Shown here one piece after another: positions 1 to 64,000 of a stretch of DNA of 64,000 nt. This DNA comes from Frondihabitans peucedani (GTDB taxonomy: Bacteria > Actinomycetota > Actinomycetes > Actinomycetales > Microbacteriaceae). The notes below the pieces were generated by a model, which was given only the letters and a program-made list of their open reading frames with translations, was not told the DNA's origin and searched no databases. Position numbers and translations under genes: made by a program. Location: assembly GCF_039537585.1 (NCBI RefSeq), contig NZ_BAABAU010000001.1, forward strand, positions 1,054,001 through 1,118,000, read 5' to 3'. Each line of letters opens with the position of its first letter. Positions within the stretch are counted from its first letter, which is position 1.

Positions 1-1
1 C

Positions 2-298
2 AAGACGCTCTCGCCGTCGACGGTGCTCCTGAGCATCGGCGCCTACGCGCTCGCCTGGCTGGTCGGCTTCCTGGTGTTCTTCCTGCCCGCCGGCCTCGGC
101 GGCCGCGAGGCCGTGCTCACCGCTCTCCTCGTCGTGGGCGGCGCGGCGACGTCCGGCCAGGGCGTCAGCATCGCGCTCATGTCGCGGGTGCTGCTCACCG
201 TGGGCGATCTCGTGCTCGCAGGATCCGCGATCCTGAACCACCGCCTCCGCGAGGGCCGCGGCGCCGAGGCCACGACCCCGGAGTCGCTCCGCTCGTAG
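2..298 (+). CDS. C-terminus of a flippase-like integral membrane protein (5' end outside window)
   Basis: Only about 98 C-terminal residues are visible. They contain a hydrophobic segment followed by the motif PAGLGGREAVLTALL and another hydrophobic stretch. This G-x-REA pattern is typical of the last part of the lysylphosphatidylglycerol synthase transmembrane region/UPF0104 family (polyprenyl-linked lipid flippase-like proteins). The tail LREGRGAEATTPESLRS is a short cytoplasmic-looking end. The next gene in the same direction is a membrane glycosyltransferase, so a role in envelope lipid-linked sugar handling is plausible. The catalytic or substrate-binding part is not in the window, so the function is a family-level inference. 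Confidence 0.6.
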   Translation, partial: KTLSPSTVLLSIGAYALAWLVGFLVFFLPAGLGGREAVLTALLVVGGAATSGQGVSIALMSRVLLTVGDLVLAGSAILNHRLREGRGAEATTPESLRS

Positions 299-314
299 CC
301 GGGCGTGCTCCGGA

Positions 315-320
315 TAGGCT
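315..320 (+). promoter_or_regulatory. Putative -10 box (TAGGCT) for a leaderless transcript
   Basis: TAGGCT matches the actinobacterial TANNNT -10 pattern. It is followed by eight bases and then an in-frame GTG at 329. The same spacing recurs before several other genes here, so this box was used to choose the start of the glycosyltransferase. Confidence 0.45.
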
Positions 321-328
321 CGGTGTCC

Positions 329-1822
329 GTGCCCGCTCCCGTCCGCGTCGTCATCCGCGTCCTCGCTTTCGGCGCCGTCGCAGCCGTGGGGCTCTTCCAG
401 GCCTTCTGGCATCTCGGTCGCGCGAACATCAACCCCGACGAGGGCGTGTACCTCACCGCAGGCCAGCAGTACATCCGCGGTGTCTTCACATTCAACAGGG
501 AGCACCCGCCGACGGCGAAGTACATCCTCGGGCTCGTGCAGGAGGTGCTGGGCCAGAATCTGACCTCCGGCAGGATCGCGGCGACCAGCATCGCCTTCCT
601 CGCCGGCGTGGTGCTCTTCCTCTGGCTCCGCAGGGAGCTCGGCTTCTGGTGGGCTCTGGTCGCGACCGCTTTCTGGTGGCTCCTGCCCCGCGCTGTCGTC
701 CAGACCGGCATCAAGATCGATCGCTTCGCCATCCTCGAGCCGTTCATGGTCTCATTCGCCATCCTCGCCCTCGCCCTCGGCTGGTGGTGGTTCCGCAGGC
801 CCACGTGGTGGGCGGCCGCGCTGGCGGGCGCGGCGATGGCCCTCTCGGTGACGTCGAAGGTCTCCACCGCCTTCCTGGTGGTCACCTTCGCGTTCTTGGC
901 CGTGCGACTCCTGCTCCGCGATCGAGCCGTCCGCGCCGGCCTCGTCGGCCTGGCGAGCTATGTCGCCGCCTTCGTGGCGGTCTTCGCGGCCTCGTGGCAT
1001 CCGATGGGCATGACGAGCGCCATCCGGTACATGCTCGACTTCCAGTCCGAGCAGAACCGACTCGGTCACAACGTGATCGTCGCCGGCCGGGTCGTCCTCC
1101 ATCCACCGTGGTGGGCGAACCTGTGGTTCACCGAGCAGGGGCTCGGTCCGTGGCTCCTCGCGGCCCTCTGCCTGGCCGCCCTCTTCGCGTTCCTCCCCCG
1201 ACCGAGCGAGTTGTCGGTGTACCTGGGGGTCGCCCTCGCCGTCCTCCTGGTCTTCTACCTGCTCGTCGCGAAGAACGCGTTGCCGAGCTACTACTACGTG
1301 TGGGTCTGGATCCTGTTCGTCCTCGCCGCGATCGGCACGAAGAACCTCTTCGAGTTCCGGCGGCAGCGGCGGAGGATCCTCCGTCCCCTCGCGCTCGTCA
1401 TCCTGCTCGTAGCAGGGGCGACCGCCGTGACGACGACAGCCGCGATCGCCCGGGTCGGTCCTACCGGCTTCGCGCGCGTCAGCCCGGTGCTGGCAGAGCA
1501 CGGAGTCACGCGGATCAAGATCCTCAGCACCGGATACGCATCCTGGGAGTTCAAGCCCTACCTCGGCGCAAATGTGAAGGCCGCGACGATCGATGCCTCG
1601 AATCACGCCTCGTTCGGCGGGGCGCCCTTCTCAGCGACTGCGGTTGCGTTGCGGACGGACAACCGCATTCACATCGATCGGCCGCTCGAGACCTTCGTCG
1701 CGAACCACCGGGAGCTCTTCACGCATGTCGTCGTGGACGACGTCGACCTTTATCTGCCGAAGGGCGGCCGGACGGTGATGCAGACAGGCGACTCCTTCGA
1801 CTTCGGGCCGCCGAGCACCTGA
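329..1822 (+). CDS. GT-C/GT39-like membrane glycosyltransferase
   Basis: A protein of about 497 residues with a dozen or so hydrophobic segments. Near the N-terminus the motif NPDEGVYL carries the acidic pair expected in the first extracytoplasmic loop of GT-C enzymes. It is followed by an EHPPTAKYILG motif like the HPP signature of ArnT/PMT-type (GT39/GT83) transferases. Family knowledge: these enzymes move a sugar from a polyprenyl-phosphate donor to a lipid or protein outside the membrane. A C-terminal soluble domain of about 110 residues follows the last membrane helix. The start at GTG 329 is preferred over GTG 305 because TAGGCT lies eight bases upstream of it. The acceptor is unknown. 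Confidence 0.7.
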   Translation: MPAPVRVVIRVLAFGAVAAVGLFQAFWHLGRANINPDEGVYLTAGQQYIRGVFTFNREHPPTAKYILGLVQEVLGQNLTSGRIAATSIAFLAGVVLFLWLRRELGFWWALVATAFWWLLPRAVVQTGIKIDRFAILEPFMVSFAILALALGWWWFRRPTWWAAALAGAAMALSVTSKVSTAFLVVTFAFLAVRLLLRDRAVRAGLVGLASYVAAFVAVFAASWHPMGMTSAIRYMLDFQSEQNRLGHNVIVAGRVVLHPPWWANLWFTEQGLGPWLLAALCLAALFAFLPRPSELSVYLGVALAVLLVFYLLVAKNALPSYYYVWVWILFVLAAIGTKNLFEFRRQRRRILRPLALVILLVAGATAVTTTAAIARVGPTGFARVSPVLAEHGVTRIKILSTGYASWEFKPYLGANVKAATIDASNHASFGGAPFSATAVALRTDNRIHIDRPLETFVANHRELFTHVVVDDVDLYLPKGGRTVMQTGDSFDFGPPST

Positions 1823-1954
1823 ACGATTCCCGAGGGACGGATGACGACGGCGCCGGATGGAGGTAACCTGCCCTGGTCGGCGAATCTCGCTCGACCCTTG
1901 GCACCTCGCCGCGCTCCCTGCCCGTGAAGCTCAGCGCAAGGCGAGATGCCCCCG

Positions 1955-1986
1955 GGGCCGCATCCTTTTCGACGAGGATGCGGCCC
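1955..1986 (+). terminator. Stem-loop terminator, 11-bp stem
   Basis: GGGCCGCATCC and GGATGCGGCCC pair perfectly around a ten-base loop and are followed by TCTCT. It lies about 130 bases past the membrane glycosyltransferase stop, in the otherwise empty 1823-2149 gap. That gap also holds the MarR promoter and operator and nothing else that I recognise. Confidence 0.6.
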
Positions 1987-2078
1987 TCTCTGTCCCATCC
2001 ACAGGTGGGGCGGGCAGTCCACGATAAGCCGCACTCGTGGGTCGCCGTCAACCCCCCGCGGGAACTCTCGGCAGACGC

Positions 2079-2084
2079 TATAAT
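2079..2084 (+). promoter_or_regulatory. -10 box TATAAT of the marR promoter
   Basis: A perfect TATAAT stands out in this GC-rich DNA. It predicts a start near 2091 and a leader of about 60 bases. No convincing -35 hexamer is visible. The inverted repeats at 2107-2142 would lie just downstream of the transcription start. Confidence 0.55.
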
Positions 2085-2106
2085 TGCTGGTCAAGAGCCG
2101 ATTTCG

Positions 2107-2142
2107 CTAGACCCACTAGCTAGAGCGTCTAGATGGTTAGAC
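2107..2142. promoter_or_regulatory. Probable MarR operator with overlapping CTAG-containing inverted repeats
   Basis: The core ACTAGCTAGAGCGTCTAG (2115-2132) contains the perfect inverted repeat CTAGA-GCG-TCTAG. A second, GTCTA...TAGAC, runs to 2142, and CTAGA...CTAG begins at 2107. The spaced pattern ACTAG-N-TAGA-N4-CTAG recurs exactly at 5744-5761. MarR proteins typically bind short palindromes of this size next to their own gene, so autoregulation is inferred. Confidence 0.55.
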
Positions 2143-2149
2143 TGAGCCC

Positions 2150-2686
2150 ATGGTGCAGACGAAGCCCAGCGGGGCCACCTTCGACGCTTCCGGCTACTGG
2201 TACGAGAAGACCGATGCCGAGCGCAGCGTCGAAGTGCTGAACGCTCTGCGCCGCTACCGGGCGGCCGAGTCCGAGATGCGGCGACGCACCCGAACCTCGA
2301 TGAAGATGGGCGAGACCGACCTCGCTGCGATCCGCTACCTCCTCCGCGCCGAGCGCAACGACCAGCCCATCAGCGCGAAAGACCTCGCCGATCACCTCGG
2401 CATCACGACGGCCTCGACGTCCGTCCTCATCAACCGGCTCGTCAAGAGCGGCCACCTCGAGCGGCTCCCTCACCCGTCCGACCGGCGCGGCGTCCTCCTG
2501 CGGGCCACCGGCGCCTCCGACGTCGAGGTGCGGGCGACCCTCGACGGCATGCACGCCCGCATGATCCTGCTGGCCGAGGCGCTGTCCGCCGACGAGGCGC
2601 GCGTCATCGCGACCTTCCTGCACGACATGGCCGAGGCCGTCGACATCGACGACCACGCCGTGGTGCCCGCGCCTGCCGACGCCTGA
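2150..2686 (+). CDS. MarR-family transcriptional regulator
   Basis: A 178-residue protein with a MarR winged helix. The helix-turn-helix runs through ISAKDLADHLGITTAST and SVLINRLVKSGHLER (about residues 75-110) and the wing contains PSDRRGVLL. Flanking helices would form the dimer interface. It begins with a 35-residue N-terminal extension that is slightly longer than usual. It heads the carrier-protein cluster and lies directly behind a palindromic operator. A matching operator lies after the cluster at 5744. MarR proteins usually derepress when a small ligand binds, and the ligand cannot be read from sequence. A regulatory role for the downstream amino acid:carrier-protein genes is an inference from position and operator sharing. 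Confidence 0.85.
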   Translation: MVQTKPSGATFDASGYWYEKTDAERSVEVLNALRRYRAAESEMRRRTRTSMKMGETDLAAIRYLLRAERNDQPISAKDLADHLGITTASTSVLINRLVKSGHLERLPHPSDRRGVLLRATGASDVEVRATLDGMHARMILLAEALSADEARVIATFLHDMAEAVDIDDHAVVPAPADA

Positions 2687-2799
2687 CCGTCGACGCCTGA
2701 GGGCGGGCCGCCGCCGGGTCTGAGGCCCGCGTCCTGCTCCTCGCCAGGACCCCGGACTGGGGGCCCGCTCTCGCCTGGCTCTCCGCAGCCCCGCCCACC

Positions 2800-2805
2800 T
2801 ACACT
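2800..2805 (+). promoter_or_regulatory. Possible -10 box (TACACT) for the carrier-protein operon
   Basis: TACACT fits TANNNT and lies 37 bases before the ATG at 2843, in the 156-base gap after marR. It suggests the three-gene operon can start independently of marR. No clear -35 is seen. Confidence 0.3.
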
Positions 2806-2842
2806 TGCAGGACCGGAGCGCCCGAAACGCACGGTCCTCTCC

Positions 2843-3514
2843 ATGCCGATCTCTGACACTCCGCCCCCTCGCCGCCCCGCCGGTCCGCTCGTCCCGCGAG
2901 TGGGTTCCGACCTGGTGTCCGTCGTCGACGTCGAGGGGTCGATCCAGGCCTTCGGCGACCGCTACCTCGACCGGGTCTACACGCAGCTCGAGCTCGAGCA
3001 GTCGTCCCGGTCGCCCGAGCGGCTCGCCGGGCGCTTCGCCGCGAAGGAGGCCGTGACGAAGCTGCTGCGGCCCGAGCGCGGAACAGCGCTCCCCTACCGC
3101 GACATCGAGGTCGTCACCGCGCCGTCCGGCGCTCCGCGGGTGAGGCTCCACGGCCGTGCCGCCGAGCTCCGGCAGGAGCGCGGGCTCTCGCGGATCGACC
3201 TCTCCGTCTCTCACGACCGCGGCCTCGCCCTCGCGACCGCCGTCGCCCTGCTCCACCGAAAGGAACCCGGACCCATGAAGGACACCATCCGCACCGTCCT
3301 CGACCAGCACGGCCACCTGACGAGGCCCGCCGGGGAGGTGGGCGACTCCGACGACCTCTACCAGGCCGGCCTCACGTCGCACGCGACCGTCAACGTCATG
3401 CTCGCCCTGGAGGACGAGCTCGACCTCGAGTTCCCCGACGCCCTCCTCACGCGCGCCACCTTCACCTCCATCGACTCCCTCGCCGCTGCGGCGTCGTCGC
3501 TCCAGGACGCCTGA
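2843..3514 (+). CDS. Fusion of holo-ACP synthase (AcpS-type) and acyl/aminoacyl carrier protein
   Basis: One open frame of 223 residues encodes two partners that are normally separate. Residues about 19-138 are an AcpS-type 4'-phosphopantetheinyl transferase: VGSDLVSV near 20 carries the Mg-binding Asp, RLAGRFAAKEAVTKLL at 60-75 carries the conserved Glu, and IDLSVSHDRGLALA lies near 118-131. Residues about 145-223 are a carrier protein, with DDLYQAGLTSHATVNVM placing the phosphopantetheine-accepting Ser at 179. AcpS would transfer phosphopantetheine from CoA to that Ser, possibly in cis. No stop separates the domains. An internal Met145 (ATG 3275) with its own Shine-Dalgarno could also release the carrier alone. 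The stop overlaps the next start by one base (TGATG). Confidence 0.8.
   Translation: MPISDTPPPRRPAGPLVPRVGSDLVSVVDVEGSIQAFGDRYLDRVYTQLELEQSSRSPERLAGRFAAKEAVTKLLRPERGTALPYRDIEVVTAPSGAPRVRLHGRAAELRQERGLSRIDLSVSHDRGLALATAVALLHRKEPGPMKDTIRTVLDQHGHLTRPAGEVGDSDDLYQAGLTSHATVNVMLALEDELDLEFPDALLTRATFTSIDSLAAAASSLQDA
3258..3277 (+). promoter_or_regulatory. Internal ribosome-binding site and ATG for a stand-alone carrier protein
   Basis: GAAAGGA at 3258-3264 precedes ATG 3275 by ten bases, at exactly the junction between the transferase and carrier domains. Initiation here would yield a 79-residue carrier protein, the normal size for a free carrier. Most neighbouring genes lack so clear a purine-rich site, which makes chance less likely. 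Confidence 0.4.
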
Positions 3515-4719
3515 TGGCCGGAGCCGCCGGCGCAGGAGCCGACGCGACGACCGTGACGCTGCCGGGGCGCTCCCTCGCCGACCGCGCCGCCGACGTCGCG
3601 AGCATCGCGGCTCTCCACGCCGACGACGTCGACGCCCGGGCGAGGTTCCCGCGCGAGGCCGTCGACGCGCTGCGGGAGAACGGCCTGCTCGGCGCAGCGG
3701 TCCCAGAGCACCTCGGCGGCGAGGGCGCCACCGTCTCGGAGCTCGCAGCGGTCGCGACCGTGCTGTCCGAGGCCTGCTCGGCCACGGGCATGATCTACGT
3801 CATGCACCAGATCCAGGTGCTCTGCCTGACCCGGCACGGCGGCGAGAGCCGGGCGGTCGTCGACCTCCTCCGCGGCGTCGCCTCGGGCGGCGTGCTCCTC
3901 GCCTCGGCGACGACCGAGCTGGGCATCGGCGGCAACACGCGCACCAGCAGCTGCGCCGTCGTGCCCGGCGCCGCGGGGCGCGTGATCCTCGAGAAGACCG
4001 CTCCGGTCATCTCGTACGGCGCCTACGCCGACGCGATCCTGACGACCGCCCGCCGCACCCCCGACAGCGTCCCGTCCGACCAGGTGCTCGTCCTCTGCGA
4101 TGCCGCCGACACCGTCCTCACCCCGATCTCGGAGTGGGACACTCTCGGCTTCCGCGGCACCTGCAGCCCGGGGTTCGAGCTCCGCGCCGACGTGCCGGCC
4201 GATCACGTCCTGCCGGCCGAGTACGCGACGATCTCGGCCGAGACCATGCTGCCGGTGTCGCACATCCTGTGGGCGGCCGTGTGGCTCGGGATCGCGAACG
4301 CCGCCACCGAGCGCGCCCGCAGCGTCACCGTCACAGCGGCCCGGAAGGCGATCGGCACCCTGCCGCCGTCGGCGACGCGCTTGGCAGAGCTTCTCGGCGA
4401 CCTCGAGGTCTTCGCGGCGCTCGTCCGCGACTCCGCGCGCACCTTCGACGAGGTCGCCGACGACCGCGCGGCCCTCACGACCATCCCGATGGCGATGCGC
4501 TTCAACTCCCTCAAGATCACGTCCTCGGAGACCGTCATCGAGATCGTCTCCACAGCCATGCTGATCACCGGGATCGCGGGCTACCGCCTCGACTCCGACG
4601 TCAGCGTCGGGCGTCAGCTCCGCGACTCGTACGGGACCGCCGTCATGGTCAACAACGACCGCATCCTCGCCAACAACGCTCAGCTCTCTCTGCTGACAAG
4701 GAAGAAGGCCGCACGATGA
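3514..4719 (+). CDS. Acyl-CoA dehydrogenase-like flavoprotein, probably acting on a carrier-bound acyl or aminoacyl group
   Basis: A 401-residue protein with acyl-CoA dehydrogenase layout. It has an alpha-helical N-domain (FPREAVDALRENGLLGAAVP, about 48-67), a beta-domain flavin motif ASATTELGIGGNT near 130, and a C-terminal helical bundle ending DSYGTAVMVNNDRILANN. Family knowledge: such enzymes use FAD to desaturate an acyl thioester alpha,beta. Relatives such as PltE act on prolyl groups on carrier proteins. The usual IYEGTNEIQ motif with the catalytic Glu is not visible, so the base may differ or the reaction may be another flavin oxidation. The gene is translationally coupled on both sides (TGATG and ATGA), which ties it to the carrier protein and ligase. 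The substrate is inferred, not shown. Confidence 0.75.
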   Translation: MAGAAGAGADATTVTLPGRSLADRAADVASIAALHADDVDARARFPREAVDALRENGLLGAAVPEHLGGEGATVSELAAVATVLSEACSATGMIYVMHQIQVLCLTRHGGESRAVVDLLRGVASGGVLLASATTELGIGGNTRTSSCAVVPGAAGRVILEKTAPVISYGAYADAILTTARRTPDSVPSDQVLVLCDAADTVLTPISEWDTLGFRGTCSPGFELRADVPADHVLPAEYATISAETMLPVSHILWAAVWLGIANAATERARSVTVTAARKAIGTLPPSATRLAELLGDLEVFAALVRDSARTFDEVADDRAALTTIPMAMRFNSLKITSSETVIEIVSTAMLITGIAGYRLDSDVSVGRQLRDSYGTAVMVNNDRILANNAQLSLLTRKKAAR

Positions 4720-5702
4720 GCGACACCCGACACGGCGAGCCGGCCGCACTCGATCCTGCGGGCACCCCCGGAGAGACCGTGAGCGAGCTCGACGCGGCAC
4801 GGGACGCCTTCCGTGAGGAGCTCCTCGCCTCGGGCCTGCTCGTCGATGCCGGCCAGCCGGGCCTCTACGGGCGCTCCGGCGAGCTGGAGGACGTCGTCGA
4901 CGGCGTCTCGCGCTACGTGCAGTCGCGCTTCGCCGACCTCCGGCCGAGCCGGAGGCGCTTCGCCCCGGTGATCTCCCGGGCCGAGTTCGAGAAGACCGAG
5001 TACATCGTGTCGTTCCCGCAGCTCACCGGAGCGGTCCACGGCTTCACCGGCACCGACGCGGAGCACAAGAGACTCGTGAGCACTCGTGCCCAGGGCCTGC
5101 CGTGGGACTCCTTCCTCTCCCCCGCCGAGACGATGCTCGTCCCGGCCGTGTGCCACCCGCTGTTCGAACGGCTCCGCGGTACGACGAATCCCGAGGGGCA
5201 GATCTTCGACCTCGAGGGCTTCTGCTTCCGACACGAGCCCTCGCGCGACCCGATGCGCCTCCAGGCCTTCCGGCAGCACGAGCTCGTCTTCGTCGGTCCG
5301 GGCTCGCTCGCCTACGACTTCCGCACCGAGATGAACGAGCGGCAGCTCCGCGACCTCCGAGAGCTCGGGCTGGACGCACGGGTGGTCCCGGCGAACGACC
5401 CATTCTTCGGCCGGACCGGTCGCTTCCTGGCCCGCAATCAGCTCGAAGACGAGGCGAAGCTCGAGGTGGTGGTGCCCATCTACGGCGACCTCGACGACGG
5501 CACCGCCATCGCTTCCGCGAACCGCCACGGCGACCACTTCGGCGCGACGTTCGGCATCGAGGCGGGCGTCGGCGAGGCGGCGCACAGCACCTGCCTCGGC
5601 TGGGGCCTCGAGCGCACCGCCCTGGCCCTGATCCGGACCCACGGCACCGACACGTCGGCGTGGCCGGAGAGCACCCGCAGGCTGCTCTCGCTGTCCAGCT
5701 GA
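4716..5702 (+). CDS. Amino acid:[carrier protein] ligase, a seryl-tRNA-synthetase-like homologue
   Basis: A 328-residue class II synthetase core without a tRNA-binding coiled coil. Motif 2 is FCFRHEPSRDPMRLQAFRQHE (about 169-189) and motif 3 is GWGLERTALAL (295-305, with Arg300). Cys146, Glu189 and Cys293 sit at the same spacing as the zinc-binding Cys/Glu/Cys triad of the characterised Bradyrhizobium amino acid:[carrier protein] ligases. Those enzymes activate a small amino acid such as glycine or alanine with ATP and attach it to the phosphopantetheine of a carrier protein. The ATGA overlap with the dehydrogenase and the carrier domain two genes upstream support this role. Which amino acid is used cannot be read here. 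It should not be annotated as a tRNA ligase. Confidence 0.85.
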   Translation: MSDTRHGEPAALDPAGTPGETVSELDAARDAFREELLASGLLVDAGQPGLYGRSGELEDVVDGVSRYVQSRFADLRPSRRRFAPVISRAEFEKTEYIVSFPQLTGAVHGFTGTDAEHKRLVSTRAQGLPWDSFLSPAETMLVPAVCHPLFERLRGTTNPEGQIFDLEGFCFRHEPSRDPMRLQAFRQHELVFVGPGSLAYDFRTEMNERQLRDLRELGLDARVVPANDPFFGRTGRFLARNQLEDEAKLEVVVPIYGDLDDGTAIASANRHGDHFGATFGIEAGVGEAAHSTCLGWGLERTALALIRTHGTDTSAWPESTRRLLSLSS

Positions 5703-5743
5703 GAGCGATGGCCGGAATGCGCGACCTCTCCACGTCGAGAGAG

Positions 5744-5778
5744 ACTAGTTAGACGAACTAGGCAAACCGGTGTAGAAC
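5744..5778 (+). promoter_or_regulatory. Second copy of the MarR-type operator overlapping a putative promoter
   Basis: ACTAGTTAGACGAACTAG (5744-5761) contains the perfect inverted repeat CTAGTT-N5-AACTAG and fits the same spaced pattern as the operator before marR. TTAGAC (5749-5754) and TAGAAC (5773-5778), 18 bases apart, could be -35 and -10 boxes. Binding would then cover the -35. Confidence 0.45.
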
Positions 5779-5882
5779 AGAGACGTTCCGATTCACGGCG
5801 GAACACCTCCCCCGGTCACCGTTCCTGGCGGCCGGGCGCACGCGTCACCTCAGCAGCGCAGGGCTGCAGAAACGGGTTGATC

Positions 5883-6056
5883 ATGACCACCAGCACCGCC
5901 GGGCCGAAACCCCGCTACCGCCGCACGACATCGCCCGCGGGCCTCTCGCCGCAGGCCGACCGCATCGTCAACAGGATCATCGCCGTGGCGGCCGGAGCCG
6001 GCATGTGCACCAGCCTCGCGGTCGCCTTCGTCAGCTCGGCCGGCCTCCTCCGCTGA
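5883..6056 (+). CDS. Small putative membrane protein (57 residues)
   Basis: ATG 5883 opens a 57-residue frame. It has a basic N-terminal half (GPKPRYRRTT) and one strongly hydrophobic segment, IIAVAAGAGMCTSLAVAFV, near residues 32-50, followed by a short tail ending in Arg. I do not recognise a family. Its upstream region carries the operator shared with marR, so it may be part of the same regulon, for example as an efflux or stress peptide, but that is speculation. No strong Shine-Dalgarno is seen and the leader would be about 100 bases, so it could be non-coding. Confidence 0.4.
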   Translation: MTTSTAGPKPRYRRTTSPAGLSPQADRIVNRIIAVAAGAGMCTSLAVAFVSSAGLLR

Positions 6057-6096
6057 GACACGTCAGCCCGGCGGCCTCGTTGCACTGAGGCGTCGT

Positions 6097-6118
6097 CGGG
6101 CCGGACCTGACAGGCCCG
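6097..6118. terminator. Weak stem-loop between convergent genes
   Basis: CGGGCC and GGCCCG pair around a ten-base loop between the small membrane gene and the end of rmlA. The stem is short and no T run follows, so this is only a candidate bidirectional terminator. Confidence 0.3.
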
Positions 6119-6146
6119 TCCTAGACCGGACCAGACCGGACCGGCC

Positions 6147-7007
6147 TCAGGCCAGCAGACTCCGCAGGTACTCCCCGTAGCCGCTCTTGACGAGCGGCGC
6201 CGCGAGCGCGGCGAGACGCTCATCGTCGATCCAGCCGCGACGCCAGGCGATCTCCTCGACGCAGCCGACCTTGAAGCCCTGCCGCTGCTCGATGACGCGG
6301 ACGTACTCGGACGCCTGCATCATCGACTCGTGCGTGCCGGTGTCGAGCCAGGCGGTCCCTCGCTCGAGGACCTGCACCTGCAGGGCTCCGATCGACAGGT
6401 AGTGGTCGTTGACCGCGGTGATCTCGAGCTCGCCGCGGGGGCTCGGCGTGATGCTCTTCGCGATCTCGACGACGCGGTTGTCGTAGAAGTAGAGCCCGGG
6501 CACCGCGTAGTTGCTCTTGGGGTTCTCGGGCTTCTCCTCGATGGAGACCGCGCTGAACTCGGCGTCGAACTCGACGACGCCGTAGGCCCGCGGGTTCGCC
6601 ACGTGGTACGCGAAGATCACGCCGCCGTCGGGGTCGGTGTTGGCCCGGAGGCTCGAGCCGAGACCGGTGCCGTGGAAGATGTTGTCGCCGAGCACGAGCG
6701 CGACCTTCTCGTCGCCGATGAACTCCTCGCCGATGATGAAGGCCTGCGCCAGGCCGTCGGGCGAGGGCTGGACCGCGTAGGTCAGCTCGATGCCGAGCTC
6801 GCTGCCGTCGCCGAGGAGGCGCTGGAACTGCGACGCGTCGTCGGGGGTCGTGATGATCAGGATCTCGCGGATCCCCGCCGACATCAGCGTCGACAGGGGG
6901 TAGTAGATCATCGGCTTGTCGTAGATGGGCACGAGCTGCTTGGAGATGCCCTTGGTGATCGGGTAGAGCCGCGTGCCGGAGCCGCCAGCGAGGATGATGC
7001 CGCGCAT
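6147..7007 (-). CDS. rmlA: Glucose-1-phosphate thymidylyltransferase
   Basis: A 286-residue enzyme catalysing the first step of dTDP-L-rhamnose synthesis: glucose-1-phosphate plus dTTP gives dTDP-glucose. The N-terminus [18 protein letters not shown] has the nucleotidyltransferase signature, followed by [20 protein letters not shown]. The metal-binding LGDNIFHG lies near 107-114, and [20 protein letters not shown] near 160 is characteristic of RmlA. Length matches the family. It starts two bases after the rmlC stop, so the two genes form an operon read away from the divergent glycosyltransferase at 7677. The other two pathway genes (rmlB, rmlD) lie 25 kb away at 32.3-34.2 kb. Confidence 0.95.
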
Positions 7008-7009
7008 GC

Positions 7010-7636
7010 TCAGGCCCCCGCGCTCGTCGAGGACTGCGTCCGCAGCGTCTCGTAGTAGGCCAGACACTCGGCATAGGAGGGCAAGAGGCCCCGGTCGGCG
7101 GCCTCCGCCAGGGTCGGCGCCTCGACGTCCTTCGGCGACAGGAGCGGCTCGCCGAGGTCGCTCGGGAACGTCAGCCCGATCTCGGGGTCGGTGACGCTCA
7201 GGCCCTTCTCCCGCTCCGGATTGAACACCTCCGACACCAGGTAGTTGACGGTGGCGCCCTCGGTCAGCGCGACGATGGCGTGCCCGAGGCCCTCCGAGAG
7301 GTACACGGCGCGGCGGTCGACGTCGTCGATGAGGACGCTGTCCCACTGGCCGAAGGTCGGCGAGCCGGTGCGGATGTCGATGATGAAGTCGATGAACGCG
7401 CCCTTGGGGGCCGAGACGTACTTGGCCTGGCTCGGCGGCACCAGCGCGTAGTGGATGCCGCGCGCCACGCCCCGGGACGACACGGAGGTGTTGGTCTGCT
7501 TGAGGGTCAGGGCGTGGCCGACCGTCTCTTCGAGGGCCTCGTAGCGGTACTGCTCGAAGAAGACCCCTCGGTCGTCGCCGTGCTGCTTCGGCGTGAACTC
7601 CCACGCCCCCGGGATCGTCAATTCGCGAATCTGCAC
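7010..7636 (-). CDS. rmlC: dTDP-4-dehydrorhamnose 3,5-epimerase
   Basis: A 208-residue cupin enzyme that epimerises C3 and C5 of dTDP-4-keto-6-deoxyglucose. The motif [17 protein letters not shown] lies near the start, and [21 protein letters not shown] (about 54-74) holds the active-site His and basic residues. [20 protein letters not shown] and the FNPEREKG region follow in the usual order. The GTG start at 7636 lies six bases after the -10-like TAGGCT on the minus strand (7648-7643), indicating a leaderless message. It is immediately upstream of rmlA. Confidence 0.93.
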
Positions 7637-7642
7637 CCGTGG

Positions 7643-7667
7643 AGCCTAGCAAGGGCTCGGCTAGGCT
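7643..7667. promoter_or_regulatory. Back-to-back -10 boxes for divergent leaderless genes
   Basis: AGCCTA (7643-7648, TAGGCT on the minus strand) is six bases from the rmlC GTG. TAGGCT (7662-7667) is nine bases from the ATG at 7677. The two boxes are 13 bases apart, so each promoter's -35 region overlaps the other transcription unit. Confidence 0.5.
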
Positions 7668-7676
7668 CGATCGGAC

Positions 7677-8996
7677 ATGAACACCACCAAACTGCGCCGT
7701 CTTCTCGCCGATCTGCTCCGAGTCAACGGCCGGTACCTGCGCGACGACGTCTACCGCAACACGATCCGCGAGCGGCTGAACAACGTCGGCGTCGGCAGCC
7801 ACGCGATCGAGGCGCGCGAGGTGAAGCGCTCCCCGCGGGCCGCTCGACCGTTCCGCGGTCTCGTCGAGACCAGCCTCGCGCTGTCCGGCATCGACCGCAG
7901 CGGCGGGGGCCGCCACGTCAACATCGTGCTCGGCGAGGTGCGCGAGGGCGGTGCCTTCGCCGGCATCCAGACAGCCGTGGCCGTCGGGGTCGCGCTGGCG
8001 TCCGAACTCGGTCTCCCGGTCCGCGTGGTGATGGTGTCGTGGACGACGCCCGGCAACTCGTCGAAGGCCGCCGCCGCGGTGCTCCGCGAGCGCTTTCCGG
8101 GCGTGAGCTTCGAGGTGGTCGCTCGCGAGGAGATCCTGCGCGCCTCGTTCGGAGAGCAGGACGTGTGGCTGGCGACGCACTGGAAGACCGCCCACGCGAT
8201 CGACGTGGCCGCCACGTCCGGCGTGATCGACCGGGCCCGCGTCGGCTATCTGGTCCAGGACTTCGAGCCGGGCTTCAGCCCCTGGTCGACGGAGTTCGCG
8301 CTGGCACGGGCGACGTACCACGCGGGATTCCGCCTGCTCGTCAACTCGGCCCCCCTCCAGCAGTACCTCGCCCGGGAGGAGGGCGTCGAGGTGCCCGACG
8401 ACGCGACGTTCTCGCCACACTTCGACCTCGACCTCCTGCGCCGCGTGGCCGAGGAGCGCTCGCACGACGCGACGACGCGGGTCCTCTTCTACGGCCGCCC
8501 CTCCAAGCACCGGAACCTCTTCCGCATCGGCGTCTCCGCCCTGCAGATCGCCGTCGACCGTCTCGAGGGCTCGGGCCTCACCCTCGAGTTCGCCTCGGCC
8601 GGCGAAGTGCACCGCGACGTCGACCTCGGTCACGGTCAGAAGCTCGAGAGCGTCGGCACGCTGCCGTGGGACGACTACTTCCGCTTCATCGCCTCCCGGA
8701 ACGTCGTGCTGAGCCTGCAGCTGAGCCCGCACCCGAGCCACCCGCCCTTCGACGGCGCCATCTCGGGCGCGCAGGTCGTCACGAACGAGTTCGCCGACAC
8801 CCGGTCTGCTCTCCACCCCAACATCGACGCGGTCGCCGCCGACCCGGTCAGCCTCGGCGAGGCGGTGGCTCGAGCCGTCCGACGTGCCGCGGCCGACGGG
8901 CCCACCGGCTACCGCGATCTGGCGCCCGGCGCCCTCGGCGGGTCGCTCGACGACGCCGTCGCCCACCTCGCTCGACAGCTCCAGGAGTCCGCATGA
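7677..8996 (+). CDS. Rhamnosyltransferase-like glycosyltransferase (WsaF type, GT4 fold)
   Basis: A 439-residue protein. The N-domain carries [19 protein letters not shown]. The characteristic [17 protein letters not shown] motif near 195-211 is shared with WsaF-type rhamnosyltransferases. The C-domain has [14 protein letters not shown] and the donor-site region [16 protein letters not shown]. Related enzymes transfer dTDP-rhamnose during S-layer or cell-wall glycan assembly, which fits the divergent rmlC-rmlA operon. It starts a run of four genes with ATGA/GTGA overlaps up to 14225, so all are probably one transcript. Rhamnose as donor is inferred. Confidence 0.75.
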
Positions 8997-10486
8997 GTTC
9001 CCTCGCCTCCGATCGTCGCGTCACGGTCGTCGTCCCGGTCTACGGCGACCTCGAGTCGCTCCTCAACTGCCTCGACGCGCTGCTGTCGCACCTCGACCTC
9101 GGCCGCCACCGCATCCTGCTGGTGAACGACTGCGGCCCCGACGCCGACGCGATCGAGAAAGCCCTGCTGAACAGGATCGACGGGGTGGCCGGCGTCACCT
9201 ACGCGCGCAACAGCGAGAACCTCGGCTTCGTGGGCACGTGCAACCGGGCCGCGACGGAGCTCGACACGAGCGACAACGACATCCTGCTGCTCAACAGCGA
9301 CACCGTCCCGACGCCGGGCTTCGTCGACGAGATGCTCGAGGTGCTCTACGCGAGCGACGACATCGGCGTCGTGACCGCCCGGAGCAACAACGCCACCATC
9401 GCGAGCCTCCCGTTCCGCCTGAGCCAGGGCGGCGACCGCACCTTCGAGCGCACGACGGAGGTCTTCGAGGCCGTCTCCGGCCGACTTCCCCGCTGGTATG
9501 CGACACCGGTCGCCATGGGCTTCTGCTTCCTGACCAGGCGAACCCTGATCCGCCGCTTCGGTCTCTTCGACGACGCCTTCGCTCCCGGCTACGGCGAGGA
9601 GAACGACTACTGCCTCAGGATCGGCGCCCAGGGCTTCGTCTCGACGATGGCCAACCGCGCCCTCGTCTTCCACGCTGGCTCCAAGAGCTTCGTCGGTGCG
9701 CGCCGCAACACCCTCCGCACCGCGCACCAGCGGGAGCTCGAGCGCCGCTACCCGTTCTACGGCGAGGCCGTGCAGTCGTTCCTCCGGCACGACGTCGCGC
9801 CCGCCGACCGGTTCGCCGACCTCCTCGTACCCCGAGCGGGCGCCCTCCCCCGCGTCGCTCTCGACCTGAGAGGCGCTCCCTCCGCCGTCGTCACGAGCGC
9901 GGTACCCGCCTTCCTGGCCGCGTTCCCGGCCGAGCGCTGGCACCGCGAGCTTGTGCTCGACGACGAGGGTGCGGCCGACGTCCGCGGCGCCGCCGACGTC
10001 ACCGTCTCGACGAAGGCCGACGACGACGACCTGGTCGCCGCGACCGTCCTGGCGAAGGGGTCGACAACCCCAGGAGCCCTGGTGCGCGCCCACCGACGCT
10101 CGCTCGTGCTCGTGACCGTCGCGGGTGATCCTGCGGCCCCGACCTCGGCCCCCTGGCCCGACGCCGCCTTCCGCGCTCGCGCCCGCGACGCCGGTCCCGC
10201 CCTCGAGCGCAGCAGCGGCGTCGTGATCACGGATGCGTGGGCGGCGGGCGAAGCGGCCCTGACGGCAGCCCTCTCCGCGCCGCTCGACGAGCGCGTCGAC
10301 GCCCTCGAAAGACGCTTCGACGGCCTGCGTCTCGCCGACGTCACGCTCGACGCGGCCGGGCCGGACTCGGGCGCCGAGGTCGAGCGGCTCCGCACCGAGA
10401 TCGCCGATCTGCGGGCTAGCCGGACCTTCCGCACGGGCGAGAAGATCGCGCGCCTCACGCCTCGCCTCCCAGGACGAAAGAAGTGA
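8993..10486 (+). CDS. GT2-family glycosyltransferase
   Basis: A 497-residue protein whose first 270 residues form a GT-A domain. [21 protein letters not shown] is the N-terminal strand, LVNDCGPD the nucleotide-binding acidic region, [12 protein letters not shown] the metal-binding motif and [11 protein letters not shown] the catalytic-loop motif. The C-terminal 220 residues are less conserved and end in a basic helix. It is clearly paralogous to the amber-interrupted gene at 29307, sharing SNNATIA and the APGYGEEND block. Translation is coupled to its neighbours by ATGA at the start and GTGA at the end. Family-level role: adding one sugar, probably rhamnose, to the surface polymer. Confidence 0.85.
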
Positions 10487-13155
10487 CGGACGACCGCGGC
10501 CGCAGGCCCGGGTCTGCGCTCCGCGCGGTCGCGAAGCGGTTTCGCCCCGCACCGGCGCCTCTGACGGTCAACGACCGTCTGCTCCGCTGGGCGAGACGGA
10601 TCGGCGAGTTCGGAATCGTCGACCGCGAGTACTTCGAGATCCTGGTCGGCCGCTCCTTCGCGACGGACGCGGAGGCGATCGAGTTCTACGTGTTGAACGA
10701 CGGCAGCCGAGGCCTTTCGCTCTCCCCGCTCATCGAGCCGGAGTGGCTCCACGACCGCCAGCCCGACGAGCGGATGAGCTGGTACGACTTCCTGCACCAG
10801 GAGTCCGCCGACCTCGTGAGCACGTCGCCGGTGTTCGACGCCGGTGTCTACGCCGAAGCCTTTGCGGGCGCAAATCGCCCGGGCACCACCCTCGACGCCC
10901 TCCGCCACTTCCTCGCGCACACGAGCGACGCGACGCCGCTTCCCGTGCCGCCGGGTCGTCCCGGTCCGACCCCGACCTGGGGCGAGGTGCGGCGCCGTGC
11001 GCTCGACCAGGCGAAGCTCTTCGCGGCCGCTCAGCACCGCACCCGCCGCCGGTACCGGCAGGCCTGGGGCGGTGGCGACCTCGACTCCGCTCGAGCCGCC
11101 TACGCCACGGGGCTCGCCCGGCTCGCCGCCGAGAGGCCGCTGGTCTCCGTCATCCTGCCGACGCACGACCGGGCCGTGCCGCTCGAGACCGCGATCGCCT
11201 CGGTGAGCGCTCAGACCTACGACGGCTGGCAGCTGGTCGTCGTCGACGACGGCTCGACCGACGGCACCGCCGAGCTGCTCGAGCGCCTCTCGGCTGCGGA
11301 GCCCCGGCTCACGGTCGTGGCGCAGGATCCCTCCGGCGCAGCAGCAGCCCGGAACGCCGGCCTCGACGCTGCCACCGGCACCTTCGTCGCCTTTCTCGAC
11401 TCCGACAACACCTGGCGGCCGTCCCACCTCGAGATCGCCCTCGCAGCCCTCCTGACTGACGACCGCAGCTCGGTGTTCACCGGCCTCCGGATGGTCGGCC
11501 TCAACAACACCGGGGACGCCGCCGCCGAGTCGCAGGAGACGTTCCGCGGCGAGTCCGGCACCCTCGACGACCTGCTGGCCGGCAACTTCATCGACCTCAA
11601 CGCGCTCGTGGCGTCGGCCGCGGCCATCGCCGAGATCGGCCGCTTCGACACCGCGCTCAAGCGCTGGATCGACTACGAGTTCGTCCTGCGCCTCGCCCGC
11701 CGCTCCGGCGTGCCCCACTACGTCGACCACCTCACGGTCGACTACGACAACACGTTCGACCCGCAGCGGCTGTCGTCGCGCGAGGGCGCCTCCTGGCAGG
11801 AGGTCGCGGTCGCCCCGCACCTGATCGACTGGCCCGCCCTGTCGGCGGCTGCCGACGATCGCCAGGCCGACACCGTGTCGATCGTGATGCCCGTGTACCG
11901 GGAGTGGCGGATGACCGTCCGCGCCGTCGAGGCGGTGCTGGCCGCAGCCGACGGCGACGCAGACGCCGCTGGGGCTGGCGTCGAAGGGCCCGGCGTCGAG
12001 GTCGTCGTCGTCGACAACGCCTCGCAGCGGAGCGTCTCGGCGATCCTCACGTCGTGGTTCGGCGACGAGCCGCGCGTCGCGGTCCTGCGCCCGGACCGCA
12101 ACCTCAACTTCGGCCTCGGCAGCGACGTGGGGCTCGCTGCCACCACGGGGGCCGTGGTGGTCATGCTCAACAACGACACGGAGGTGCGGCCCGGGTGGCT
12201 GGCTCCCCTGCTGCGCGAGCTCGACGATCCTGCGTGCCTCGGAGCCCAGCCCCTGCTGCTGTATCCCGAGGGCACCGTCCAGGCCGCCGGCACCGTCTTC
12301 GGCGGCGACAAGGTGCTGCCCTGGCACTTCCTGGCCGGGCACCCCACGGCCGATGTCGAGCGGGCCGGGCAGACGTCGTTCTCGGCCATCACGGCCGCCG
12401 CCGCCGCCTTCCGGGCCGCCGACCTGATCCGCTGGCGCGGCTTCGACCCCGTCTTCGCCAACGGCCTCGAAGACGTCGACCTGTGCCTGCGGGCTCTCGA
12501 CGAGCGCCCCGACGCGCACTTCGCCGTCGCCCTCGACTCGGTGGTCGTCCATCACGAGAGCAGGTCGCCCGGCCGCGACGACGCCCGGATCGCGAACCGC
12601 CGGATCTTCGACGAGCGCTGGCAGGGCCGCTACCCGGCGGCCGACGCCGCCGAGCGGTATGCGACTGCCGGGCTGTCGTTCGCCGGAGTGCTCGCCGGCG
12701 AGCCGAAGGGCCACGACGTGATGGTCCGGTCGTCGCAGCCCGTCGTGCTGCGGCCTTCGCGCCTCGTCGAGTCCGGGCCGTGGTCAGGACGCCCGGCCCT
12801 CCGCTGGGCGATCAAGGCGTCCCCCTCGGCGGTCGCCACCGCCTCCTCGTTCGCCGCCGCCCTCCGCGACCTCGGCCAGGACGTCGTGATCGACGAGCCG
12901 GGCGCCTTCTACCGCTCCTCGTGCTCGCTCGACGACGTCTGCGTCGCGATCCTCGATGCCGACCGCTTCGTGCCGCAGCCGGGCGCGGTGAACGTGCTGT
13001 GGGATCCTGCCGCCGTGCAGGATCCGCTCGCGGCCTCGGCCTTCGCGATCCATGCCGGCCCGGGCGGCGTGCTGCGGTCGCCGAGCCGGACGACCGCGGC
13101 GGAGGCGCTGGCGCTCGAGGCACTCGAGGCACTCCACAGGATCGCGACGCGATGA
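10483..13155 (+). CDS. Large dual-domain GT2 glycosyltransferase
   Basis: An 890-residue protein with two GT-A domains. The first starts at about 221 (VSVILPTHDRAVPLETA, VVVDDGSTDGTAELL, AFLDSDNTW). The second starts at about 465 (VSIVMPVYREWRMTV, VVVVDNASQRS, VVMLNNDTEVRPGW and the NGLEDVDLCLR loop). A helical N-terminal region of 200 residues precedes them and about 120 residues follow, starting around ALRWAIKASP, which look like part of a GT4-like domain without its partner. Two-domain GT2 proteins often add alternating sugars or lengthen a repeat, so it may make a disaccharide of the polymer. The start is GTG overlapping the previous stop (GTGA). Confidence 0.85.
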   Translation: MTDDRGRRPGSALRAVAKRFRPAPAPLTVNDRLLRWARRIGEFGIVDREYFEILVGRSFATDAEAIEFYVLNDGSRGLSLSPLIEPEWLHDRQPDERMSWYDFLHQESADLVSTSPVFDAGVYAEAFAGANRPGTTLDALRHFLAHTSDATPLPVPPGRPGPTPTWGEVRRRALDQAKLFAAAQHRTRRRYRQAWGGGDLDSARAAYATGLARLAAERPLVSVILPTHDRAVPLETAIASVSAQTYDGWQLVVVDDGSTDGTAELLERLSAAEPRLTVVAQDPSGAAAARNAGLDAATGTFVAFLDSDNTWRPSHLEIALAALLTDDRSSVFTGLRMVGLNNTGDAAAESQETFRGESGTLDDLLAGNFIDLNALVASAAAIAEIGRFDTALKRWIDYEFVLRLARRSGVPHYVDHLTVDYDNTFDPQRLSSREGASWQEVAVAPHLIDWPALSAAADDRQADTVSIVMPVYREWRMTVRAVEAVLAAADGDADAAGAGVEGPGVEVVVVDNASQRSVSAILTSWFGDEPRVAVLRPDRNLNFGLGSDVGLAATTGAVVVMLNNDTEVRPGWLAPLLRELDDPACLGAQPLLLYPEGTVQAAGTVFGGDKVLPWHFLAGHPTADVERAGQTSFSAITAAAAAFRAADLIRWRGFDPVFANGLEDVDLCLRALDERPDAHFAVALDSVVVHHESRSPGRDDARIANRRIFDERWQGRYPAADAAERYATAGLSFAGVLAGEPKGHDVMVRSSQPVVLRPSRLVESGPWSGRPALRWAIKASPSAVATASSFAAALRDLGQDVVIDEPGAFYRSSCSLDDVCVAILDADRFVPQPGAVNVLWDPAAVQDPLAASAFAIHAGPGGVLRSPSRTTAAEALALEALEALHRIATR

Positions 13156-14225
13156 GGTCGAGAGGCCGGGTCGCGGTCTTCCCGGCGTACAGCGACAACC
13201 CGTACGTCAACCTCCTCACGCTCGCAGCGCGGGCTCGCGGCTACCGCTTCGTCGACTCGACGTCGCTCGAAGGACTCGAGCGCGACAGCGCAGGCCTCGG
13301 CCGCGGTGACGCCCTGCACGTCCACTGGACGTCGCCGATCGTGCAGCGGGCCGACACCGGAGCCGAGGCGGCAGAGCGTCTCGCGCGGTTCCGGGCGGCG
13401 GTGGACGGTGCCGCGGAGCGCGGCGCCTCGGTGCTCTGGACCCTGCACAACGTCCTCCCCCACGACGTCCGCCACGAGGCCCTCGAGCTGGAGCTCTGCC
13501 GCTACCTGGCCGGCCGCGCCGACGTCCTGCACGGCATGACGCCCGACGTGGTCGAGGCCGCCGCGCCACTGTACGCGCTCGACCCCGCGAAGCTCGTCGT
13601 GATCCCCCACCCGAGCTACCAGGGCGTCTACCCGTCCGAGTTGACGCGCTCCGACGCCCGCGCGGCCCTCGACATCGCGGACGGCGAGCGCGCCGTGCTG
13701 TTCTTCGGCCAGATGCGGCCGTACAAGGGGCTCTCGGACCTCCTCGACGCGGTGGGCGAGTCGACGTCGCGAGAACGCGTCGTCCTGCTGCTGGCGGGAC
13801 GGACGAGCGACGACGACCGCGCGGCCCTCGACGCGCGCCTCCCGGCCGGGGTCCGCGCCGTCCGGCATCACTCGCACGTGAACGACGCCGACGTGCAGCG
13901 CTGGTTCCGGGCGGCGGACGTCGCGGTGCTGCCGTACCGCCGCGTGCTGAACTCCGGCACGCTGCATCTCGCCTCGACGTTCGGCGTGCCGGTGATCCTG
14001 CCCGACGAACCGCACCTGCGGCGCTCGTTCGGCGACGAGCCCTGGATCTCGTGGTTCGACCCGTCGGACGCCGTCGGCGCCATCGCTCGACGCCTCGACG
14101 AGCTGGGCGACCGCGTGGTTCCCGACCCGGCCGCAGAGGCGTTCTCGCACCGGCTCGCGCCGTACGCGCTCTCCGACGCCTACGCGGACCTGCTCGACTC
14201 GATGCTCCACGAACGGCAGGCCTGA
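13152..14225 (+). CDS. GT4-like glycosyltransferase
   Basis: A 357-residue protein with two Rossmann-type halves. The N-domain has VAVFPAYSDNPYVNLL and ALHVHWTSPIVQ, followed by WTLHNVLPHD. The C-domain begins near 180 with VLFFGQMRPYKGLSDLLDAV and has AADVAVLPYRRVLNSGTLHLA near 257-277 in the place of the donor-binding E-x7-E region. This layout is like the GumK/GT70 and GT4 branch that uses nucleotide sugars. It overlaps the preceding gene by ATGA and ends the four-gene run. It converges with the GT2 gene at 14264-16003. Confidence 0.75.
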   Translation: MRSRGRVAVFPAYSDNPYVNLLTLAARARGYRFVDSTSLEGLERDSAGLGRGDALHVHWTSPIVQRADTGAEAAERLARFRAAVDGAAERGASVLWTLHNVLPHDVRHEALELELCRYLAGRADVLHGMTPDVVEAAAPLYALDPAKLVVIPHPSYQGVYPSELTRSDARAALDIADGERAVLFFGQMRPYKGLSDLLDAVGESTSRERVVLLLAGRTSDDDRAALDARLPAGVRAVRHHSHVNDADVQRWFRAADVAVLPYRRVLNSGTLHLASTFGVPVILPDEPHLRRSFGDEPWISWFDPSDAVGAIARRLDELGDRVVPDPAAEAFSHRLAPYALSDAYADLLDSMLHERQA

Positions 14226-14263
14226 GTCGGTCCTGAGACAGGGTCACCGAGCGGTTGTCCGCG

Positions 14264-16003
14264 TCAGCCGCGACGGAGCCGGGAGGCGACCTTCCCGAGG
14301 AGCCCCCGCGCCGCGGGAGCGCGGTGGTCGACGAGGAACACCCAGCCGCGGGCGCGATCGCTGAGCGGCTGCAGCAGGGAGCCGTCCGGGATCGGCGGGA
14401 GGGGCATCCGAGCCGTCACGACCTCGTGATCCTGCGGCTGCACCGACGGTCCGGCCGAGAACCGCACCAGCGCGGAGTACCGACCGGGAGCGGGTAGCTC
14501 GGCCGCGGCGACGGAGGCCCGCCAGCGGTCGCCCGTCGGACTCGCGGAGAGCGACGGCTCCGCGGTACCGGCCTCGCTGCGCAGAAGCAGCACCGCCCCG
14601 TCGAGCGCCTCGGGCCACGGCAGCGGCCCCGACAGCTCGAGCGACGCAGGCGACACGTCGACCGTGTCGACGACGAGCGGCAGCCCTCGGCGGACGAGCG
14701 AGACGCGGCGGACGGCCGCCGGGTCGCCCGAGCGCACGGCGGCGAGCATCCAGCGCAGGATCGCGGACTCCCACGCCTCGGTGTCGGCCGTCGCCACCGA
14801 GGGTGCCCCCGCGAGCGCCGCGACGACCGGGCCCAGCTCGTCGGCCGAGACGAGCGCTGCGTCGTTGGCGAGGGCGGTCAGCGGCCCCTCGCGGAGGAGG
14901 GCGACGAGGTCGAGACCCCCACCGTCGGCGTCGAGGGCTTCGAAGGCGCGAGCCCAGGCGACCAGGCCGGCGGCGTCGAAGCTGCGTGCAACGCGGGCGG
15001 AGGCGGCGGCGACAGCGAGGGATCGGGCCTCCTCGATCCTGCCGGCCTCGGCGAGCGCGATGAGTGCGCGGCGATCGGCGGTCGCCCGCTCGACCGCCAC
15101 GCGCGGGGCCTCGGCCAGGAGCGCGGCGAACGCCGCGAGGACCTCCGGGTCGGCGGACTCCCCCGACTCGAGACTTCCGAGGTAGCCGCTGAGGTGCACC
15201 CACCCGTCGGCGTCGAACACGAGTGCCGAGTACTGCTCGGTGACGGCAGGATCGTCGAACGCGGTGACGAGGCGCGTGGCGAGGAGCTCCTGCTCGAAGT
15301 AGAGGCGCGCAGCTTCGGCGGGCGGCGTGCCGGCGGTCATCGACGTCGACCCGGGCCGGTCGCGGTAGAGGTAGACGCACTCGGGCACCACGTCGATGGC
15401 GGTCGCTCCGAGGAACGCCCGGGTCGTCGGCACGATGTCGTCGTTCCTCGCCACCTCCGGGAAGCGGAGGTCGAGGGAGTCCCAGAACGACCGCCGGAAC
15501 ATGCGGTTCCAGGCGGCGCGGCCACTGACGAGGGCGGGCAGGTCGCCCGGCCGAGCGCGCTCGACCGCCTCCTCGAACGGGTGCCAGCGGGCGGTCGGGC
15601 TCCAGGTCGAAGTCGGCGAGAACTTGAGGTGGTCGCCGATCGCGAAGTCGGAGCCCGTCCGTTCGAGGCTGTCCGCGAGAGCCGCGTAGGCGCCGCGCGG
15701 GACGAGATCGTCGGCATCCGCGAAGACGAGGTAGGTGCCGGTGGCGAGGGCGGTGCCGGCGTTGCGCGCGGCTGCCGCACCGCGCGTGTCGGCGACGTGG
15801 TGCAGGATCCTGCGATCGCGTCTGGCGAACTCCGCCACCCGCGCCGGTGTGCCGTCGCTCGAGTGGTCGTCGACCACGATCACCTGGAGCTCGTCGCCGC
15901 CCTGGGCGAGGACGCTCTCGAGGAGCTCGTCGATCCAGGGCTCCACGTCGTGGGCGGGGATGACCACGCTGATGAGCGGGCGGGGTGCGGCGGGAGTCGT
16001 CAT
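14264..16003 (-). CDS. GT2-family glycosyltransferase with long C-terminal region
   Basis: A 579-residue protein. Residues about 8-230 are a GT-A domain: ISVVIPAHDVEPWIDELLESV, IVVDDHSSDGTPARV, then LVFADADDLVPRGAY with the metal-binding acidic motif, and NRMFRRSFWDS. The remaining 350 residues are Ala-rich helices, then a beta-rich part resembling the accessory C-terminal regions of teichoic-acid GT2 enzymes. The same GT2 subtype is seen at the start of the fusion protein at 21678. Orientation is opposite to the flanking genes. Its start region is separated from the secreted nuclease gene at 16135 by 131 bases containing that gene's leader element. Confidence 0.8.
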   Translation of the reverse strand: MTTPAAPRPLISVVIPAHDVEPWIDELLESVLAQGGDELQVIVVDDHSSDGTPARVAEFARRDRRILHHVADTRGAAAARNAGTALATGTYLVFADADDLVPRGAYAALADSLERTGSDFAIGDHLKFSPTSTWSPTARWHPFEEAVERARPGDLPALVSGRAAWNRMFRRSFWDSLDLRFPEVARNDDIVPTTRAFLGATAIDVVPECVYLYRDRPGSTSMTAGTPPAEAARLYFEQELLATRLVTAFDDPAVTEQYSALVFDADGWVHLSGYLGSLESGESADPEVLAAFAALLAEAPRVAVERATADRRALIALAEAGRIEEARSLAVAAASARVARSFDAAGLVAWARAFEALDADGGGLDLVALLREGPLTALANDAALVSADELGPVVAALAGAPSVATADTEAWESAILRWMLAAVRSGDPAAVRRVSLVRRGLPLVVDTVDVSPASLELSGPLPWPEALDGAVLLLRSEAGTAEPSLSASPTGDRWRASVAAAELPAPGRYSALVRFSAGPSVQPQDHEVVTARMPLPPIPDGSLLQPLSDRARGWVFLVDHRAPAARGLLGKVASRLRRG

Positions 16004-16086
16004 GGCGTCTCCGATTCTGTCCCATCCGGCGGCGTCGGGCGTCGCGTACCCCGTTCGAGGCTCTGGCGTACCCCCGCCGTCCCCCG

Positions 16087-16137
16087 TAGCCTCGGACTCA
16101 CCACATCCGTCATCTACTGAAATCGGGTTCAGAGATG
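16087..16137 (+). promoter_or_regulatory. Leader element with start-codon hairpin, copy 1
   Basis: TAGCCT (16087-16092) may be a -10 box. The segment 16111-16137 begins CATCTACTGAAATCGGGTTC and ends AGATG, with the last ATG being the start codon at 16135. Outer arms CATCT/AGATG and inner arms TGAA/TTCA can pair around a six-base loop. Twenty-six of 27 bases are identical in copy 2 at 19924-19950. Confidence 0.5.
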
Positions 16138-17748
16138 CTCTCTGCCGTTCGTCGCGCGTGCGTGACCGTGGCGGTGGCCGGCGCGCTCGTCGCCGTCGCC
16201 GTCACTCCTGCCCAGGCCGCCAGCGCTCCCAGCCGTGTCAGCGGCGTGGTGCCGTCGACGCAGAGCTGGGCCGCCAAGACCGTCCTGCTGAAGTGGAAGG
16301 CGATGTCGGGCGTCAGCTACCAGGCGAAGTACTCGACGTCGTCGACCTTCGCCTCGGCCACCTACAAGAACGTGACGACGGCGTCCTCCAACCTGACCGG
16401 CATCCAGCCCGGGCACACCTACTACGCCGTGGTCCGGGCCAAGAAGGGCTCGACGTACGGCGCCTACTCGAGCCGCATCTCGTTCAGCCTGACCGCCGGC
16501 TACACGGGTGTCTTCCCGTCGGTGTCGGCGAAGCCGGCCACGAACGGCATCACGGTCGCCTGGGGCGCCGCCCCCTACGCGACCGACTACCGCGTCGTGT
16601 GGTCGTCGGGCCCGAACCCGAACCGTCGCCCCGACTACTGGGTGCCGTCGGCCACGTCGTGGTTCTCCGCCTTCAATCCCGTGACGAAGTCGCGCACGAT
16701 CTCGGGCATTGACGCGAACCTCACCGCGACCGCCTACGGCAACCCGATCTACGCGCACGTCGAGGCCAGGAGCACGGTCAAGCCGTCGACGCACGTTCGC
16801 TCATCCCCGCAGGTCGTAGCCTGGCCGACGCCCGCGATGCCCGACGAGTCCGCCCTCGCGGTGAATTTCGGCAGCTACAACGTCGAATGCTCCGGGTGCG
16901 AGAAGCCGGGAACGCCGGAGTGGACCACGCGCGCGCCGGCCATCGCGCAGAACATCACAGCGCAGCAGCTCGATATCGCCACCGTGGTGGAAGCCAGCGG
17001 TCATTCCGACTCGAACCCGTACGACCCCTATGAGCAGGCCTGGGTCGACCTCGACCGACGGTTGACGTCGCTGGTGGTCACCGACACGGGCGACCTGCCC
17101 AACCCCTCCGACCAGGGCAACCGCATCTTCTACAATCCGAGCAAATTCACGCTGGTCGCCACGGGCAACCTCGGCGGCGTCTACGACTATCGGCAAACCG
17201 ACTGGGCGCATCATTTCATCAACACTCCCTGGGCCGAACTCCGGTCGAAGACCTCGCCCGACACATCGTTTCTCGTCGTCGCGGCTCACTACGGCGTCCC
17301 GCAGACGACGGATCCGGTGCTCCGCAAAACCCAACTCGGAATCGACTCGGCGAGGCTCCTGGGATCTCTCGCCGCTCTCAACACGGCTCACCTCCCCGTC
17401 ATCCTGGGAGGCGACCTCAACGACAACCGGTATCCGGAAGACCGTACCGACGGGGCTCAGCCGACCCTCATCCGCGGAGGGTTCTACGACGCCGCAGCGT
17501 CGCTCCACCGACACGGGACGGCGAAATCGACGTACAACAACTCACTCGCTCCGTCGAACCAGGTGAGCGATCCGAACGGCGACGGGCAGCGCATCGATTA
17601 CATCCTCACGCAGGGATTTCGAGGAAGCGATCAGTTCACGAACAACTACCTGCCCGTCGGAACCGACGGCAGGCTCCTCTCCGTCGTGCCGTCCGACCAC
17701 AACCTGATAACCGCCTCGCTTCACGTCCCCGCCACTCCGGCGAGCTGA
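16135..17748 (+). CDS. Secreted FN3-like domain/endonuclease-exonuclease-phosphatase protein, paralogue 1
   Basis: A 537-residue protein. A signal peptide (MLSAVRRACVTVAVAGALVA, cleavage after AQA near 28) is followed by two fibronectin-III-like domains (about 33-120 and 125-230; HTYYAVVRAK is typical). A C-terminal EEP domain from about 240 retains all its expected motifs: FGSYNVECSG, VVEASG with the metal-binding Glu, VVAAHYG, LGGDLNDN, QRIDYIL and PSDHNLI. It should be an extracellular metal-dependent phosphodiesterase such as a DNase, sphingomyelinase-like enzyme or phosphatase. The substrate is unknown. It is about half identical by eye to the gene at 19948, with an acyltransferase gene between. 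The start codon lies in the hairpin element. Confidence 0.8.
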   Translation: MLSAVRRACVTVAVAGALVAVAVTPAQAASAPSRVSGVVPSTQSWAAKTVLLKWKAMSGVSYQAKYSTSSTFASATYKNVTTASSNLTGIQPGHTYYAVVRAKKGSTYGAYSSRISFSLTAGYTGVFPSVSAKPATNGITVAWGAAPYATDYRVVWSSGPNPNRRPDYWVPSATSWFSAFNPVTKSRTISGIDANLTATAYGNPIYAHVEARSTVKPSTHVRSSPQVVAWPTPAMPDESALAVNFGSYNVECSGCEKPGTPEWTTRAPAIAQNITAQQLDIATVVEASGHSDSNPYDPYEQAWVDLDRRLTSLVVTDTGDLPNPSDQGNRIFYNPSKFTLVATGNLGGVYDYRQTDWAHHFINTPWAELRSKTSPDTSFLVVAAHYGVPQTTDPVLRKTQLGIDSARLLGSLAALNTAHLPVILGGDLNDNRYPEDRTDGAQPTLIRGGFYDAAASLHRHGTAKSTYNNSLAPSNQVSDPNGDGQRIDYILTQGFRGSDQFTNNYLPVGTDGRLLSVVPSDHNLITASLHVPATPAS

Positions 17749-17798
17749 AGCGCTGATGTGCTGATGTGCTGATGGCCGGGGAACGGCCGAGTGCCACG

Positions 17799-17804
17799 TA
17801 GGAT
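17799..17804 (+). promoter_or_regulatory. -10 box (TAGGAT) for leaderless acyltransferase mRNA
   Basis: TAGGAT is followed by six bases and GTG 17811. The gap from 17749 also contains an 8-bp unit, GCTGATGT, repeated almost three times. Confidence 0.45.
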
Positions 17805-17810
17805 CTCCTG

Positions 17811-19901
17811 GTGTCGTCAACCCGAACCCGGACCACCGCGGCCCAGCAAAACCTGCGATTCGACATCCAGGGGCTGAGAGCCCTCGCCGTGGCGTCGGTC
17901 GTCCTCTACCACCTGTGGCCGAATCGACTCCCCGCAGGATTCATCGGGGTAGACATCTTCTTCGTGATCAGCGGTTACCTGATTACCAGTCACCTGTTCA
18001 AGAGTCTGGAGCAGGGCGAGGTCCGTCTCGGCCGCTTCTGGAGCCGCCGGGCGATACGCCTGCTTCCCTCCAGCTGCCTCGTCCTCGTCCTGACCGGGCT
18101 GTCGATCGCGGCCTTCGTTCCGCGGAACCTCTGGAGGCAGTTTCTCGGCGAGGTCGTCACCTCGACCCTGTACGTCCAGAACTGGAACCTCGCGCACTCG
18201 TCGATCGACTATCTGAATCAGGACAACGGCGCCTCGCCGGTGCAGCACTTCTGGAGCCTCTCGGTGGAGGAGCAGTTCTACGTCGTGCTGCCGCTCCTCC
18301 TCGTCGTGATCCTGGCCCTCTCGAAGCGCCTCCGATTCTCCGCGGTCAAGGTGGCTCGGATCCTGCTGCTCGTGGTCGTCGTCGTCTCGCTCGCCTATTC
18401 CATCGTCGAGACCGCGACGTCGCCCGGTCCCGCCTACTTCTCCACCGCGACGCGCGCCTGGGAGTTCGCGGCGGGCGGGGTCGCGGCGACCTACCTCGGC
18501 CGCCGTGGTCACGCCTACGGCCCGAGTGCCCGGCGATCAGGCGCAGCCGCGGCGGGCCTGGTCCTGCTCGTGGTCTCGCTCGTCGTCATCACCCCGGCGC
18601 TACCGTTCCCGTCCTACGTCGCCGCACTCCCGGTCGCGGGCACCTTCCTCGTCGTCGCGTTCGGCGGCAGGACCTTTCTCGAGAAGATCGGCTCCCTGGC
18701 GCCGATCGCCCTGCTCGGCAGGATCTCGTACGCCCTGTACCTCTGGCACTGGCCGGGAATCGTGATCCTGCCCTTCATCACCCACCACGCATTGACGACG
18801 ACGGAGAAAGTCGCCATCGGAGTCGCGGCGTTGATCCTGGCCTGGTTGACCACCCGCTTCCTGGAAGAGCCTCTCCGGTTCGCTCCCCGCACGAAGAGCC
18901 TCCGCCCGCGGCGGGTCCTGGTGCTCGGAGCTGCCGTGATGGCGTCGTCCGTCGTCGTGGCGTCGACATCCATCGTCGTTCTCAACGTCCAGACCGCTCA
19001 GGCGGCGTCCACTGCGAAGCGACTCGAGTCAGGCGACGTCGCCTGCTTCGGCGCCGCCTCGCTCATCTCGTCCAAGACCCCGTGCAAGAACCCGAAGCTC
19101 GACGGGGTGTTCCTCCCCGACGTGTCGCAGATGGCGACCGACGACGCGAACCGACCGGCGTGCTGGTCTGCGGGCAACACCGATTCGCTCCGCGTCTGTT
19201 CGCTTGGCCAGAAAACAGGATTCACGAAGCACCTGTTGGCGATCGGAGACTCGCACAACAACGCCCTGATCGACGCCTACGAGACCATCGCCGAACACAA
19301 CGGCTGGCGGATCGACGTCGCCGGTCGCGGCTCGTGCTACTGGACGACGGCATCCCAGACGCAGCTCACGAACGAGCTTGCTACGGCGTGTGCCAGCTGG
19401 AAGTCGAAAGTCACCAAGTACGTCGCCGCCCAGAAGTCGCTCGACGCGATCATCGTGACGCACTCGGACGGCAGCGCTCGCGTGAAGCCGACACCGGGGC
19501 AGACGGTCAACGAGGCCACGACGGAGGGCCTGGCGAAGGCCTGGGCCGTCGCCACTCGAAACGGCGTGCCGATCATCGCGATCCACGACAACCCGATCCC
19601 GGCTCCCAACACGGCGACATGCCTCGCTCAAGATCTGAAGACCGCCAACGCCCGATGCAGTTTCTCTCGGGCGGTGGGGGCCCGCTACTTCGACGGCCAG
19701 GCAGAGGCCGCCGCCCGAACTTCGAAGGCGCAGGTGATCGACCTTCGCCGCTACCTCTGCACGACGACGACGTGCCCCGTCGTCATCGGCGGTGTGATCG
19801 TCTACCGCGACGGGACGCATCTGACCAAGACCTTCATCAGGTCGCTCACGCCGTATCTCGAAAAAGACCTGCGTTCGGCTCTGACGAAGGCGGGGGCGTA
19901 G
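17811..19901 (+). CDS. Acyltransferase-3/SGNH fusion protein (OafA-like)
   Basis: A 696-residue protein. Residues about 15-370 are an acyltransferase-3 membrane domain: the FDIQGLRALAVASVVLYHL start, FIGVDIFFVISGYLIT, RFWSRRAIRLLP, and HFWSLSVEEQFY. A periplasm-facing SGNH hydrolase-like domain follows a linker, with LLAIGDSHNNALIDAY (Ser nucleophile in GDSH) near 480 and the DGTHLT block near 665. Such proteins O-acetylate sugars of peptidoglycan or surface polysaccharides, moving acetyl groups across the membrane to the SGNH domain. The position inside the glycan locus supports acetylation of the exported polymer. The GTG start is leaderless. Confidence 0.88.
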   Translation: MSSTRTRTTAAQQNLRFDIQGLRALAVASVVLYHLWPNRLPAGFIGVDIFFVISGYLITSHLFKSLEQGEVRLGRFWSRRAIRLLPSSCLVLVLTGLSIAAFVPRNLWRQFLGEVVTSTLYVQNWNLAHSSIDYLNQDNGASPVQHFWSLSVEEQFYVVLPLLLVVILALSKRLRFSAVKVARILLLVVVVVSLAYSIVETATSPGPAYFSTATRAWEFAAGGVAATYLGRRGHAYGPSARRSGAAAAGLVLLVVSLVVITPALPFPSYVAALPVAGTFLVVAFGGRTFLEKIGSLAPIALLGRISYALYLWHWPGIVILPFITHHALTTTEKVAIGVAALILAWLTTRFLEEPLRFAPRTKSLRPRRVLVLGAAVMASSVVVASTSIVVLNVQTAQAASTAKRLESGDVACFGAASLISSKTPCKNPKLDGVFLPDVSQMATDDANRPACWSAGNTDSLRVCSLGQKTGFTKHLLAIGDSHNNALIDAYETIAEHNGWRIDVAGRGSCYWTTASQTQLTNELATACASWKSKVTKYVAAQKSLDAIIVTHSDGSARVKPTPGQTVNEATTEGLAKAWAVATRNGVPIIAIHDNPIPAPNTATCLAQDLKTANARCSFSRAVGARYFDGQAEAAARTSKAQVIDLRRYLCTTTTCPVVIGGVIVYRDGTHLTKTFIRSLTPYLEKDLRSALTKAGA

Positions 19902-19950
19902 TCTCGCCTGCAACCGCTCTCACCATCTACTGAAATCGGGTTCATAGATG
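19899..19950 (+). promoter_or_regulatory. Leader element with start-codon hairpin, copy 2
   Basis: TAGTCT (19899-19904), a possible -10, overlaps the acyltransferase stop. The 27-base element at 19924-19950 has perfect outer arms CATCTA/TAGATG and inner arms TGAA/TTCA. Its final ATG (19948) starts the gene. The distance from the -10-like box to the hairpin (19 bases) is nearly that in copy 1 (18). Confidence 0.5.
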
Positions 19951-21519
19951 CGTCACCGCTTTCGCGTTGCTCTTTCGTCCTCCGCTCTGGCCGTCGCTCT
20001 CGTCGGCGCCGGCATCAGTCCAGCACTCGCGGCCACTGCACCCGCTCGCGTGACGGGACTCAAATTCGCGACTCAAGACTGGCCGAACCGATCCCTCAAA
20101 ATCGCCTGGACCACCGTGTCCGGGGCGACGTCGTACGTCGTCAAACGCTCGACCTCGTCAAACCTTTCGAGTCCCGTCTACTCGGACGTGACCGTGAACG
20201 GCCTCTGGATCAGTCCCCTGACACCGGGCAAGGACTACTACTTCACGGTTGCCGCGAAGAACGGGACGACGGCAGGAGCCTGGTCGTCGACGTTCAAGAC
20301 GCGCCTCCAGGCGAACGCCGTAGCCGTCTTCGGCGAGCCCTCCCTCACTCCCGTATCCAACGGCATGAAGTTCTCCTGGCCCGCCGTGGCGAACGCGAGC
20401 GACTACCGGTATCGGTGGTCGGCCGGTCCGAATCCGAACCGGACTCCGGATCGCTGGATTCAGCATGTGTCGGACTGGCGCACGGCATTCAATCCTTCGG
20501 TGCGATCAACGACGATTCCACTCACGGATGCCGACCTGACGAAAGTCGCCTACGGAAACCCGGTCTACGCCCGGGCGGAAGCACGAGACACCTACTTCAA
20601 CAGCACCTACGTTCGCCAGTCGAAGCAGAAGGTCGCCTGGCCGACGCCCGTCTCACCCGACGCGTCCGCCTCGGCGATCCGTTTCGGCAGCTACAACGTC
20701 CAGTGCTCCGGGTGCGAGGTGTCAGGAGAGCCCAAATGGTCGAGTCGGGCCTCGGCCGTCGCCGCGAACATCAACCGCAAAAACCTCGACATCCTGACGA
20801 CCCTCGAGGCGAGCGGCGACGCTGACAGCAAGACGGCGGGCCTTCAGCAGGTCTACACCGACCTCGACAGGCGCCTGCCCGGCCTCCAGCTGACCAACTC
20901 GGAGTCCGCGTCCAACACATCGGACCCGGGCAATCGAATCTACTTCAACCCCGCCAGATTCACCCTTGTCGCCACCGGCAGTCTTGCGGGTATCCACGAC
21001 TACAGGGGCTCCGGTCGAGACCTCTACACGCCCTGGGCCAAGCTTCGTGCCAAGTCGGGAACGCAGGCGACCTTCCTCGTGGTGGCAGCTCACTACGGAA
21101 TCCCGACCACCACGAATCCGACCACCCGCAAGACTCAGTTGGGAGTGGATTCGGCTCAACTCTTGAAGGCGCTCAACGCAATGAACACCTCGCAGCTCCC
21201 CGTCATTCTCGGAGCGGACCTCAACGACAATCGCTATCCCGAGGGCCGGACGGACGGGGCTCAGCCGACTCTGGTGCGGGGTGGCTTCTACGACTCCTCC
21301 GCGTCGCTGCACAAATACGGCACCATGAAGCCGACGTACAACAACTACAAGGCGCCCTCGCAACAGGTGTCAGACCCCAATGGCGACGGCCAGCGGATCG
21401 ATTACATCCTTACCAAGGGGTTTAAGGGAAGCGACGAGTTCACGAACGAGTGGAATCCCGGCGGCTCCGTCATTCCCTCCGACCACAACATGATCACGGC
21501 TGTGCTGCGCGTCAGCTAG
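19948..21519 (+). CDS. Secreted FN3-like domain/endonuclease-exonuclease-phosphatase protein, paralogue 2
   Basis: A 523-residue protein with the same architecture as the 16135 gene: signal peptide (SSALAVALVGAGISPALA, cleavage near 27), two FN3-like domains and a C-terminal EEP catalytic domain. All catalytic motifs are kept: FGSYNVQCSG, TTLEASG, VVAAHYG, LGADLNDN, QRIDYIL, PSDHNMI. Shared blocks include AGPNPNR and TDGAQPTL. Codon use is less GC3-biased than most of the window (for example AAA, ACT and CTC mixtures), as in the next two genes. The duplication may be old, or the 19.9-26.2 kb segment may have a separate origin. The target is unknown. Confidence 0.8.
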   Translation: MRHRFRVALSSSALAVALVGAGISPALAATAPARVTGLKFATQDWPNRSLKIAWTTVSGATSYVVKRSTSSNLSSPVYSDVTVNGLWISPLTPGKDYYFTVAAKNGTTAGAWSSTFKTRLQANAVAVFGEPSLTPVSNGMKFSWPAVANASDYRYRWSAGPNPNRTPDRWIQHVSDWRTAFNPSVRSTTIPLTDADLTKVAYGNPVYARAEARDTYFNSTYVRQSKQKVAWPTPVSPDASASAIRFGSYNVQCSGCEVSGEPKWSSRASAVAANINRKNLDILTTLEASGDADSKTAGLQQVYTDLDRRLPGLQLTNSESASNTSDPGNRIYFNPARFTLVATGSLAGIHDYRGSGRDLYTPWAKLRAKSGTQATFLVVAAHYGIPTTTNPTTRKTQLGVDSAQLLKALNAMNTSQLPVILGADLNDNRYPEGRTDGAQPTLVRGGFYDSSASLHKYGTMKPTYNNYKAPSQQVSDPNGDGQRIDYILTKGFKGSDEFTNEWNPGGSVIPSDHNMITAVLRVS

Positions 21520-21677
21520 GACCACTCCGAAACGAGCGCCGCTCACTCGGCTGATATGGTTTTCGAGGCGTAAACGTCGGGGGTACTCTCGCCCTCGCGC
21601 TGCCGACGACCAGGTGAACCCGTGTTGAACCCGAGCGGCGACGCGACCCGATGACCGTGCGCCGAAGGATGGATGTA

Positions 21678-24377
21678 ATGGAACGCGCTGAAGAGAATCG
21701 CTTCGTGGTTGCTGCCGTGATCGCCTGTTACAACGTGGCCCGCTACCTCCCGGAGTTCCTCGGGTCCCTCGAGGCGCAGACCTACGGCGTGGAGAACGTC
21801 CAATTCATCTTCGTCGACGACGGGTCGACCGACGACACCCTCGACGTCCTCCGCTCCTGGGCGCACGACAGACCGTCGAACGTCGTCGTCCTGACTCAGG
21901 AGAACCAGTGGGTCGCCGCGGCACGCAACGCCGGCCTCCCCCACGTAGCGGCCGACTGGGTGACGTTCGCCGACCCCGACGACGTTCTCGATACCCGTTA
22001 CTTCGAGGAGGTCGTCAAGTTCGTGACCGTTCACGGCGGTTCCGGCAGCACTCTCTTGGCGACGCACCAGATGCGCATGACGGACGACAACGTCCTGACG
22101 AATACCCATCCCCTCCGCGGAAAGTTCAGCCGCGGCTCTCGGATCGTCGACCTCCACGTCGATCCGGTCATCCAGCTGAGCGTCAACTCCGCCTTCTTCC
22201 GGACCGACCTCATTCGATCGGCCGGCGTGCAATTCGACGGGCGCGTCAGGCCCGTCTTCGAGGACGCTCACTTCATCGGCCGGTATCTGCTGATGACGGG
22301 GGGCCACATTCTCGGTCTCCTGGCAAGCGCCAAGTACCACTACCGCACGCGATCCGATGGCACGAGTCTGATGCAGACGCACTTCGACCAGGCCGAGAAG
22401 TACACCGACGTGCTCCGCTACGGGCACCTCGACCTCTTGGAGCTGGCCGCGTCTCAGGGTGATATCCCGAGGTGGCTCGAGAACACGATCCTCTACGACC
22501 TGTTCTGGTACTTCAAGAACGAACGTGCCCTGCAGTCGTTGAGTGCGGTCGCGCCGCCCTACGTGTTCGACGAGTTCCACGGCCTCGTGAAGACGATCGT
22601 GAACCTGGTCTCGGATGACGCCATCATCAGCTTCGACATCATGGGCGTCGAGTTCGTGGTCAAGCACACGCTCTTGGTCGCCTACGGCGACAGCCCGGTC
22701 CGGCCGGTGTCCGTTCGCCTCGAAGAAGTCGACGAGACCCATCAGCTGGTGAAACTCAGCTACTGGTTCTCCGGTGACCTCCCCTCGGAATCCTTGAGAG
22801 TCGACGATGCCAGCGCGAGCCCGGTCTACGAGACGGTGCAAGAGTTCGTCTTCTACGGCCGACCGCTTCTCAAGAAGCGCATCTTCTGGCTGCAGCGCGG
22901 GAGACGGACGTCTGTCGAGGTCGACGGTGCCGTCCTCCCCGTCATCCCCTACGAGTCCTCTCGGGGTGCCGAGGCGCTGACCAGTGCCCAGCTCAACCCC
23001 TTGATCATGCGACAGCGCCGTGGATCCGTCGAGAAGTTCGCGAACCTGAAACAGACGATTCGTGATTACGCGATCCAGCAGGCGAAGAACTGGGTCCGTG
23101 CCCGGAGAAGCTCGCTCTCTCCTGACAAGCGTTTCGATCGCAAGCTGGCCTGGCGCCTCCGGGCCTCCAAGACCCGGGCTGCGTTCGAAGACGCCTGGGT
23201 CTTCATGGATCGCAATACCGATGCCAACGACAACGCGGAGCACCTCTACCGCCACGTGTCGAAGAACCACCCGGAGATCAACTCGTGGTTCGTCCTCGAG
23301 CGGACGTCGACCGACTGGCCGAGGCTCGAGGCGGAGGGATTCAGGCTGGTCGCGTACAAGTCGGTCGAGTGGTACCTGCTGCTGCTCCATGCCAAGCACC
23401 TCGCGTCTTCGCACATCGACCAGTACGTCGTCGACCCTCTCAACGCGCGTCGATTCGGAAAGCGTCGTTTCCTGTACAGCTTCCTTCAACACGGCGTGAC
23501 GAACTACGACATCTCGCGGTGGGTGAATTCGAAGCCCATCTCGCTGTTCGTCGTCGTGACCCCGCAGGAGAGAGCCGCCATCGCCGGGCCGAGTCCCTAT
23601 GCCTTCTCCGACCGCGAGGTCGTCCAGACGGGGTTCCCCCGCCACGACGAGCTCCTCCGGAAGCGCCGTGCCGCCCCCGAGCAAGACCTGATCGTCATAA
23701 TGCCCACGTGGCGAAAGAGCCTGGCGGGCAGTCAGGTCGCAGGTTCGAACGAGCGCCTCAAGAACCCGGCCTTCATGGAGAGCGACTTCGCGCGCAACTA
23801 CGTCGAACTGCTTCGCTCCGATCGTCTCGCCGAGGTCGCCGCCTCGACGGGAAAGCGCCTCGCGTTCATGCCGCACCCGAACATCCGACCGTACCTGGCT
23901 GATTTCGATCTCCCGGATCACATCACGATCCTCGACTTCGCGGAGAACAACGTTCAGGAGATCCTCGCGAGGGCCGCCGTGTTCGTCACCGACTATTCGT
24001 CCCTCGGATTCGACGCAGCTTTCCTCGACGTCCCCGTCGTGTATTTCCAGTTCGATGCGGCGAAGTTCTTCGACGGGACGCACGTTGGTCGCCGGGGCTA
24101 CTTCGACTATGAACGCGACGGTTTCGGCCCGGTGCGCGTCGACGTGGGCGGCACCGTCGAGGCCGTGAGGACCATAGCCCTAGACGGCTTCGAATCCGAG
24201 CCGGTCTATCGACGCCGGACGGCAGAAACATTCGTCACCCGCGACGAGAACAACTCGGAGCGGACGTTCCAGGCGATGCGGCGTCTCGACGAGGTCCGGG
24301 TCTCCGTCGTCGACGAGCCTGCTCCTGAAGAATCGGCTCCCCTGACCGAGACGACAGAGATAGTCCTCGGCGGCTGA
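21678..24377 (+). CDS. GT2-CDP-glycerol glycerophosphotransferase-like fusion (TagF-type teichoic acid polymerase)
   Basis: About 899 residues in two enzymes. The N-terminal GT2 domain has VAAVIACYNVARYLPEFLGS, FIFVDDGSTDDTLDVL and FADPDDVLDTRYF. After a central linker, residues about 500-860 are a CDP-glycerol:glycerophosphotransferase-like domain: YSFLQHGVTNYDISRW, VVTPQERAA, QTGFPRHDEL, IVIMPTWRKSL, FMPHPNIRPYL and VTDYSSLGFDAAFLDVPVVY. TagF homologues polymerise glycerol- or ribitol-phosphate, and the fusion suggests a glycosylated phosphopolyol repeat. ATG 21678 is preferred because AAGGA sits eight bases upstream. ATG 21651 would add nine residues without such a site. Confidence 0.85.
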   Translation: MERAEENRFVVAAVIACYNVARYLPEFLGSLEAQTYGVENVQFIFVDDGSTDDTLDVLRSWAHDRPSNVVVLTQENQWVAAARNAGLPHVAADWVTFADPDDVLDTRYFEEVVKFVTVHGGSGSTLLATHQMRMTDDNVLTNTHPLRGKFSRGSRIVDLHVDPVIQLSVNSAFFRTDLIRSAGVQFDGRVRPVFEDAHFIGRYLLMTGGHILGLLASAKYHYRTRSDGTSLMQTHFDQAEKYTDVLRYGHLDLLELAASQGDIPRWLENTILYDLFWYFKNERALQSLSAVAPPYVFDEFHGLVKTIVNLVSDDAIISFDIMGVEFVVKHTLLVAYGDSPVRPVSVRLEEVDETHQLVKLSYWFSGDLPSESLRVDDASASPVYETVQEFVFYGRPLLKKRIFWLQRGRRTSVEVDGAVLPVIPYESSRGAEALTSAQLNPLIMRQRRGSVEKFANLKQTIRDYAIQQAKNWVRARRSSLSPDKRFDRKLAWRLRASKTRAAFEDAWVFMDRNTDANDNAEHLYRHVSKNHPEINSWFVLERTSTDWPRLEAEGFRLVAYKSVEWYLLLLHAKHLASSHIDQYVVDPLNARRFGKRRFLYSFLQHGVTNYDISRWVNSKPISLFVVVTPQERAAIAGPSPYAFSDREVVQTGFPRHDELLRKRRAAPEQDLIVIMPTWRKSLAGSQVAGSNERLKNPAFMESDFARNYVELLRSDRLAEVAASTGKRLAFMPHPNIRPYLADFDLPDHITILDFAENNVQEILARAAVFVTDYSSLGFDAAFLDVPVVYFQFDAAKFFDGTHVGRRGYFDYERDGFGPVRVDVGGTVEAVRTIALDGFESEPVYRRRTAETFVTRDENNSERTFQAMRRLDEVRVSVVDEPAPEESAPLTETTEIVLGG

Positions 24378-24455
24378 CTCTGCGTAGAGCCGCTTCAGCG
24401 CGGAACCGCTTTGCGACGCCCTGCAGAGGTTCAGCGGAACGATTCGCACGGGGCC

Positions 24456-24461
24456 TAGGCT
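24456..24461 (+). promoter_or_regulatory. -10 box (TAGGCT) for a leaderless glycosyltransferase gene
   Basis: TAGGCT is followed by seven bases and ATG 24469, matching the spacing seen before several other genes here. Confidence 0.5.
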
Positions 24462-24468
24462 GATCGCC

Positions 24469-26199
24469 ATGACCTGGGCTCGTGAACTTTTCCACCGGTC
24501 GCAGGCGTCGGTCGGCGAGTTCCTTCGAGAATACGGCCGCGAGCTGCTTGAGCAGACACAGGGACCCGTCGTGGTCGTGACCGACGGATCATCCTCGGCG
24601 ACCCTCCGGGCCTGGCTCGATGCGGCGGGCGATCGCGTCCACGTCATCGTGATCGGTGAAGGGTCTGCGGCTCTCGGCGCTCCCGAGCTGGTCGCGATCA
24701 CGGACGGTGTCTTTCCCGCCATCCCGCATGGCCGCGGTACCCACTCCGCGGCCGATGTGAAAGCCGCTTCGAAGATCTGCGACTCGATCGGCAGGGTCGG
24801 CGTCTTGGTCGATGCCACGACGGGGAACGGTCTCGAACGGACACTGCTCTGGGAGTCGCTCTTCTTCCATGTGGCGAAGGACGGCCTCTACATCGCACCT
24901 GAGGGGCCCTCTGAGCCCGGGTGGATTGCCGCGATCGAACTCGGCGGCGGTAAGCACAAGAGTGAAAGGGAGCTGGCCGAGCTTCGGCTTTCGCTGTCAC
25001 CGGACCGCTTTTCGAGTCACGGACTGATCGTGCTGGTCAAGACGGTCGAACACCTCTTCAAGGTTCCTGAAGCCCGCGCCGACGACCTCGTCACAACCCG
25101 TCTGCCTGAGCTCCGCGTCGAGACTCTCCAGTCGTTGGCCGAGACCACTTTCGAATCTTCGCTGCGCGTGACACAGCACGGAAGAGACCAAGACCTCCCG
25201 AGCACGACCATCAACGCCTCGCCTGCCGCCGTCCGTCATTACTCGGGACCCATCGGAATCGGGCCCACGATGCTCACGATGGCGCAGGGTTCCGTCCTTC
25301 CCCCGTCGTTCCGTCATCCTTGGATCAAGAATGTCAAGAATGATGCTCTCAGGAACATCAATTGGGAATTCGCCGTCCTTCCGGGGTCGAACGATGGCTG
25401 GGTGCGCCTGCCCGGGCTCTACTACGACCTCAACCCGTCGATCCCGGGTCACTTCGGTCACGTCATGACCGAATCGGTGGCGAAGCTCTGGGGCTGGCCA
25501 GAAGCGAAGGCTCGGTTTCCCGACCTTAAAGCGCTGTGCCAGATTCCCAACGAGTCGTACGACCCTGTCGTCGAAAGGACACTGTTCACCTCGTTCGGCA
25601 TCGACGAGGCGGACATCCACTGGGAGTCGCAAAGCGTGACGGTCGACGCCTACATCTCCGCGACGATCCTCTGGCAGAACAGCCCCGAGTACCAATTCCA
25701 TCCCGCTCTGCAAGACACGTGGTCGACTCTACGGCGGGCGCTCGTCGGCCCTTCCGAACCGATCTACGACAGGATCTTCATCTCCCGAGAGTTGTCGCGA
25801 GAAAACCGTCTGTGCCGCAACGCGGCCGATGTCGAACAACGATTCGTGGATGCGGGATTCGCCATCGTGCATCCGGAAACCCTGAGCTTTTACGAGCAGG
25901 CGACCATTTTCGGCAACGCTCGGGTCGTCGCCGGTTTTGCCGGCTCGGGCATGTTCAACATGCTGTTCTCGGAGCGGCTCGAGCACGTCATCGTTCTGTC
26001 GCAAGACTCGTACTGGGCGCGAAACGAGTTTCTCTACGCGGCCTCTCTCGCCGACTCCATCGACTATTTCTGGTCGCCCGCGGAGATCCGACACGGTTCG
26101 GGTTTCTCGACCACCGCGTTCCACTCCCCGTGGAGCTTCGATTTCGAGCGGAACGGAGACGATCTGCGTCGACTCTTGGCGGACGTCGCGACCGCCTGA
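24469..26199 (+). CDS. GT61-family glycosyltransferase-like protein
   Basis: A 576-residue protein. The N-terminal 200 residues resemble a small Rossmann or methyltransferase-like fold (VVVVTDGSSSATLRAWLDAA, VGVLVDATTGNGLE) without clear SAM motifs. The C-terminal half, from about 270, is a GT61/DUF563 domain: YDLNPSIPGHFGHVMTES, then YDRIFISRELSRENRLCRN, and finally LSFYEQATIFGNARVVAGFAGSGM. GT61 enzymes include plant xylosyltransferases and many bacterial capsule transferases. It directly follows the TagF-like gene in the same direction and precedes the exporter genes, so it probably decorates the polymer. Donor and acceptor are unknown. Confidence 0.75.
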   Translation: MTWARELFHRSQASVGEFLREYGRELLEQTQGPVVVVTDGSSSATLRAWLDAAGDRVHVIVIGEGSAALGAPELVAITDGVFPAIPHGRGTHSAADVKAASKICDSIGRVGVLVDATTGNGLERTLLWESLFFHVAKDGLYIAPEGPSEPGWIAAIELGGGKHKSERELAELRLSLSPDRFSSHGLIVLVKTVEHLFKVPEARADDLVTTRLPELRVETLQSLAETTFESSLRVTQHGRDQDLPSTTINASPAAVRHYSGPIGIGPTMLTMAQGSVLPPSFRHPWIKNVKNDALRNINWEFAVLPGSNDGWVRLPGLYYDLNPSIPGHFGHVMTESVAKLWGWPEAKARFPDLKALCQIPNESYDPVVERTLFTSFGIDEADIHWESQSVTVDAYISATILWQNSPEYQFHPALQDTWSTLRRALVGPSEPIYDRIFISRELSRENRLCRNAADVEQRFVDAGFAIVHPETLSFYEQATIFGNARVVAGFAGSGMFNMLFSERLEHVIVLSQDSYWARNEFLYAASLADSIDYFWSPAEIRHGSGFSTTAFHSPWSFDFERNGDDLRRLLADVATA

Positions 26200-26229
26200 G
26201 CCGGAGGGCCCTGAGGCCCGGTCCGGCCG

Positions 26230-26958
26230 TCAGACGGTCAGCTGATACGCGTCGATGACCTGCTGGGCCGGCCCGATCTGCTGGAGCTGGCCGGAGTCGA
26301 GCCAGGCGACCTCGTCGCACATCTCCTTGACCGTGGCCATCGAGTGCGACACGAGGATGACCGTGCGGCCCTCCTTCTTCATCTCCGCGAACTTCGTGCG
26401 GCAGCGCTTCTGGAACGTCGCGTCGCCAACCGACAGCACCTCGTCGACGACGAGGATGTCGGGAGTCACCGCGATGGCGACCGAGAAGCCCAGCCGCACG
26501 TACATGCCGGACGAGTAGTTCTTGACGGGCTGGTCGATGAAGTGGCCGACGCCGGAGAACGACACGATCTCGTCGAACTTCCGCGTGACCTCCTTGCGCG
26601 TCATGCCGAGGATCGAGCCGTTCAAGAAGACGTTCTCCCGCCCGGTGAGCTCGGGATGGAATCCCGATCCGACCTCGAGGAGGGAGGCCTGCTTGCCGTT
26701 GGCCGTGATCGAGCCCGACTCCGGCCAGAGGATCTTCGCGAGGCACTTGAGCAGCGTCGACTTGCCCGAGCCGTTGCGGCCGATCAGGCCGAAGGTCTTG
26801 CCCTGCGGCACCTCGAACGAGATGTCCTTCAGCGCCCAGAAGTCCTCGTGGACGCTCTTCTTGCGGCGCATGACCGCGCTCTTGAGCGAGTCGTTGCGCT
26901 CGGAGTACATGCGGAAGCTCTTCGACACGTGGTCGACCGAGACGGCGACGTCGTTCAC
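26230..26958 (-). CDS. wzt: Polysaccharide ABC exporter, ATP-binding subunit (Wzt/TagH type)
   Basis: A 242-residue ATPase. Walker A GRNGSGKSTLLKCLA lies near 60, the family-specific EVGSGFHPELTGRENVFLNG near 105, the ABC signature NYSSGMYVRLGFSVAIA near 150, Walker B ILVVDEVLSVGD near 172 and the H-loop ILVSHSM near 205. There is no C-terminal carbohydrate-binding domain, so it is the short form seen with teichoic-acid or generic O-antigen exporters. The GTG start overlaps the permease stop (GTGA), so the two subunits are coupled. It powers export of the lipid-linked glycan made by the surrounding enzymes. Confidence 0.93.
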   Translation of the reverse strand: MNDVAVSVDHVSKSFRMYSERNDSLKSAVMRRKKSVHEDFWALKDISFEVPQGKTFGLIGRNGSGKSTLLKCLAKILWPESGSITANGKQASLLEVGSGFHPELTGRENVFLNGSILGMTRKEVTRKFDEIVSFSGVGHFIDQPVKNYSSGMYVRLGFSVAIAVTPDILVVDEVLSVGDATFQKRCRTKFAEMKKEGRTVILVSHSMATVKEMCDEVAWLDSGQLQQIGPAQQVIDAYQLTV

Positions 26959-27776
26959 AGCAGTTCCGCCAACTTCTTCTCGTTGCGGGAGAACACCAGG
27001 TAGCCCAGGCCGAGCGACACAGCGGCCAGGACGATGCAGGCGAGCGAGTCGCTGGGGTGCGGCCACCGGTTGTCGTACATGAGGTTCCGGAACACGGTCG
27101 AGAACCGCTCCATCGGGTTCAGCTCGTACAGATTCAGGATCCACGGCTTGCCCGCCTTCTTGGCGGCGTTCTGCACCAGGGTGAGCGGGTAGATGATCGG
27201 GGTGAGGTACATCCACATCTGCAGCGCGATGCCGATGAGGTGCTGCATGTCGCGGAAGTGGACGTTGACGATTGCCAGCATGAGGGCGAGGCCAGTCGCG
27301 AACGCGGCCAGCATCACCATGAAGAAGGCGACGACGGGGATCCACGGCCAGATGAACGAGCCGAAGCAGGCCAGGACGATGACCAGGAAGCCCATCTCGA
27401 TGAGCCAGGTGAAGCCGTGCGCGCCGACGGTGGCGAGCGGCAGGTTCATCCGCGGGAAGTAGACCTTCTTGATCAGCGAGCCGTTCGACACGATCGACGA
27501 CATCCCCGCGTTGAGGACGGAGCGGAAGAAGATCCACGGCAGGAGTCCGCACATCAGCCAGAGCGGGTAGAAGTGAAGCCCGCTGGGGTTGCCGACCTCG
27601 AGCCGGGCCTTGAAGATGAACGAGTAGACGATGGTGTAGATGAGCATCGTCGCGAGCGGGTTGATGAGCGACCACAGCTGGCCGAAGACCGTCCGGCGGT
27701 ACTTGCCTTTGACCTCTCGGGCTGTGAGGTTCGCCAGCAGTTCGCGCGACGAGACCAGATCGGTCATATAGGTCAT
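26955..27776 (-). CDS. wzm: Polysaccharide ABC exporter, permease subunit (Wzm/TagG type)
   Basis: A 273-residue ABC-2 type permease with six membrane segments. The cytoplasmic N-terminus has LTAREVKGKYRRTVFGQLWSL, the classic amphipathic start of Wzm/TagG, followed by PLATMLIYTIVYSFIF. The central region has NGSLIKKVYFPRMNLPL and the late region RDMQHLIGIALQMWMYLTPIIY. The start is set at 27776 because GGAG lies about eight bases upstream there. An ATG at 27818 would add 14 residues without support. It is divergent from the glycosyltransferase at 27940. Confidence 0.92.
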   Translation of the reverse strand: MTYMTDLVSSRELLANLTAREVKGKYRRTVFGQLWSLINPLATMLIYTIVYSFIFKARLEVGNPSGLHFYPLWLMCGLLPWIFFRSVLNAGMSSIVSNGSLIKKVYFPRMNLPLATVGAHGFTWLIEMGFLVIVLACFGSFIWPWIPVVAFFMVMLAAFATGLALMLAIVNVHFRDMQHLIGIALQMWMYLTPIIYPLTLVQNAAKKAGKPWILNLYELNPMERFSTVFRNLMYDNRWPHPSDSLACIVLAAVSLGLGYLVFSRNEKKLAELL

Positions 27777-27927
27777 TGGGAAAACTCCAGAAAGCGAGCC
27801 TGCCGGGTGCCGGCTCATTCAAGGGGACGAATCATTCTCACACGCCCCGGGGCAACCCAGGGTTCACCGCATGTTCTGTCACGTGCTGCCGAACCCGAAG
27901 CTGGCCGTGATAGGGCGATCCTGCTTG

Positions 27928-27933
27928 TAGTCT
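27928..27933 (+). promoter_or_regulatory. -10 box (TAGTCT) for leaderless glycosyltransferase mRNA
   Basis: TAGTCT lies six bases before GTG 27940 in the divergent gap with the exporter operon. A GATCCTGC octamer at 27917-27924 sits between the usual -35 position and this box. Confidence 0.45.
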
Positions 27934-27939
27934 CTTCAG

Positions 27940-29310
27940 GTGCGAGTCATCTTCAGCAATCACAGCACGGCGCCGGTGAATCTCGGTGGCGCCGAGCGGT
28001 CGCTGTTGAAACTGGTCGACGACTGGACCGCCTCGAACCCCGATCTCGAGCCCTTCTTCTTCACGAAGGCACCGACCGGGCTGTTCACGAAGGCCCTCGA
28101 CGAGCGCTCGTGGAAGTACCGCGCGTTCCGCTTCCGAGGGTGGGCGCTTCCCAGCGTCCAACCGGCTCCCGTCGTCGAACGGACCACGTTCGCAGCCGCC
28201 GACTACCAGGCCGTCGGCGCGATGATCACCGAGCTCGAGCGCCTGAAGCCCGACCTCGTGGTCACCAACACCCTCGTGGCACCGTGGGCGGCCTTCGCGG
28301 CCAAGACCCTCGGCATCCCGCACGCCTGGTTCGTCCGCGAATACGGCGACCTCGACCACGACCTGAAGTTCCAGGAGGGTCGCGAGCGCACGCTCGCCGA
28401 CATCGGCCTGCTGTCGGAGGCCGTCTTCACGAACTCTCTCGCCCTCAAGAGACACGTCGCCTCGCAGGTCCCCGACGACAAGATCTCCGTCGTGTACCCG
28501 TCCGTCGACACGGCGTCGATCCGGACGTCAGCCGAGCAGGATCCCGCCACGGTCCCCTTCCCTCTCGCCGACCCGGGCCTGAAGATCACCGTGGTGGGCC
28601 GCGTCGAGCCCGGCAAGGGCCAGTTCCGCGCCGTCGACGCGCTCGGCCTCTTGAAGGCCGACGGCGTCGACGCCTCCCTCTGCCTCGTCGGCTCGTGGAA
28701 GACGCCCGGCTACGACCTGGAGCTCCGCGATCGGGCCGCGGCACTCGGCGTGGCCGACCGCGTCACGTTCGCCGGGGAGCAGGACAACCCCTACCCGTAT
28801 GTCGCGGCCGCCGACGTCTGCGTCACACCGTCGACGATCGAGGCCTTCGGCCGGACGACCCTCGAGTACCTCGCGGTCGGCCGTCCCGTCGTGGCATCCT
28901 CGACCGGCGGCAGTGCCGAGCTGGTCGAGCCCGGCGTCACAGGCTCCCTCTTCGATCCCGAGTCGCCGCGCGAGCTCGCGGACGCCCTCGCCGTCTACGC
29001 GGCGACCCCCGGCCTCGCCGAGACCCACGGCGCCGCCGCGGCGATGAGTGTCGAGCGGGTGCTGGAGAGCGGCTTCTCGCAGGAGGCGGCCATCGCCCGG
29101 CTCGAGAGCCTCGTCGGCGCGCCGGCCTACAAGCTCCCCGACATCGCGCGCTACTGGTTCGCGCTGCCCGGCGACTACGCCTCCCTCGGAGCGACCACCG
29201 CCCGGATGGCGGCGGGGCTGCTCGCGTCGCGCCTGCGGACCAGGTCGGGGATGGTCGGGCGGATCCTGCGTCGTCCGGGGGTCGCCACCAGGAGGATCCT
29301 CGGTCGATGA
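27940..29310 (+). CDS. GT4-family glycosyltransferase
   Basis: A 456-residue GT-B enzyme. The N-domain contains VNLGGAERSLLKLVDDW, with the acceptor-side Gly loop. The C-domain starts near 210 with ITVVGRVEPGKGQFRAVDAL. The donor-phosphate region PSTIEAFGRTTLEYLAVGRPVVAS (about 303-326) keeps the E-x7-E pair of GT4 enzymes. A C-terminal extension of about 70 residues runs to the basic end RRPGVATRRILGR. It is coupled by ATGA to the amber-interrupted GT2 gene. It probably adds one sugar to the exported polymer. Confidence 0.85.
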   Translation: MRVIFSNHSTAPVNLGGAERSLLKLVDDWTASNPDLEPFFFTKAPTGLFTKALDERSWKYRAFRFRGWALPSVQPAPVVERTTFAAADYQAVGAMITELERLKPDLVVTNTLVAPWAAFAAKTLGIPHAWFVREYGDLDHDLKFQEGRERTLADIGLLSEAVFTNSLALKRHVASQVPDDKISVVYPSVDTASIRTSAEQDPATVPFPLADPGLKITVVGRVEPGKGQFRAVDALGLLKADGVDASLCLVGSWKTPGYDLELRDRAAALGVADRVTFAGEQDNPYPYVAAADVCVTPSTIEAFGRTTLEYLAVGRPVVASSTGGSAELVEPGVTGSLFDPESPRELADALAVYAATPGLAETHGAAAAMSVERVLESGFSQEAAIARLESLVGAPAYKLPDIARYWFALPGDYASLGATTARMAAGLLASRLRTRSGMVGRILRRPGVATRRILGR

Positions 29311-30815
29311 CGGTGGCAGGGGGACACACGAGCGAGGAGCCGCACCTGACGGTCACCTCGGCGCGCTCGGGCGCCCGACGACCCGTGTCGATCGTCGTGC
29401 CGATCTACGACGACCTCGACGGCCTGCTCGCCTGCCTCCAGTCGCTGATCGAGCACGTCGACTTCGACGTCGACCGGGTCGTCCTCGCCAACGACGCCGG
29501 CCCGAACGCCGACGTCATCGAGGAGGCCGTGCTCAAGCAGGTCGACGGCCACGACGGCTTCGAGTACCACCGCAACAAGACGAACCTCGGCTTCCTCGGC
29601 AACTGCAACAATGTCGTCCTGAACCTCGACCACACCGGCAACGACGTCATGCTGCTCAACAGCGACACGGTCGTGACCGCGGGCTTCATCGACGAGATGT
29701 CCGCCGTGCTCTACGAGTCGGAGTCGCACGGCGTCGTCGCTCCCCGCAGCAACAACGCCACGATCGCGACCATCCCGTTCCTCCGCCGGAACGTCCATGC
29801 GCCCACGACGCTGGCCCGGACCAGCGCGGTGCACGCCGTGGTCGCCCCGCTCCTCCCCCGCTACACCGTCGCTCCGGTAGCGATGGGCTTCTGCTTCCTG
29901 ATCCGGCGCGAGCTCATCGACCGCTTCGGGCTGTTCGACGAGCGCTTCGCCCCCGGCTACGGCGAGGAGAACGACTTCTGCCTCCGGATCAACGAGCACG
30001 GCTTCGCGTCACTGCTCGCCAACCGGGCGCTCGTCTTCCACACCGGCTCGACCAGCTTCTCGGGCGACCGCGGCCCGTCCCTCCGCTTCGCCCACGAGAA
30101 GGTCCTGATCGAGCGCTAGCCGCACTACGTCGGCGCCCTCGGCCTCTACCAGGCGCACGGCCGCGACCCGATCGACAACTTCGCCGACACCTTCCTGCCC
30201 GAGGACGACAAGATCCGGCTCGCCATCGACGTCCTGGGCGTGGCGACCGACACCCTCCTCCGCGAGATCGACCGCTTCGCCGAGCGCCTCAGCGACGACG
30301 TCGTCGTGACCGTCATCGCGCCGCGCAGCGTCGTCCGTCGCGCTCGCACCTGGATGAAGCACGGCGGCGTCACCGACCGGCGCCACGTCAACTCCGTCTA
30401 CGACGTCGCGATGGGCCTCGGGCCGATCGACTCGCTGACGCGTCTCATCCGGCTGAACGAGCTCGCCCCGCGCTGGCTCCTCGTCGACGAGGGGCCCGCG
30501 CGAGACACCCGCTGGTCGCAGCGGGTCTCCCGCTACCAGGTCGAGGCCGTCGAGCGTATCGCGCGGCGCTTCGCCGACGAGTGGGTCCGCGACGACGACG
30601 GCGAGGCCGCCATCGACGCCCTCTACCGGGTCGCGAGGCGGCCCATCGACGTGGCCAACGTCCGCGAGCGCTGGAACCACCTGGTCGACGCAGGATCAGC
30701 GGCAGGTCTCACGAGGTTCCCGCAGCGGGCGTCCCTCCAGCGCCGCCTGGCCCTCCTGATCGGTGCGCGCTCGCCCCGCTTCTCGCGGGCGATCCGGGCG
30801 TTCCTTCACCGCTGA
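29307..30815 (+). pseudogene. GT2 glycosyltransferase interrupted by an in-frame amber codon
   Basis: The frame opened by ATG 29307 runs 270 codons and then meets TAG at 30117-30119. The same frame continues open to 30815 (503 codons in all), with normal codon use and glycosyltransferase-like content. Before the stop lie VSIVVPIYDDLDGLLACLQS, LLNSDTVVTAGF and [13 protein letters not shown]. At the stop the sequence reads VLIER-stop-PHYVGAL, whereas the paralogue at 8993 has [14 protein letters not shown] Tyr codon TAC changed to TAG therefore explains it. A truncated protein would keep the catalytic GT-A core but lose 232 residues. Recent nonsense mutation, programmed readthrough or sequencing error are all possible. 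Confidence 0.8.
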
Positions 30816-30819
30816 GGCC

Positions 30820-30833
30820 GGGCGGCGCCGCCC
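30820..30833. terminator. Palindrome between convergent genes, possible bidirectional terminator
   Basis: GGGCGGCGCCGCCC is a perfect 14-bp palindrome lying exactly between the stop of the interrupted glycosyltransferase and the stop of the aldo/keto reductase. It has no loop of its own, so RNA folding is uncertain. Confidence 0.3.
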
Positions 30834-31763
30834 CTACGGCAGCAGGTGCCCGGCGGCGGTGAACAGCCGGTACCACTCCTGCCGGGTGAGCGGGAGCTCC
30901 GATCCTGCAGCCGACGCCCTGACCCGGTCGCGGTTCGTCGTGCCCAGCACGACCTGCATGTCGGCGGGGTGCCTCGTGATCCAGGCCACGGCGATGGCCT
31001 CGGGCTCCACGTCGTACTTCCCCGCGAGCTCGTCGATGACGTCGTTCAGCTCGCCGTACTGCTCGCGGTCGCCGAGGAACACCCCGTCGAAGAAGCCCTT
31101 CTGGAACGGCGACCACGCCTGGAGGGTGATGTCGTTCAGGCGCGAGTAGTCGAGGATGCCGTTGTCGCGATCGATCGACTGGTCGAGGCCGTTCATGTTC
31201 GCGGCCACTCCGGCGGCGACCAGGTTCGCGTGGGTGATGCTGAGCTGCACCTGGTTGACGATCAGCGGCTGCTTCACCGAGCGCTTCAGCAGCTCGACCT
31301 GCGCCGGGGTGTGGTTCGAGATGCCGAAGTTCCGCACCTTGCCGCTCGCCTCGAGGGTGTCGAAGGCCGAGGCGACCTCGTCGGGCACGACCAGGGCGTC
31401 GGGGCGGTGGAGCAGCAGGATGTCGAGGTGCTCGAGCTTCAGAGACCGGAGCGACTCGTCGACCGACTCGAGGATGTGCTCCGTCGAGAAGTCCCAGTAG
31501 CCGTCGGCGAGGCCGACCTTCGACTGCACGATCACCTGGTCGCGCTCGGCCGGGCTGAACGCGATCGCATCGCCGAAGCGGCGCTCGCACCCGTGCAGCG
31601 AGTCGCCGTACACGACGGCGTGGTCGAAGAAGTTGATGCCCGCATCGCGGGCCTGCCCCACGAGAGCGCGGATCTCGTCGTCCGAGAGGGGCTCGATCCG
31701 CATCAGCCCGAGGATAATGTTCGAGGCGGGCAGGGTCGTGTGAGGCAACGTCATCGTCTTCAT
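30834..31763 (-). CDS. Aldo/keto reductase
   Basis: A 309-residue TIM-barrel oxidoreductase. GINFFDHAVVYGDSLHGCE (about 43-61) contains the catalytic Asp and Tyr, KVGLADGYWDFS the Lys region and DILLLHRPDALV the active-site His. VRNFGISNHTPAQVELL and the C-terminal VLGTTNRDRVRAS form the NADPH-binding part. It resembles the YdhF subgroup of NADPH-dependent oxidoreductases. The start is uncertain: ATG 31763 has GGAGG too close, and ATG 31754 has it at ten bases. The substrate is unknown. It converges with the glycan genes and may be unrelated to them. Confidence 0.85.
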   Translation of the reverse strand: MKTMTLPHTTLPASNIILGLMRIEPLSDDEIRALVGQARDAGINFFDHAVVYGDSLHGCERRFGDAIAFSPAERDQVIVQSKVGLADGYWDFSTEHILESVDESLRSLKLEHLDILLLHRPDALVVPDEVASAFDTLEASGKVRNFGISNHTPAQVELLKRSVKQPLIVNQVQLSITHANLVAAGVAANMNGLDQSIDRDNGILDYSRLNDITLQAWSPFQKGFFDGVFLGDREQYGELNDVIDELAGKYDVEPEAIAVAWITRHPADMQVVLGTTNRDRVRASAAGSELPLTRQEWYRLFTAAGHLLP

Positions 31764-31841
31764 GCCTCCATTGTGTCCCCGTGCGCCGCCGTCCGCGCCG
31801 GGACGGGCATAGGCTGCGGACACCGACGAGCGGAGCCAGCG

Positions 31842-32291
31842 ATGAAGCGAACGCCTCCTGCTCTGCGCCTGGCCGTGCTGGCCGCGGCGATCGCCCTGAC
31901 CGCCGCCGGGGTCTCGGGCTGCACCGGCACCGCCCCCTCCGGCGGAGCCCGGGCCGACGGCGGGTCGTCCACCTCGAGCGGCGACGCGACGGCCGCTCTC
32001 TCGCGGGCCCTGGCATCCTGCGGTCTCTCGTCGCGGTCGACCGGCGTCACGGTCAGGGCGCAGGATCTCGCCCTCGTCAGCCAGCCGCACGGTCGCCCGA
32101 CCGACGTGGTCGCCGCCTCCGCCCGCTGCACCGTGAAGGCCCTGGGAATGCCCGCGAGAGACGCCGCCCTCTTCGACCAGGACATGGCGTCCGGCGGCTT
32201 CCAGACGCTGTCGTGGCGGGGCTGGACGGCGACGATGACCGTGAAGGACACCCTGCACTTCGAGGTCGACGTGTTCGCGCAGGCCGCCTGA
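31842..32291 (+). CDS. Small secreted lipoprotein of unknown function
   Basis: A 149-residue protein. MKRTPPALRLAVLAAAIALT is a signal peptide and AAGVSGC a lipobox, with the lipidated Cys at residue 27. A Gly/Ser-rich linker follows. The mature domain of about 90 residues has three further Cys (in LASCGLSS, ASARCTVKAL and the lipid-linked one) and ends DTLHFEVDVFAQAA. I do not recognise the domain. TAGGCT near 31810 could be a -10 with a 26-base leader. It faces away from the aldo/keto reductase and precedes rmlB. Confidence 0.65.
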   Translation: MKRTPPALRLAVLAAAIALTAAGVSGCTGTAPSGGARADGGSSTSSGDATAALSRALASCGLSSRSTGVTVRAQDLALVSQPHGRPTDVVAASARCTVKALGMPARDAALFDQDMASGGFQTLSWRGWTATMTVKDTLHFEVDVFAQAA

Positions 32292-32342
32292 CGACGACCG
32301 GTAGCATCGGAGTCACGCCCGCGAACTGAGAAAGATCACATC

Positions 32343-33329
32343 ATGCGCATCCTCGTCACCGGCGGCGCCGGTTTCATCGGCTCCAACTTCGTGCGACGCA
32401 CCCTCCAAGACGCCTACCCCGGCCTCGAGGGCGCCGAGGTCGTCGTGCTCGACGCCCTCACCTACTCGGGCAACCTCGAGAACCTCGCGCCCGTCGCCGA
32501 CTCGCCCCGCTACCGCTTCGTCGAGGGCGACATCCGCGACGGCGCCCTGCTCGACACGCTCTTCCCCGACATCGACGCCGTCGTGCACTTCGCCGCCGAG
32601 TCGCACGTCGACCGCTCGGTGCGCGACGCCTCGATCTTCGTCGAGACGAACGTCCTCGGCACGCAGCAGCTGCTCGACGCCGCCCTTCGCAACGAGGTCG
32701 CTCGCTTCGTCCACGTCTCGACCGACGAGGTCTACGGCTCCATCTCCGAGGGCTCCTGGGCCGAAGACCGCCCGCTCGAGCCGAACTCGCCCTACTCGGC
32801 CTCGAAGGCCGGCAGCGACCTCCTCGCCCGGAGCTACCACCGCACGCACGGCCTGAACGTGTCGATCACGCGCTGCTCGAACAACTACGGGCCCTACCAC
32901 TTCCCCGAGAAGGTCATCCCGCTGTTCGTCACCAACCTCATCGACGACAAGCACGTGCCGCTCTACGGCGAGGGCAACAACATCCGCGACTGGCTGCACG
33001 TCGACGACCACACCCGCGGCATCGCGATGGTGCTGGTGAACGGCCGCGCCGGCGAGATCTACAACATCGGCGGCGGCACCGAGCTCACCAACAAGGAGCT
33101 CACCCAGCTCCTCCTCGATGCGACCGGCAAAGACTGGTCGTACGTCGACCGCGTGCAGGACCGCCTCGGCCACGACCTCCGCTACTCGGTCGACATCTCG
33201 AAGATCCAGAACGAGCTCGGCTACGAGCCGCAGGTGCCGTTCGCCCAGGGCCTCGCCGACGTCGTCCAGTGGTACCGCGACAACCGCTCGTGGTGGGAGC
33301 CGCTGAAAGAGCGCGCGGCGCTCGTATGA
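32343..33329 (+). CDS. rmlB: dTDP-glucose 4,6-dehydratase
   Basis: A 328-residue extended SDR enzyme catalysing step two of dTDP-L-rhamnose synthesis. MRILVTGGAGFIGSNFVRR holds the NAD-binding GxxGxxG, LTYSGNLENL is typical of RmlB, and HFAAESHVDRSV and STDEVYGS hold the catalytic Asp/Glu region. YSASKAGSD (about 152-160) gives the Tyr-x3-Lys pair. SNNYGPYHFPEKVIPL and NIRDWLHVDDH complete the substrate site. A TAGCAT box near 32301 and a purine-rich GAGAAAGA before the ATG suggest a promoter and Shine-Dalgarno. It overlaps rmlD by ATGA. Confidence 0.96.
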   Translation: MRILVTGGAGFIGSNFVRRTLQDAYPGLEGAEVVVLDALTYSGNLENLAPVADSPRYRFVEGDIRDGALLDTLFPDIDAVVHFAAESHVDRSVRDASIFVETNVLGTQQLLDAALRNEVARFVHVSTDEVYGSISEGSWAEDRPLEPNSPYSASKAGSDLLARSYHRTHGLNVSITRCSNNYGPYHFPEKVIPLFVTNLIDDKHVPLYGEGNNIRDWLHVDDHTRGIAMVLVNGRAGEIYNIGGGTELTNKELTQLLLDATGKDWSYVDRVQDRLGHDLRYSVDISKIQNELGYEPQVPFAQGLADVVQWYRDNRSWWEPLKERAALV

Positions 33330-34207
33330 GCGACGCGGGCACGCCAGGCGGCCAGCACCTGAAGTACCTCGTCACCGGCGCGCGCGGCATGCTCGGCTCC
33401 GACCTCGTCGAGGCCCTCTTCGGTCGCGACGTGACGGTCCTCGGCCGGGCCGACCTCGACGTGACCGACCGCGACGCGGTCTTCGAGGCCGTGCGCGGCC
33501 ACGATGTCGTCCTGAACGCCGCCGCCTACACAAAAGTCGACGACGCCGAGACGCACGAAGACGAGGCGCTCGCCGTCAACGGCACGGCCGTCGGCCTCCT
33601 CGCCCAGGCGACCGCTGAGCACGGCGCGAAGCTCGTCACCGTCTCGACCGACTACGTCTTCGACGGCAGCTCGACAGAGCCCTACGACGAGGCCACACCG
33701 CTCGACCCCCTGAACGCCTACGGCCGCACCAAGGCCGCGGGCGAGAGAGCGGCCCGGGCCGCGAACCCGTCCGGCGCGTTCATCGTCCGGACCGCCTGGC
33801 TCTACGGCCAGCACGGCCCGAACTTCGCGGCCACCATGCTGCGGCTCGCCCAGTCGCACGACACCGTCTCGGTCGTCGACGACCAGGTCGGGCAGCCCTC
33901 CTGGACGAGCGATCTCGCAGCGCAGATCGTCGCCCTCGTCGACTCCGGGGCTCCCGCCGGGGTGTATCACGGCACGAACTCCGGGCGGGCGAGCTGGTTC
34001 GAGTTCGCGCGAGCGGTCTTCGAGGGCGCCGGGCTCGATCCCGAGCGCGTCCTCCCCACCGACAGCTCGGCGTTCGTCAGGCCCGCTGCGCGGCCCGCTT
34101 TCAGCGTGCTGGGGCACGACGGCTGGGCGGCCGCGGGGCTCGAGCCGATGCGCGACTGGCGCGAGGCTCTCGCCGACGCGCAGACGCAGGCGGTGTTCGC
34201 GTCGTAG
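33326..34207 (+). CDS. rmlD: dTDP-4-dehydrorhamnose reductase
   Basis: A 293-residue NADPH-dependent reductase catalysing the last step to dTDP-L-rhamnose. KYLVTGARGMLGSDLVEAL is the nucleotide fold. ADLDVTDRDAV, VVLNAAAYTKVDDAE, TVSTDYVFDGSS and the Tyr-x3-Lys motif in NAYGRTKAAGE (about 131-141) are all present, as is IVRTAWLYGQHGPNF. A short N-terminal tail (MSDAGTPGGQH) precedes the fold. A degenerate copy of its C-terminal coding segment lies 66 bases after its stop, at 34273. Confidence 0.95.
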   Translation: MSDAGTPGGQHLKYLVTGARGMLGSDLVEALFGRDVTVLGRADLDVTDRDAVFEAVRGHDVVLNAAAYTKVDDAETHEDEALAVNGTAVGLLAQATAEHGAKLVTVSTDYVFDGSSTEPYDEATPLDPLNAYGRTKAAGERAARAANPSGAFIVRTAWLYGQHGPNFAATMLRLAQSHDTVSVVDDQVGQPSWTSDLAAQIVALVDSGAPAGVYHGTNSGRASWFEFARAVFEGAGLDPERVLPTDSSAFVRPAARPAFSVLGHDGWAAAGLEPMRDWREALADAQTQAVFAS

Positions 34208-34272
34208 CCGCAGAATCGCTCCGATTGAGCCAGGGCACGAAGCGCCCAGCACACCCCAAGGTCGTCATCGGC

Positions 34273-34362
34273 GACCCTGCTAGGGTCGATCCGACCGACA
34301 GCTTCGCGTTCGTCAGGCCGGCGCCTCGACAGAACCTCAGCGTCCTCGGTCGCGACGCGTCA
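34273..34362 (+). pseudogene. Fragment of a second rmlD (C-terminal part)
   Basis: This 90-base stretch aligns with rmlD 34036-34125. Translated, it reads DPARVDPTDSFAFVRP and then LSVLGRDA, against DPERVLPTDSSAFVRP and FSVLGHDG in the intact gene. In a central 26-base block 24 bases match. There is no start or upstream gene body. It is a remnant of a tandem duplication or of recombination between rmlD alleles, and now lies in the leader of the next glycosyltransferase gene. Confidence 0.65.
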
Positions 34363-34436
34363 GGCCGAGAACGACCGCCTCACGCGCCCTTGTCACGAAG
34401 TGCTGAACGAGGCCGCCGGCTCAGGAGTATCCGATC

Positions 34437-35576
34437 ATGATGACGCTGCGAGTAGTCGTTGACCAGATCCTCGCGCCCGTCCCCGGCGGTGTCGGCCGCT
34501 ACACCGAAGAGCTGACGCGCGAGATCATCGCCTGCGCCCCGCGGGGGTGCGACGTCGAGGGCGTCGTCGCCGCTCACCCGCAGGAGGACTACGACCGCCT
34601 CGAGGAGCGCCTCCCCGGCCTCGCCAGCCTGTACCGCTCGGTCCTCGGACGCCGCGAGCTCTCGGTGGCCTGGCAGCTCGGGCTGGTCGGTCTGCCCGGC
34701 CGGGGCATGGTGCACGGCACCAGCCTGATGACGCCGCTGTACAAGCACGACCGGTCTCTCGATCCTGCGACCCAGACGGCCGTGACGATCCACGACACCG
34801 TGCCGTGGACCCACCCCGAGACCCTCACCGCCCAGGGCGTCCGCTGGCACCGCGCGATGGCCAAGCGCGCGTTCCGGTTTGCCGACGCCGTCGTCGTGCC
34901 GACCCACACCGTGGCCGCCGAGCTGTCGGAGCGCTTCGACTTCGGCGAGCGGCTCCGAGTCATCGGCGGTGCGGTCAGCGCCGACGTCGCCCTCCCCGAC
35001 GACACCGACGAGGTCGCCGACAGCCTCGACCTCCCCGAGCGCTACGCCCTGAGCGTCGGCACGCTCGAGCCCCGCAAGGGCATCGAGCCGCTCATCGAGG
35101 CCATGGCTCACCCCGACGCCCCCGACATCCCGCTGCTCATCGTCGGCGCTCACGGCTGGGGAGACGTCAGGATCGAGGACGTCATCGCGCGGACGGGCCT
35201 CCCCGAGGGGCGCATCCGCGTGCTCGGGCACGTCCCCGACTCCACTCTCGCGGTCCTGCTGCAGCGCGCCGCCGTCTTCGTCTTCCCCTCGCTCGCGGAG
35301 GGCTTCGGGCTCCCCGTGGTCGAGGCGCTGAGCTTCGGCACTCCCGTCGTCCACTCCGACGCCCCGGCCCTCGTCGAGGTCGCCGCGGGCGCCGGCGTCG
35401 TGGTCGCGCGCGAAGACCGCGCGGGGTACCCGGAGCGCCTCGCCCAGGCGATGTTCCAGGTCGTCAACGACGTCGAGCTGTCGACCCGCCTCGGCGTGGC
35501 CGGGCTCGACCGGGCCCGCGCCTTCAGCTGGCGCGACTCTGCCGAGAAGGTCTGGCAGCTGCACGCCGACCTGTAG
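34437..35576 (+). CDS. GT4-family glycosyltransferase
   Basis: A 379-residue GT-B enzyme. LAPVPGGVGRYTEELTREI holds the N-domain glycine loop, TIHDTVPWTHPETLT the acceptor region, and YALSVGTLEPRKGIEPLIEAM (about 202-222) the start of the C-domain. FVFPSLAEGFGLPVVEALSFGTPVV keeps E-x7-E in the donor site. It resembles the mannosyl/rhamnosyltransferase subgroup of GT4. AGGAG about ten bases upstream supports ATG 34437, with a second ATG right after it. It follows rmlBD with a 229-base gap that holds the rmlD fragment and a possible TAGGGT box. Confidence 0.87.
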   Translation: MMTLRVVVDQILAPVPGGVGRYTEELTREIIACAPRGCDVEGVVAAHPQEDYDRLEERLPGLASLYRSVLGRRELSVAWQLGLVGLPGRGMVHGTSLMTPLYKHDRSLDPATQTAVTIHDTVPWTHPETLTAQGVRWHRAMAKRAFRFADAVVVPTHTVAAELSERFDFGERLRVIGGAVSADVALPDDTDEVADSLDLPERYALSVGTLEPRKGIEPLIEAMAHPDAPDIPLLIVGAHGWGDVRIEDVIARTGLPEGRIRVLGHVPDSTLAVLLQRAAVFVFPSLAEGFGLPVVEALSFGTPVVHSDAPALVEVAAGAGVVVAREDRAGYPERLAQAMFQVVNDVELSTRLGVAGLDRARAFSWRDSAEKVWQLHADL

Positions 35577-35664
35577 GGCTGTGCTGCTGCGGCGCCGCAC
35601 GTCGGCGTCGGCACCTGTCCGCGGACTGGCGCCTGTGCCGCCGAGAGCCGCCGACTGCCGGCCC

Positions 35665-38600
35665 CTAGGAGGCGCCGCCCGCCCGATACGGCGTGGTGCA
35701 GGTCTTCAGGAGCAGCGGGTCGCGGTCGGCCGCTCCCTCGGCCCGGGTCGACAGCACGTGGCATCCTGACGGGAGTCCTCCGACCGCGAGCGTCTGGCCC
35801 ACCCGCTTCGCGGTGCGCGCCACCCCGTCGACGTAGACCGTCGTCGACGATCCGGAGCCCGCCGGCAGGAGCACCCGCGCCACCGTCGTCGACGGCACCT
35901 GGACGGCGGCGTCGACGAGGCCCCCGGAGGCCCGGTGGAACGCGACTCCGATGCTGCCGCGGAGCGTGGGGACGGTGACGGCCGCCGAGGCGATCGCGCC
36001 CGGCTGCGGTCGCACGTCGAACCTCTCGTAGCCCGGAGAGGTCGGGAGCACCCCGAACATCCCCTCCGCGACGTCGTACGTCGGCGACGCGCCCCACGGG
36101 TGGGAGTAGGTCGTGTTCGACTTGAGCGACGCGTCCCACGCCTCCATGGTCGATCCTGCGCCGGCCTTGATCATGTTGACCCAGCTGCGCGTCCCGGTCG
36201 ACGTGAGGAACGCGTCGGCCACGTCGCCGGCACCCGCCGAGTACAGCCCCGGCAGCATGAACGCGGCGCAGTAGACGCTGCAGACCATGCCCTTCGCCTT
36301 GATCGACGCGACGACCCGCGGCTGGTTCGCAGGATCGACGACGCCGAACGCCAGCGCGAACGCCGACGCGTGGATGGCGTGGTGGGCGATCGGCGCGGCC
36401 GTCTTCGTCTGGAGCCCGTCGCGGTAGGAGCCGGTCCGGGAGTCGTAGAGGCGGCTGTTGACGGCCTTCTTCAGCGCCGCCGCCTGACGGCTGTAGGTCG
36501 AGGCGTCCGACGTGTGACCGAGGGCGCCGGCGAGAGCGGCCATGTCGACCAGATCGCGGTAGGTCAGGACGTTGACGACCGTGTCGTAGTCGGTCATCAC
36601 GTAGCCGTCGCGTTCTCCGCCCGGCCAGTCGACGATGTCCTTCGACGACGGGTGCTTGATCAGCCCGGTCCTCGAGTCGAGGTACTTCGTGAGCAGGATC
36701 GTCTTGAGCGTCGCGTAGCTCCGCCTCGCCTGCGACAGGTCGCCCGACCTCTGCCAGGCGTCGTGGACCGACAGGATGTCGTAGAGCCGCCACTCGGTCG
36801 GCCACGAGGGATGAGCGAGGAGGTAGTCCATCGTGTAGACGCCGAGGGCGCGGTCGCTGCCGAGGACGGCTCCCTCGCGCTGCTGGATGTACGCGTCGGC
36901 CTCGTAGGCGGCCCGCTCACGCGTCCAGGAGTCGACGTACAGGTCGACCGTGTTGGCCTCCATCGTGTTGCGCGACAGGGTCCAGACCGCGTTGAGCGTG
37001 GAGTCGGACGAGCTGAGCGTCGCGGCATCCTCGTCGAAGGGCGAGAGCTCGGCCACGGCCTGGAGGTTCTTCGCCGTGATCGGGACGGGCGAGTTCTCGA
37101 TCTCGACGTAGCGGAAGACCCGGAGGCCCCAGGACTCCATGGTCCGGGCGCCGCCCGAGAACGTCCACTCGTCGCGGTAGCGGTTGCCGGCCGACAGGTT
37201 GTACTGGACGGTCGGCTCCTTCGTCGACCGGTCGAGCATCTCTCCGTACTCGATGCCGACGGCGCGGGTCTTGCCCGCGGGGAGGCTCAGGCGGACGCCG
37301 CCCGCCCAGGTGCGCCCGAAGTCGACCACGTAGTCGCCGTCGTGGAGCTTCGTGATCCTGGTCGGGGCGTGGTACTGCTCGACCACCTTCTCGGTCGGGG
37401 TCGCCTTCAGCGCGGTGAACGCCTTCTGCGTCTGAGCGGTGTCCCAGGCGCGGTCGTCGTAGGCTGCGGTCGCGAAGCCGAACGGGTAGTGGCTCGAGTC
37501 GATGTTCTCCTTCGGCGCGGTGTAGTAGACCGTCCCGATGCTGCCGACCGAGGGGAACGTCGCGAGGCCGGGCAGCGTCGTCCACGACGACCCGGTGCCG
37601 AAGGTCTGGCTGGTGCCGTCGGCGTAGTGCACGACGAGGTCGGCCACGAAGCGGTGGTCGCTCGTCGTGTAGAGCAGAGCGCCCAGGGCGTTCTGCTGCC
37701 CGGGCTGCAGCAGGCTCGTGACGTCGAAGCCGTCGTAGCGGATCTCCGAGCCGATCGACTGCGTCGGCCCCATGCCGACGTAGGCGCCGTTGACGTAGAG
37801 CTTGTAGACGTACTGGCGGGTCGGCTTCGGCGACGAGCCGGTCGCGTAGACGGAGGCCCACGCGATCGCCTTGTCGGGCAGGTCGACCTGACCGCGGGTG
37901 AAGAGCCAGTCGGACACGGCGCCCGAGCGGATGACGCACGCCGCCGACTTGCCGATGGAGACGACGTGGTTCTTCACCGTGCCGCAAGGCACGTCGATGC
38001 TCGTCTTCTCGAAGCCGTTCGAGTAGACGATGGCGCCCGACGGGCTGCGGACCGACATGCTCGAGAAGCTCGACGTCTCCTTGCCGCCGTTCCGGAACCC
38101 GAACGCTCCGGTCGTGAAGACCGTCGAGCGCCGGGTGTCGACGAGGCGTCCGTGGAACCAGGTCCGGATCGTCGACCCCGAGGTCACGATGCGGATCGAG
38201 TAGGTCTTGCCCGGCACGACCCGCTCCCCGAGCGTGATCTTCGCCTTGGTCAGGGGGCTGAAGTGCCCGTGGACATCCTGCTGCGGCACCAGGGTGCCGG
38301 TCGACGGCACGAACTGCCAGAGGTAGTAGTCGTTGCCGGAGCGCGCCCGGAACGTCACCCCGGTCGGCTGCTTCGTGGCCTTGAAGTTGAGGCGGAGGTC
38401 GTAGTCGTGCCAGGGGTCGTAGATGCAGGATGTCCGGCCCGAGACCCGCAGGACCCCGGCGCGAGCGGCCGCGCACGAGAAGTCGGAGACCTTCGCGGTG
38501 GCGGACTGCTTCCAGAGGGAGGTCCCGGCCCGCGTCGCGACGGCGAGGTGCGAGAAGCTCGCGGACTCGCCGGTGCCGGAGCGGAGGCCGACGAATCCGC

Positions 38601-39762
38601 GCGAGATCGTGGAGTCGATCCTGCGCTCGATCTGCGTGCCGTCGACCGTGGTCGTGATCGTGGAGCCGGCCGTCGTGATGGCGAACGTGTGCGCGCTGCC
38701 GGGGGTGAGCGAGACGCCGAGCGGCGCGAGCGAGACGGTGCCGAGGACCCGGTCGACGCCCTTCGCGTGGACGCGGGCGACCAGCCGGTCGCCGCTCGAG
38801 GCGAACTGCCAGAAGTAGTAGTTCGACGCGTCGTGGGCGCGGAACAGGACGGCGGCCGACGAGGAGCCGATGGTGAACGAGCCCGACACCGTGTAGTCGC
38901 TCCACGCGTTCGTCGGCGTCTGCGACCAGATCGGCTGCACGCCGTGCCAGACGGCGCCGGGGCCGGTCCCGAAGGTCGACGGGGTCGCCCAGGGCGAGGC
39001 TGCCCCGGTGCCGTCCCAGGTGCGGACGGTGAACCAGTAGCGCGACGACGTCGACAGTGCCCGACCGCGGTAGGGGACGTTCTGCGAGGCGCCGGACGCG
39101 ACGCGGCCGCTGTTCCAGAGGTCGCCGGTCGCGGCGACCGCGCGGGCGTAGCTCGATGACACGACGACCTGGTACGCGGCCTGGTCGACGACCGACGGGG
39201 CAGCAGACGCGCGGTCGAGAGCTGCCGGCTGCCAGCCGAGGAGCGGCGAGGTCAGCTCGTCGAGGTCGACAGGGCTGGTGCGGCCCTGGACGGTGAGGGC
39301 GGTCGGGGCGGCTGGTGGGGTTGTCGGCGGGGTGGCGGTCGGCGGGGTCGGCTTCGAGGTCGGGGAGGCGGTCGGGGCCGTGGTCGTGGTGGGGGTCGGT
39401 GCGGGGGCAGTCGTCGTGGTGGGTGCGGGTGCGGGGGTCGTCGTGGTGTCGGGCGGCGTCGCGGTGTCGGTGGGTGTCGCGCTGTCGGTGGGCGTCGCGC
39501 TGTCGGTGGGTGTCGCCGTGTCGGTGGGCGTCGCCGTGTCGGTCGGCGTTGCGCCGTCGGTCGGCGTAGCCCTGTCGGTCTGCGTCGACGGATCGACGGC
39601 ACTCGAGATCGCAGGATCCGCGGAGGCGGCCTCCGGCGTGACGATCCCCGCCGCGACGAGCCCCGCGACCGTCGCCACGGCGGCGAGGGTCAGCGCGAGA
39701 GTGCGGGCGGAGCGGATGGATCGGGGCGCGCGCGGACGGCGCCCCGGACGGTGGTCAGACAC
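35665..39762 (-). CDS. Secreted GH78 alpha-L-rhamnosidase with accessory laminin-G-like domains
   Basis: A 1365-residue exported enzyme. A basic start and hydrophobic helix (TLALTLAAVATVAGLVAAGI) give a signal peptide or anchor. Residues 65-106 are seven ATPTDx repeats, followed by a Pro/Thr linker to about 155. An FN3-like domain, two concanavalin/laminin-G-like domains with the shared FRA...N-YY-WQF motif, a GH78 N-terminal beta domain (YKLYVNGAYVGMGPT) and a catalytic (alpha/alpha)6 barrel follow. DSWTRERAAYEADAYIQ occupies the position of the GH78 acidic signature. It should release terminal alpha-L-rhamnose outside the cell, which is notable beside a rhamnose-polymer locus. Its upstream gap carries the first palindromic repeat cluster. 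Confidence 0.88.
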   Translation of the reverse strand: MSDHRPGRRPRAPRSIRSARTLALTLAAVATVAGLVAAGIVTPEAASADPAISSAVDPSTQTDRATPTDGATPTDTATPTDTATPTDSATPTDSATPTDTATPPDTTTTPAPAPTTTTAPAPTPTTTTAPTASPTSKPTPPTATPPTTPPAAPTALTVQGRTSPVDLDELTSPLLGWQPAALDRASAAPSVVDQAAYQVVVSSSYARAVAATGDLWNSGRVASGASQNVPYRGRALSTSSRYWFTVRTWDGTGAASPWATPSTFGTGPGAVWHGVQPIWSQTPTNAWSDYTVSGSFTIGSSSAAVLFRAHDASNYYFWQFASSGDRLVARVHAKGVDRVLGTVSLAPLGVSLTPGSAHTFAITTAGSTITTTVDGTQIERRIDSTISRGFVGLRSGTGESASFSHLAVATRAGTSLWKQSATAKVSDFSCAAARAGVLRVSGRTSCIYDPWHDYDLRLNFKATKQPTGVTFRARSGNDYYLWQFVPSTGTLVPQQDVHGHFSPLTKAKITLGERVVPGKTYSIRIVTSGSTIRTWFHGRLVDTRRSTVFTTGAFGFRNGGKETSSFSSMSVRSPSGAIVYSNGFEKTSIDVPCGTVKNHVVSIGKSAACVIRSGAVSDWLFTRGQVDLPDKAIAWASVYATGSSPKPTRQYVYKLYVNGAYVGMGPTQSIGSEIRYDGFDVTSLLQPGQQNALGALLYTTSDHRFVADLVVHYADGTSQTFGTGSSWTTLPGLATFPSVGSIGTVYYTAPKENIDSSHYPFGFATAAYDDRAWDTAQTQKAFTALKATPTEKVVEQYHAPTRITKLHDGDYVVDFGRTWAGGVRLSLPAGKTRAVGIEYGEMLDRSTKEPTVQYNLSAGNRYRDEWTFSGGARTMESWGLRVFRYVEIENSPVPITAKNLQAVAELSPFDEDAATLSSSDSTLNAVWTLSRNTMEANTVDLYVDSWTRERAAYEADAYIQQREGAVLGSDRALGVYTMDYLLAHPSWPTEWRLYDILSVHDAWQRSGDLSQARRSYATLKTILLTKYLDSRTGLIKHPSSKDIVDWPGGERDGYVMTDYDTVVNVLTYRDLVDMAALAGALGHTSDASTYSRQAAALKKAVNSRLYDSRTGSYRDGLQTKTAAPIAHHAIHASAFALAFGVVDPANQPRVVASIKAKGMVCSVYCAAFMLPGLYSAGAGDVADAFLTSTGTRSWVNMIKAGAGSTMEAWDASLKSNTTYSHPWGASPTYDVAEGMFGVLPTSPGYERFDVRPQPGAIASAAVTVPTLRGSIGVAFHRASGGLVDAAVQVPSTTVARVLLPAGSGSSTTVYVDGVARTAKRVGQTLAVGGLPSGCHVLSTRAEGAADRDPLLLKTCTTPYRAGGAS
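39445..39570 (-). repeat. Coding tandem repeat, ATPTDx x 7
   Basis: Seven consecutive 18-base units inside the rhamnosidase gene encode ATPTDG, ATPTDT and ATPTDS variants, the last being ATPPDT. This makes a flexible linker, probably wall-spanning. The near-identical DNA units make it prone to length changes by slippage. Confidence 0.85.
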
Positions 39763-39914
39763 GTGGCGGCCTCTGTCGGTCGGGTTGGATGGTGATCACG
39801 ACCCGGTCCCCCCGAATGCCGCACTGCGAGCCTAACCCGGACGCCCTCCCCGGCCGACTCCCCCTTCGGGTGACCTCTGCGACCGTCGCGTCACCCCCGG
39901 CTCACCTTCCGCGC

Positions 39915-40160
39915 GCATATGGACGGAGATCCTCGCCGCCCGCCGATCCTGCGTGCGTAAATGGACGGAGATTCTCGCTCCCCGGCATCCTGTGTGCGCA
40001 AATGGACGGAGATCCTGCTTCTGGAGCCTCTGGTGGAGCATATGGACGGAGGTTCTCGCGCGGACCCCCTCCGATCCGCATGAAGTGCTCGGAAAAACGA
40101 GAATCTCCGTCCATATGTACACACGGGCCCCGAAGAGCGCGGATCTCCGTCGATATGTAC
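39915..40160. repeat. Palindromic repeat cluster A (six copies of a 17-bp unit)
   Basis: The unit ATGGACGGAGATYCTCG occurs forward at 39919, 39961, 40002 and 40042 (spacing 42, 41 and 40) and inverted at 40098-40114 and 40138-40154 (spacing 40). The last two forward and the two inverted copies can fold into one long hairpin whose loop contains TCCGATCCGC (40070-40079). Inverted copies continue into ATATGTAC. It fills most of the 39763-40206 gap between the rhamnosidase start and the LCP gene end. Cluster B at 49751 has the same plan. A CACG-type alternating tract follows at 40163-40190. Confidence 0.85.
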
Positions 40161-40206
40161 GGACGCACGCACGCACACGCACACGCACGTCAGCCCCGCA
40201 GCACCC

Positions 40207-41559
40207 CTACTTCGCAGCAGCCGCAGCCGACGTCGCGGTCGCCTTCTTCACGGCGGCACGGATCGCGGCGAAGTCCGGGTGCACGTTGTCGTACGTCGGC
40301 GGCACGATCTCGAGGTCGGTGATCTTCTGCGACTTGGCCTTCACGGCGAGCGACACGAACTCCGAGAGGGTGCCCTGGGGGATGTCGGTCTTCACGACCT
40401 GCGTCCCGGCGTTCGCCACGGCCTGGAACTTCGACAGCACCTTCGCCGGCGTGAACTGCGCGAGGACGGCCTGCTCGACGGTCCGCTGACGCGCCATCCG
40501 GTGGTAGTCGTCGGTGCCGTGCCTGGCCCGGGCGAACCAGAGCGCGTGGTAGCCGTCGAGGTGCTGGACGCCGGGCTCGATCCACCCGTCGACGTTGATC
40601 GGCTGGCCGTTCGCGTCCATCCCGCCGTTGATCGGGATCCGGTAGGGCACGTCGACGGTGATGCCGCCGAGCGCGTCGATCAGGTCGACGAAGCCGCCCA
40701 TGTCGATCAGCGCGTAGTACTGGATGGTCAGGCCGGTGACGCCCTCGATGGCGTCGCGCTCGGCCTCGATGCCCGCGTTCGAGCCTTCGCTCTTGGCGCG
40801 GGGATAGAGCGACTCGTGCGCCTCGCCGTAGGTGTACAGGAAGCTCACCAGGCAGTCGTCGCCGCAGGTGTACCCGTCGGGGTAGGGGCCGTAGAGCGGC
40901 GAGCCCTTGCGGAACGGCGCGTTGTAGAGGTTGCGCGGGATGCCGATGATCGTCGTCTGCCCGGTCTCGGCGTCGATCGACGCGACCGAGATGCTGTCGG
41001 GGCGGAGTCCGGTGCGGTCGGCTCCGGCGTCGCCGCCGAGCAGGAGGACGTTGTACCGTCCGTCGACGGGCGCGGCGACGTCCTTCTTCGACGAGAACAG
41101 GGTGTCGAGCAGGCCGTGCTGGACGCTCGACAGGTACGAGCCGTAGGCGGCGGTGCCGGCCGTTCCGACCAGGACCACGACGGCGAGACCGGCGACGAGA
41201 CCCCGGGCGAGAGGCGCCAGGCTCACGAAGCGCACGAGGCGGAGCGTGTCGACGGTGAGGACGAGCCACAGGATCGCGTAGAACGCCAGGAAGACCTGCA
41301 CGACGGTCAGCGCCACCGTGTTCGTCGCGATGTCGAAGAGCACCGAGTGGGCGACGACGACCGACACGATCGACACGACGAGGAGCGCCCAGAAGACGAG
41401 CGTCGAGGCGAGTCCGAACCGGCCGAGGCGACGGTTGCCCGCCAAGACCTGCGCTGACCCGGGCACCAGGAAGTTCAGCACCACCAGCCACCAGGCCCGC
41501 CGCGTCATCACGGCCATCGACCGGACATCGGGGTTCCGGACGGGCGTGACCGCGGTCAC
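40207..41559 (-). CDS. LytR-CpsA-Psr (LCP) family cell-wall polymer ligase
   Basis: A 450-residue membrane protein. About four N-terminal hydrophobic segments (residues 20-140) are followed by an extracellular LCP domain: [21 protein letters not shown] with the diphosphate-binding Asp/Arg, [19 protein letters not shown]-like [20 protein letters not shown], and [23 protein letters not shown] enzymes transfer glycopolymers from polyprenyl diphosphate to peptidoglycan or arabinogalactan-like wall chains. The extra membrane segments at the N-terminus are more than the usual single helix. It starts with GTG overlapping the purE stop. Attachment of the exported rhamnose polymer is the likely job, from context. 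Confidence 0.9.
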
Positions 41560-42161
41560 AGCGCTCGTTTCAGGGCGGCGTTCTTCTCCTCGACGAGGTC
41601 GGCGAGGCTGGCCGCGTACTCGGCGAGGCGGTCGGCGATCGCAGGATCGGCGGACCCCAGGATGCGTGCGGCCAGCAGGCCCGCGTTGGCCGCCCCGCCG
41701 ATCGACACCGTCGCCACCGGGATGCCCGCGGGCATCTGGACGATCGACAGCAGCGAGTCGAGGCCGTCGAGCTTGGCGAGGGCGACGGGCACGCCGATCA
41801 CGGGGAGGGTGGTCACGGAGGCGAGCATCCCGGGCAGGTGGGCCGCGCCTCCTGCGCCCGCGATGATCACGCGGACGCCTCGGCCGGCGGCCTCACGGCC
41901 GAACGCGATCATCTTGTCGGGGGTCCGGTGCGCGGAGACGACCTCGACCTCGAACGGGATGTCGAACTCGGCGAGGATGTCGGAGGCCGACTTCATGGTC
42001 GCCCAGTCGGAGTCGCTGCCCATGACGAGGGCGACGAGGGGCGACGGGGTCGAGGAGGACGACGCGGCAGACGACGGGGCGGTCGTCGGGGCAGACGACG
42101 AGGGGGCAGAGGTCACGGGAGCACCGGCGGGCACGGCGGATTCTTCGGGTTCGGGCAGCAC
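41556..42161 (-). CDS. purE: N5-carboxyaminoimidazole ribonucleotide mutase
   Basis: A 201-residue purine enzyme (N5-CAIR to CAIR). The catalytic domain begins near 43 with [46 protein letters not shown] and [19 protein letters not shown] match PurE in order. The first 42 residues are a low-complexity Ser/Ala/Pro/Thr extension not needed for the fold. The GTG start is supported by TACCCT six bases upstream on the minus strand (leaderless). It lies downstream of purK in the usual actinobacterial order and overlaps the LCP gene. Confidence 0.93.
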
Positions 42162-42167
42162 GCAGTC

Positions 42168-42173
42168 AGGGTA
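42168..42173 (-). promoter_or_regulatory. -10 box (TACCCT) for leaderless purE
   Basis: On the minus strand TACCCT is followed by GACTGC and the purE GTG at 42161, a six-base spacing. It lies between purK's stop and purE, so purE and the LCP gene can be transcribed separately from purK. Confidence 0.45.
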
Positions 42174-42177
42174 GCTT

Positions 42178-43311
42178 CTAGCCCGCGAAGAACTCGGCAG
42201 CGGCGCGCGCCTGGAACACGACGTCGTCGAGGTCGTCGCCGGTCACCGTGACGTGCCCCACCTTGCGCCCGGGGCGCGGGTCTTTGCCGTAGTCGTGGAT
42301 CTTCGCGCCGGGCTGGTCGGCCATCACGGCGGGCAGCCGGTCGGCCATGGTGCCGGTGGCGGGGCCGCCGAGCACGTTGACCATGACGCTCCAGGCGTCG
42401 TGCGTCCCGGTGTCGCCGAGCGGCAGGTCGAGGACGGCCCGGAGGTGCTGCTCGAACTGGCTGGTCGTCGATCCGTCGATCGACCAGTGCCCGGTGTTGT
42501 GCGGGCGCATCGCCAGCTCGTTGATCAGCACGCGGTCGTCGGTCGTCTCGAACAGCTCGACGGCGAGCACGCCGGTCACGCCGAGCTCCTCGGCGACGGT
42601 GCGGGCGATGGCCTCGGCCATGTCGGCGATCCTGCCCGCGGATCCGGGCGCGGGGGCGATGACCTCGGCGCAGACGCCGTCGCGCTGGATCGACTCGACG
42701 ACCGGCCAGGCGACGATCTCGCCGCTCGGGCGCCGGGCCACCGACTGGGCCAGCTCGCGGCGGAACTCCACGAGCTCCTCGGCGAGCAGCGCGTCGCCGG
42801 TCGGGCCGGGAAGGGCGGCGAACCAGTCGTCGACCTCGGAGGAGGAGGTGACGACCCGGACCCCGTGGCCGTCGTAGCCGCCGCGCGCCGTCTTCACGAC
42901 GACGCGGCCGCCGTGCTCGGCGAGGAAGACGTCGAGGTCGCTCGGCGTCTCGATCCGGGCCCAGTCGGGCACCGGCAGGCCGAGGGCCGAGAGGCGCTCG
43001 CGCATGACCAGTTTGTCTTGCGCCACGAAGAGGGCCTCGGGCGCAGGATGCACCGACACCCCGGCCTCGACGAGCGCACGCAGCACTCCCTGCGGCACGT
43101 GCTCGTGGTCGAAGGTCACCACATCGACGTCGCGGGCGAACGCCAGGACCGTCTCGGCGTCGTGGTAGTCGCCCACCTCGGTGGCCGCGAGGCGGGCCGA
43201 CGACCCCTCGGTCTCGGCCAGCACGCGGATCTCGAGGCCGAGCCCGACCGCGGGAGGGACCATCATCCGGGCCAGCTGCCCGCCACCGATCACGCCGACC
43301 GTGAGTGCCAT
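42178..43311 (-). CDS. purK: N5-carboxyaminoimidazole ribonucleotide synthase
   Basis: A 377-residue ATP-grasp enzyme converting AIR, ATP and bicarbonate to N5-[25 protein letters not shown] is the N-terminal Rossmann loop, and [14 protein letters not shown] the family motif. [25 protein letters not shown] and [19 protein letters not shown] lie in the ATP-grasp part, and [19 protein letters not shown] is a strong PurK signature. GAAGG nine bases upstream supports ATG 43311. Its product is the substrate of the adjacent PurE. Confidence 0.96.
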
Positions 43312-43391
43312 GTTCGTGCCCTTCGTCGCTTTGCGGGGTGCGGACGGCGACGCGCTGTCACCGGCCGCGCAGGATGCTCGTGGCCGGGTCG

Positions 43392-44702
43392 TCAGGGACG
43401 GCCGAGACCGCGGACCTCGAAGCCGGCGGCGCGCCAGGCTCCGACATCGAGGCAGTTGCGCCCGTCGACGACCTTCTTGCCGGCGACGAGGACTCCGACC
43501 CTCTCGGGGTCGAGCTCGCGGAACTCGGTCCACTCGGTCAGGACGAGAACGGCGTCGGCGCCGCGGACGGCGTCTTCGGCGTTGTCGGCCGTGGTGAGCT
43601 CGGGGAAGCTGCGCTTCGCCGTGCCGTTGGCCTCGGGATCGAAGGCCGTGACCTCGGCCCCGGCCTCGAGCAGCTTCTTCACGACGTCGAGAGCGGGCGA
43701 GTCGCGGACGTCGTCGGAGTTCGGCTTGAAGGCGAGGCCGAGGACCCCGACCCTCCGGCCGGCGAGGTCGCCGAGCAGCTCGCGGGTCAGCGTGACGACG
43801 CGCTCCCGGCGGCGCAGGTTGATGGCGTCGACCTCGCCGAGGAACGACAGGGTGTCGGTCAGGCCGAGCTCGTCGCCGCGGGCGCGGAACGCGCGGATGT
43901 CTTTGGGGAGGCAGCCGCCGCCGAAGCCGAGGCCGGCGTTCAAGAACTTCCGGCCGATTCGGGCGTCGTGGCCGATCGCGTCGGCGAGCTGGGTGACGTC
44001 GGCACCGGTGGCCTCGGCGACCTCGGCCATCGCGTTGATGAAGGAGATCTTGGTGGCGAGGAACGCGTTGGCGCTCACCTTGACGAGCTCGGCGGTCGCG
44101 TAGTCGGTGACGAGCCGCGGCATGCCGGTCGCCAGGGCGGTGGCGTAGACCTCGTCGAGCACGGCGGTGGCCGCCTCGCCGGCGTCGCCCGAGGGCACGC
44201 CGTACACGAAGCGGTCGGGGCTGAGGGTGTCTTGCACGGCGAAGCCCTCGCGGAGGAACTCGGGGTTCCAGGCCAGTGTCGCGCCGGATCCTGCGCCCTC
44301 CACGAGCTCCGCGAGCCGCGCCGCGGTGCCGACCGGCACCGTCGACTTGCCGACCACGAGGTCGCCCGTCGAGAGGAACGGCAGGAGCCCGTCGACGGCC
44401 GCGTCGACGTAGGTCAGGTCGGCGCTGTAGCTGCCCTTGGTCTGGGGCGTGCCGACGGCGACGAAGTGGACGGTCGCGTCACACGCCTCGGACATGTCGG
44501 TCGTGAAGCGCAGGCGACCCGACTCGACGGCGCGGCCGAGGACCTCGCCGAAGCCGGGCTCGAAGAACGGCGGCCGCCCTGCCTGCAGCTCGTCGACCTT
44601 ATGCTGATCGACGTCGATGCCGACGACGTCGTGGCCGAGCTCGGCCATGCAGGCGGCGTGAACCGCTCCCAGATACCCACAACCGATGACAGAGATTCGC
44701 AC
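43392..44702 (-). CDS. ugd: UDP-glucose 6-dehydrogenase
   Basis: A 436-residue enzyme oxidising UDP-glucose to UDP-glucuronate with two NAD+. The N-domain has RISVIGCGYLGAVHAACMAE, FVAVGTPQTKGSYSADL and KSTVPVGTA. WNPEFLREGFAVQD lies in the substrate site. FGGGCLPKD (about 261-269) carries the catalytic Cys, and VLGLAFKPNSDDVRDSPAL starts the C-domain. The GTG start lies six bases after TAGGGT on the minus strand, so the message is leaderless. UDP-glucuronate could feed surface polysaccharide synthesis. Confidence 0.95.
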   Translation of the reverse strand: MRISVIGCGYLGAVHAACMAELGHDVVGIDVDQHKVDELQAGRPPFFEPGFGEVLGRAVESGRLRFTTDMSEACDATVHFVAVGTPQTKGSYSADLTYVDAAVDGLLPFLSTGDLVVGKSTVPVGTAARLAELVEGAGSGATLAWNPEFLREGFAVQDTLSPDRFVYGVPSGDAGEAATAVLDEVYATALATGMPRLVTDYATAELVKVSANAFLATKISFINAMAEVAEATGADVTQLADAIGHDARIGRKFLNAGLGFGGGCLPKDIRAFRARGDELGLTDTLSFLGEVDAINLRRRERVVTLTRELLGDLAGRRVGVLGLAFKPNSDDVRDSPALDVVKKLLEAGAEVTAFDPEANGTAKRSFPELTTADNAEDAVRGADAVLVLTEWTEFRELDPERVGVLVAGKKVVDGRNCLDVGAWRAAGFEVRGLGRP

Positions 44703-44708
44703 GAGACG

Positions 44709-44714
44709 ACCCTA
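44709..44714 (-). promoter_or_regulatory. -10 box (TAGGGT) for leaderless ugd
   Basis: On the minus strand TAGGGT is followed by CGTCTC and GTG 44702. It lies in the 31-base gap after the PH-domain gene. Confidence 0.45.
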
Positions 44715-44733
44715 ACGGAACTTCGAACGGGCC

Positions 44734-45300
44734 CTAGTTCCCGTTCCACAGGGTCGAGCCCTCGGGCGGCGACGACTGCTCCTGCTGCCGCAGCCTGGCC
44801 ACGGCGCTGATGTTCTCCTCCATGAGGTCGTGCAGGGTCGACTGCACGAGGTCGGCGCTCGGGACGTCCCAGAGCACGACGGGCCGGTCGAGACCGGTGT
44901 TGATGAGCACGTCGCCGGAGCCGAAGAGCGACTGCACGCCGTTCTTCCGGACGGTGAGGTCGTAGCCCCGCGTGTGCATGAGCTCCTGCCTCGTCCGCAC
45001 GAAGAGCCCCCGCCGGATGATGATCCTGCGCGTGGTGATCGTGTAGTGCCGGCCGAGCCACGCCAGCAGCGGGACGACCCAGAGCAGCAGGATCAGGACG
45101 ACGGCGCCGAGCAGGACGGCCTGGTTCTGCCACGCCTCCGGGAGCCGGCCGTTGAACCAGCCGCCGAGCCCCGAAATCGCGACGAGCGCGACCGACGGCC
45201 AGAAGAGGACGCGCGCGTGCGGTCGCAGGCGCGCGATGACCTCCTCCGGGGCGGGCTGCGCAGGATCGGAGTACCCCGCGCCGCGGTCAGCGGTCGTCAT
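44734..45300 (-). CDS. PH domain-containing membrane protein (bPH2/DUF304)
   Basis: A 188-residue protein with a cytoplasmic start (EEVIARLRPHARVLFWP) and two close membrane helices near 35-85. A bacterial PH-like domain follows, with HYTITTRRIIIRRGLFVRTRQ, the DLTVRKNGVQSLFGSGDVLI core and a C-terminal helix. This matches the YdbS/DUF304 pattern common next to birA in Microbacteriaceae. Molecular function is unknown. It lies directly after birA on the same strand, three bases from its start to birA's stop. Confidence 0.8.
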   Translation of the reverse strand: MTTADRGAGYSDPAQPAPEEVIARLRPHARVLFWPSVALVAISGLGGWFNGRLPEAWQNQAVLLGAVVLILLLWVVPLLAWLGRHYTITTRRIIIRRGLFVRTRQELMHTRGYDLTVRKNGVQSLFGSGDVLINTGLDRPVVLWDVPSADLVQSTLHDLMEENISAVARLRQQEQSSPPEGSTLWNGN

Positions 45301-45303
45301 CCG

Positions 45304-46110
45304 TCATTCATACCTCAGGTGCGTCACGTCTCCGGCAGCGACGGCGATCTCGTCCGGAAGGTCATCCGCGAGGACGAGGAGGCGGCCCGCGGCGTCGAGA
45401 CCGGTCGCCGTCCCGAAGCGGTCCGTGCCATCGGGGAGCTCGACGCGGACGCGCCTGCCGATCGTGTCGCAGACGGCCGCGACCGTGTCGCGGATCCCGG
45501 AGGTGTCGCCTCCGGAGCGGGCGAGCCGCTCGACGAGGGCGCGGAGGTTCTCGAGGTAGGCGGCGAAGACCCGGTCGCCGAGCTGCTCGGCCGATCCTGC
45601 TGCGCCCTCGAGCGCGAGCGAGGTCGACGTCGGAGTCGGCAGGTCGGCCTCGGCGATGGTCAGGTCGATGCCCGAGCCGACGACGACCGCGTCGGGACGG
45701 CCGTCGACGGTGACGAGGTCGGCCAGGAGGCCGGAGACCTTTCGTCCGGCGACGAGCACGTCGTTCGGCCACTTGAGCGTGACCTCGCGGTCGGGCAGCA
45801 CATCCGCGACGGCCGCGCGGAGCGCCGCGCCGGCGATGAGCGGGTACCAGCCCCACGACTCGACGGGCAGCGGTGCTCCCGACTCGGTGCGGGTGCGGAG
45901 CAGGACGCTCGCGGCCAGCATCTGACCGGCCGGCGCCTCCCAGACGCGGTCGAGCCGCCCTCTCCCCGCGGTCTGCGCGAGGGACGCGATCACCGCGAAG
46001 TCGGACCGCTCGGGTGCCGCGGCGACGAGGTCGGCGTTCGTCGATCCCGTGGTCTCGCGGAGGTCGAATTCCTCGGCCTGCGCCCGGGAGAGGGGGAAGG
46101 AGCCGCTCAC
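45304..46110 (-). CDS. birA: Biotin--[acetyl-CoA carboxylase] ligase
   Basis: A 268-residue monofunctional biotin protein ligase with no N-terminal DNA-binding domain. The motif ETTGSTNADLVAA starts the catalytic core. QTAGRGRLDRVWEAPAGQML (about 53-72) holds the biotin-binding GRGR loop, TLKWPNDVLVAGRKVSGLL the adenylate site, and VVGSGIDLTI follows. A small SH3-like C-domain ends it. It activates biotin as biotinyl-AMP and loads it on the Lys of AMKM in the carboxylase alpha subunit at 55580. The GTG start overlaps the upstream membrane-protein stop (GTGA). Confidence 0.94.
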   Translation of the reverse strand: MSGSFPLSRAQAEEFDLRETTGSTNADLVAAAPERSDFAVIASLAQTAGRGRLDRVWEAPAGQMLAASVLLRTRTESGAPLPVESWGWYPLIAGAALRAAVADVLPDREVTLKWPNDVLVAGRKVSGLLADLVTVDGRPDAVVVGSGIDLTIAEADLPTPTSTSLALEGAAGSAEQLGDRVFAAYLENLRALVERLARSGGDTSGIRDTVAAVCDTIGRRVRVELPDGTDRFGTATGLDAAGRLLVLADDLPDEIAVAAGDVTHLRYE

Positions 46111-47840
46111 CAGCCGAACCCCCGCCGAGCTGCCTGCTCGGCCGCCGACCGGTCCACCTGCTCCGTGAGCACGGAAGAGGCAGGCAGGCCCCGGTAGTCG
46201 CGGATGTCGTAGCCGTCGCAGTGCACGATGCCGCGCGGCGTCCCGAGATTCGTCACGTCGTCTCCCCAGTAGTCGAGGTGGCCGCCCGCGTCGGTGCGCG
46301 TGGCCACGATCACGTAACCTACCCGGGCGTCCCGATAGGGAGCCAGATCGACCAGCCACGGGTACACCGTGAAGTCGCTGTTGACCTGCAGCAGCCGGAC
46401 GCTCGGCCCGCCGTACGCGGCCAGGCGGCGCCCGGTCCAGAACTGCGCGACGCCCGTGACGTGCTTGCCGCGCGTCCACGCCGTGAGGCAGGCGGCCCCC
46501 GAGGCGGACGCGGAGGCGACCGCGTCGCCCGCGCGAGCCACTGCCGCGGTGGCCGGCACCGCTGCGCCCGCGACGACCAGGAGGACGGCGAGGGGCGCGG
46601 CGACGGCGATCCTGCGCCTGTCTCGGGCGCGAGCAGGCCTGGGGGCGGGTCGGGGCGTCACCGCGAGCGCGGCCACGACGAGCGCGAGGGGCGTGAACAG
46701 CAGCGGCAGGGCGTAGCGGGTCGAGATGCTCCCCGTCACGAGGAGCGCGAGGGGCAGCAGGATCGCGGTCGCCCCGGCCACCAGCGCGACGAGCGCCATC
46801 GGTCCCGACGAGCGCCTCGCGACGACGGCCGCCGCGACGACCACCGAGCCGACGAGCAGCGCCGCTCCGACCAGGGCCTCGACGACTCCCCCGGGCGTCT
46901 CCACCAGCGCCCGGAGCGACTCGCGGGCGAACGAGAGGGTCAGGTCTTCGCGGCCCCAGCGGAAGTACTCGTCCTTCTCGGCGATGATGAACCGCCCGCT
47001 GAATGGCTGCCTGGCGGCATAGCCCGCCGCCGAGCCCGCCACCAGCGCCAGGGCGGTGGCTGCCGGGCGCCACCACGGGTCGCGGATCCTCGTCCGCCAC
47101 CGCACGAGCGACAGCACGAGGAGCGCCGCCACGACCGGGCCCGTGACCCAGAGCACGAAGAGCGGGTTCGACAGGGTCGAGACGGCGGCGACGATGCCGA
47201 TGGTCAGGGCGGGCAGCAGGATCCTGCGCCCTCGTCCGTCGAGCGGCCCGGCCAGGTGCACCACCAGTCCGAGCGTCGCGACGAGGGCCATCACCGTGCC
47301 CGAGTAGTAGGTCGTGGTCAGGAACAGCGACGCGATCTCGAGCGTGTTCCCGCCGGGGCGCGTCTCGAGGAGGCAGAGGGCGACGAGCACGGCGACGCCG
47401 AGGAGTGCCGCCAGGATCGGGCGCCTCGGGTCGGTCGCGCCTGCCGCGGCGCCCTCCTGACCCGGCGCGGCGAGACTCCTGGTCGCCAGCACCCGCCCGG
47501 CCAGGAACCGCAGCAGCGCGTACAGCGCCACGACGTTCACGACGCCGTTGAGCAGCAGGGCCGCGGCCACGGAGATCGTGACGGCGGCCGACGTGAGGTA
47601 GAGCGGCAGCTCGGGGAACACGAACAGCACCGGCGACATGCCCCACTCGAACGCCTCGCCCCGCTCGAACGAGCGCTGCATCAGAGGCAGGAGCACCGAG
47701 TCGCCGTCGTCGAGGAGCAGGCTCCGCTTCGCACCGGCCAGCGCGTGCGCCAGGGCCACGACGGCTGCGGCAGCAGACAGCAGGATCCCCGCGGTCTCCC
47801 ACCCGACACGGGGCAGGCGGGGCGCACGGCGGGTGGACAC
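46107..47840 (-). CDS. Polytopic membrane protein of unknown function, GT-C-like layout
   Basis: A 577-residue protein with about eleven hydrophobic segments and a C-terminal soluble domain of roughly 130 residues (from [19 protein letters not shown]). The first outside loop holds [13 protein letters not shown], with clustered acidic residues like the catalytic loop of GT-C glycosyltransferases, but I see no other family signature. The soluble end has [21 protein letters not shown] and [15 protein letters not shown]. The gene is translationally coupled to birA and divergent from accD. Function cannot be assigned. A membrane glycosyltransferase is one possibility. Confidence 0.6.
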
Positions 47841-47862
47841 GGGTCGACGCTACCGTCCTGGG

Positions 47863-47868
47863 TAGAGT
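47863..47868 (+). promoter_or_regulatory. -10 box (TAGAGT) for leaderless carboxylase mRNA
   Basis: TAGAGT is followed by seven bases and GTG 47876. The arrangement is almost identical to that before purine nucleoside phosphorylase at 62938. It argues against the in-frame GTG at 47867, which overlaps the box. Confidence 0.5.
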
Positions 47869-47875
47869 GGTCGCC

Positions 47876-49474
47876 GTGACTGACGACCCCACCCAGCCCG
47901 TGCCCGCGACGACGGCGAGCAAGATCGCCGATCTGAAGGAGCGCTATCACGAAGCCGTGACCGCTCCGGGAGAAGCCGCTCTCGCCAAGCAGCACGCGAA
48001 GGGCAAGAAGACTGCGAGGGAGCGCATCGACCAGCTCCTCGACGCGGGGTCGTTCGTCGAGATCGACGAGTTCGTGCGCCACCGCACCGTCGGCTTCGGC
48101 ATGGAGAAGAAGCGGCCCTACGGCGACTCCGTGGTCACCGGCACAGGCACCATCGGCGGGCGCCAGGTCGCCGTGTACTCCCAGGACTTCACGACCTTCG
48201 GCGGCTCCCTCGGCGAGGTCGCCGGCGAGAAGATCGTCAAGATCATGGAGCTCGCCCTCCGCACCGGCGTGCCGATCATCGGCATCCTCGACTCCGGCGG
48301 GGCGCGGATCCAGGAGGGCGTCGTCGCCCTCGGCAAGTACGGCGAGATCTTCAAGCTCAACACCGCCTCGTCGGGCGTCATCCCGCAGATCTCGATCATC
48401 ATGGGCCCGGCGGCCGGCGGCGCCGTCTACTCCCCCGCCCTCACCGACTTCGTCATCATGGTCGACAAGACCAGCCAGATGTTCGTCACCGGCCCCGACG
48501 TCATCAAGACCGTCACGGGCGAGGACGTCGGCTTCGAAGACCTCGGCGGCGCGCTGACCCACAACAAGATCTCCGGCGTCTCGCACTACCTCGCCGCCGA
48601 CGAGGACGACGCCCTCGACTATGTCGCGACGCTCCTCGGGTTCCTGCCCGACAACAACCTCACCGACGCGCCCGTCTTCGACGTCGCCCCCGAGATGGAG
48701 ACGACCGACGCCGACCGGCAGCTCAACGTGCTGATCCCCGACTCCCCGAACCAGCCGTACGACATGCTCACCGTCATCGAGCACATCGTCGACGACGGCG
48801 ACTTCCTCGAGGTCCAGCCGCTCTTCGCGCCCAACGTCGTCATCGGCCTCGGCCGTGTCGAGGGCCGCTCGGTCGGCATCATCGCCAACCAGCCGAACGT
48901 CATGGCGGGCACGCTCAACATCGACGCCGGTGAGAAGGCCGCGCGGTTCGTGCGCTTCTGCGACGCGTTCTCCATCCCGATCCTGACGCTCGTCGACACC
49001 CCCGGATTCCTGCCCGGCACCGACCAGGAGTGGACCGGCATCATCCGCCGCGGCGCCAAGCTCCTCTACGCCTACGCCGAGGCCACCGTGCCGCTCGTGA
49101 CCGTCATCACCCGCAAGGCGTACGGCGGGGCCTACATCGTCATGGGCTCCAAGCAGCTCGGCGCCGACATCAACCTCGCGTGGCCGACCGCCGAGATCGC
49201 CGTCATGGGCGGCCAGGGCGCGGTCAACATCCTGTACCGCTCCGAGATCAAGCGCGCGACCGACGCCGGCGAAGACGTCCACGCCGTCCGCACGAAGCTC
49301 GCGAACGACTACACGTACAACGTCGCGTCGCCGTTCCTCGCGGCCGAGCGCGGGGAGCTCGACGGCATCATCGAGCCCGCCGGCACCCGCGCCGCCGTGA
49401 TCAAGGCGCTGCGGGCGCTCCGCACGAAGCGCGCGTCGCAGCCGGCCAAGAAGCACGGGAACATCCCGCTGTGA
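47876..49474 (+). CDS. accD: Acyl-CoA carboxylase beta subunit (AccD/PccB type carboxyltransferase)
   Basis: A 532-residue carboxyltransferase. [21 protein letters not shown] is the family start, [21 protein letters not shown] and [20 protein letters not shown] form the acyl-CoA side oxyanion loop. [16 protein letters not shown] and [19 protein letters not shown] form the biotin side. In actinobacteria this subunit works with a biotinylated alpha subunit and often a small epsilon subunit to make malonyl- or methylmalonyl-CoA. The epsilon gene overlaps its stop (GTGA), and the alpha subunit lies 6 kb downstream. Whether acetyl- or propionyl-CoA is preferred is unknown. Confidence 0.95.
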
Positions 49475-49746
49475 GCGGCAGGCACGCGGCTCCCTCTTCT
49501 TCTGCTGAGGCTCCTGCTGCCGCTGAGGCTCCTGCGCCGCCGATGATCTCGGTGGTGTCGGGCGATCCGTCGCCCGAGGAGCTCGCCGCCGTCACCGCCG
49601 TGCTCGCCGCCCTCGAGGCCGAGCGCGCGGCGGAGGACGCCGCGCAGAAGGAGCCGCAGCCGGTCTCCGGCTGGGAGCTGAGCCGCCGTGGCCTCCGCAC
49701 CCCGATCACCGTCGGCCCCGGGCAGTGGGGTCGGCACGCCGGCTGA
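49471..49746 (+). CDS. Acyl-CoA carboxylase epsilon subunit
   Basis: A 91-residue protein. The first 24 residues are Ala/Pro/Ser-rich. The conserved part [27 protein letters not shown] followed by [11 protein letters not shown] and a terminal PGQWGRHAG matches the small AccE/PccE subunit that stabilises actinobacterial carboxylase complexes. The GTG start overlaps the beta-subunit stop, so the two are co-translated. Confidence 0.88.
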
Positions 49747-49750
49747 CTGG

Positions 49751-49897
49751 TGCAAATGGACGGAGATTCTCGGCCGGGGCGCATATGGACGGAGATTCTC
49801 GCCCGATGCCCGTCCGATCCGCCTCACTTTCGTGATTCCAGCAGGATCTCCGTCCATATGTACGCACGGTCAGGATCTCCGTCGATATGTACGGGCG
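49751..49897. repeat. Palindromic repeat cluster B (four copies of the 17-bp unit)
   Basis: Forward units start at 49756 and 49785 (29 bases apart). Inverted units occupy 49841-49857 and 49870-49886 (also 29 apart). Equal spacing allows both pairs to form one nested hairpin of about 50 bp, with TCCGATCCGC (49813-49822) in the loop as in cluster A. In both clusters the outermost inverted copy has CGATATGTAC where the inner one has CCATATGTAC. It occupies the first part of the 560-base gap after the epsilon subunit. Confidence 0.85.
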
Positions 49898-49967
49898 TGA
49901 CATCCGCCTGAGGCACCAGCACCAGCACGAGCGCCCGCAACAACCACGCACCCACAGGCGAAACGCA

Positions 49968-50042
49968 GAAGGGCCGGACACCCCGTCCGGCCCTTCGCGA
50001 ATTCCCGAGTCGGGGCGACAACCCGAATGTCGCCCCGACTCG
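49968..50042. terminator. Two strong tandem stem-loops, likely bidirectional terminators
   Basis: GAAGGGCCGGAC/GTCCGGCCCTTC (49968-49979 with 49985-49996) pair perfectly around five bases. CGAGTCGGGGCGACA/TGTCGCCCCGACTCG (50006-50020 with 50028-50042) form a perfect 15-bp stem with a seven-base loop. They separate the carboxylase operon from the convergent sensor operon. On the minus strand the second would also end transcription of the tiny ORF at 50162. Confidence 0.7.
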
Positions 50043-50066
50043 CCCCCGAACGAGAGAAAGACCCGC

Positions 50067-50162
50067 TTACCCTAGTTGGCCTTCGTTCGGTGGTGTAACT
50101 CTGAGAGAGACACCTAGCACTAGTAATACTGCTGCGGACGCCGCCTGTGCAAAAGTCGTCAT
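50067..50162 (-). CDS. Candidate 31-residue hydrophobic peptide
   Basis: ATG 50162 opens a 31-codon frame with a hydrophobic core (AASAAVLLVLGVSLRV) and a short polar tail ending PPNEGQLG, closed by TAA and followed by the 15-bp stem-loop. Codons TTA, CTA, GTA and TTT are unusual for this genome, which argues either for a different origin or against coding. Upstream, two TGYCCCCC words lie ten bases apart (50166-50183) and a third lies near 50270, possible regulator sites. No Shine-Dalgarno is seen. It could instead be part of an untranslated RNA. The rest of the 49747-50306 gap shows nothing else that I recognise. Confidence 0.35.
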   Translation of the reverse strand: MTTFAQAASAAVLLVLGVSLRVTPPNEGQLG

Positions 50163-50306
50163 TTAGGGGGACATCGGGGGGCAGTTTTGCTACCGGAGAC
50201 CTTCGCGATGGCCCCCGTTGTGGGGATCCTGCCGCCTCTGATATCCGTCACGACACTCGAACGGGGGACATTCTGCAGCGGAATGCCCCTCCCGCACGCC
50301 GGCAGG

Positions 50307-51413
50307 TCAGGCGTCGACGGGCTCCTGGAAGACGACCGTCCGCGACCGCGGGATCTGCAGCCAGAGGCTGACCTCGTCTTCTCCGTCGTCGTCGTCCTCG
50401 TCGTCGTCGAAGCCGTCGTCGCCGGCCGTGCTCGACCCGAGGGCGCTCGACTCGAGGTCTTCCGAGCTGAGCCCGACGACCGTGACCGCGTACTCGCCTC
50501 CGGTGGCGACGGTGCGGATGATGAGGCGGTCGGCTGCGGAGTCGCGGATCGCGTCGGCGAGCTCGCGGTGCACGCGGTCGAGCTCTGCGTCTTCGAGGTC
50601 GTCGATGCCGCCCTCGTCGAGCAGGCTCACGATGGTGCCTCGGCGCCGCGCGGCCATGACCTCGCGCCGGACGTCGTCGCTGAGAAGGCGTCGGCCGCGG
50701 ATCTCGTCGCGGATCGCGCCCTCGAGGTTGAGGCACTCCTGACGCTCGGCCGGCGAGAGGTCGCCTCCTGTCGCGACGATGCGCTGCAGCATCGGGCGCG
50801 CGGTGCGGCCGGTCTGCAGCAGCCGGAACTGCCGCTCGTTGACGTGCGCCTCCTGTGCGGCCTGCCAGTCGGCGGCCTCTTGCTCGGCGCGGATGAACTC
50901 GCGGGTGTCGCGGCTGGCGCGGGCGAGGGTCGCCTGGAGGGCGTGCGAGATGGCGACCCAGCTGACGCTGCCGACGACGCCGAGGCTGGCCAGCTCGGCG
51001 AAGTCGCCGCTCCAGATGATCGAGTGCACGACGAGGAAGCCGACGCCGACCCAGGCGAACCCGTGGCGGCGCCTCGTCGAGACGATGACCATCAGCGTGC
51101 CGACGGCGGCGACGTACCAGGTGGCGTACCCGTTGCCGCCCTTGGCGTGAGGGTCGAGCTGCGAGGCCACGATGAGCGGCAGGATGACGGCGACGCCGAG
51201 GGCGATGCTCGCCATCCAGACGGGCAGCGTGAGGCTCTTCGACCTCGTCGGGTAGAGCACGACCGCCGTCGCGATCCCGTAGAGCGCCATGGCCACGACG
51301 ATGGGCGCAGGATGCTCGGGGACGTCGAGCGAGACGGCCGCGAGGAGCAGGTGGTACAGCGAGAACAGTGCGGCGAGCCCGATCGGGAGCCAGCGGGGCA
51401 GCTTGACGTTCAT
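50307..51413 (-). CDS. Membrane sensor-like protein with degenerate kinase-like C-terminus
   Basis: A 368-residue protein. About six hydrophobic segments lie in the first 165 residues (LPIGLAALFSLYHLLLAAVS onward). A helical segment of about 90 residues follows (ATLARASRDTREFIRAEQEA), then a domain with ELADAIRDSAADRLIIRTVATGG that looks like an ATPase domain of a histidine kinase without clear N or G boxes. The C-terminus carries an acidic run, FDDDEDDDDGEDE. No phosphoacceptor His motif is evident. ATGA overlap with the histidine kinase gene makes it the third member of that operon, so it may be a non-catalytic partner of the kinase. Confidence 0.6.
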   Translation of the reverse strand: MNVKLPRWLPIGLAALFSLYHLLLAAVSLDVPEHPAPIVVAMALYGIATAVVLYPTRSKSLTLPVWMASIALGVAVILPLIVASQLDPHAKGGNGYATWYVAAVGTLMVIVSTRRRHGFAWVGVGFLVVHSIIWSGDFAELASLGVVGSVSWVAISHALQATLARASRDTREFIRAEQEAADWQAAQEAHVNERQFRLLQTGRTARPMLQRIVATGGDLSPAERQECLNLEGAIRDEIRGRRLLSDDVRREVMAARRRGTIVSLLDEGGIDDLEDAELDRVHRELADAIRDSAADRLIIRTVATGGEYAVTVVGLSSEDLESSALGSSTAGDDGFDDDEDDDDGEDEVSLWLQIPRSRTVVFQEPVDA

Positions 51414-52690
51414 TCTTCCTCCTCCGCGACATCGGTCGGGACGATCTGCGCTCGGGGGACGGCGCGGGGCCAGGTGAGGCTGATGACGGTCCCGGAGCCG
51501 GTCTTGGTGTGGATCGACGCCTCGCCGCCCGCGTTCGCGAGCCGCTCGGTGATCGAGACCCGGACGCCGAGCCGCTCGCCGGGGACGGCCGCGGGGTTGA
51601 AGCCGGATCCGGTGTCGCCGACCTCGACGGTCACCATCTCGCGGGCCCAGTTGACGCTCACCCAGCGCGACACCTCCTCGCCGCCCGCGTGCTGGACGCT
51701 GTTGACGATCGCCTGCACGGCGGCCGAGTACAGCGCCTCGGCTGCGGCGGCGGGGATGACGTGGTCGTCGAGGCCCTTGGCGCGCACCTCGACGTTCGCG
51801 CCGAGGTTGGAGACGAGCACCTGGATCCGCTCGCGCATCGAGGTCAGACTGGTGGACGACTCGTCGAAGGGCGTGACGCTCGCCGCGGTGGTCAGGTGCG
51901 ACATGGCGTTCCGAGCCATGGTCGTGGCCAGCGCCCGCTCGTCGGGGCTGAAGGCGCGCGACGCCGAGATGAACGTCGTCAGCACGCTGTCGTGGACGAT
52001 CGCGTCGACCTGCACGCGCTCCAGCTCGGTGGCGTGCTCCCGGATCGCGCTCGAGTACCTGGCGACGGCCATGTTCTGCGCGGTGTCGACGGTCACGGAC
52101 GCCTGCCGGAGCAGAGTGATCAGGATGAGGACGGCTCCGCCCAGGATGATCGAGTACGACCCGTCGAGCGCGGCGCGCAGCGGCTCGACCCCGCCGCCCG
52201 AGGGCGTCAGGCGGATCAGGCCGTAGATGACCGGGGCCAGCAGCAGGTAGCCCGTGGCGACCCAGAGCGAGAACGCGACGGCGGCGGCCGACGTCGCCAC
52301 CGTGACGAGGTACCAGAGCCACGGCACCTGCGGCTGCACGTACGTGGGGTCTTGAACGGCGAGCGGCCACGTGATGAGCGCGACCAGGAACGAGATCGCG
52401 ACGAACGCGGCGGCCGTCTCGACGCCGCGCATGATCGAGCTGGCGACGCCGACGGCGACGAAGCCGCCGAAGATCGCGATGGAGATGATCCAGCCCCAGG
52501 CGACCTGCATGCTGGACTGCTGGCCGACGGCGAACGGGACCGCCTGGAGCCCGAAGACCAGGCTCATGATGGCTAGAGCGCGCGCGAAGATCTTGTCGAG
52601 CAGCGGACCGCTGATCGGGTTGCGTGCCTGCCTCGGCCGAAGGGACGGAACGGACGAGGCTCCGTCAGCGGCCATCGCCGCCGTCCGCAT
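51410..52690 (-). CDS. Sensor histidine kinase (NarL/DesK-type)
   Basis: A 426-residue protein. Six hydrophobic segments lie between about 35 and 205. The dimerisation region contains VDAIVHDSVLTTFISAS, whose HDSVLT motif holds the phosphoacceptor His near 230. The ATPase domain has an N-box AIVNSVQHAGGEE near 340, a G-box VEVGDTGSGFNP near 365 and GERLGVRVSITERLANAGG near 380. Start ATG 52690 lies inside the last codons of the response regulator gene. ATG 52675 is an alternative. The stimulus is unknown. Confidence 0.88.
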   Translation of the reverse strand: MRTAAMAADGASSVPSLRPRQARNPISGPLLDKIFARALAIMSLVFGLQAVPFAVGQQSSMQVAWGWIISIAIFGGFVAVGVASSIMRGVETAAAFVAISFLVALITWPLAVQDPTYVQPQVPWLWYLVTVATSAAAVAFSLWVATGYLLLAPVIYGLIRLTPSGGGVEPLRAALDGSYSIILGGAVLILITLLRQASVTVDTAQNMAVARYSSAIREHATELERVQVDAIVHDSVLTTFISASRAFSPDERALATTMARNAMSHLTTAASVTPFDESSTSLTSMRERIQVLVSNLGANVEVRAKGLDDHVIPAAAAEALYSAAVQAIVNSVQHAGGEEVSRWVSVNWAREMVTVEVGDTGSGFNPAAVPGERLGVRVSITERLANAGGEASIHTKTGSGTVISLTWPRAVPRAQIVPTDVAEEEE

Positions 52691-53441
52691 CGAGTCCTGG
52701 CAGGATCCCGTCTTCGACGGCGCGGCGGAGCAGGTCGACCTTCGTCGGGGCCGGGCGGCCGACCTCGACGTACTTCACGCGGATGCGGTCGAGGTACTCG
52801 CGGGCGGTCGAGTAGCCGATGCCGAGCTGCTGGGCGGCGAGCTTGAGCGGCAGACCCGAGGCGTAGAGGTGCAGGATCTCGCGCTCCCGCCGACCCAGCT
52901 GCGCCTTCGCGAAGTCGCGGTCGGCATCGATCGCGCTCGCCCACTCGAGGTTGTTGAGCACGTCGCCGCGGGCGACCGTCGCGACGGCCGCCATGACGGT
53001 CTTCGTGGCCGACGACTTCGGGATGACGCCCGCGGCCCCGGCGGCGAGCGCCTCGCGGACGGAGGCGACGCGGTCGGCGATGCTGTGGACCAGGACGGCC
53101 GAGCCGGTCGCCTGGACGCGCTTGACGTTCTCGGTGACCGTGGAGCCGTCGCCGAGCGACAGGTCGAGGACGACGACGTCGACCTCGCGGCCGGCGAGGT
53201 TGTCGACGAACTCCTGCACGCCGGCGGCGGTCAGGATGACGTCGAAGCCCTCGTTCTGGCAGGCGGCCTGCACTCCGAGGCGGACGGACTCGTGGTCGTC
53301 GACGATGGCGACCCGGACGGAGCGCGGGGCCGGAGCGGCGGTGGCCGCCGAGGCGCCGGCGGCGGGGGCGGCGCCTGGTGAGCCGGCGCCCGTCGGCTCG
53401 GGTGCGAAGCTTGCGTCGGTCGTGGATTCTGGCACGATCAT
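52665..53441 (-). CDS. NarL/FixJ-family response regulator
   Basis: A 258-residue protein. A 40-residue Ala/Pro-rich start precedes the receiver domain: VRVAIVDDHESVRLGVQAA holds the acidic pair, VDVVVLDLSLGDGS the phosphorylated Asp, and HSIADRVASVREALAAGAAGVIPKS the Ser/Lys end. The LuxR-type HTH is present as LGRREREILHLYASGLPLKLAAQQLGIGYSTAREYLDRI. It is the first gene of the three-gene operon. AAGGA is well placed for a GTG at 53435, so the true start may be two codons later than ATG 53441. Confidence 0.9.
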   Translation of the reverse strand: MIVPESTTDASFAPEPTGAGSPGAAPAAGASAATAAPAPRSVRVAIVDDHESVRLGVQAACQNEGFDVILTAAGVQEFVDNLAGREVDVVVLDLSLGDGSTVTENVKRVQATGSAVLVHSIADRVASVREALAAGAAGVIPKSSATKTVMAAVATVARGDVLNNLEWASAIDADRDFAKAQLGRREREILHLYASGLPLKLAAQQLGIGYSTAREYLDRIRVKYVEVGRPAPTKVDLLRRAVEDGILPGLDADGGDGR

Positions 53442-53515
53442 CCTTCGTTCGATGGGCGCGTCGGGTCCCTGATTCCCGGGCGTCACAGGCCAAATCCTAC
53501 TTGCCTGCGAGACGC

Positions 53516-54757
53516 CTAACGACTCAGGCGCACCACTGTCTCGAGATGGTGCGTGTTGGGGAACAGGTCGAAGGCCCGAAGGGCTTCGACCCGGTACCCA
53601 CGCTCCGCGAAGAGCGCGACGTCGCGTGCCAGAGCAACCGGATCGCAGGCGACGTAGATGATCTGAGCAGGCTCGATGGACGCTATCCGCATCACCACGT
53701 CCTTGCCAGCCCCCGAGCGGGGTGGGTCGAGGACGACCGTCGCCCGGTTGAGGCGCTCCCGCTCCCCCGCGCTGGCGGTGCTCGCGAGCTGCGAGATCCA
53801 GCGCTCGACCCGGCCGGTGACCGCGGTCGCCCCGATCCACTCCTGGAGGTTCTCGGCGGCGTGGTCGGTGGCGCGGGGGTCGCTCTCGACGCTCGTGATG
53901 CGGGTCGCCTGGCCGAAGCGGTCGCCGACGGCCGCAGCCAGCAGGCCGACGCCGCCGTAGAGGTCGAGATTCATGGCGCGCGGATCGAATCGCGCAGGAT
54001 CCACGAGATCCTGCACGGCCTCCGTCAGCGTCGTCGCCGCAAGCCGGTGCACCTGCCAGAACCCGCCGTCGTCCAGCTGGAACTCGCGGTCGCCGACGCG
54101 CTCCCGCACGGTGGTCTTCGCCTGCGAGCCGATGATGAGCCGGGCTCCGCCCTCGGCCGGGGCCAGGATGTCGATCTGCTCCTCGCCCGGGAAGAGCTGC
54201 TCGAGGGGTGCCGCCTCCTCCACCGCCTCGGTCGCGAGGGGCAGGTCGTCGACCGGGACGACGGTGTGCGATCTGGCGGCGAACGGCCCCGGACGCCCCG
54301 ACTCGTCGACGTGGAGCCGGATCCTGGTCCGCCAGCGGGTCCCCGAGAGGTCGTCGTCGCCGGCGAGCGCCTCGACCGAGACGCCGTCGGTGACCGAGGC
54401 ATCCAGGTGGCCCATGCGCGTGAGGGCGTCGACGAGCACCTGCCGCTTGAGCTCCCGCTGGTGGGGCAGGGCGATGTGGCCGAACTCGGCTCCGCCGGCA
54501 CGCTGCGCAGGATCGCGGTCGATCGACGCGGCGTCCCAGACGTGCGGTCTGCGGTGCTCGGAGGCCTCGACGACCGAGACCGTGTCGGCCCGCCAGAACG
54601 ACTTCTTGCGGTCGTCGGTGATCCTCGCGACGACCCGCTCGCCGGGGATCGCGTCGGTCACGAAGACGACCCTGCCGTCGAGTCGCGCCACCGAGATCCC
54701 GCCGTGCGCGATGGTGGTGACGTCGAGTTCGACGTCCTGGCCCTGCATGTCACCCAT
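53516..54757 (-). CDS. TrmA/RlmD-like class I SAM-dependent RNA methyltransferase
   Basis: About 413 residues. A TRAM domain is at the N-terminus (VELDVTTIAHGGISVARLDG, VFVTDAIPGERVVARI). The methyltransferase domain has MNLDLYGGVGLLAAAVG (SAM loop), VVLDPPRSGAGKDVV and IIYVACDPVALARDVALF, with the nucleophilic Cys, and a C-terminal HHLETVVRLSR. Family members methylate C5 of uridine in tRNA or 23S rRNA. The Cys cluster that binds Fe-S in RlmD is absent, with RAGGAEFGHIALPHQ in its place. Start is between ATG 54757 and 54748. The target base is not predictable. Confidence 0.85.
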   Translation of the reverse strand: MGDMQGQDVELDVTTIAHGGISVARLDGRVVFVTDAIPGERVVARITDDRKKSFWRADTVSVVEASEHRRPHVWDAASIDRDPAQRAGGAEFGHIALPHQRELKRQVLVDALTRMGHLDASVTDGVSVEALAGDDDLSGTRWRTRIRLHVDESGRPGPFAARSHTVVPVDDLPLATEAVEEAAPLEQLFPGEEQIDILAPAEGGARLIIGSQAKTTVRERVGDREFQLDDGGFWQVHRLAATTLTEAVQDLVDPARFDPRAMNLDLYGGVGLLAAAVGDRFGQATRITSVESDPRATDHAAENLQEWIGATAVTGRVERWISQLASTASAGERERLNRATVVLDPPRSGAGKDVVMRIASIEPAQIIYVACDPVALARDVALFAERGYRVEALRAFDLFPNTHHLETVVRLSR

Positions 54758-54805
54758 GTCTCCAGTCTCCCGCATGGGAGGAGGGCGTCTGCCAGTCTTG
54801 AGGCC

Positions 54806-55477
54806 ATGACCGTTCGCCTCTATCTCGCCAGCACCAGCCCGGCCCGCCTCTCGCTGCTCCGCGCTGCGGGCATCGAGCCGATCCTGATCTCGCCGGGCGT
54901 CGACGAGGACGAGGCGGTGGCGCAGGAGGAGGCGACCCTCGGCCGACCCCTCACCGCACCGGAGACGGTGGCGCTCCTGGCCCGCGCCAAGGCCGAGGCG
55001 GTCGTCGGCCAGAGCGTCCACGGTCAGCCGATCGACGGGTTCGTCCTGGGCGGCGACTCGGCCTTCGAGATCGAGGGCCAGGTGCTCGGCAAGCCCCACG
55101 AGCCGGCTGTCGCGGTCGAGCGATGGCGGCAGATGGCCCGAGCCGGTCGGGGGACGCTCTACTCGGGCCACCACCTGATCGACCACCGGGGCGGCCGCCC
55201 CCACGCGGGCCACTCGGCCACGGCGCACGCCGACCTGACATTCGCCGACGACCTCAGCGAGTCCGAGATCGAGCACTACGTCGCCTCGGGCGAGCCTCTC
55301 GAGGTCGCCGGGGCCTTCACGATCGACGGCCTCGCGGGCGCGTTCATCACCGACATCCGAGGCACGCCGAGCGCCGTCGTAGGGCTCTCGATCCCCGTCC
55401 TCCGAGCCCTGCTCCGGACTTGCTTCGACGTCGAGTGGCACGAGCTCTGGAACCGCGGCTCCTCTCTCGGCGTCTAG
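54806..55477 (+). CDS. maf: Maf-family nucleoside triphosphate pyrophosphatase
   Basis: A 223-residue protein with the Maf start LYLASTSPARLSLLRAAGI, VDEDEAV, LLARAKAEAV, the central FVLGGDSAFEIEGQVLGKP with catalytic Asp, and the end of the fold in VAGAFTIDGLAGAFITDIRGTPSAVVGL. Maf proteins hydrolyse dTTP, UTP or modified nucleotides to monophosphates and act as house-cleaning enzymes. It is divergent from the methyltransferase with a 48-base gap and precedes accA in the order common in this family. Confidence 0.93.
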   Translation: MTVRLYLASTSPARLSLLRAAGIEPILISPGVDEDEAVAQEEATLGRPLTAPETVALLARAKAEAVVGQSVHGQPIDGFVLGGDSAFEIEGQVLGKPHEPAVAVERWRQMARAGRGTLYSGHHLIDHRGGRPHAGHSATAHADLTFADDLSESEIEHYVASGEPLEVAGAFTIDGLAGAFITDIRGTPSAVVGLSIPVLRALLRTCFDVEWHELWNRGSSLGV

Positions 55478-55565
55478 CCCCGCCGGGTCGCTTCTTGTCT
55501 CGGACCTCCTAGGCGGGAATCGTGTTTTTGTGCGGGGCAGCCAAAGGGCACCTGTCGCCGACCCG

Positions 55566-55571
55566 TAGGCT
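55566..55571 (+). promoter_or_regulatory. -10 box (TAGGCT) for leaderless accA
   Basis: TAGGCT is followed by eight bases and ATG 55580, a leaderless arrangement like that of the beta-subunit gene. Confidence 0.5.
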
Positions 55572-55579
55572 TGGGTCTC

Positions 55580-57346
55580 ATGCCGCGTATTACCAAGGTG
55601 CTCGTCGCCAACCGTGGAGAGATCGCCGTCCGGGTCATCCGTGCCGCGCGAGACAGCTCCATCGCCTCCGTGGCGGTCTATGCCGACCAGGACAGAGACG
55701 CCCTCCACGCCCGCCTCGCCGACGAGGCGTACTCGCTCGACGGCACGACCAGTGCCGACACCTACCTGGTGATCGACAAGATCCTCTCGGTGGCCCGGCG
55801 CTCCGGTGCCGACGCCGTGCATCCGGGCTACGGCTTCCTCGCCGAGAACGCCGACTTCGCCCGAGCCGTCATCGGTGCCGGGCTCATCTGGATCGGCCCC
55901 TCCCCCGAGGCGATCGAGCAGCTCGGCGACAAGGTCTCGGCGCGGCACATCGCCGAGCGCGTCGGGGCGCCTCTCGCGCCCGGCACCCTCAACCCCGTCT
56001 CGGGCGCAGACGAGGTCCTCGAGTTCGTCGACCAGCACGGCCTCCCGGTCGCCATCAAGGCGGCCTTCGGCGGCGGCGGCCGCGGCCTGAAGGTCGCCCG
56101 CACCCGCGAGGAGGTGCCGGAGCTCTTCGACTCCGCCACCCGCGAGGCGATCGCCGCCTTCGGTCGCGGCGAGTGCTTCGTCGAGAAGTACCTCGACAAG
56201 CCCCGGCACGTCGAGACCCAGTGCCTCGCCGACCAGCACGGCAACGTCGTCGTCGTGTCGACGCGCGACTGCTCGCTCCAGCGCCGCCACCAGAAGCTCG
56301 TCGAGGAGGCGCCCGCGCCCTACCTCACCGAGCAGCAGGAGGCCGCTCTCTACACGGCGTCGAAGGCGATCCTGCGCGAGGTCGGCTACGTCGGCGCCGG
56401 CACCTGCGAGTTCCTGATCGGCCAGGACGGCACCGTGTCGTTCCTCGAGGTCAACACGCGCCTGCAGGTCGAGCACCCCGTCTCGGAAGAGGTCACCGGC
56501 ATCGACCTCGTCCGCGAGCAGTTCCGCCTCGCCGAGGGCGGCGTCCTCGACTACGGCGACCCGGTCGCGCAGGGGCACTCGTTCGAGTTCCGCATCAACG
56601 GCGAGGACGCCGGCCGCAACTTCTTCCCGGCCCCCGGCCCCGTCCACGTCTTCAAGGCCCCGGGCGGCCCCGGCGTCCGCGTCGACAGCGGAGTCCAGGC
56701 CGGCGACGAGATCTCCGGTGCGTTCGACTCGCTGCTCGCGAAGCTCATCGTCACCGGGTCGTCGCGCGAGGACGCCCTCGAGCGCGCCCGTCGCGCCCTC
56801 GAGGAGTTCGAGGTCGCGGGTCTGCCGACCGTGCTGCCCTTCCACCGCGCGATCGTCGACGATCCTGCGTTCGCTCCCGCCGACGGCGCCCCCTTCTCCA
56901 TCTACACGCGCTGGATCGAGACGGAGTTCGAGAACACGATCGAGCCCTGGAGCGGCGAGGCCGAGGCGCCCCGCGTCGCGCCCGAGCGCAGCACGGTCGT
57001 CGTCGAGGTCGACGGCAAGCGCATCGAGGTGACCCTCCCGGCGACCCTCGGCTCGCGAGCGGCTGCGCCCGTCGCGCCGCAGCGTCGACGGTCCGCCGGC
57101 AGCCGCACCACGGCAGCCGCCGGTGCCACGGGCAACGCCGTCACCGCGCCGATGCAGGCCACCGTCGTCAAGCTCGCCGTCGAGGAGGGACAGAAGGTCG
57201 TCAAGGGCGACCTCGTGCTCGTGCTCGAGGCCATGAAGATGGAGCAGCCCGTCGCCGCGCATCGCGACGGCACGGTCACGGGCATCGACGCGACGGTCGG
57301 CACGACCGTGTCGTCCGGGCACGTGCTCCTCTCCATCGGCGACTGA
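55580..57346 (+). CDS. accA: Biotinylated acyl-CoA carboxylase alpha subunit (biotin carboxylase plus BCCP)
   Basis: A 588-residue protein. Biotin carboxylase domain: [20 protein letters not shown] start, [19 protein letters not shown], the Gly-rich ATP loop [36 protein letters not shown] and [21 protein letters not shown] linker from about 475 is Ala-rich. The C-terminal BCCP domain has [19 protein letters not shown], with the biotinylated Lys in AMKM. With the beta and epsilon subunits (47876-49746) and BirA (45304) it makes a complete actinobacterial acyl-CoA carboxylase module. Confidence 0.96.
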
Positions 57347-57546
57347 CGCGCTCCTCCTCTTCTTCTGCTGTGCTCGGTCGCTCCGACGTAGAAAAAGAGG
57401 AACCCCCCGCACCAAAGGAGGAGCCTGAGCTCCCTCCGTCACAAACGGAGAAATCCGGGCTGCCCGACGCCACACACGGAGGACCTCCTCCCCGAGTCTC
57501 CTCATCCCGTGGGCAGCCGCCAGCGTGACGCAACGGCGAGCCCCGG

Positions 57547-58437
57547 TCACGGCACCACCACGGGTGCGTGCGCCGACACCGCGACCGCTCGCAGCACCAT
57601 CGACTCGACCCACGGCCATCGGTCGCGCACCTGCAGCGCGGTGAACCGCATCGGCACGAACCCCCGGGCTCTCGCCTCGGCGTCGCGCCGCCGGTCGTCC
57701 GCGAACCGCTCCGGACTCGAGTGGAACCGGTACCCGTCGACCTCGACGAGCACCGGGGTCCCCACGATCCTGAAGTCGACGAGCCCGACCCCGTCGATGG
57801 GAACCTGCTGCGCGAGCACGAGCCCCATCGGAGCCAGCCGCTGACGGAGGATCGACTCGGGCCCCGACCCGGATCCTGCTCTCGCCAGCATCACGACCGA
57901 CATCAGGCGGGGCGAGTGCTCGACCCGCGCCAGGAGGCTCGCGCGATCGACCACACCCAGGGTCAGGGCCGTGTCGAGCACCGCCACCGCCGTCTCCTCG
58001 CGGCACCAGCGGAGCGTCTGCGCCAGGCACCGGTCAAGCGACACCCGCCAGCACCAGTCGGTATCGTGCGGATCGTCCGACCAGTGCAGGGAGATCGGCG
58101 GGCCGGCAGGATCGCCAGGCGGCTCCGGGCGCTCTCCGCGGCGCGCTCTCGCCGATGACGAGTTCGCGCGCAGGCACACGGTCAGCGGCTCGTCCCAGCC
58201 GCCCCAGAGCCCGAACGTCTCGGCTGCGCTGATTCCTGCGAGTCGCCCGCCGAGCCGGAGCGCCGCGACCCCGGCCTCTGGTGCTGCCGGCAGCGCGTAC
58301 ACGCCCTGCCTCGCGCGGACGAGGCGTCCTGTCTCGACGAGCTCGCGGAGCACGGCGAAGGTCGCTCCGGCAGCGCGCAGCTGCCGGGACGTCGCGAATC
58401 CTCCGCCGGCCCACAGCGCCTTCTGAATCGGTCCCAT
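57547..58437 (-). CDS. AbiEi-like winged helix plus DUF559 (Vsr-like) domain protein
   Basis: A 296-residue protein common in actinobacteria. The N-terminal 70 residues (GGFATSRQLRAAGATFAVLRELVETG, LVRARQGVYALP) form an AbiEi-type winged helix. The C-terminal 100 residues form a DUF559 endonuclease-like domain with VDFRIVGTPVLVEVDGYRFHSS (Asp and Glu of a PD-(D/E)XK core) and RRRDAEARARGF. No cognate AbiEii-type nucleotidyltransferase toxin is next to it, so a toxin-antitoxin assignment is not supported. A DNA-related activity is possible. The gap 57347-57546 holds small stem-loops only. Confidence 0.75.
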   Translation of the reverse strand: MGPIQKALWAGGGFATSRQLRAAGATFAVLRELVETGRLVRARQGVYALPAAPEAGVAALRLGGRLAGISAAETFGLWGGWDEPLTVCLRANSSSARARRGERPEPPGDPAGPPISLHWSDDPHDTDWCWRVSLDRCLAQTLRWCREETAVAVLDTALTLGVVDRASLLARVEHSPRLMSVVMLARAGSGSGPESILRQRLAPMGLVLAQQVPIDGVGLVDFRIVGTPVLVEVDGYRFHSSPERFADDRRRDAEARARGFVPMRFTALQVRDRWPWVESMVLRAVAVSAHAPVVVP

Positions 58438-58704
58438 GCGCCGATGCTGGCGGAAGGCGGCGACCCCGCGTCGGCATGATCGGCAGCCTGTGGAGAGTGC
58501 GGCCGTGATCCTGCGCTGGGGAGGAGTTCTCCGTAGGAGCTCTGCAGAGGTGCCCCAGAAAAGCGACGCGGAGGACCCCGTGGCGACAGAGCCCGATGGC
58601 GCTCTCGAATTGAGGTATCGTCAGCCTCTGGACGCGGTCTTCTCGCGCGTCCGTTACGGCGGCCCGAACCGCCGAGATCACACCTCCACCCGAATGGACA
58701 CCGC

Positions 58705-61215
58705 ATGCCCCGACGCACTGTCGCGCCTCCACGCTCCCGCCGCACAGCCAGAGCCCTCTCCGCCACCACCGTGATCGCCGCGCTCGTCGCCGCATCTCTC
58801 CTCGGCGCCGGCGCTGCCCAGGCCGATCCGGCGCAGGATCCGACGTCGACCTTCTCCGCCGACGCCTCCCCCAGGATCGTCGGCTCTGCCACGGCGGGGT
58901 CGTCCGTCACGCTGGTCGCCCCCGATCTGACCCCGACACCGGACACCCTCACGTACTCCTGGTCGTTGGACGGCGCGCCCCTCGGCGCAGCGTCCTCGGA
59001 CGACGAGCTCGCCCTCGACTCGACGATGGTCGGACACTCCCTCGCGGGCGAGGTCACGGCATCCGCGCCGGGCTACACCGACTATGTCGCCTCGAGCGAC
59101 CCGGTCGTGGTCGGCGCCGAGCCGGTCGTCGCAGGATCGGCCCTCACGCTCCCGTCCTCCGCTCAGGTCGGCGTTCCGATCGTCACGAGCGCGCCGACGT
59201 TCACTCCGTCCTCGGCGGCCGTCGCCTACCAGTGGAAGCGGGACGGTGTCGCCGTCGCCGGAGCGACGGAGCCGCAGTACACCCCTGTCGCGGCCGACGT
59301 CGGCACCACCCTGTCGGTGGTGGTCGAGGCGACCGCTCCGGGACACCTCCCGTTCTCGAGCACCTCGACTCTCGGCAGCCCGGTCGCCCCCGGCTTCCTC
59401 GCTCCTCCGACCTCGGTGGAGGTCAGCGGAGACCCCCGAGTCGGGTCGCCGCTCCAGGCCACGGCGTCCACCACGCCCGGATCGTCCCTCACCTGGGCGT
59501 GGTCGAGCGACGGCGCCGTCATCAGCGGCGCCGTGCGATCCACGTACACGCCCACTTCGAGCGACCGCGGGACCACGCTGCGCGCCCGAGCCGTCGCCAC
59601 CCGATCCGGGTACGCGGCCTCGAGCGCCACGGAGTCCTCGCCGACCGGCACTGTCGTCGAGGACGTCGCCCCTCCGACTCCCACCATCAGCGGCACGCCG
59701 CGCGTCGGCCAGACTCTGAAGGCCCTTCCCGGTCTGCCGTCGCCGGGAGCATCGTTCTCCTACGTCTGGCTCCGCGGCGGGTCGCAGGTGCTCACCGAGA
59801 CCGACGACACCTACCAGCTGACCGCTGCCGACGCCGGTTACCGGCTCTCGGTGAACGTCACCGCCGACGGTCCCGACTACCTTCCGAAGACCGTCCGCTC
59901 CTCCGCCACCGCTCCTGTGACGGGCAGCATGCGCACGACGACCGCTCCCCGAGTCACCGGAACAACCGTTGTCGGCTCGACGCTGACCGTGCATGCCGGC
60001 ACCTACGCCCCCTCGCCGACGGCGATGTCGTACCAGTGGCTCCGCGACGGCGTGTCGATCAGCAAGGCGACGAGCGCGACCTATCGGCTGACCTCGTCCG
60101 ACGTCGGCGCCACCGTCTCCGTCCGCGTCTCGGCGACGCGGGCGTACTACGACAAGAACAGCGTCATCGTCTCCGCGGCCAGCCGGGTGAGAGGTGTCTT
60201 CACCACCCACGCTGCTGTCATCACGGGCACCCGTCAGGTGGGGAAGACCTTCTCCGCCTCCTTCCCGACGTGGAGCCCCGCCCCGTCCGCCAAGAGCTAC
60301 CAGTGGTACCGGAACGGCTCGGCCGTCCCCGGCGCGAAGTCGGCCAGGTACACCCTCTCCGGGGCTGACGCCGGCAAGAGCATCAGCGTCACGATCACGG
60401 GAGCCCGCGCCGGCTACATCACGGCGAGCAGGTCCACGCAGGACCCCGGGACCATCGCCAAGGCGGCCGCACCCCGAGCCACGAAGGCCCCGCACCTCTC
60501 CGGAACTGCGCGGAACGGCAGCACACTCACGGTGACCAACGGATCGTGGAACGTCTCCGGGCTGACGCCGCATTACACGTGGTACCGCTCGGGCGCGCAG
60601 ATCGCCAAGGCCGCTTCTCAGACGCTCAAGCTCTCCGGTTCGGACGTCGGAAAGTCGATCACGGCTCGAGTGACCGTCACGAAGACCGGCTATGCAAATG
60701 GTTCAGCCGCGTCGAACGCGACTGGCAAGGTCGGAGCCGCGACGCCGTCCTTCAGGGGAAACGGCGTCTTCAAGGTCGGAAGCGACATCCCCGTGGGGAC
60801 GTTCTACTCGACCGGAGGCAGCTCGTGCTACTGGGCGCGTCTCAGTTCGTCCAGCACCTCGAGCTACGTCGACAACGACTTCGGCGACGGTCAGCGGATC
60901 ATGACCGTCGAGAAGTCGGACAAGTACGTCGAGCTGCGAGACTGCGGCACCTGGTATCGGATCGGCCTCGCAGGACCAGCGAAGACCACGATCCCGTCAT
61001 CGGGGACGTTCAAGGTCAACCAGCAGATCGTGCCGGGCGAATACCGCGCTCACTACGGCGACTCCTGCTACTGGGCGCGTCTTTCCGGGGGCTCTACGAG
61101 CGACATCATCGACAACGACTTCGAATCAGGCTCGGGCTATGCCTACGCGACCATCGAGTCGTCCGACTTCTCCTTCGAGACGAGCGGCTGCGGCACCTGG
61201 ACGAAGGTCGGCTAG
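58705..61215 (+). CDS. Secreted Ig-like repeat protein with a duplicated C-terminal domain
   Basis: An 836-residue exported protein. A twin-basic N-terminus and hydrophobic helix end at GAGAAQA. About seven Ig-like repeats of 80-90 residues follow, each of the form P.V.GT..VG..L then YQW..DG..I..AT, Y..T..D.G and V...R.GY. The last 150 residues contain two copies of a small domain: NGVFKVGSDIPVGTFYS then SCYWARLSSSS and CGTWYRIG, followed by SGTFKVNQQIVPGEYRA, SCYWARLSGGS and CGTWTKVG. The paired Cys in each copy suggests disulfides. No sortase or lipid anchor is seen. Adhesion or wall binding is plausible but unproven. Confidence 0.8.
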   Translation: MPRRTVAPPRSRRTARALSATTVIAALVAASLLGAGAAQADPAQDPTSTFSADASPRIVGSATAGSSVTLVAPDLTPTPDTLTYSWSLDGAPLGAASSDDELALDSTMVGHSLAGEVTASAPGYTDYVASSDPVVVGAEPVVAGSALTLPSSAQVGVPIVTSAPTFTPSSAAVAYQWKRDGVAVAGATEPQYTPVAADVGTTLSVVVEATAPGHLPFSSTSTLGSPVAPGFLAPPTSVEVSGDPRVGSPLQATASTTPGSSLTWAWSSDGAVISGAVRSTYTPTSSDRGTTLRARAVATRSGYAASSATESSPTGTVVEDVAPPTPTISGTPRVGQTLKALPGLPSPGASFSYVWLRGGSQVLTETDDTYQLTAADAGYRLSVNVTADGPDYLPKTVRSSATAPVTGSMRTTTAPRVTGTTVVGSTLTVHAGTYAPSPTAMSYQWLRDGVSISKATSATYRLTSSDVGATVSVRVSATRAYYDKNSVIVSAASRVRGVFTTHAAVITGTRQVGKTFSASFPTWSPAPSAKSYQWYRNGSAVPGAKSARYTLSGADAGKSISVTITGARAGYITASRSTQDPGTIAKAAAPRATKAPHLSGTARNGSTLTVTNGSWNVSGLTPHYTWYRSGAQIAKAASQTLKLSGSDVGKSITARVTVTKTGYANGSAASNATGKVGAATPSFRGNGVFKVGSDIPVGTFYSTGGSSCYWARLSSSSTSSYVDNDFGDGQRIMTVEKSDKYVELRDCGTWYRIGLAGPAKTTIPSSGTFKVNQQIVPGEYRAHYGDSCYWARLSGGSTSDIIDNDFESGSGYAYATIESSDFSFETSGCGTWTKVG

Positions 61216-61237
61216 CCGACCAGCCGCGCCGCCGAGG

Positions 61238-61277
61238 GCGCAGGATCCCGGCCCGAGCCGAGCCGCGGATCCTGCGC
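61238..61277. terminator. Bidirectional stem-loop made of two inverted GCAGGATC words
   Basis: GCGCAGGATCC (61238-61248) and GGATCCTGCGC (61267-61277) pair perfectly around 18 bases, between the convergent Ig-like gene and the quinone reductase gene. The abundant genomic octamer is thus used here as an inverted pair. Confidence 0.55.
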
Positions 61278-61293
61278 GCGCTGGCGCCGTGCC

Positions 61294-62748
61294 CTAGTTG
61301 ACGATGTGCATCGCCCGGGCCGCATCCGCGATGCTGCCCGAGAGCGACGGGTAGACGGTGAACGCCCGGGCCACCTGGTCGACGGTCAGCCGGTGCTCGA
61401 CCGCGAGCGCCAGCGGGAACACCAGCTCCGACGCGTTCGGAGCGACGATGACGCCGCCGATGACGGTGCCGGAGCCGGTCCGCGCGAAGATCTTCACGAA
61501 GCCGTCGCGGATGCCCATCATCTTCGCCCGCGGGTTGGAGGCGAGCGGCAGCTTGTAGATCTCGCCCTGGGCTGTGCCGTCCTCGATCTGGGCCTGGGTC
61601 CAGCCGACGGTCGCGATCTCGGGCTGCGTGAAGATGTTCGAGGTGACGTTGCGGATCTCGATCGGCGTCACCGCGTCGCCCATCGCGTGGAAGACGGCGG
61701 TGCGGCCCTGCATCGACGCGACGGAGGCGAGCGGGAGGAAGTCGCTGCAGTCTCCGGCCGCGTAGACGGACGGGATGGAGGTCCGGGCGACGCGGTTGAC
61801 GCGGATGTGGCCCGTCTCGGTGAGCTGGACACCGGCCTCCGCGAGGCCGATCCCGGCCGTGTTCGGGACGGAGCCGACGGCCAGCAGGCAGTGCGTGCCC
61901 TCGATCCTGCGCCCGTCGGTCAGGGTGGCGACGACCACGTCGCCCTCGCGCTCGACCGACTGCGCGCGGGCCTTCGACAGGACCCTCATGCCGTTGCGGG
62001 TGAAGACGTCCTCGATCACGCCCGCCGCGTCGGCGTCCTCGCCGGGGAGCACGCGGTCGCGGCTCGAGACGAGCGTGACCTCCGACCCGAGGGCACGGTA
62101 GGCGCTGGCGAACTCGGCTCCGGTCACCCCGGAACCCACGACGATCAGGTGCTCGGGGACCGACCGGAGCGTGTAGAGCTGCGTCCAGGTCAGGATCCGC
62201 TCGCCGTCGGGCCTGGCGGTCTCGAGCTCGCGCGGGCGCGCACCGGTGCTGATCACGACGGTGTCGGCCTCGATCTCGTCGAAGTCGGTGCCGGCGACGG
62301 CTCGGCCGTCCTCGGTCGACCCCACGGTGGAGACGACGACGGTCGACGGGTCCGCGAGGCGGCCGATCCCCGAGACGAGTCGGACTCCGGCGCGGATCAG
62401 CTGGGCGCGCATGTCCTCCGACTGCTGGCGCGCCAGACGCACGAGCCGCTCGTTGACAGCCTGGAGATTCACCGCGACCTGGGGCCGCACGGGCCGACCG
62501 CTGTCGCCGCGGGTGAAGAACTGGACCCCGAGGTCGGCGGCGTCGCCGAGCGCGTTGCTCGCCTCGGCGACGGCGATCAGAGCCTTCGACGGGACGACGT
62601 CGGTGATGACCGCCGCACCGCCGATGCCGACGCCCTCGACGAGGGTGACCTCGGCTCCGAGCTGCGCACCGCTCAGGGCGGCCTCGTAGCCGCCGGGGCC
62701 GCCGCCGATGATGGCGATGCGGTGCTTGCGCTCGAACTCGTAGCTCAT
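61294..62748 (-). CDS. lpdA: NAD(P)H-quinone reductase of the LpdA type (dihydrolipoamide-dehydrogenase-like)
   Basis: A 484-residue flavoprotein disulfide reductase homologue. HRIAIIGGGPGGYEAALSGAQ binds FAD. Where true lipoamide dehydrogenases have the CxxxxC redox pair, this protein has GIGGAAVITDVVPSKAL with no Cys. The NAD(P) loop is LIVVGSGVTGAEFASAYRALG, and SVYAAGDCSDFLPLASVASMQGR is the second FAD motif. This matches mycobacterial LpdA-like quinone reductases, which lack the disulfide and reduce quinones. ATG 62748 is six bases after a GATAAT box on the minus strand, so it may be leaderless. The upstream region carries the 50-bp tandem repeat. Confidence 0.85.
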   Translation of the reverse strand: MSYEFERKHRIAIIGGGPGGYEAALSGAQLGAEVTLVEGVGIGGAAVITDVVPSKALIAVAEASNALGDAADLGVQFFTRGDSGRPVRPQVAVNLQAVNERLVRLARQQSEDMRAQLIRAGVRLVSGIGRLADPSTVVVSTVGSTEDGRAVAGTDFDEIEADTVVISTGARPRELETARPDGERILTWTQLYTLRSVPEHLIVVGSGVTGAEFASAYRALGSEVTLVSSRDRVLPGEDADAAGVIEDVFTRNGMRVLSKARAQSVEREGDVVVATLTDGRRIEGTHCLLAVGSVPNTAGIGLAEAGVQLTETGHIRVNRVARTSIPSVYAAGDCSDFLPLASVASMQGRTAVFHAMGDAVTPIEIRNVTSNIFTQPEIATVGWTQAQIEDGTAQGEIYKLPLASNPRAKMMGIRDGFVKIFARTGSGTVIGGVIVAPNASELVFPLALAVEHRLTVDQVARAFTVYPSLSGSIADAARAMHIVN

Positions 62749-62760
62749 CTGCTCATTATC

Positions 62761-62885
62761 GCGGCCCGGTCGGGAGTCGCGGCCTGGGAGTCGCGGGCTG
62801 GTCGGGAGTCGCGGCCCGGTCGGGAGTCGCGGCCTGGGAGTCGCGGGCTGGTCGGGAGTCGCGGCCCGGTCGGGAGTCGCGGCCT
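62761..62885. repeat. Perfect 50-bp tandem repeat, 2.5 copies
   Basis: Bases 62771-62820 and 62821-62870 are identical. The first 15 bases recur at 62871-62885, and the last ten of the unit precede at 62761. Each unit is itself built of GGGAGTCGCGG sub-repeats. It lies between lpdA and purine nucleoside phosphorylase, directly over the upstream region of the lpdA promoter. Confidence 0.95.
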
Positions 62886-62937
62886 GTGCAGACCGGGCGG
62901 CCTGTGGACAGTCGCTGCCGAGGTCTCCCGCCGCCTC

Positions 62938-62943
62938 TAGAGT
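62938..62943 (+). promoter_or_regulatory. -10 box (TAGAGT) for leaderless purine nucleoside phosphorylase
   Basis: TAGAGT is followed by seven bases and ATG 62951, nearly the same string as before the carboxylase beta-subunit gene. Confidence 0.5.
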
Positions 62944-62950
62944 GGATCGC

Positions 62951-63784
62951 ATGTCTTCGACCACCACGAATCCCCTCGACGACCCGTCGGCCGACCCCTT
63001 CGAGATCGCCGCCACCGCCGCCGACGAGATCGCGCGCGCCACCGGTGTCGCCCACCACGACGTCGCCCTCACCCTCGGCAGCGGCTGGGCCAAGGCCGCC
63101 GAGCTGATCGGCGAGACCGTCGCCGAGATCCCCGCCACCGAAATCACCGGCTTCAGCGCCTCCGCGGTGGTCGGCCACTCCGGCTCGCTCCGCAGCATCG
63201 CCCTGGCCGACGGGCGCCACGCCCTCGTCATCGGCGCGCGCACGCACTACTACGAGGGCCACGGCGTCCGCCGCGTCGTCCACAGCGTCCGCACGGCCGC
63301 GGCCACCGGTGCGAAGATCATGATCCTCACCAACGGCGCCGGCGGCATCCGCGAGACCTGGACGCCCGGCTCCCCCGTCCTGATCAGCGACCACATCAAC
63401 CTCACGGCCGACTCCCCGCTCGAGGGCGCGACCTTCATCGACCTCACCGACCTCTACTCGAAGCGCCTCCGCGACCTCGCGCGCACCATCGACCCGACCC
63501 TCGACGAGGGCGTGTACACGCAGTTCCGCGGCCCGCACTACGAGACCCCGGCCGAGGTGCAGATGGCCAAGGCGATCGGCGGCCACATCGTCGGCATGTC
63601 CACCAGCCTCGAGGCCATCGCTGCCCGACAGGCCGGCATGGAGATCCTCGGCTTCTCCCTCATCACCAACCTCGCCGCGGGCATCCAGAAGACTCCTCTG
63701 AGCCACGCCGAGGTCCTCCAGGCCGGGCGCGACGCCGAGCCGGTGATCAGCGACCTCCTGGCCCGGGTGGTGGCGGCGCTGTGA
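62951..63784 (+). CDS. punA: Purine-nucleoside phosphorylase
   Basis: A 277-residue trimeric-type phosphorylase that splits purine nucleosides with phosphate. VALTLGSGWAKAAELIGE holds the phosphate loop, VVGHSGSL a catalytic-site motif, GARTHYYEGHGVRRVVH the phosphate/ribose region, LTNGAGGIRETWTPGSPVL the substrate loop, and YTQFRGPHYETPAEVQMA the base site. GMSTSLEAIAARQAGMEILGF completes the fold. The leaderless ATG is set by the TAGAGT box. The stop overlaps the next GTG (GTGA), coupling nucleoside salvage to the pentose/phosphosugar mutase. Confidence 0.95.
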   Translation: MSSTTTNPLDDPSADPFEIAATAADEIARATGVAHHDVALTLGSGWAKAAELIGETVAEIPATEITGFSASAVVGHSGSLRSIALADGRHALVIGARTHYYEGHGVRRVVHSVRTAAATGAKIMILTNGAGGIRETWTPGSPVLISDHINLTADSPLEGATFIDLTDLYSKRLRDLARTIDPTLDEGVYTQFRGPHYETPAEVQMAKAIGGHIVGMSTSLEAIAARQAGMEILGFSLITNLAAGIQKTPLSHAEVLQAGRDAEPVISDLLARVVAAL

Positions 63785-64000
63785 GCCTGTCCGACGGGAC
63801 GCGGGCTCGGGCCGAGGCCTGGGCCGCGCAGGATCCCGACCCCGAGACGCGCTCCGAGCTCCTCCGACTGCTCGAGACTGCTGTTGCCGACGGTGACGCC
63901 GCTGAGGCTGCTGCCGCCGACATCGAGGCCCGGTTCGACGGTCGTCTGCAGTTCGGCACGGCCGGTCTCCGGGGCGAACTCGGCGCAGGATCGACCCGCA
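63781..64000 (+). CDS. Phosphoglucomutase/phosphomannomutase-type phospho-sugar mutase, N-terminus only
   Basis: The first 73 residues are present and the gene runs off the window. ARAEAWAAQDPDPETRSELL is the typical N-terminal helix and RFDGRLQFGTAGLRGELGAG the conserved first motif of ManB/DeoB-replacing alpha-D-phosphohexomutases. Coupled to punA by GTGA, it may interconvert ribose- or hexose-1- and 6-phosphates from nucleoside breakdown. The catalytic phosphoserine motif is beyond the edge. Confidence 0.85.
   Translation, partial: MSLSDGTRARAEAWAAQDPDPETRSELLRLLETAVADGDAAEAAAADIEARFDGRLQFGTAGLRGELGAGSTR

Follow-up and report, generated by a model that had tools for sequence, protein, structure and literature searches.

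Comparative analysis defines a set of four proteins in Frondihabitans peucedani, a soil-type actinobacterium of the Microbacteriaceae, namely a fused AcpS-carrier protein, a flavoprotein, a SerRS-like amino acid:[carrier protein] ligase and a tandem hydrolase with a predicted cysteine nucleophile, and it names the hydrolase as the missing partner. The comparison supports well both the module and its predicted hydrolase partner. We tentatively propose that the set carries out a stand-alone activation, oxidation and handing-on of an amino acid, with N-oxygenation as the more likely oxidation, a reading to which we give somewhat less than even weight. The biological role of amino acid:[carrier protein] ligases was called unknown in a 2022 review (PMC9437257); the four-protein set predicts a mass shift, and makes the role of these ligases testable with recombinant proteins.

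Organization of the locus

The window, that is, the whole analysed stretch of 64,000 nucleotides (contig NZ_BAABAU010000001.1, positions 1,054,001 to 1,118,000), contains the following features.

2150..2686, + strand, MarR-family regulator (Pfam MarR_2, 5e-12), adjacent to the conserved unit and outside it
2843..3514, + strand, fused AcpS-carrier protein of 223 aa (Pfam ACPS, 1.8e-13; PP-binding, 1.5e-5)
~2897-3247 and ~3275-3508, + strand, AcpS part and carrier part, respectively, within 2843..3514
3377..3379, + strand, codon of the predicted phosphopantetheine Ser179 (motif GLTSH; sequence and alignment)
3514..4719, + strand, flavoprotein of acyl-CoA dehydrogenase fold (Pfam Acyl-CoA_dh_N, 1e-13; dh_1, 1e-9; alignment, model and fold search)
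4716..5702, + strand, SerRS-like amino acid:[carrier protein] ligase (NF005479, 6e-104; PDB 4h2w/3mey)
5151..5153, + strand, zinc ligand Cys146 (invariant in 17 ligases)
5280..5282, + strand, zinc ligand Glu189 (invariant in 17 ligases)
5592..5594, + strand, zinc ligand Cys293 (invariant in 17 ligases)

Direct reading of the sequence showed that the carrier and flavoprotein genes overlap by one base at 3514 (TGATG) and the flavoprotein and ligase genes by four bases at 4716-4719 (ATGA); GTG at 2900 is a possible alternative start of the AcpS-carrier frame. The same gene order is found in many genomes, so it is not a matter of chance. The reading frames, the protein families, the overlaps of the last three genes and the Cys146/Glu189/Cys293 triad given in the earlier note were all confirmed by domain searches, the sequence and alignment. 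The nearest named relative found was Frondihabitans sp. PhB188, with a ligase identity of 71% (a contig search with this single protein, which returned one locus). The locus is surrounded by a surface-glycan cluster (window 305-1822 and 6147-29310) with rfbA/rfbC-like genes and many glycosyltransferases, together with a CDP-glycerol glycerophosphotransferase-like protein and an AT3-SGNH acyltransferase.

The ligase and its AcpS-fused carrier

The ligase (328 aa) matched PRK07080/NF005479 over nearly its full length (E 6e-104) with 347 bits, just below the 357-bit cut-off, and its best PDB match was Bradyrhizobium amino acid:[carrier protein] ligase 1 (9e-64). The zinc triad was invariant in all 17 aligned ligases. 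The carrier part passed NCBIfam PRK07081/NF005480, the cognate carrier family of the ligase, with 103 bits against a cut-off of 72; an adjoining carrier of this family is a membership feature of amino acid:[carrier protein] ligases, and it is present here. Loading of the carrier by the ligase, as the earlier note had supposed, is well supported by this homology. The SerRS-like catalytic core would also suit an enzyme that charges tRNA; however, the similarity to type-2 SerRS is limited to that core, the nearest structures are annotated as amino acid:[carrier protein] ligases, and one of the overlapping genes encodes a cognate-family carrier, and we regard tRNA charging as hardly tenable. The substrate is presumably glycine or alanine, by homology and in line with a review (PMC9437257).

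The AcpS Asp and Glu are present in the fused protein, and Ser179 lies within GLTSH in the alignment. Fusion of AcpS to the carrier was found only in the window and in the near relatives L013, L014 and L023; elsewhere AcpS is encoded by a separate gene, usually a neighbour. With two other AcpS-type domains in the genome, the fused one, a third, looks dedicated, which favours the earlier suggestion that the cluster primes its own carrier. At L016 (6870-8291) and L019 (12353-13768), AcpS forms the C-terminal end of a 470-aa protein, and the N-terminal 330 residues of that protein had no Pfam match. At L013 (5799-7463) and L014 (12605-14248), the AcpS-carrier gene has a divergently oriented neighbour, an ABC-F ribosomal-protection-like gene, and near the L014 cluster (6190-7695; genome G087) is the gene for a WXG100-like protein that carries a TNT-type toxin domain at its C terminus.

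A tandem hydrolase accompanies the ligase

We found that in nine close clusters (L013-L020 and L023) the gene 3' of the ligase encodes a protein of 530-590 aa with two alpha/beta hydrolase domains. This hydrolase is a fifth partner, absent from the gene set of the earlier note. Its gene lies next to that of the ligase in almost every relative from the family. Searching by tblastn revealed no hydrolase remnant 3' of the window ligase, and a homologue lies at G000:C1:1985366-1987093, 0.93 Mb from the ligase and beside a phosphoketolase operon. The earlier statement that no thioesterase or transferase is present thus holds for the locus and not for the genome. At L025 (9364-17870), the unlinked hydrolase follows phosphoketolase, TPP enzyme and alcohol dehydrogenase genes on the same strand.

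Among 200 genomes of Microbacteriaceae, the ligase (scores above 200 bits) occurred in 11, and the hydrolase and the flavoprotein in 10 each, both subsets of the 11. A naive hypergeometric calculation gave 5e-16, a value that takes no account of common descent or of physical linkage and serves as a guide only. Within the genus, ligase and hydrolase are found in the same four of seven genomes, though they are unlinked in this genome; what is informative is the retention of the hydrolase here without linkage.

The co-occurrence check put forward in the earlier note came out well for the flavoprotein, which was confined to ligase-bearing genomes, and failed for the MarR gene that the note had counted in the cluster. 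No MarR homologue was found beside other ligase clusters in the neighbourhood comparison, and MarR was ruled out as a member of the unit for this reason. A perfect palindrome, CTAGTTAGACGAACTAG (window 5745-5761), lies 3' of the ligase gene and has one other near match genome-wide (C4:511417), and a CTAG/GTTAGAC-rich stretch (window 2107-2139) lies upstream of marR; both are possibly MarR sites. Located 3' of the palindrome is a 57-aa ORF (window 5883-6056) that has a single hydrophobic stretch and matches no family.

Profiles of seven families, run on 25 ligase clusters, distinguished three forms. Form A (Proteobacteria and some actinobacteria) has carrier, flavoprotein, ligase, DUF1839 and a GH2 glycosidase, often with the tandem alpha/beta hydrolase, while form B (Microbacteriaceae) has AcpS, carrier, flavoprotein, ligase and tandem hydrolase. 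Form C (L022, L041 and L047) consists of AcpS, carrier, ligase and hydrolase, has no flavoprotein, and sits among glycosyltransferases and sugar transferases. A flavoprotein lies near the ligase in 20 of the 25 clusters (one of them weak, L052) and the hydrolase in 18 (not in L040, L046, L049, both L050 clusters or L052); both counts include annotated genes where gene calling shortened them. DUF1839, which has a papain-like fold (PMC10318531), gave no match in this genome, a weak negative since control genomes were equally silent. At L052 (1966-9583), distant relatives of ligase, carrier and flavoprotein are embedded in a nonribosomal peptide synthetase locus. In genome G338, about 8 kb separates two ligase clusters that differ from each other (L050 7144-8736 and 15899-19307): flavoprotein and DUF1839 are present in only one of them.

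In the second hydrolase domain, a Cys at the nucleophile position and a His are invariant in all 18 homologues, and an Asp is present in 17 of them; this conservation extends to clusters without flavoprotein. A catalytic role of the N-terminal domain was rejected, its nucleophile position not being conserved. A Cys nucleophile, rather than Ser, is more usual in acyl transfer; the predicted Cys nucleophile would fit such a transfer, and release is possible. TIGR03100 and TIGR03101 (exosortase-A-associated hydrolases 1 and 2) matched only distantly, with scores far below both cut-offs, and a literature search on these exosortase hydrolases found nothing. The identity of the unlinked hydrolase is 54%, against 61-65% within the genus. 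This divergence, together with the lack of a remnant beside the ligase, might indicate that the window copy is decaying, having lost its adjacent hydrolase and no longer making its product. All reading frames are intact and the catalytic residues kept, however, and the distant hydrolase retains its triad, which makes decay very unlikely.

Proposed oxidation chemistry of the flavoprotein

Pfam, a structural model and fold search agree on an acyl-CoA dehydrogenase fold with N- and C-terminal domains (predicted structure, pLDDT 85.8). Foldseek with this model ranked the amine oxygenase KijD3 first. In VIA-align, KijD3 was again top but tied: MsuC, DszC and a number of acyl-CoA dehydrogenases differed from it by no more than one Z unit (Z 35-37), so the fold alone does not decide between oxygenase and dehydrogenase. 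By sequence, the best PDB match was 7p98, a cyclohexenecarboxyl-CoA dehydrogenase; KijD3 and DnmZ came next.

The position of the MCAD-type base, in the C-terminal EGT-type loop, is occupied by Val or Ile in 15 of 15 aligned flavoproteins, and none has Glu there (the alignment row of L021 is shortened by gene calling; a genome search shows an intact gene), whereas the genome's own canonical acyl-CoA dehydrogenase (L053) has Glu. At the IVD-type position in helix G, which we mapped from that of IVD rather than by superposition on Bmp3, Ser/Thr249 stands beside an invariant His250, and the region has no conserved acid. Loss of Glu is no proof of oxygenation, because 7p98 has Thr at this canonical position in the same alignment and is nevertheless a dehydrogenase. 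No flavin reductase or ETF is encoded within the cluster.

Related enzymes acting on carrier-bound amino acids help to weigh these observations. CaeB1 dehydrogenates tethered cysteine and requires its Glu, the E372L variant being inactive (PMC8149447), and the catalytic Glu is reported as essential in Bmp3/AnaB (PMC10849742). ChmG, an acyl-CoA dehydrogenase relative with Met in place of the catalytic Glu and a KijD3-like structure, N-oxygenates prolyl-S-ACP (PMC10849742). Since the flavoprotein lacks Glu, as does the N-oxygenating ChmG, and CaeB1 needs it, N-oxygenation of the tethered amino acid is moderately favoured over its dehydrogenation. The earlier note had proposed, by analogy, a PltE-type dehydrogenation, which is weakened by the lack of a conserved Glu at either base position as mapped here and by KijD3 among the nearest structures. 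Such a reaction, giving a dehydro- or imino-acyl thioester as with PltE, RedW and CaeB1/ColB1, would be in keeping with a fold that is the same as in ColB1 (7xp7, Z 35.7), a homologue of CaeB1, with the dehydrogenase 7p98 as best sequence match, and with a weak match to NF045652 (prolyl-carrier dehydrogenase RedW; 37.7 bits, cut-off 650), and His250 might serve as a substitute base. Against it, besides the missing Glu, a glycine substrate would offer no beta carbon for alpha,beta-dehydrogenation, and we consider dehydrogenation rather unlikely.

Proposed mechanism and purpose of the module

From gene order, conserved residues and co-occurrence, which were observed, we infer every chemical step that follows, including the oxidation and the acceptor. 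Within the fused protein, the AcpS half would modify the carrier half with phosphopantetheine. The ligase would adenylate a small amino acid (by homology, glycine or alanine) and load it onto the carrier as a thioester. The flavoprotein would then oxidise the tethered aminoacyl group, giving N-hydroxyaminoacyl-S-carrier (+16 Da) more likely than a dehydrogenated product (-2 Da). The acyl group may then move to the Cys-Asp-His domain of the unlinked hydrolase, which would transfer it to an acceptor (our first guess is a surface glycan) or else release it.

The purpose could instead lie, as with Dlt and AlmEFG, in attaching an amino acid to a surface glycan, oxidation being optional tailoring. 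The clusters without flavoprotein, which keep ligase, carrier, AcpS and Cys hydrolase amid glycosyltransferases and sugar transferases, point in this direction, as do the glycan cluster around the window locus and a published prediction that the amino acid is ligated to a surface sugar (PMC2922099). In the Microbacteriaceae, however, most relatives that have the flavoprotein lie outside glycan loci, so a glycan acceptor is not supported by their context, and the module has no integral-membrane transferase; we see glycan attachment as a possible but minority reading. Surface-glycan context as a conserved trait of this architecture was rejected on the same observation. A free small molecule, with the hydrolase acting as a thioesterase to set the oxidised amino acid free, appears unlikely: the alpha/beta hydrolase ChmF does release N-hydroxypyrrole carboxylate from its carrier (PMC10849742), and the distant L052 set lies in a peptide synthetase locus, yet the cluster has no other pathway enzymes. 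The predicted nucleophile, Cys and not Ser, also speaks against release. The most specific form of the oxidative proposal, in which a Glu-less flavoprotein N-oxygenates amino acids loaded on the carrier by the ligase and the Cys hydrolase transfers them to a surface glycan or another acceptor, is speculative and rather improbable; if true, it would represent a novel type of amino-acid decoration and provide the role still lacking for the ligase family.

Comparison with known systems

The association of carrier, flavoprotein and ligase is widespread and already noted in the literature. In Bradyrhizobium, the locus tags of the ligase (bll0957) and of an acyl-CoA dehydrogenase (bll0958) are consecutive (PMC10888616). 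The Bll0957 system (PRK07080/PRK07081) shares with the window the ligase core, the zinc triad, the carrier family and an acyl-CoA dehydrogenase gene, whereas in the window AcpS and carrier form one protein, DUF1839 and GH2 genes are absent, and the hydrolase is unlinked. In a note in proof of 2010, the Aravind group named as neighbours of the ligase an ACP, a redox enzyme, an uncharacterised protein and a glycosidase; they predicted modification of the aminoacyl group by the redox enzyme, and ligation of the amino acid to a surface sugar (PMC2922099). Three genes of that neighbourhood are present in the window, while DUF1839 and GH2 are missing from it; the note in proof is silent on the alpha/beta hydrolase and on AcpS (PMC2922099).

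The exosortase-A-associated hydrolases 1 and 2 are two alpha/beta hydrolases used together, and in this they resemble the tandem protein, in which two such domains are fused. The AlmEFG and Dlt systems load an amino acid onto a small carrier for transfer to a surface glycan. The logic may be shared with the present module; the ligase and transferase families are different, and those systems are not known to include an oxidation step. The ChmIJGHF proteins of chalkophomycin (PMC10849742) likewise comprise a stand-alone carrier, a stand-alone ligase and an alpha/beta hydrolase, with a Glu-less, KijD3-like acyl-CoA dehydrogenase relative to which we liken the window flavoprotein on the basis of the description of ChmG. 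The ligase of ChmIJGHF is an adenylating enzyme for proline, whereas that of the window is SerRS-like.
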